IMG/VR virus record: IMGVR_UViG_3300032053_000681
Location: 1 to 20,158 of that record
Length of the DNA: 20,158 nucleotides
Strand: one strand, 5' to 3'
From: a virus
In this document: one piece after another, positions 1 through 20,158 of the stretch
Position numbering within the stretch: position 1 is the stretch's first letter
Layout of the letters: every line of letters begins with the position of its first letter
Made by a program: the position numbers and the translations under genes
Notes under the pieces: model-generated
What the model was told of the DNA's origin: nothing
Databases searched by the model: none
Seen by the model: only the letters and a program-made list of their open reading frames with translations

Positions 1-90
1 AAATGTTACATACCCCTCACAAGTCGCGTACAGGGCACGCGGACGCGTCAAGGTCACTCTAAATAACTGGCCGATTGCGATTTAGTAGGT
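1..90 (+). other. Window-edge stretch, possible 3' end of an upstream gene
   Basis: All three forward frames are open from the left edge and close within the stretch: frame 1 at TAA 64-66, frame 2 at TAG 83-85, frame 3 at about 62. None can be chosen from the sequence alone. Frame 2 gives the most protein-like tail, ending in NNWPIAI close to the recombinase start, which would suit the tight packing seen elsewhere. No clear promoter or terminator is visible. Low confidence. Confidence 0.2.
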
Positions 91-777
91 ATGATTCCTA
101 GTAAAACCACCCTCGTAGCTTATTATCGGGTCAGCACCAAACGACAGCAGATTTCTGGTCTTGGTCTTGATGCACAGAAGCAGATGGCTTCCCGTTCGGG
201 TAATTGTATCATTGCCGAATATATTGAAGCTGAATCAGGCAAGAATTCAAATCGGCCTGAAATAGCAAAAGCAATTGCTCATGCAAAACGCTGCAAGGCT
301 ACATTGTATATTGCATGCTTGGATCGACTGGCAAGAAATGTGGCGTTCATTGCTAATCTTATGGAGTCGGGAGTCGAGTTCATTGTCGGTGATATGCCGT
401 ACGCCACCAAGTTTACACTACATATAATGGCGGCAGTCGCAGAGGAGGAAGGTCGCCGTATTAGTGAGAGAACAAAGAAAGGCTTAGAACAAGCAAAGTT
501 GCGAGGTATAAAGCTGGGATCAAATAACGAGAAGTGGAAGGCAAAGCGTGTTGGGAACCCTGGCATACTGAAAGCATCGGGTGTGGCAGCAAAGAATAGA
601 ACCAAACAAGCAAGAGAGTTCTATGAGACTATAATGACAGAAATCAAAGAGAAGCGGGATGTAGGATGCCAGTTGAAAGAGATAGCAGATGATTTGAATG
701 CCGCTGGGTACTTAACTCGGGCTTCGATGCCATATACTGCATCTATTATTTGTCGTCTGACAAAACAATATACCTAA
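91..777 (+). CDS. Small serine recombinase (resolvase/invertase family)
   Basis: This 228-residue protein is a site-specific serine recombinase, which cuts and rejoins DNA through a covalent phosphoserine link. The N-terminal catalytic domain opens with YYRVSTKRQ (residues 11-19), where Ser15 is the expected nucleophile and Arg13 its partner. It continues with CLDRLARN (76-83), carrying the conserved arginines, and the EEEGRRISERTKKGL segment (118-132), which matches the conserved region before the dimerisation helix. The C-terminal part (about 165-228) looks like a short helical DNA-binding domain of the resolvase type (KEIADDLNAAGY). The size fits the small resolvase/invertase group, not the large phage integrases of 450 or more residues. 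The AP2 gene starts one base after its stop, so the two are probably co-transcribed. Whether it integrates, resolves or inverts DNA cannot be told; no flanking att or inverted crossover sites were recognised. Confidence 0.92.
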   Translation: MIPSKTTLVAYYRVSTKRQQISGLGLDAQKQMASRSGNCIIAEYIEAESGKNSNRPEIAKAIAHAKRCKATLYIACLDRLARNVAFIANLMESGVEFIVGDMPYATKFTLHIMAAVAEEEGRRISERTKKGLEQAKLRGIKLGSNNEKWKAKRVGNPGILKASGVAAKNRTKQAREFYETIMTEIKEKRDVGCQLKEIADDLNAAGYLTRASMPYTASIICRLTKQYT

Positions 778-778
778 C

Positions 779-1324
779 ATGCCTAATATACCTAACTGGA
801 AAGAAAAAGCACGTGAGAGAATTGAGAGAGATCGTCCAGCACTAGCATGTCCTGATGGTGTCCTTTTAGAGATAAAGCGTTTGCGTGGTATGGGATTAGA
901 ATTACAGCAAATTGCTTATGAGTTGAAGATTCCATTTGAACAAGTGGAGAATGTGTTTCTAAGAAATGCAGCCGCTTGGAATCGGGGCGCTGCATTTATT
1001 GAGAGGAGAAAAGAGCTAGGGATCAAAGTATACCCGCAAGTCACTCGACAAATCAGTACCGAAACAAGAATAAAGATTGGAGACAAGTCAAGGAAGTATT
1101 GGGCAGACTCAGAGACTAAGAATAAAAAGCGAAATGAGCAACCTAGGAACAAGTATAAGGGTGTTCGCCGTCGATGTGATAGTTACAAGTGGGAGGCAAG
1201 AATCTTCCTTGATGGTAAGAGTAAGTATCTTGGCTCCTTTAAGACAGAGGATGAAGCGGCTGTAGCATACAACAAAGCGGTGGACTTGTATTTCAATGGT
1301 AATGGATGGAAGAACAAATGCTAG
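779..1324 (+). CDS. Stand-alone AP2-domain DNA-binding protein
   Basis: The protein has 181 residues. Residues about 126-176 form an AP2/ERF-type domain: YKGVRRR at the start, then WEARIFLDGKSKYLGSF and a helix DEAAVAYNKAVDLYF. In phages this domain is normally the C-terminal DNA-binding part of an HNH homing endonuclease, but no HNH motif is present here. The N-terminal half (29-60) has a helix-turn-helix-like pattern (LELQQIAYELKIPFEQVENVF). It may therefore be a two-headed DNA-binding protein, perhaps a regulator or a partner of the recombinase just upstream (1-nt gap). Alternatively it is an endonuclease relative that has lost its catalytic domain. It overlaps the next gene by a few bases. 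The AP2 call is firm; the function is inference. Confidence 0.82.
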   Translation: MPNIPNWKEKARERIERDRPALACPDGVLLEIKRLRGMGLELQQIAYELKIPFEQVENVFLRNAAAWNRGAAFIERRKELGIKVYPQVTRQISTETRIKIGDKSRKYWADSETKNKKRNEQPRNKYKGVRRRCDSYKWEARIFLDGKSKYLGSFKTEDEAAVAYNKAVDLYFNGNGWKNKC

Positions 1325-1518
1325 CTGAAACAAGAGAAATAGATGTAAGAGTACAGAAGACTATTGACGTGCCAATGGATTGTCTCAAGTTGAAAGACAT
1401 TCAGATTAGTCTGGTTGGCAATCAGATTTATGTTGGCACAGGTCATCGGTGCATTATAGTTGACCACAATGAATTTGTCAAGATTATGAAAGGAGCATTC
1501 TTTGTTAATTGTAGCTGA
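1318..1518 (+). CDS. Small protein of unknown function, paralogue A
   Basis: This 66-residue protein starts MLAETREIDV. ATG 1318 is chosen because GGAAG (1308-1312) lies 5 nt upstream, it overlaps the AP2 stop, and it aligns with the start of its paralogue; ATG 1306 is an in-frame alternative. No known domain is recognised. It aligns with the next gene through ETRE, VPMD, the IQI-x-L-x-G strand, YV, and an FV...FF tail, so the two are tandem duplicates. Both genes also share an identical 17-nt stretch at their 5' ends (1322-1338 and 1512-1528). The short alternating hydrophobic strands suggest a small beta-rich fold. Function unknown. Confidence 0.75.
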   Translation: MLAETREIDVRVQKTIDVPMDCLKLKDIQISLVGNQIYVGTGHRCIIVDHNEFVKIMKGAFFVNCS

Positions 1519-1753
1519 AACAAGAGAACTATTTTCCAGACCTATGCAGGGATCAGTTGAAGTTCCGATGGACATTTTCAAAGTTCGTACTGAGTATGGA
1601 CCTAATATACAGATTCGACTGGATGGAGAGAAAGTTTATGTAAGCGTTTCGGCATGCGACCATCCGAGTAGGTTGAAATCTGTATCCGTACCTTATGATT
1701 ACTTTGTCGAACATATTGGTCAAACATTTTTTGGTGATGGGTGGCGTCAATGA
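1502..1753 (+). CDS. Small protein of unknown function, paralogue B (TTG start)
   Basis: This 83-residue protein begins with TTG at 1502, 6 nt after AGGAG (1491-1495) and overlapping the end of paralogue A. No ATG is better placed. It is a longer version of paralogue A: it shares AETRE, VPMD and the IQI-x-L-x-G-x-x-(I/V)YV core, but has insertions between the conserved blocks (EYGPN after VPMDIFKVRT, and about nine residues before the last strand). The gene ends in an ATGA overlap with the next start. Function unknown; paralogy is read directly from the two sequences. Confidence 0.75.
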   Translation: MLIVAETRELFSRPMQGSVEVPMDIFKVRTEYGPNIQIRLDGEKVYVSVSACDHPSRLKSVSVPYDYFVEHIGQTFFGDGWRQ

Positions 1754-1950
1754 AGTACAATGAACTTCTAATTCACGAGATGCTGGATCGAACCTTCTTG
1801 GTCGCCAATATGTTTGAAGATATTATTTCTACACATCCAGTGGCCGAGCATCCTAGATTAAAGAAGTACATAACCGAGATTGAAGCTGCTCTGTTCGACT
1901 TATACCAGCGAGTTGCCGATATCGACGAGGAGGTATATTGGGGCGAATAG
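1750..1950 (+). CDS. Small helical hypothetical protein
   Basis: This 66-residue, mainly helical and acidic protein starts MKYNELLIHEMLDRTF. ATG 1750 is preferred because it forms an ATGA overlap with the preceding stop and has a purine-rich GGTGATGGG upstream; an in-frame GTG at 1741 is possible. No family is recognised. The gene overlaps the next one (TTG 1938) by 13 nt, so it sits within a co-translated string. Function unknown. Confidence 0.65.
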   Translation: MKYNELLIHEMLDRTFLVANMFEDIISTHPVAEHPRLKKYITEIEAALFDLYQRVADIDEEVYWGE

Positions 1951-2219
1951 TCAATATCCACACGACAAGTGTGTATGATGTTTACATCGGCCGAGGGTCC
2001 AAGTGGGGAAATCCATTTGTGCTTGGGTATGATGGGACAAGAGAACAAGTGATTGCTAAGTACGAGATTTACATTCGCCGTACAAAGAGTTTGATGGATG
2101 CTTTGCCAGAATTGGTTGGAAAGGTGCTTGGTTGTTACTGCTATCCTTTACCATGCCACGGTGACGTGTTGTTGAAACTTTTGAAAGAACAAGATACAAT
2201 GTTGGGCATTAAGCGCTAG
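1938..2219 (+). CDS. DUF4326-family protein
   Basis: The 93-residue protein matches the DUF4326 pattern from memory: VYDVYIGRGSKWGNPF near the N-terminus, then DGTREQVIAKYEIYI, and ALPELVGKVLGCYCYPLPCHGDVL, whose Cys/His cluster is conserved in the family. DUF4326 proteins are common in phages and have no established biochemical role; the conserved Cys and His residues suggest metal binding or catalysis. The start is TTG 1938, 4 nt after GAGGAGG (1927-1933); no in-frame ATG lies before the conserved domain. The family call is good; the function is unknown. Confidence 0.82.
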   Translation: MGRIVNIHTTSVYDVYIGRGSKWGNPFVLGYDGTREQVIAKYEIYIRRTKSLMDALPELVGKVLGCYCYPLPCHGDVLLKLLKEQDTMLGIKR

Positions 2220-2244
2220 TTGCCAACATCGAGGGAGCTTCAAT

Positions 2245-2448
2245 GTGAACAGACAACAGTGGAAAGATGAGACTGGGATCGGCATGTTCGAGAAGGTCTA
2301 CCTGACAAAAGCACAGAAGGACAAAGCAAATCTAATTGTCCTATTCTTTTTAACCCTTTTTACCTGCAACTTGTGGGTTATTTTCCTGGCTTTGATCGCT
2401 ATCTTCGTTGTGCCACCTGTAGTCAGTTTTCTAAGTAAAGGCGGTTGA
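2245..2448 (+). CDS. Small membrane protein
   Basis: This 67-residue protein has a polar, charged N-terminal third followed by a long hydrophobic stretch (about residues 29-61), enough for one long or two short membrane passes with almost no loop. The start is GTG 2245 with GAGGGAG (2231-2237) 7 nt upstream. It ends three bases before the alanine dehydrogenase gene. No family is recognised. Its position argues against a holin: it is far from the hydrolase genes. Confidence 0.65.
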   Translation: MNRQQWKDETGIGMFEKVYLTKAQKDKANLIVLFFLTLFTCNLWVIFLALIAIFVVPPVVSFLSKGG

Positions 2449-2451
2449 ATA

Positions 2452-3513
2452 ATGGTTATCGGTATTCCAAAAGAAACTAAGACAGATGAATATCGTGTTG
2501 GACTCCTACCGGCCGGTGCCAAAGTATTAACCCAGGCAGGGCATACAGTGCTGGTTGAGGCTAATGCTGGGCTTGGTGCTGGGGTCTACAACCAGGATTA
2601 TGAACGCTGCGGGGCGCAGATAGTTTCTGATATAGGGGAAGTCTATAGGCGTGCAGGATTGATTGTCAAGGTAAAGGAACCCCAACTACTTGAAATTGCC
2701 TTGCTGCGCCCATCTCAAATTCTCTTTGCCTATTTGCATCTGGCTGCCAATTGCCAATTGATAGAGGGACTTCTTAAGAGTGGTTGTACTGCGATTGCCT
2801 ATGAGACTTTAGAGGTCAATGGTCAGCTTCCGTTGCTCACGCCGATGTCAGAGGTGGCGGGCAGAATGAGTGTTCAAGAGGGAGCCAAATATCTTGAAGC
2901 ACCGCAAGGTGGCAGGGGCATACTATTGGGCGGGGTGCCTGGGGTTAAACCTGCTGAAGTCCTGATTCTGGGTGGTGGGGTGGTGGGATCAAATGCCGCC
3001 AAGATAGCTGCTGGTATGGGTGCCCAAGTGTATTTGCTGGATACCAATATGGATCGGCTGAGATACTTGTCCGACGTGATGCCAGCAAATGTTACTTTGT
3101 TGTTCAGTGACCGGAATACAATACTCGACCACATACAAACGGCTGATTTGGTGATCGGTGCAGTTTTGGTTCCAGGTGCCGAGGCTCCACATCTAATTAG
3201 TTGTAATGATTTGAGGTTGATGAAATCCGGTAGCGTGATTGTTGATGTTGCCGTGGATCAGGGTGGGTGTGTGGATACTACACATCCAACCACGCACCGT
3301 AACCCTACTTTTGTTATTGGCGGGGTACTCCACTACTGCGTGGCCAATATGCCTGGTGCCGTGCCACTAACAAGCACACCAGCCCTGTGTAATGTTACAC
3401 TGCCGTGGATTTTGAAGATAGCAAATCGGGAGTCCATACCAGACGGGGCAATGAACATTTGCGATGGTATAGTTACGAACGAAGCCGTGGCACGAACCTT
3501 TGGGTTACTATGA
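2452..3513 (+). CDS. ald: Alanine dehydrogenase (NAD+-dependent)
   Basis: The enzyme interconverts L-alanine and pyruvate plus ammonia with NAD+/NADH. The protein has 353 residues, slightly shorter than the usual 370 or so. It opens MVIGIPKETK and keeps the substrate-binding and catalytic residues in the places known for this family: Arg15, Lys75 (KVKEP), His96 (YLHLA), Ser133 (PMSEVAGR) and Asp269 (DVAVDQGG). The Rossmann nucleotide-binding loop is LILGGGVVGS (171-180). The conserved C-terminal HYCVANMPGAVP block is intact, so it looks like a functional enzyme. The gene overlaps the downstream epimerase by ATGA, implying coupled translation. Alanine dehydrogenase is not part of standard phage gene sets, so this is a candidate auxiliary metabolic gene. 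The related lysine-pathway and transhydrogenase families are less likely given the match to the signature blocks. Confidence 0.94.
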   Translation: MVIGIPKETKTDEYRVGLLPAGAKVLTQAGHTVLVEANAGLGAGVYNQDYERCGAQIVSDIGEVYRRAGLIVKVKEPQLLEIALLRPSQILFAYLHLAANCQLIEGLLKSGCTAIAYETLEVNGQLPLLTPMSEVAGRMSVQEGAKYLEAPQGGRGILLGGVPGVKPAEVLILGGGVVGSNAAKIAAGMGAQVYLLDTNMDRLRYLSDVMPANVTLLFSDRNTILDHIQTADLVIGAVLVPGAEAPHLISCNDLRLMKSGSVIVDVAVDQGGCVDTTHPTTHRNPTFVIGGVLHYCVANMPGAVPLTSTPALCNVTLPWILKIANRESIPDGAMNICDGIVTNEAVARTFGLL

Positions 3514-4439
3514 AAACATTGGTAACTGGTGGTGCAGGATTTATTGGCTCTAATCTTGTAGGGCAACTGTTGGCAGATGGTCACGAGGTGACAGTCCTAG
3601 ATAACTTTTTATCTGGACACTGTTCGAACCTTATGCCATTCCACAGGGCGCATCTCATTGTAGGTGATATCCGTGATAGCGGGGATGTCAGTAGGGCGGT
3701 CGAGGGAGCAGAGGTTGTCTTTCACTTGGCCGCATCAGTGGGGAACAAGCGTTCGATTGAACATCCAATTCTTGATGCCGAGATTAACGTGATTGGGACG
3801 CTCAAAGTTCTTGAGGCGGCACGGCGGGCTGGTGTTAGAAAGGTTGTCGCCTCTTCGTCGGCTGGAATCTTTGGCGAGTTGAAGACATTTCCCATTAAGG
3901 AGGACCATCCTGTTGAACCCGACTCGCCTTATGGATGTACTAAACTCTGCATGGAGAAAGAGTGTCTGGCGTACTCGAAGCTTTATTCATTGGAGGTCGC
4001 CTGCCTTCGCTACTTTAATGTTTACGGAGTCAACCAGCGATTTGATGCCTACGGTAATGTGATACCGATATTCGTGTTCAAGATATTGCGAGGGGAGCCT
4101 ATAACTATTTTTGGCGACGGCGAACAAACCCGCGATTTTTTGAATGTAAAAGACGTGGTTCAAGCAAACATTAAAGCTGCACAGGCAGTTGGCGTGTCAG
4201 GCGCATTCAACATTGCTAGTGGGAGTAGTGTTACGATCAACCGTCTGGCGAGTCTACTTTATTCAATCTCTGTTGCAGAACATTGTGTGGAGTATGGGAT
4301 ACCCAGGCCGGGTGACGTGATGCACAGCCTAGCGGACATAGGGGCAGCACGTAAAGTCCTTGGCTATGAGCCGAAAGTGTCGCTAGCAGATGGACTACGT
4401 GAATATGTTGCATGGGCAAAGTCGTCACAATTGCTATAA
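3510..4439 (+). CDS. NAD-dependent nucleotide-sugar epimerase/dehydratase
   Basis: This 309-residue extended short-chain dehydrogenase/reductase has the N-terminal NAD-binding loop TGGAGFIG (6-13), an Asp at the end of strand 2 (VLDN), the catalytic serines in SSSAGIFGE (115-123) and the YxxxK pair Tyr141/Lys145 (SPYGCTK). RYFNVYG (167-173) and FGDGEQTRDF (201-210) are typical of UDP-glucose or UDP-N-acetylglucosamine 4-epimerases and related enzymes acting on nucleotide sugars. Exact substrate specificity cannot be read from motifs. The start is ATG 3510, overlapping the ald stop (ATGA); an earlier in-frame codon inside ald is disfavoured because it lies upstream of the Rossmann start. A role in modifying surface polysaccharide or virion sugars is inference. 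Confidence 0.9.
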   Translation: MKTLVTGGAGFIGSNLVGQLLADGHEVTVLDNFLSGHCSNLMPFHRAHLIVGDIRDSGDVSRAVEGAEVVFHLAASVGNKRSIEHPILDAEINVIGTLKVLEAARRAGVRKVVASSSAGIFGELKTFPIKEDHPVEPDSPYGCTKLCMEKECLAYSKLYSLEVACLRYFNVYGVNQRFDAYGNVIPIFVFKILRGEPITIFGDGEQTRDFLNVKDVVQANIKAAQAVGVSGAFNIASGSSVTINRLASLLYSISVAEHCVEYGIPRPGDVMHSLADIGAARKVLGYEPKVSLADGLREYVAWAKSSQLL

Positions 4440-4451
4440 TTAGAACAAGAC

Positions 4452-4480
4452 TTGACAAACCTAGAAACGTGAGGTATACT
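4452..4480 (+). promoter_or_regulatory. Near-consensus sigma-70 promoter with little or no leader
   Basis: TTGACA (4452-4457) and TATACT (4475-4480) are separated by exactly 17 nt. The expected transcription start, about 7 nt after the -10 box, falls at 4486-4488, which is the ATG at 4487. The messenger would therefore be leaderless or nearly so. It starts the run of coupled small genes 4487-6575 and probably uses the host RNA polymerase. GAGG at 4471-4474 is too far (12 nt) and would lie upstream of the expected start. Confidence 0.8.
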
Positions 4481-4486
4481 TGAATT

Positions 4487-4660
4487 ATGGAAAACATAGT
4501 TGTTACTATTGAAACTGAGAACTTTTCACTTCGCACACGTGGAACCAATAAGGATACCGCCCGTAGCATAGCACAGGCGATACTTGCCTTGGTGCGAGGT
4601 TACGATGAAGCAATGTACAGTGATGTTGGCAGCTGCCTACGAAGGGAGTTGTCGCTGTGA
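4487..4660 (+). CDS. Small hypothetical protein, first gene of an operon
   Basis: The 57-residue protein starts MENIVVTIETENFSLRTRG and ends in RRELSL. It combines a short beta-hairpin-like N-terminus with a helix (TARSIAQAILALVRG). It is the first gene after the 4452-4480 promoter, its ATG coincides with the predicted transcription start, and its last four bases (GTGA) form the start of the next gene. AAGGGAG (4642-4648) inside its 3' end serves the downstream gene. No family is recognised. Confidence 0.65.
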   Translation: MENIVVTIETENFSLRTRGTNKDTARSIAQAILALVRGYDEAMYSDVGSCLRRELSL

Positions 4661-5055
4661 GAGATACAATCCCGTGTGAAGTATGCGGCGAGCCAACTCC
4701 TCATAAAACCACCAAGCGGTGTAACTGTTGCTACGAGGTGGAGTGTAGATTAGAGAGATACTTGAAGTACGAGAACGGCCGTAAGTTTGCCGAGACCTTG
4801 CTCTGCGCTAGGCGTGCCGAGAATAAGATATATGTTCTTCGGTACCTAGAGCAAGGCGGGTGCTATGAGACGGTAGGTGTCTTCAGTAGAGAAGAGTCAG
4901 CCTATGAGAGGATAGAGTTGATTTGTTCGTCGCCTGAGCGCCGTAGAGAGTTCTGGGATAGTTTTACTGGACTTAAGCCTAAAAACTTGACAATCTACAA
5001 CTTTCATATCGAACCATTTACACTGGATCATTGGTTTCCAGTTTTGGATGACTGA
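4657..5055 (+). CDS. Zinc-ribbon hypothetical protein, N-terminal part of a UGA-interrupted frame
   Basis: This 132-residue reading frame starts at GTG 4657 (8 nt after AAGGGAG, GTGA overlap). The N-terminus has a zinc-ribbon-like pattern, PCEVCGEPTP then RCNCCYEVE (residues 6-28), similar to small zinc-ribbon proteins seen in many phages. It ends WFPVLDD followed by UGA at 5053-5055. The same frame stays open directly after the UGA and continues with PEFDYEKVLCDNQVIVSYDE into the next coding segment. The two parts look like one protein of about 227 residues whose Trp (TGG) may have become TGA, or whose UGA is read through (UGA is followed by C). Function unknown; possible nucleic-acid or protein binding through zinc. 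Confidence 0.7.
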   Translation: MRDTIPCEVCGEPTPHKTTKRCNCCYEVECRLERYLKYENGRKFAETLLCARRAENKIYVLRYLEQGGCYETVGVFSREESAYERIELICSSPERRREFWDSFTGLKPKNLTIYNFHIEPFTLDHWFPVLDD

Positions 5056-5340
5056 CCTGAGTTTGACTATGAGAAAGTTCTTTGTGACAATCAAGTTATT
5101 GTATCCTATGACGAGACAATAACAGTCAACATGGAGCGGGGCATGCTGGCATCATCACCCAAGCACGATGGTGAGTGGTCATTTATGTGGAAGCACGGAA
5201 CCATTCTTATTGGACAGACTAGAAGTGAGATCGCCTCGAAGGCAGCCGCTTTGTTTGTAGAATTGTGGTTGCGAGGTGTAGGTGCTCCGTTTGCCAATAA
5301 GTTGATGCAAGGATACGTGATGTACTTGGAGCGTGAGTAA
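5056..5340 (+). pseudogene. C-terminal part of the UGA-interrupted zinc-ribbon protein
   Basis: This is 94 codons in the same frame as the preceding gene, separated only by its UGA. The first 25 codons have no start, yet read as protein-like sequence (FDYEKVL, VSYDET). That is why I treat this as the second half of the upstream gene and not a separate gene starting at ATG 5131, although internal initiation at 5131 or 5143 is possible. The rest contains WSFMWKHGTILIGQTRSE and a helix AAALFVELWLRGVGAPFANKLM. From memory, proteins with the upstream zinc ribbon often carry this kind of C-terminal region, but I cannot check that here. Confidence 0.6.
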
Positions 5341-5341
5341 T

Positions 5342-5542
5342 ATGTGTGGCGTAGTGATTTCTTACCGACCTGATATGGGGATGTGTGCTAGAGCCTACGG
5401 CGGCGGGGTGCTTCGGCCAGACGAACTTTTTGTCCGAACGCGACCAGACCCCGTTTCATTCAGTCTGCTTGGAATAGCGCGAGTGTGGAAGGCGGAAATA
5501 GGTTGTGCTATTTGGAGATTGAAGCAAAGGATTTGTAAATGA
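5342..5542 (+). CDS. Small basic hypothetical protein
   Basis: This 66-residue protein starts MCGVVISYRPDMGMCARAYG. ATG 5342 is preferred, 10 nt after GGAG (5328-5331); GTG 5333, overlapping the previous stop as GTGA, is an alternative that adds three residues. The C-terminus is basic (WRLKQRICK) and ends in an ATGA overlap with the next gene. No domain is recognised. Confidence 0.55.
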   Translation: MCGVVISYRPDMGMCARAYGGGVLRPDELFVRTRPDPVSFSLLGIARVWKAEIGCAIWRLKQRICK

Positions 5543-5769
5543 ATTTCAAACTCCGACAAATTAAAGGTGAGAGTCGAAAGAAGCGAAAAGAATGGAGATC
5601 AGGAGTTTATAGAATCGTCTGGCGCAATGAGGCGTTTGGGGTCAAGGTGCCCCCAGGATTCTTCGCTAATATTCGAGTAGACAACCAATGGTTGTCAGTG
5701 GACCGACACGGGACTTACAAAACTTTTGCGGCAGCAGAAAGGGCGTGTATCAAGCATGAAGGGCAATAG
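5539..5769 (+). CDS. Small basic hypothetical protein
   Basis: The 76-residue protein has a Lys/Arg-rich start (KLRQIKGESRKKRKEWRSG), then alternating hydrophobic residues (VYRIVW, FFANIRVDNQWLSVD) and a short helix (AAAERACIKHEG). The basic N-terminus could bind nucleic acid. The start ATG 5539 overlaps the previous stop (ATGA). It shares a general layout with the downstream fragment 6226-6465 (basic run, aromatic strands, then an Ala/Arg helix), but no clear homology. Function unknown. Confidence 0.6.
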   Translation: MNFKLRQIKGESRKKRKEWRSGVYRIVWRNEAFGVKVPPGFFANIRVDNQWLSVDRHGTYKTFAAAERACIKHEGQ

Positions 5770-5998
5770 ATACCAGAATCAGTGTTTCCTTGTCAGAGCC
5801 TATAGATGGTGTAGATGGAAGCCCCTGGTGGCTTTGCAGGCAGTATGGCACATTGTTCGACATCCGACACCCGACGACCGAGACTTTTATTTGAGTTGGT
5901 ATGAGTACGTTCAGGTTGTCTGGGACTGCTACATGGCTGACGCTGACTTCTGTATGGAGCATTATTATACGCCGGAAGAAGTGATGGGTGCTTGGTGA
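5756..5998 (+). CDS. Trp/Tyr-rich hypothetical protein
   Basis: This 80-residue protein is unusually rich in Trp, Tyr and Cys (YRWCRWKPL, YLSWYEYVQVVWDCYM). The first half is basic and the second acidic, ending YYTPEEVMGAW. ATG 5756 overlaps the end of the previous gene; TTG 5726 is an alternative start, as AAAGG near 5738 lies rather far upstream. The stop overlaps the next ATG (TGATG). No family is recognised. Confidence 0.55.
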   Translation: MKGNRYQNQCFLVRAYRWCRWKPLVALQAVWHIVRHPTPDDRDFYLSWYEYVQVVWDCYMADADFCMEHYYTPEEVMGAW

Positions 5999-6225
5999 TG
6001 ACGAACAAAAAATTGGTTGTACTGAATGTACTGCACCACATTGGTCCACAAGTGGACGGGACAATCTTCCAGTCATTTCTTGACCAAGTGTTTAGACATT
6101 CCCGACAAGTCATATTTGAGATTGAGCGGGACAGCGAACAGGCCGTTCGACGTATTGCCCAGGAAAGTGGATTTACCGTGGCACATGAAAACCGACTCAC
6201 ACCGTGTTACTGGAAAGGGCATTAG
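5998..6225 (+). CDS. Small hypothetical protein ending at an in-frame UAG
   Basis: The 75-residue protein starts MTNKKLVVLNVLHHIGPQVD and ends PCYWKGH. It looks like an alpha/beta protein with a charged central helix (FEIERDSEQAVRRIAQESG). The start ATG 5998 overlaps the previous stop. After its UAG (6223-6225) the same frame stays open for another 79 codons (next entry), so it may be a complete small gene followed by a broken one, or the first part of an interrupted gene. No function recognised. Confidence 0.55.
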   Translation: MTNKKLVVLNVLHHIGPQVDGTIFQSFLDQVFRHSRQVIFEIERDSEQAVRRIAQESGFTVAHENRLTPCYWKGH

Positions 6226-6465
6226 AAAATTACTGCATTTCACGGCGAGATAGGCGAAGAGATACCCAAGCATTTCAAGAAGCCTAAGAAGAAAAGATTT
6301 GGCCTACAGTATTCTTACGACTTGTTTGGAAGGAATCATAAGCACACACTCTGGTATCAAACCAAAAGGGCGAGAGATCAGGCTTTTGTTGATCTACCCA
6401 AGCATGAATGTAATATTTTGAAGGAACGTGGTTTCACTAAACACTATACGAAGGTGGAACGATGA
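6226..6465 (+). pseudogene. Open coding-like segment without a usable start
   Basis: This is 79 sense codons in the same frame as the preceding gene, following its UAG. The translation is protein-like: a basic run HFKKPKKKRF, then FGLQYSYDLFGR, HTLWYQTKRARDQAFVDL, and a basic end ending KVER. There is no ATG or GTG in the frame; the only common alternative start is TTG 6322, which would remove half of it. An ATG at 6185 in the +1 frame reaches the same region only with a frameshift. Its stop overlaps the ATG of the next gene (ATGA), the usual arrangement for a real gene here. Either read-through of the UAG, a lost start codon or a sequence error is involved. Confidence 0.5.
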
Positions 6466-6575
6466 TTGCTTGTTCATACTGTGGTGGGCTCGAAGCCACC
6501 TTGTTGGCTTCGGCGGTGGTTGGCGTCCATTACTTGTGGCATCTTGTTCATTATTTTAGGACAACACAACTCTAA
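6462..6575 (+). CDS. Very small Cys-containing, partly hydrophobic protein
   Basis: This 37-residue protein reads MIACSYCGGLEATLLAS and so on: an N-terminal CxxC-GG motif, then a hydrophobic stretch and a His/Tyr-rich end (HYLWHLVHYF). ATG 6462 overlaps the preceding stop and lies 4 nt after AAGGTGG (6451-6457). It is the last gene of the run that begins at the 4452 promoter. The short CxxCGG start could bind zinc. An 8-bp perfect hairpin lies inside it (6491-6512). Confidence 0.5.
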   Translation: MIACSYCGGLEATLLASAVVGVHYLWHLVHYFRTTQL

Positions 6576-6639
6576 ATTACCCGTCCTTTAGCGATTTAGT
6601 AGTAGTAGAGAACTTGTTTAAACCCCAGAGTATAACACA
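6576..6639 (+). promoter_or_regulatory. Intergenic control segment with GTTTAAAC element and -10-like box
   Basis: This short gap contains four TAG triplets (6597-6608), the palindrome GTTTAAAC (6616-6623) followed by CCCAGA (6624-6629), and TATAAC (6631-6636) just before ATG 6640. The CCCAGA/GTTTAAAC pair is the inverted form of an element seen twice at 9440-9486. No good -35 box stands at the right distance from TATAAC, and no terminator with a T-run is seen. The following gene lacks a convincing ribosome binding site. Function inferred from position and repetition. Confidence 0.45.
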
Positions 6640-6900
6640 ATGCGTCCCTTTGCGAGTTTGAATCTTAGTGGTCTACTGTCCGATGGCTGCACGCAGCTTG
6701 ACCCCCTCATCCAGCTTGTTCATTTGTATCAAGCTACTAATGGTAAGCCATGTAGGAAGTGTCCCGATCAAAGTGATTGTAAGGCACGCGAGATTCATTT
6801 CAAGAGTGAGGGTCTAACTAACAAGCAGCTTGCGCGCCGTGACGGTATCTCACTGAATGAAGTGCGCCGTCGGAAGGAAGCCGGTGAGTATGATGACTAA
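6640..6900 (+). CDS. Helix-turn-helix-like protein with a Cys cluster
   Basis: The 86-residue protein has a Cys cluster, PCRKCPDQSDC (residues about 37-47), then a helix-turn-helix-like segment LTNKQLARRDGISLNEVRRRK (60-80). Together these suggest a small DNA-binding protein, possibly a regulator, but no named family is recognised. It follows the 6576-6639 control segment and has only a weak purine stretch (CAGAG) upstream of ATG 6640. Its end overlaps the start of the next gene. Confidence 0.6.
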   Translation: MRPFASLNLSGLLSDGCTQLDPLIQLVHLYQATNGKPCRKCPDQSDCKAREIHFKSEGLTNKQLARRDGISLNEVRRRKEAGEYDD

Positions 6901-7090
6901 GAAAATTACATACCACCCGCATACGCCGCCACCATCGTTGACCGTTACTATTTCAAAGACGGCAGATGGTTCAGAAGACTATATGCAGATTATTAGCGCA
7001 GACCAGTTTACGTTGAACATTGTGTTACTTTCGCCGTCAATTGAAGTCAATGACTCACGTATAAAGATGGAGTCTAGTGATGATGACTAG
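6890..7090 (+). CDS. Small hypothetical protein
   Basis: This 66-residue protein starts MMTKKITYHPHTPPPSL and ends in an acidic tail (SSDDD). The alternating hydrophobic pattern suggests beta strands. The tandem ATG codons at 6890 and 6893 overlap the end of the previous gene; GGAAGG (6872-6877) is the nearest purine stretch. The same GATGATGACTA sequence occurs at this start and at the start of the next gene (7080), so the two junctions look alike. Function unknown. Confidence 0.5.
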   Translation: MMTKKITYHPHTPPPSLTVTISKTADGSEDYMQIISADQFTLNIVLLSPSIEVNDSRIKMESSDDD

Positions 7091-7658
7091 AGAAGAATAT
7101 CTAATTGCCTGCATCGAAGAGTTGCGAACCGACTTTATAAAAGTGGGGGCGGAACTCCCCTCGAAGATTCGCGTCTCCTGCGGTTGGCCCTCTAAAGGTG
7201 CCCTGGCTACGAAGCGCCAGCGGGTTGGTGAGTGCTGGAGTGCTACTTGTAGTGGTGATGAGACCTTTGAGCTTTTTGTCAGCCCTGCCTTGAAGGACAG
7301 TATTGAAGTTCTTGCAACGCTTGTACATGAAGCCTGCCATGCTGCTGTAGGTGTTGAGGCCAAGCATGGGTCGGCTTTTAGAAAGGTTGCCAAGGCACTT
7401 GGTTTAACAGGTAAAATGACAGAGACCAAGGCAGGTGATGAGTTGGTAGAAAGGTTGAAGCTACTTGTCGAGAAGCATGGGGAGTTTCCCCACGCCGAGT
7501 TGAAGCATAGTAATGCGCCAAAGAAGCAGACAACCCGCCTGAGACCTGTAGAATGCCCTGAGTGCGGCTATTTATGTAGAGTAACTGCTAAATGGTTGCG
7601 AGTTGGCCTACCAGTTTGTCCCTGTGGAACTGAAATGAGATCAGAAGAAGAAAGTTAA
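7080..7658 (+). CDS. SprT-like zinc metalloprotease with a C-terminal zinc ribbon
   Basis: This 192-residue protein carries the zinc-metallopeptidase signature HEACH (residues 83-87: two His ligands and the catalytic Glu) and a likely third ligand His96 in AKHGSAF, as in SprT/Spartan-type proteases. A C-terminal zinc ribbon follows: CPECG (159-163) and CPCG (180-183). Spartan-type enzymes degrade proteins crosslinked to DNA, and SprT-like genes are common in phages, but the substrate here is unknown. ATG 7080 is chosen as it lies 7 nt after GGAG (7069-7072); GTG 7077 and ATG 7083 are in-frame alternatives. It overlaps the previous gene. The active-site residues appear intact. Confidence 0.85.
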   Translation: MMTREEYLIACIEELRTDFIKVGAELPSKIRVSCGWPSKGALATKRQRVGECWSATCSGDETFELFVSPALKDSIEVLATLVHEACHAAVGVEAKHGSAFRKVAKALGLTGKMTETKAGDELVERLKLLVEKHGEFPHAELKHSNAPKKQTTRLRPVECPECGYLCRVTAKWLRVGLPVCPCGTEMRSEEES

Positions 7659-7659
7659 A

Positions 7660-7713
7660 GTGGCAACCGAACGCCGTGGAACATTTAATTGGGAGAAGGT
7701 ATTAAGCAAATGA
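7660..7713 (+). CDS. Possible 17-residue micro-ORF
   Basis: GTG 7660 begins one base after the SprT-like stop and the frame ends in an ATGA overlap with the next gene's ATG at 7710, giving VATERRGTFNWEKVLSK. It exactly fills the gap using the junction style found throughout the window. The purine-rich GAAGAAGAAAG upstream could bind the ribosome. It could be a leader peptide that couples translation, or chance. Confidence 0.35.
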   Translation: MATERRGTFNWEKVLSK

Positions 7714-7994
7714 TTGACGAAGAAGAAGGGTTCGACACACCATTCAACGAGATTTTTGCTCCACTCAACGAGGATGGCATAGAGAGTCTCGATCCAAGAA
7801 AAGCTTTTGCTCTCGGTATCGAGTGGGCCATGTTTGTTAATTGGTTGTCAGACGGTGACTTCTTCGAGATGGTTGTCTCGAATGAGGGCGTTGATCGGTG
7901 TACACGACTGGCAGAAAAATATGCACGGCTTGTTGAACAGTACCGCGTTAATGACGCTTGTGTAGAACTTTGGGTGAAGGATTATTTGAATTGA
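7710..7994 (+). CDS. Acidic hypothetical protein
   Basis: The 94-residue, strongly acidic helical protein starts MIDEEEGFDTPFNEIF. It contains FALGIEWAMFVNWLSDGDFF and a C-terminal helix CVELWVKDYL. ATG 7710 is preferred, 10 nt after GGGAGAAGG (7691-7699); TTG 7689 is an in-frame alternative. It ends in a TTGA overlap with the next gene. No family is recognised; the acidity alone does not assign a function. Confidence 0.6.
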   Translation: MIDEEEGFDTPFNEIFAPLNEDGIESLDPRKAFALGIEWAMFVNWLSDGDFFEMVVSNEGVDRCTRLAEKYARLVEQYRVNDACVELWVKDYLN

Positions 7995-8176
7995 TACTCC
8001 GACCATCAGACATACATGCGGATAGTGGCCGTGCAAAAATCGGAGTGGTCACGGCTGCTCGTGACCTTGGCGTTGAGTTCAATTGTAAGCTGTCGTCCAT
8101 GTGGCGAGTAGATGTCAACGGTAACGAACGAGAAGTTTTCTTGGAACTAGCAAGAGAAATTGCCAATGCACTTTAA
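7991..8176 (+). CDS. Small hypothetical protein (TTG start)
   Basis: This 61-residue protein starts at TTG 7991, overlapping the previous stop (TTGA), with GAAGGA about 9 nt upstream. It contains KIGVVTAARDLGVEFNCKLS and a helical end FLELAREIANAL. No motif is recognised. An earlier TTG at 7958 in frame is possible, but it lies deep within the preceding gene. Confidence 0.5.
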   Translation: MILRPSDIHADSGRAKIGVVTAARDLGVEFNCKLSSMWRVDVNGNEREVFLELAREIANAL

Positions 8177-8191
8177 CCTGGGAGAAACAGA

Positions 8192-8356
8192 ATGAAGAAA
8201 TCAAAGCGAGCGTACAAAGCCGGATATATTGACGGGCGACAGGATGCCGAGGATGAAAACTTAGAAGAGGGATTCGATGAGGGATTCGCAGCTGGATGGG
8301 AGTCAGCCCAAGAAGATATGCGGGAATACCTAAATGGAGAAACCGAAGATGCGTAG
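8192..8356 (+). CDS. Small acidic Gly-repeat protein
   Basis: The 54-residue protein starts MKKSKRAYKAGYIDGRQDAE and contains the tandem motif EEGFDEGFAAGWESA, a pattern of GF/GY/GW dipeptides every three to four residues that often forms amphipathic helices in small phage proteins. ATG 8192 follows GGGAG (8180-8184) by 7 nt, which is the best ribosome binding site in this neighbourhood. It overlaps the start of the next gene. Function unknown. Confidence 0.65.
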   Translation: MKKSKRAYKAGYIDGRQDAEDENLEEGFDEGFAAGWESAQEDMREYLNGETEDA

Positions 8357-8672
8357 CGATCAGTTTATGGGACTGCCGACTGAGGCCCTAGAGTACATTC
8401 ACAAAAACCTTGAACAGGGACCGGTCTGCGAATGTTGTAAGCGACCATTCCCTGTTGAGTTGAAGGTCATCGGACACTTTGACGGAATGTTCATGGATGT
8501 GTACAATCTATACGAGCACCAGTTGAAAGACGGGTTTGTAGCGGTTGAGTTTCTTCAAGCGGAGCCTTGGTCAGGGGGTCCATGCTTTTTTATTGGTCTG
8601 CGAGTGCATGATGCCGACGGGAGCCTAGTAAGAACCTTTGAGCATCCACAAGATGAAATCGAGAACTGTTAG
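8349..8672 (+). CDS. Hypothetical protein with a CxCC motif
   Basis: This 107-residue protein starts MRSDQFMGLPTEALEYIHKN and has a CECC segment (in PVCECCKRPFP) followed by a mixed alpha/beta region ending EHPQDEIENC. ATG 8349 is preferred because GGAG (8336-8339) lies 9 nt upstream; ATG 8334 is an in-frame alternative. The Cys cluster may bind metal, but only three Cys are close together. No family is recognised. Confidence 0.6.
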   Translation: MRSDQFMGLPTEALEYIHKNLEQGPVCECCKRPFPVELKVIGHFDGMFMDVYNLYEHQLKDGFVAVEFLQAEPWSGGPCFFIGLRVHDADGSLVRTFEHPQDEIENC

Positions 8673-8853
8673 GCTTACAACCGCTAAAGTAGAGCGGCAA
8701 GGCAACGAATGGTTCATTACTGGCTTACCGTGTGGCACCTGTGGCCCATATTCGGACGAAGAAACAGCAATGGACGACGCCCTCGGGCTCGAACGAACCT
8801 ACAAGTATCACGACAAACCTGGATTTGTAACGTGCGACCCAAGTCATGAGTAA
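8653..8853 (+). CDS. Small hypothetical protein
   Basis: The 66-residue protein starts MKSRTVRLTTAKVERQG and contains WFITGLPCGTCGPYSDEETAMDDA, a small beta-sheet and helix arrangement with a CxxC turn. It begins 20 nt inside the end of the previous gene, with no clear Shine-Dalgarno site, and ends in an ATGA overlap with the deaminase-like gene. Function unknown. Confidence 0.5.
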   Translation: MKSRTVRLTTAKVERQGNEWFITGLPCGTCGPYSDEETAMDDALGLERTYKYHDKPGFVTCDPSHE

Positions 8854-9196
8854 GGTTGAAAAATACTTCAGACTTGCAGCGCAAGTGGCTGAGCATGGTG
8901 ACAAGCTTCGTCAGTACAGGTTGGGCGCTGTTGGTATCAGAAACGACGGCGTGATTGTCACTAGCAGCAACACTCGTTGTCGGTCGCCACAGAAGCGGGC
9001 GCACGCTGAAACCCGTCTTGTGCGTAAGTTGAACCGAGATTCTGTCGTATTCGTAGTGAGAATACTGCGAAATGGGGCACTTGCGAACGCAAAACCGTGT
9101 CCAGACTGCCAAAAAGCACTCCGAGGACGCGGAATTAAGAGGGTCTATTACTCGATTGGCACTTGTCACTACGGAGTGTTGATATTTAATGAGTGA
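8846..9196 (+). CDS. Cytidine/deoxycytidylate deaminase-like protein
   Basis: The 116-residue protein has the zinc-binding signature of the cytidine-deaminase fold: HAETR (residues 53-57, with the His ligand and the proton-shuttling Glu) and KPCPDCQ (83-89, Cys85 and Cys88 as ligands). VYYSIG (100-105) matches the strand that follows in the family. Such phage enzymes often deaminate dCMP for dTTP synthesis, but the short length and the lack of other recognised nucleotide genes nearby leave substrate and role open, including deamination of nucleic acid. ATG 8846 overlaps the previous stop (ATGA). Confidence 0.8.
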   Translation: MSKVEKYFRLAAQVAEHGDKLRQYRLGAVGIRNDGVIVTSSNTRCRSPQKRAHAETRLVRKLNRDSVVFVVRILRNGALANAKPCPDCQKALRGRGIKRVYYSIGTCHYGVLIFNE

Positions 9197-9291
9197 ACAT
9201 CGGACGAATACGGCAAGTTCGTTTTCATGAGCAGCGTGAGAACGTACAACTCAAGTCTATGCCGTTGCCACCCCAATACAACAATGAGTAA
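9193..9291 (+). CDS. Possible 32-residue small protein
   Basis: GTG 9193 overlaps the deaminase-like stop (GTGA), and the frame runs to TAA 9289-9291, reading VNIGRIRQVRFHEQRENVQL then KSMPLPPQYNNE. The coupling junction is typical of the region, but the nearest Shine-Dalgarno-like GGAG (9172-9175) is 17 nt away. It would be the last gene of the second small-gene run. Low confidence. Confidence 0.35.
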   Translation: MNIGRIRQVRFHEQRENVQLKSMPLPPQYNNE

Positions 9292-9378
9292 CTAAAACTC
9301 ATAATATAGAATACCGACTATTCCCTAGTAAGACCACCGACCACCATTGACCACTACACCTCTGCCGCCCACATCCTA

Positions 9379-9412
9379 GTTGTGAGTTCTTGACTGCTGG
9401 TTGTGAGTTCTT
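9379..9412 (+). repeat. 13-bp direct repeat, 21 bp apart (operator-like)
   Basis: GTTGTGAGTTCTT occurs exactly at 9379-9391 and 9400-9412. The 21-bp centre-to-centre spacing equals two turns of B-DNA, so proteins bound to both would lie on the same face. This is typical of tandem operator sites. The binding protein is unknown. Confidence 0.6.
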
Positions 9413-9439
9413 TTGGCTTGCGGAATGTTTCTTCCCTGC

Positions 9440-9486
9440 TCTGGGCTGTTTAAACATATTCTAAACCTATTCTGGGTTGTTTAAAC
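9440..9486 (+). repeat. Two direct copies of TCTGGG-NN-GTTTAAAC-type element, 31 bp apart
   Basis: TCTGGGCTGTTTAAAC (9440-9455) and TCTGGGTTGTTTAAAC (9471-9486) differ at one base. Their 31-bp spacing is close to three helical turns. A related inverted version is at 6616-6629. Each contains the palindrome GTTTAAAC. Probably binding sites for a phage regulator or promoter elements; inference from repetition, phasing and position. Confidence 0.6.
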
Positions 9487-9578
9487 GATTTATTTGGGTA
9501 TTTTTCTACAAAATTTCCAGATTTTCTTAGAAAAATTGCCGTTTCTGGTGTCTGACTATAGATGGTGGGAATCTCTTT

Positions 9579-10133
9579 ATGCCGCAGGTCACAGACTTAG
9601 CCGATCCACGACGATGCCAAGCGGCGACTCTAAGTGGGCAGTGTCTAAATCTTGCAGAAGACGGGCGAGAGTTTTGCACCAGCCACCCCTACGGCAAGCG
9701 TGACATAGCTCCGCGACTAAAACAATATCTTCTTACGGACTCTGGTGAGGCTGGTCGTGTCGCCGCGTTTGCCGACAGTGAATCTGTCAAATCTCTGCGC
9801 GAGGTAAGTGCGATTGCTAATCGCGTCCTCGAACGTCTTCTTAATCTATCTCACACTGACATTGATTTCCTAGCCCATGCTGGGGCAATCGACCGACAAA
9901 TCAAAACTACTGTGTCGGCTGTCAAGACGATGGTCGAATTGGAAGAAAAAACAGGCTCAGTGCTCACGCAGGAGCAACTTTTAATACTTATTCGCTCCCT
10001 CTACGAGATAATGCACGAGGAATTGGAGGGAGTTGAAGGCCGGGAAGAGATCGAAGATAGAATTGGCGCTAGGTTTGCCCATAAATATTCCCAGCGACAA
10101 CAACTTAGATTGACAGACGAGACTGACAAGTGA
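9579..10133 (+). CDS. Putative terminase small subunit
   Basis: The 184-residue protein starts MPQVTDLADPRRCQA. It has a small Cys/His cluster near the N-terminus (RRCQ, GQCLN, FCTSHP, residues about 12-36), probably zinc-binding, followed by a long helical region (about 66-175) typical of phage small terminase subunits or other DNA-recognition proteins. It is the first gene after the 9292-9578 control region and heads the operon that contains the large terminase, the usual position of terS. ATG 9579 lies 9 nt after GGTGGG. No sequence signature proves the call. TerS proteins recognise the viral DNA and load the large subunit. Confidence 0.5.
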   Translation: MPQVTDLADPRRCQAATLSGQCLNLAEDGREFCTSHPYGKRDIAPRLKQYLLTDSGEAGRVAAFADSESVKSLREVSAIANRVLERLLNLSHTDIDFLAHAGAIDRQIKTTVSAVKTMVELEEKTGSVLTQEQLLILIRSLYEIMHEELEGVEGREEIEDRIGARFAHKYSQRQQLRLTDETDK

Positions 10134-10327
10134 TACGTGAATCGAGCGAGCACGCGAAACCTATCCGCTGTCGAAAGTGTAAGAAGATACGGGCCGCTTG
10201 TTACTACACAGTGGGAGACTTGTGTGAGGATTGTCAAATCGAGAACTACGTTCGCTACAGTGGCTACAGTCAGAATTGCAACTTAATGAGGACGGGTGAT
10301 GGTCCCACTAAAAAACGTAGAACTTAA
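10130..10327 (+). CDS. Small zinc-ribbon protein
   Basis: The 65-residue basic protein has two CxxC pairs, RCRKC (13-17) and LCEDC (31-35), forming a compact zinc ribbon, and a basic tail (TKKRRT). It starts at GTG 10130, overlapping the previous stop (GTGA), and its end overlaps the next gene by 29 nt. It could bind nucleic acid or a protein partner. Function unknown. Confidence 0.6.
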   Translation: MIRESSEHAKPIRCRKCKKIRAACYYTVGDLCEDCQIENYVRYSGYSQNCNLMRTGDGPTKKRRT

Positions 10328-10886
10328 GCCGGGCGATGTGATCGGTTTCTCTGGAACATCGGCTGTTAGTGATTTGATTAACGTCGTTACATACGGGATT
10401 CCAAGATTCGGGCTTAGTCACGTCGGGATTATGGGGGAGGCAACGGATGGTCGCTTACTGTTGTGGGAATCAACAACCCTCGATCCTCTTCCCTGTGAAA
10501 TCTCAGGCAAGGTTTTCAACGGGTCACAGGCTCACTTGTTACCCGATGTCCTTAAAGGATATAGCGGCAAGATGTGGGTGTACCCACTCTATAGAGACCT
10601 CTATGACGCGGAAAACAAACGTCTTACAGAATACTTAATGGACACTGTGGGGCTGCCGTATGACCAGATGGGTGCAATGCGGTCTGCGGGTATTGGATTA
10701 AGCTGGGTCGAGAGCTTACTTCCAGCACACGCAATTGAGAACGTGTATTGCTCTGAGTGGGTGAGCGAAGCCCTGGAGCACATTGGAGTGTGCCCCGCAG
10801 CGAATTTTAACCGATATTCACCAAACAGACTAATTCGCCGTCTTCACAAGGTTAGTATAGTTTGTCATCCAATGAGGCTAAAATGA
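10299..10886 (+). CDS. Permuted NlpC/P60-like (papain-fold) hydrolase
   Basis: This 195-residue protein has the layout of permuted papain-fold enzymes of the NlpC/P60 type (YiiX-like group): LKPGDVIGFSG near the start, the catalytic His41 in SHVGI, an acidic residue in WESTT (Glu57), and the catalytic Cys151 in YCSEWVSEAL. Such enzymes cleave peptide or amide bonds in peptidoglycan or other acylated substrates. The next gene encodes a holin-like membrane protein, so a role in lysis or wall penetration is likely. No signal peptide is visible. ATG 10299 follows GAGG (10288-10291) by 7 nt; GTG 10296 is an alternative. Its end overlaps the next ATG (ATGA). Confidence 0.8.
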   Translation: MVPLKNVELKPGDVIGFSGTSAVSDLINVVTYGIPRFGLSHVGIMGEATDGRLLLWESTTLDPLPCEISGKVFNGSQAHLLPDVLKGYSGKMWVYPLYRDLYDAENKRLTEYLMDTVGLPYDQMGAMRSAGIGLSWVESLLPAHAIENVYCSEWVSEALEHIGVCPAANFNRYSPNRLIRRLHKVSIVCHPMRLK

Positions 10887-11119
10887 AATACGTACTCGGC
10901 ATGGTTGCTTTGATGGTTGTGGTTGCTTCTGTTGTGGCTGCCTTGTGTGTGGGCGTGACCAATGGGTCAGCCTCGCTTCTGAATCTTGCGAACTCAACCT
11001 TATCAGGAATTGGGATTGCAATTGGGGGTATGCTTGGAAGTGCGCTGGTGCTACGATTTAAGTCTGCTCGCAAGTTTATCGGCAACGTAGTTCAAGACAT
11101 CCAGAATCATAGCAAGTGA
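10883..11119 (+). CDS. Holin-like small membrane protein
   Basis: The 78-residue protein has two predicted membrane segments, about residues 3-24 and 38-58 (SGIGIAIGGMLGSALVL), and a basic, polar C-terminal tail (RFKSARKFIGNVV). This matches class II holins, which let endolysins cross the inner membrane. It directly follows the papain-fold hydrolase (ATGA overlap; GAGG 5 nt upstream of ATG 10883), the classic holin-lysin arrangement. No holin family was identified by sequence, so the call rests on topology and position. Confidence 0.6.
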   Translation: MKYVLGMVALMVVVASVVAALCVGVTNGSASLLNLANSTLSGIGIAIGGMLGSALVLRFKSARKFIGNVVQDIQNHSK

Positions 11120-11123
11120 GTTT

Positions 11124-11672
11124 ATGCGTAACCTCCTCCTAGCGTTGATACTGCTGGCGTCAAGTTTTTCGATACGGCCCGCACTCAATGCAACGTCTAC
11201 AACTGAGCGTCCAACAGTCAATCTCCCTGCATCAATGCGGCAGGAGAATTGGTTGGGAAGGCGTGGTCAAGGTAGTTGTGTTTGGGCAAGCACCATCTCG
11301 CTTTTAAACTGGCAAGGTCGCTATAAGACAGCCGCCTTGATTCGGAAAACTTATGGTGATGGCGCAGGACCCGATGATTGGTCTCCTGCGATGGATAAGA
11401 TTGGCGTTAGATATTGTTTCACAACAAGCGGGGACGTAGCATTCTTGGATTGGTCTTTAAGAACGAGGCGGGGTGCGGCCGTTGTTGTGAACGGTGGACG
11501 GCACATGGTAAATCTTGTTTCGCTCGATGACAAGGTTGCCGGGTTACTCAACAACAATGATGTAGATCATATTCAGTACGTGTCACGTGAAACATTTCTG
11601 GCTGAATGGATTGCGAGCGGAGGCTGGGCTTTTTCTGTGCTTTACTCACCACACGCTCCGATGACAAACTAA
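11124..11672 (+). CDS. Secreted papain-fold (C39-like) cysteine peptidase-like protein
   Basis: The 182-residue protein has an N-terminal signal peptide (MRNLLLALILLASSFS, cleavage around residue 20-24). The mature part carries a papain-type triad pattern: Gln49/Cys52 in GQGSCVWAS, His127 in GGRHMVN and Asn143-145 in LLNNND, arranged as in C39-like peptidases. It is probably exported and acts in the periplasm or outside the cell; the substrate is unknown. It starts 4 nt after the holin-like gene, followed 24 nt later by another exported protein. The triad is inferred from spacing and motif shape. Confidence 0.7.
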   Translation: MRNLLLALILLASSFSIRPALNATSTTERPTVNLPASMRQENWLGRRGQGSCVWASTISLLNWQGRYKTAALIRKTYGDGAGPDDWSPAMDKIGVRYCFTTSGDVAFLDWSLRTRRGAAVVVNGGRHMVNLVSLDDKVAGLLNNNDVDHIQYVSRETFLAEWIASGGWAFSVLYSPHAPMTN

Positions 11673-11696
11673 TACTACCCTAGTGAGACTACCTTT

Positions 11697-12344
11697 ATGC
11701 GATACCTTTTAATGGTTGTTCTGCTTAGTTTATGTTCCCATTGTCTGGCCACTCCAATGGGCGGGGTGATTGCCAATGAACGCATTGTGCGACTTCCAGA
11801 AGATGGAACCAAGTTTTACATAAGCATTATTGGGGATAAAGCTGATGCCCGATACACCGAAGTTCTCGGCTGGTTTGAAAATGTTCCGAAACTAAAAGCT
11901 TTAAAGGGGCAGGTACATTTCATTCCTGTTACAACGGATACCGCGATCTATACTGAGCGGTATGAAAAGTCACTCAAGAGTGTACCGTCGGTGCGAGTCC
12001 AGAGTAACGACGGTACCGTACTTTATGAGGCGTGTGGCAACAAGCTACCAATGAGTGGCGAGAGTCTGTATAATGCTATTGCCACGGGCGTCAATGGCGG
12101 CGAGGAGTGGTTGCCCTGGCGACGTAAAAATCATCAACCCGACCCAATTGTACCAACACCCGTGGTGACACCTGATACTGATCCCGCCCCTCAACCTCTT
12201 GATGATGGGGAGATACCTGTGTTTGAACCAGTGGATAATCTGCCCGTGGCTTTGATTGCGGGGTGTGTGGTTGCGCTGATTGTTGGCCTCGTGGCCGGAC
12301 AGATTGAAAAGTCTAAGAAGATTCGAAAGATTGGCAAATCTTAA
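11697..12344 (+). CDS. Exported thioredoxin-fold-like protein with C-terminal membrane anchor
   Basis: The 215-residue protein has a signal peptide (MRYLLMVVLLSLCSHCLA), a domain (about 30-130) whose strand pattern and SVPSVRVQSNDGTVLYEACG segment resemble a thioredoxin fold with the cis-proline loop but without a CxxC active site, then a Pro/Asp-rich linker (148-183), and a C-terminal membrane helix (about 184-201) with a basic tail (EKSKKIRKIGKS). The topology places the domain outside the cytoplasm. A spanin-like role, spanning the envelope, is an alternative. ATG 11697 has only a weak site upstream. Confidence 0.55.
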   Translation: MRYLLMVVLLSLCSHCLATPMGGVIANERIVRLPEDGTKFYISIIGDKADARYTEVLGWFENVPKLKALKGQVHFIPVTTDTAIYTERYEKSLKSVPSVRVQSNDGTVLYEACGNKLPMSGESLYNAIATGVNGGEEWLPWRRKNHQPDPIVPTPVVTPDTDPAPQPLDDGEIPVFEPVDNLPVALIAGCVVALIVGLVAGQIEKSKKIRKIGKS

Positions 12345-12354
12345 GGGAGGATTT

Positions 12355-12783
12355 ATGAACATTGTAGTATCGGTAGCGTTGGTGATTGCATGTGTGTTGA
12401 TTGGCCGTGAGGCTGGCAAATGGTTATTTGGAGCCAAGAAAAATCTAACACACACACGTCGGTCTGCCTTGGCGCTGGCCGTTTCACTCCGAGAGATGGG
12501 CATGAAGCGTGTACCCGAAGTGATCGAGGAGTTAGCGGTTGGAGAGGTCTCCGACTTGCTTGAAGCACTTCGAGACATGTCAAAGTTGATGAAGGCCGGA
12601 AACGAAACGATCTTGAAAGAGCTAGAAGGAACCTTCGAGCGCGTCCTGGACGTGAAGCTATCGACACCAGAGGGGCGTGCAGTTGTCAAGGCTCGACTCA
12701 TCGAGGTTGAGGCCATTGTAGCAAAGGCTGCTATTGTGGCCGCTCCGTTTGCTAAGGCCGCTGTTGTTGCCGCACTGATATAA
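12355..12783 (+). CDS. Membrane-anchored helical protein
   Basis: The 142-residue protein has an N-terminal hydrophobic helix (residues 1-19, MNIVVSVALVIACVLIG), long charged helices that may form coiled coils (REMGMKRVPEVIEELAVGEV, then LLEALRDMSKLMKAGNETIL), and an Ala/Val-rich hydrophobic C-terminus (about 120-142) that could be a second membrane segment. ATG 12355 is preceded by GGGAGG (12345-12350), a strong ribosome binding site. No family is recognised. A part in envelope crossing, lysis or DNA ejection would fit its neighbours. Confidence 0.6.
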   Translation: MNIVVSVALVIACVLIGREAGKWLFGAKKNLTHTRRSALALAVSLREMGMKRVPEVIEELAVGEVSDLLEALRDMSKLMKAGNETILKELEGTFERVLDVKLSTPEGRAVVKARLIEVEAIVAKAAIVAAPFAKAAVVAALI

Positions 12784-12785
12784 GT

Positions 12786-13184
12786 ATGACTAAGCCAAAC
12801 TTTGTGTTGACCGTGTTGCTTCCCATCATACTGATGGTGGTTGCGATTGCCTGGACCAGAGGGCCTACCCCCAAGACAAATGTCACTGCTCCTGTAAAAG
12901 CCGAGTTGATAATTTTTTCCGCAACATGGTGTGGCGCTTGCCAGTTGATCAAGAATGACATTGATCAGATTGAGGCGTCTGGAGTCAAGGTCACAAGAGT
13001 AGACATAGACAAGCAACCAGAGTTGGCAGCCAAGTATCAGGTGATGAGTGTCCCTACGATGATACTAACTAACTGTGGACCACAGCACCGTAGTCTGGAA
13101 CGAACACAGGACATAGCGGATGTAATCAGATGGCTACGCGAGTTAAGACAAAGCGATGTGGTAACTGCCCACCAACTTCAGTAA
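12786..13184 (+). CDS. Membrane-anchored thioredoxin-like protein (CGAC active site)
   Basis: The 132-residue protein has an N-terminal membrane helix (about 5-23) and then a compact thioredoxin domain: IIFSATWCGACQLIKND (Cys49 and Cys52 in CGAC), VTRVDIDKQPELAAKYQV, and the cis-proline loop VMSVPTMI (Pro90). CGAC replaces the usual CGPC, which tends to shift redox potential. The anchor suggests an extracytoplasmic, membrane-tethered thiol-disulfide oxidoreductase, or a tethered reductase facing the cytoplasm. It follows another thioredoxin-fold-like exported protein two genes upstream, so the pair may act on disulfides of envelope or virion proteins. The 3' end overlaps the next gene by 55 nt. 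Confidence 0.85.
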   Translation: MTKPNFVLTVLLPIILMVVAIAWTRGPTPKTNVTAPVKAELIIFSATWCGACQLIKNDIDQIEASGVKVTRVDIDKQPELAAKYQVMSVPTMILTNCGPQHRSLERTQDIADVIRWLRELRQSDVVTAHQLQ

Positions 13185-13375
13185 AAGTCCCGAAGCCAGT
13201 TGGAGTTGTTGGTGACGAGGGGATTAAGATTTGGAATCAAGTGCTTTTCACGCTCAATAGTACGGTCGAGATGATATCAGGGTATACTACATTAGGAGTT
13301 CCGGGGACACCGGTGCCACAACTAAAGAAGATTGCTGCCCGTTTAAATGACCTCATTAAGACAATTGACAAATGA
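13130..13375 (+). CDS. Small hypothetical protein before large terminase
   Basis: The 81-residue protein starts MATRVKTKRCGNCPPTS with a CxxC pair, followed by a Val/Pro-rich stretch and a helical end (LKKIAARLNDLIKTIDK). ATG 13130 lies inside the 3' end of the thioredoxin gene and its stop overlaps the terminase ATG (ATGA), so translation is coupled to terL. It might be a packaging accessory, but nothing in the sequence proves it. Confidence 0.6.
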   Translation: MATRVKTKRCGNCPPTSVKVPKPVGVVGDEGIKIWNQVLFTLNSTVEMISGYTTLGVPGTPVPQLKKIAARLNDLIKTIDK

Positions 13376-15063
13376 GTAAGGTAGAATTGTACGAGTCACT
13401 GGCTGATGCGTTCCTAAGAGAGGTGACTACAGGGACGACGACAAAGTGTTCGGTGTGGGCAACCCGCCGTAGGATAATGGGCAGCCCCTTCCCCGGCCCT
13501 TACGGATTTTTACATCATCCTTGGTGCAGAGATATTCACGACAGTCAGGCAACGTATACAGTTGCAATGAAGGCTGCTCAAACGGGTGTGACAGAGGTTG
13601 GAATCAATCGCGCCTTTTACACACTGGATAAACTGAAACGCGATGTCCTTTACGTACTGCCAACAACGCTGGCTGCCGGAGACTTCAGTACTCATCGTTT
13701 TACCGGAGCGTTGAACCTTAGTCCCTACCTGACAAAACTGTTTGTAGCAACCAACAAGGTTCAGCTTAAGTCTACTGGCATCAACGTCCTCTATATTCGG
13801 GGGAGTCGCGGTAAGACGAACATGAAGTCCATTCCAGTATCAGAACTGATACTGGATGAGATTGATGAGATGTCGAGGGAGGCAGTCGGGCTGGCTTTAG
13901 AAAGATTGTCTGGTCAGGTTGAGAAGCATATCCTAGCACTCTCAACTCCGACGGTACCGCAACGAGGCATACATAAACTTTACCTAGAGAGCACGCAAGA
14001 GCATTTTACATTCAAGTGTCCATGCTGCGGGAAGTTTACGGAGTTGATCTGGCCGAACTGCGTAGAGGTTATTGGAGACAGCGTTAGTGATCCAAGATGC
14101 CATGAATCATTCTTGAAGTGTAAAGAGTGCGGCGGGAAGCTCGAACACTCAACGAAGACTGAGTGGCTGGCATCTGGCAAATGGCAGACAACAAACAAAC
14201 AAGTATCAAGAAAAGAGTCACGTGGCTTTTATATCAATCAACTGTACTCGTCCACTGTGACGCCGGGCGAGTTGGTCATTCAGTATCACCGTGGGATTGG
14301 TGACGAAGCGGCCAACCAGGAGTTCTTTAATAGCAAGTTGGGCCTGCCGTTCGTTGGAGAGGGTGCCCAGATTACTGACGAGATGATTGATCGGGCAGTC
14401 GGGGATCACAGTATCTCGGACCTGCGGCCAGCGACAAGCGAAGGACTACGGACGCTTGGATGCGATCAAGGTAAGATTTGCTACGTGTCGATTGTTGACT
14501 GGCGGCTGGGGAAGAACGCAGAGCTAGATATTCAAGCTGCGGCACGCGGTAAGTTGATTTGGTTCGGAACTTTCCTAGAGGATGACTTCGAGTATCTTGA
14601 TGAGCTTATGCGTGAGTGGCAGATTTTGGGGGCAGTGATTGATCTTGATCCACAGGTAAATGAGGTGCGGGAGTTCTGCCGAAGGTTTCCTGGTTGTGCG
14701 TGGGGCTCTCGCTACCGACGTGGACAGACTGCGAAAGAGTTGACAGTAAGCGACGAGGATACGGGCGCGCCGCTGGCAACCGTGGACCGAACCGCCTGGA
14801 TCAGTTGCGCCTTGGGAAGACTAAAAACAAACCCGCCACGACTAATACTGCCGAGAGACATATCCACAGAGTACAGAAGCCATTTGAAGTCGCTGTGCCG
14901 CTCATACGTGAGGGACAAGACAGGAAACTCGGTCGCCGAATATTTGACAACTGGCGGGCAGGATCACTTCAGTCACAGCCTAGTGTACGCAACAATTGGG
15001 TTGTCCTTGGTGGTGGACTCTGGTGTGTTGAATCAGAACCGTAACATAACTGGTGTGATCTAA
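13372..15063 (+). CDS. Terminase large subunit (lambda GpA-like)
   Basis: The 563-residue DNA-packaging motor and nuclease. The ATPase domain has the GpA-type Walker A variant MKAAQTGVTE (66-75) and Walker B ELILDEIDEM (158-167). A zinc finger follows: CPCCGK (216-221) and CKECGGK (250-256), usual in the GpA family. The C-terminal RNase-H-like nuclease shows metal-binding Asp residues in LGCDQG (Asp365), VIDLDP (Asp424/426) and GGQDHFSH (Asp531). The lambda relative moves DNA into proheads by ATP hydrolysis and cuts it to genome length. It starts in an ATGA overlap with the previous gene and its TAA overlaps the next ATG. All motor and nuclease motifs appear intact. Confidence 0.95.
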   Translation: MSKVELYESLADAFLREVTTGTTTKCSVWATRRRIMGSPFPGPYGFLHHPWCRDIHDSQATYTVAMKAAQTGVTEVGINRAFYTLDKLKRDVLYVLPTTLAAGDFSTHRFTGALNLSPYLTKLFVATNKVQLKSTGINVLYIRGSRGKTNMKSIPVSELILDEIDEMSREAVGLALERLSGQVEKHILALSTPTVPQRGIHKLYLESTQEHFTFKCPCCGKFTELIWPNCVEVIGDSVSDPRCHESFLKCKECGGKLEHSTKTEWLASGKWQTTNKQVSRKESRGFYINQLYSSTVTPGELVIQYHRGIGDEAANQEFFNSKLGLPFVGEGAQITDEMIDRAVGDHSISDLRPATSEGLRTLGCDQGKICYVSIVDWRLGKNAELDIQAAARGKLIWFGTFLEDDFEYLDELMREWQILGAVIDLDPQVNEVREFCRRFPGCAWGSRYRRGQTAKELTVSDEDTGAPLATVDRTAWISCALGRLKTNPPRLILPRDISTEYRSHLKSLCRSYVRDKTGNSVAEYLTTGGQDHFSHSLVYATIGLSLVVDSGVLNQNRNITGVI

Positions 15064-15218
15064 TGGCTAAGACGAAGGAAGAGAAGTCGGCTTCCAATAA
15101 AAAGTGGTATGAGGAGCATAAGGAAAGGGCGGCAGCCAATCATAAAAAGTATTATGAGGAGCACAAGGAAGAGATAGCGGCAAATAATAAAGCTAACTAC
15201 CAAGCAAAAACGTCCTGA
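15063..15218 (+). pseudogene. N-terminal part of frameshifted HNH endonuclease 1
   Basis: ATG 15063 overlaps the terminase stop (TAATG). The 51-codon frame encodes a charged, repeated helix (KKWYEEHKERAAANHKKYYEEHKEE), typical of the N-terminal repeats before phage HNH domains, and stops at TGA 15216. The protein-like continuation KRPERLAQKKKYASTRKEK is in the frame one base ahead, reached by skipping one A of the A5 run at 15206-15210. If the run were A4, a single 168-residue protein would extend to 15570. Confidence 0.65.
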
Positions 15219-15570
15219 GAGGCTTGCCCAGAAGAAAAAGTATGCCAGCACACGTAAAGAAAAATTGCATGAATACTCCTTGAAATATGCTCCCATAAAG
15301 TTGGTGAAGCGACTTAAAAGTACGTATGGGTTGGAGTGGGATAACTATGTTGCTCTTATTGAGAAACAACAAGGCAAGTGTGCGATTTGTGGTAAGTTAT
15401 GTGAGAAGCTTTGTGTAGATCACGATCACACGACGTGGGTCGTGTGTGGACTACTTTGTAGGAAGTGTAATACGGTAATTGGATTGTTTAGCGATGACAC
15501 TAATTTACTTGGGCGTGTTATACAGTATCTAAAGAAATATAAAGATGGGTGTGTGAAAGTAGTGACGTGA
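15211..15570 (+). pseudogene. C-terminal HNH (endonuclease VII-like) domain 1, frameshifted from its N-terminus
   Basis: This segment carries the catalytic domain: CAICGK then LCEKLCVDHDHTT and GLLCRKCNTVIGLF, the pattern of recombination endonuclease VII-type HNH proteins (Cys pairs for zinc, DHDH for catalysis). Many phage homing endonucleases use this fold and sit beside terminase or portal genes as here. It departs from the family and from its neighbour copy in reading TTWVVCGLLC where TGxVRxLLC is expected, losing the Gly and Arg. With the upstream frameshift this suggests decay. It may still start at TTG 15265. Confidence 0.7.
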
Positions 15571-15895
15571 ACCGTAATACTTATACTGATCTGTCAGGGC
15601 CGGTCGCAAACCTCAAAACGAAATAAGCTGGGAAAACAGTATAAAACGGCTTTATAGTATGACACGCGAGGAGTATGACGCGAAATTGTCAAAACAAGAT
15701 GGTGGATGTTTCCTGTGTAGTGCTACCAAGTCTCGGAGAGGTAATAAACATTTCTGCGTGGATCATGACCATAAAACCGGTTTAGTTCGCGCGCTACTTT
15801 GTCATAGGTGTAATACTGCCATCGGATTGTTTGGTGAGAATGTTGAACTGTTGAAGCTGGCCATTCAATACTTAGAGAAATATGCTGAGAAATAA
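15567..15895 (+). pseudogene. HNH endonuclease 2 (endonuclease VII-like), probably frameshifted near its start
   Basis: The catalytic part reads intact from 15659: MTREEYDAKLSKQDGGCFLC, CVDHDHKTGLVRALLCHRCN, then IGLFGENVELLKLAIQYLEK. It keeps both zinc Cys pairs, the DHDH core and the TGLVR loop. Coding sequence clearly extends upstream of ATG 15659 (NEISWENSIKRLYS), but that frame has no start codon. The likely start is GTG 15567, overlapping the previous stop (GTGA), reading NRNTYTDLSG in another frame. A -1 shift around GGGCCGG (15597-15603) would join them into a protein of about 109 residues. Read from ATG 15659 alone it is a 78-residue domain that could still be active. Confidence 0.7.
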
Positions 15896-15897
15896 AT

Positions 15898-18432
<2,535 letters not shown>

Positions 18433-18485
18433 CTGTGGGCAAATTACTGTGTGACCGATAGATACTTCCAGTCGAGGAGTAAAAT

Positions 18486-20158
<1,673 letters not shown>

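Follow-up and report, generated by a model that had tools for sequence, protein, structure and literature searches.

The closest described counterparts of the locus analysed here are the holin–endolysin–spanin cassettes, and in phage T7 the lysis genes Rz/Rz1 lie between the genes for the small (terS) and large (terL) terminase subunits. To our knowledge, C39 enzymes with an established function cleave proteins rather than peptidoglycan, and the mechanism by which phages exit from planctomycetes is not known. The planctomycete wall contains peptidoglycan (PMC4432640), the peptidoglycan synthesis genes of Planctopirus limnophila are largely dispensable (PMC10632474), and wall preparations from planctomycetes include cysteine-rich YTV proteins (PMC8567305). 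Both the nature of this wall and its load-bearing role are debated. A search of the open-access literature found no description of a planctomycete-phage lysis cassette or of a thioredoxin cassette.

The locus was studied in a window of 20,158 nucleotides, the whole stretch of viral DNA that was analysed. Its left border is a terS-like gene (9579–10133, + strand), which matched a PHROG TerS family weakly (E = 0.15); homologues are present as ORFs in 25 relatives, and their position is kept in the longer ones. The right border is terL (13372–15063, + strand; Pfam GpA_ATPase, 5e-29; PHROG 675, 2e-86), and the portal protein gene lies at 15898–17781 (+ strand; PHROG 145, 9e-28). The earlier note had described six consecutive envelope-directed genes between the terminase genes, and all six ORFs, with the features ascribed to them, were indeed found there on the + strand: C92, encoding a permuted papain-fold hydrolase (10299–10886), a two-TM holin-like ORF (10883–11119), pep (11124–11672), trxA (11697–12344), memhel (12355–12783), and trxB (12786–13184). 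A seventh small gene with no assigned function (13130–13375, + strand) overlaps trxB and terL and has homologues at the equivalent position in about 18–40 loci. ATGA overlaps occur at two junctions, namely between C92 and the two-TM ORF and between the seventh gene and terL. Since dozens of viral contigs carry, in unchanged order, homologues (mostly 30–60% identical) of five of the six cassette genes, we conclude that the cassette ORFs are real genes and not chance ORFs.

The relatives were recovered by a TerL scan and pep alignment; single-protein scans of the viral contigs returned no relatives for trxA and few for pep and trxB. At the 103 pep loci, trxA adjoined pep in 100 and memhel lay at most 3.5 kb from pep in 93, and the pep–trxA distance correlation was high (r = 0.89). 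These genes were found beside several TerL types, and they had no sequence match in any of the 50,697 deposited phage records. Judged from sequence and gene order, pep, trxA, and memhel are a near-obligate trio, with C92 and trxB as frequent partners. The proposal of an envelope-directed, co-inherited cassette therefore holds for these core genes, which are not scattered. It does not hold for six genes as one unit: the holin-like ORF is out of place in the relatives, no trxB was detected in the vicinity of 27 of the 103 pep loci, and C92 is missing from several lineages.

The cassette usually lies between the two DNA-packaging genes; its setting in the main clade is the packaging/late region. 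The trio is directly upstream of TerL in contigs L100, L104, L123, and L135 and adjoins tail-like genes in L102/L103, while in L105 and L134 the set is placed among head–tail genes; an exported trypsin-like protease is added in other members. Such surroundings would suit a role in virion maturation or DNA entry, in which the virion would either contain the peptidase and its partners or have its proteins acted on by them, for example to aid the passage of the genome through the envelope at injection. We consider this quite improbable, as the signal peptides and lipoboxes target the envelope of the producing cell and not the assembling virion. Meanwhile, the arrangement in T7 removes the objection that lysis genes often sit elsewhere.

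Pep is a predicted exported C39/papain-like cysteine peptidase with Cys52, His127, and Asn143/Asn144. It had no Pfam match. Its AlphaFold2 model (pLDDT 87.9) has a C39/papain-like fold and matched C39/ComA peptidases in the PDB (2e-4), and the Pep profile aligned with C39_2 members (hhalign, 72%). The closest named viral folds in BFVD are annotated as endolysin, lysozyme, and Lysin A/LysA. The catalytic Cys and His are invariant in all 103 homologues. As modelled, Pep is a papain-like fold with Cys-His-Asp/Asn, and its peptidase activity is predicted. A simple pattern search found a lipobox in 22 of 27 relatives, so that many appear lipoprotein-like; the window copies of Pep and TrxB are both devoid of a lipobox. 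It should be noted that a pep-like match in G349 (5.9e-4) was excluded from the counts, its neighbourhood having neither trxA nor phage genes.

TrxA carries a signal peptide, a thioredoxin-fold domain, a Pro-rich linker, and a C-terminal TM anchor. The fold was seen in the AlphaFold2 model and matched PDB thioredoxins at 1e-4, but the CXXC motif is absent from the window copy and present in only 3 of 106 homologues, which indicates that TrxA is unable to perform disulfide chemistry through an active-site CXXC. TrxB has an N-terminal TM segment and CGAC at codons 49–52, and it matched Pfam thioredoxin well above the cut-off (E = 4.6e-14; 52.7 bits against 23.5). Its CXXC, mostly CGPC or CAPC, is kept in all 101 aligned homologues, and a lipobox (simple pattern) in 28 of 48 relatives makes many of them lipoprotein-like. 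The folds proposed for C92, for Pep (C39-like), and for the two thioredoxin-like proteins were thus confirmed, while the redox motif, and with it the suggested disulfide handling, is restricted to TrxB; the idea that both are oxidoreductases was ruled out. Some trio phages, such as L100 and L123, would even lack thioredoxin redox activity altogether, as trxB was not found there and trxA is without CXXC. These counts bear on another explanation, in which TrxB and TrxA serve the maturation of exported proteins of phage or host, for instance Pep, and the peptidase works in quality control. The universal CXXC of TrxB and the location of the catalytic Cys of Pep in an oxidising compartment would fit such a helper set, but the near-general loss of CXXC from TrxA and the many pep loci with no trxB nearby make it very doubtful.

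The C92 product has no signal peptide and contains His41, Glu57, and Cys151, conserved in 77/78, 77/79, and 81/81 sequences, respectively. Its match to Pfam Peptidase C92 (E = 0.065; 13.7 bits) was below the gathering cut-off of 27; it matched PHROG 1128 at 8e-9, and hhalign against true members of the family gave 97.2%, with controls at 0.1%. The accessory ORF at 10883–11119 has holin topology, with two TM segments and a basic tail, and no match to a Pfam or PHROG family. Its homologues sit elsewhere in L028 (15882–16322, − strand), G396, and L106 (936–1214, − strand). In other phages, XhlA/BhlA-like small proteins, recognised by weak matches, flank the trio, and a small TM protein of L135 (5570–5875) matched a holin PHROG at 5.8e-4. 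Small TM proteins were commoner beside the block than elsewhere (13/83 versus 17/388; p = 6e-4). For memhel, which consists of an N-terminal TM segment and a helical domain, no family match was significant.

The host is a member of the Planctomycetota, and copies of the trio are present on the long host contigs G001 and G392. A host among the Chloroflexota was considered because L085 is assigned to an Anaerolinea MAG, and it was judged unlikely: the L085 contig is 63 kb and that genome has no pep match. Nor did any of the 301 Chloroflexota genomes give a match, although an empty result obtained without a positive control carries little weight. Cysteine-rich YTV wall proteins were found in 6/6 cassette-bearing host genomes against 42/392 of the phylum, a difference confounded by host phylogeny.

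The phages carrying the cassette are probably temperate. The serine recombinase gene at 91–777 of the window and the copies on host contigs, together with the predicted enzymatic nature of the exported, anchored, and often lipoprotein-like products, would agree with superinfection exclusion or receptor remodelling, in which the anchored peptidase and thioredoxins alter envelope proteins during infection or lysogeny and bar the adsorption or injection of other phages. Genes for exclusion tend to be variable morons, each under a promoter of its own. The trio, however, keeps its synteny within the packaging/late region across phages that differ greatly, and promoter-like sites at the cassette were not above the chance level. 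Moreover, the slot is refilled in relatives lacking the trio and not left empty. Specific support for receptor alteration or phage exclusion, which the earlier note had offered, was not found. We regard this explanation as unlikely.

In those relatives, the same slot holds a papain-like peptidase, an exported thioredoxin, and proteins with one or two TM segments, none homologous to the trio. The replacement peptidase shows the pattern Q..GxC..H..NSWG, with a twin-arginine signal in most cases, and its homology to Pep was undetected (hhalign, 0.1%); a weak match to Phage_holin_1 was seen among the small membrane proteins. Because the slot is refilled with non-homologous equivalents, it does not seem accidental that a cysteine peptidase and a thioredoxin, both exported, occur together.

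We favour, with moderate confidence, a predicted function of the cassette in late lysis or in breaching the envelope, with its enzymes adapted to the type of envelope that planctomycetes have. Pep would be exported and tethered, by a lipid anchor in most relatives and probably by an uncleaved signal anchor in the window copy. TrxA would be an inner-membrane protein positioning Pep, with the thioredoxin-fold domain on its Pro-rich stalk acting as a binding or adaptor module and not as an oxidoreductase. Memhel, with a small holin-like protein where present, would act at the inner membrane, and C92 and TrxB would be add-on activities. The cytoplasmic C92 could reach the envelope once the membrane is permeabilised, and the exported TrxB could either maintain the Pep catalytic Cys in its reduced state or open disulfides of envelope proteins. 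The combined action would weaken the protein-rich wall and allow the progeny to escape. What was observed is the gene order, the folds, the conserved catalytic residues, the host phylum, and the replacement by an analogous cassette; we infer the timing, the substrate, lysis itself, and all physical interactions in this scheme.

No muralytic Pfam or PHROG domain was found in the cassette. Beyond it, no canonical peptidoglycan hydrolase was present among the Pfam families listed (25 of 28) for two relatives of ~80 kb or among the PHROG families listed (25 of 33) for the late region of one such relative; these searches covered mainly ORFs of at least about 90 aa lying outside the terminal ~1.7 kb of the contigs, which may be incomplete. 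It is conceivable, but we think rather unlikely, that lysis is thiol-assisted and proteolytic, with exported cysteine peptidases and an exported thioredoxin dismantling a disulfide-linked YTV wall instead of, or besides, peptidoglycan, a solution that would have evolved on two or more occasions, with peptidases that are not homologous. Such an attack by proteolysis and disulfide opening is testable because the sampled cassette-bearing hosts all have cysteine-rich YTV proteins. Among the sampled genomes, the protease–thioredoxin cassette occurs only in YTV-bearing hosts, and its enzymes are perhaps evolutionarily tuned to that envelope. The cassette makes the question of which polymer holds planctomycete cells together directly testable, and it can serve as a metagenome marker of planctomycete phages.

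Compared with C39-like peptidases (ComA/PCAT domains, the putative C39-like peptidase 3erv, and phage endolysin/LysA domains), which are its best PDB and viral fold matches, Pep shares the papain-like fold and the invariant Cys and His with Asp/Asn. It differs in being free-standing, exported or lipidated, only 10–20% identical, and almost always adjacent to trxA and memhel. C92 has the permuted His-before-Cys order of Peptidase C92 (the YaeF/YiiX permuted NlpC/P60 superfamily; PHROG 1128), but it stays under the Pfam cut-off as a phage clade with conserved motifs of its own. TrxB shares both fold and CXXC with thioredoxins and thioredoxin-like exported lipoproteins, whereas TrxA shares the fold, has lost the active site, and has gained the Pro-rich stalk and C-terminal anchor. 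Like the holin–endolysin–spanin cassettes, the locus combines a place in the packaging/late block with a small membrane protein, a predicted envelope hydrolase, and anchored proteins that reach the periplasm. Unlike them, it lacks a recognisable muralytic domain, an Rz/Rz1 pair, and a conserved holin, and peptidases and thioredoxin folds stand in their place.

In the window, a virus record of IMG/VR type with 20,158 bases, the interval between the TerS-like gene (9579-10133) and terL (13372-15063), which flank the cassette on the left and right, contains six genes on one strand and one further small ORF. The TerL assignment is certain (Pfam GpA_ATPase, 5e-29; PHROG 675, 2e-86). The genes are tightly packed: an ATGA at 10883-10886 is shared by the C92 gene (10299-10886) and the two-transmembrane ORF following it (10883-11119), and another at 13372-13375 by the small ORF (13130-13375) and terL. 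No promoter- or terminator-like signals above the shuffled control were found in positions 9000-16000. Two tandem HNH-endonuclease-like ORFs (15265-15895) lie between terL and the portal gene, and their relatives are inserted at varied sites in other loci, for example between pep and trxA in the viral locus L011.

The C92 product scored under the Pfam cut-off; hhalign aligned it with genuine C92 members from planctomycete genomes at 97.2%, while the negative controls gave 0.1%. The TrxA domain (gene at 11697-12344) has a thioredoxin fold, and TrxB (12786-13184) is an ordinary thioredoxin domain preceded by a membrane anchor.

The TerL scan yielded 76 viral loci, and profile searches revealed about 20 long loci with the order TerS-C92-pep-trxA-memhel-trxB-(small ORF)-TerL-portal. 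A second scan with a broad alignment of Pep, the exported papain-like peptidase, brought the total to 105 pep loci, although these counts include several overlapping records of one contig and are not all independent. Among the 103 loci with at least 2 kb downstream, trxA adjoins pep in 100, memhel (a helical membrane protein; 12355-12783 here) is present in 93 and trxB in 76. Pep and TrxA have correlated sequence distances (0.89). The catalytic Cys, His and Asp/Asn of Pep are each retained in 103/103 sequences, the C92 Cys in 81/81 and the TrxB CXXC in all 101 aligned sequences, whereas only 3 of 106 TrxA sequences, all from one Mu-like group (L105, L120, L121), have CXXC at the active-site position. 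The cassette is real, and from these co-occurrence counts and residue patterns, including the loss of CXXC from TrxA, its core consists of the peptidase, the degenerate thioredoxin and the helical membrane protein. The linkage of all six genes proposed in the earlier note holds for these three, while C92, trxB and the small transmembrane protein are partners. One lineage, L050/L051, has apparently let the cassette decay: it lacks trxA and memhel, and its pep (about 1197-1697 in L050) looks truncated or frameshifted.

The TerL relatives lacking the trio (L041, L046, L056, L059, L076, L086) encode a peptidase of ~330 aa upstream of terL, located in the terS-terL slot wherever terS is visible. 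Its invariant residues Q81, C86, H251 and N271-x-W-G follow the papain pattern, most copies have a twin-arginine-like signal, and its companions are an exported thioredoxin and proteins with one or two transmembrane segments. A comparison by hhalign detected no homology between this peptidase and Pep (0.1%). The swap of one exported cysteine peptidase and thioredoxin for an analogous pair is the best indication of a functional pairing. The replacement peptidase of L046 (4771-7944) carries an intein (Intein_splicing 3e-11, LAGLIDADG 1.5e-11) directly after its catalytic GDC motif.

Pep and trxA also adjoin TerLs of other families (PHROG 38 and PHROG 2 types) in L100/L101 (a 7.7-Mb planctomycete contig), L123, L135, L104, L078, L079 and L180, accompanied by memhel or a similar protein with an N-terminal transmembrane segment. 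Small transmembrane proteins with a charged or coiled stretch occur near the trio in L101/L123, L135, L170, L165/L167, L177, L185 and L078, that of L135 matching holin PHROG 689 (5.8e-4). Small transmembrane proteins as a whole are enriched close to the block, at distances of up to 700 bases (13/83 vs 17/388, p 6e-4, uncorrected for relatedness). Several members have the cassette extended by a trypsin-like protease that is exported (Trypsin_2, up to 2.5e-18) (L165:5076-6047, L170:8400-9287, L171:5121-5990, L177:1147-2103).

Among genome contigs, the TerL scan identified two Planctomycetota MAGs, together with a short contig assigned to an Anaerolinea bin; the 444-kb Planctomycetota contig L084 contains the full cassette. 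Pep was found in 5 of 392 Planctomycetota genomes (one weak match excluded) and in none of 301 genomes from the phylum to which Anaerolinea belongs, although an empty result proves little when there is no positive control. Deposited phage records gave no match to pep or trxA. In the window, a serine recombinase-like gene (91-777; homologues in 11 relatives) followed by an AP2-like DNA-binding gene (779-1324) suggests a temperate phage. Two adjacent metabolic genes at 2452-4439, alanine dehydrogenase-like and NAD-dependent epimerase-like by eye, are unusual phage cargo with no homologues in the fetched relatives. A SprT-like zinc metalloprotease gene (7077-7658, by eye) has homologues in L009, L012 and L028 (55% identity), and long collagen-like G-x-x repeat genes, tail-fibre-like, run from 17781 to 20158 and past the record end.

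Planctomycete walls have been described, in work cited in PMC2754498, as a disulfide-bonded protein sacculus, and wall preparations contain cysteine-rich YTV proteins (PMC8567305). Peptidoglycan is nevertheless present (PMC4432640), its synthesis genes being largely dispensable in Planctopirus limnophila (PMC10632474). YTV proteins are encoded in 6/6 pep-bearing host genomes vs 42/392 sampled genomes (p 1.1e-5 for the five pep-bearing genomes inside the sample). Genomes with GpA-type terminases served as the control, and only 2 of 10 proved YTV-positive; YTV-negative hosts, too, therefore harbour phages of that packaging type. As YTV is restricted to one class (PMC10632474), host phylogeny is a serious confounder of this association.

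No amidase, lysozyme, transglycosylase, M15, M23, NlpC/P60 or CHAP domain was found in ~80 kb from each of two relatives, G396 (71 proteins, all 22 Pfam families listed) and G400 (60 proteins, 25 of 28 Pfam families listed), nor was a lysis family among the PHROG matches listed for the G396 late genes (25 of 33 families). Many longer loci encode a BhlA-like protein with a transmembrane segment and a coil several kilobases downstream of TerL (26 copies), which may serve this clade as its usual holin. Late breaching of the envelope is the best explanation of how the cassette might act, and we hold it with evenly balanced confidence; roles in exclusion, in the virion or as a redox helper are possible. 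Pep itself (11124-11672) had no match in Pfam or PHROG. Its AlphaFold2 model, built with 25 family members as input (pLDDT 87.9), retrieved C39/ComA-type papain-fold peptidases in Foldseek (2e-4). The nearest named viral models, with E values of 1e-3 to 4e-2 that are each weak on their own, were the endolysin of Gordonia phage OneUp, Synechococcus phage lysozymes and Mycobacterium phage Lysin A.
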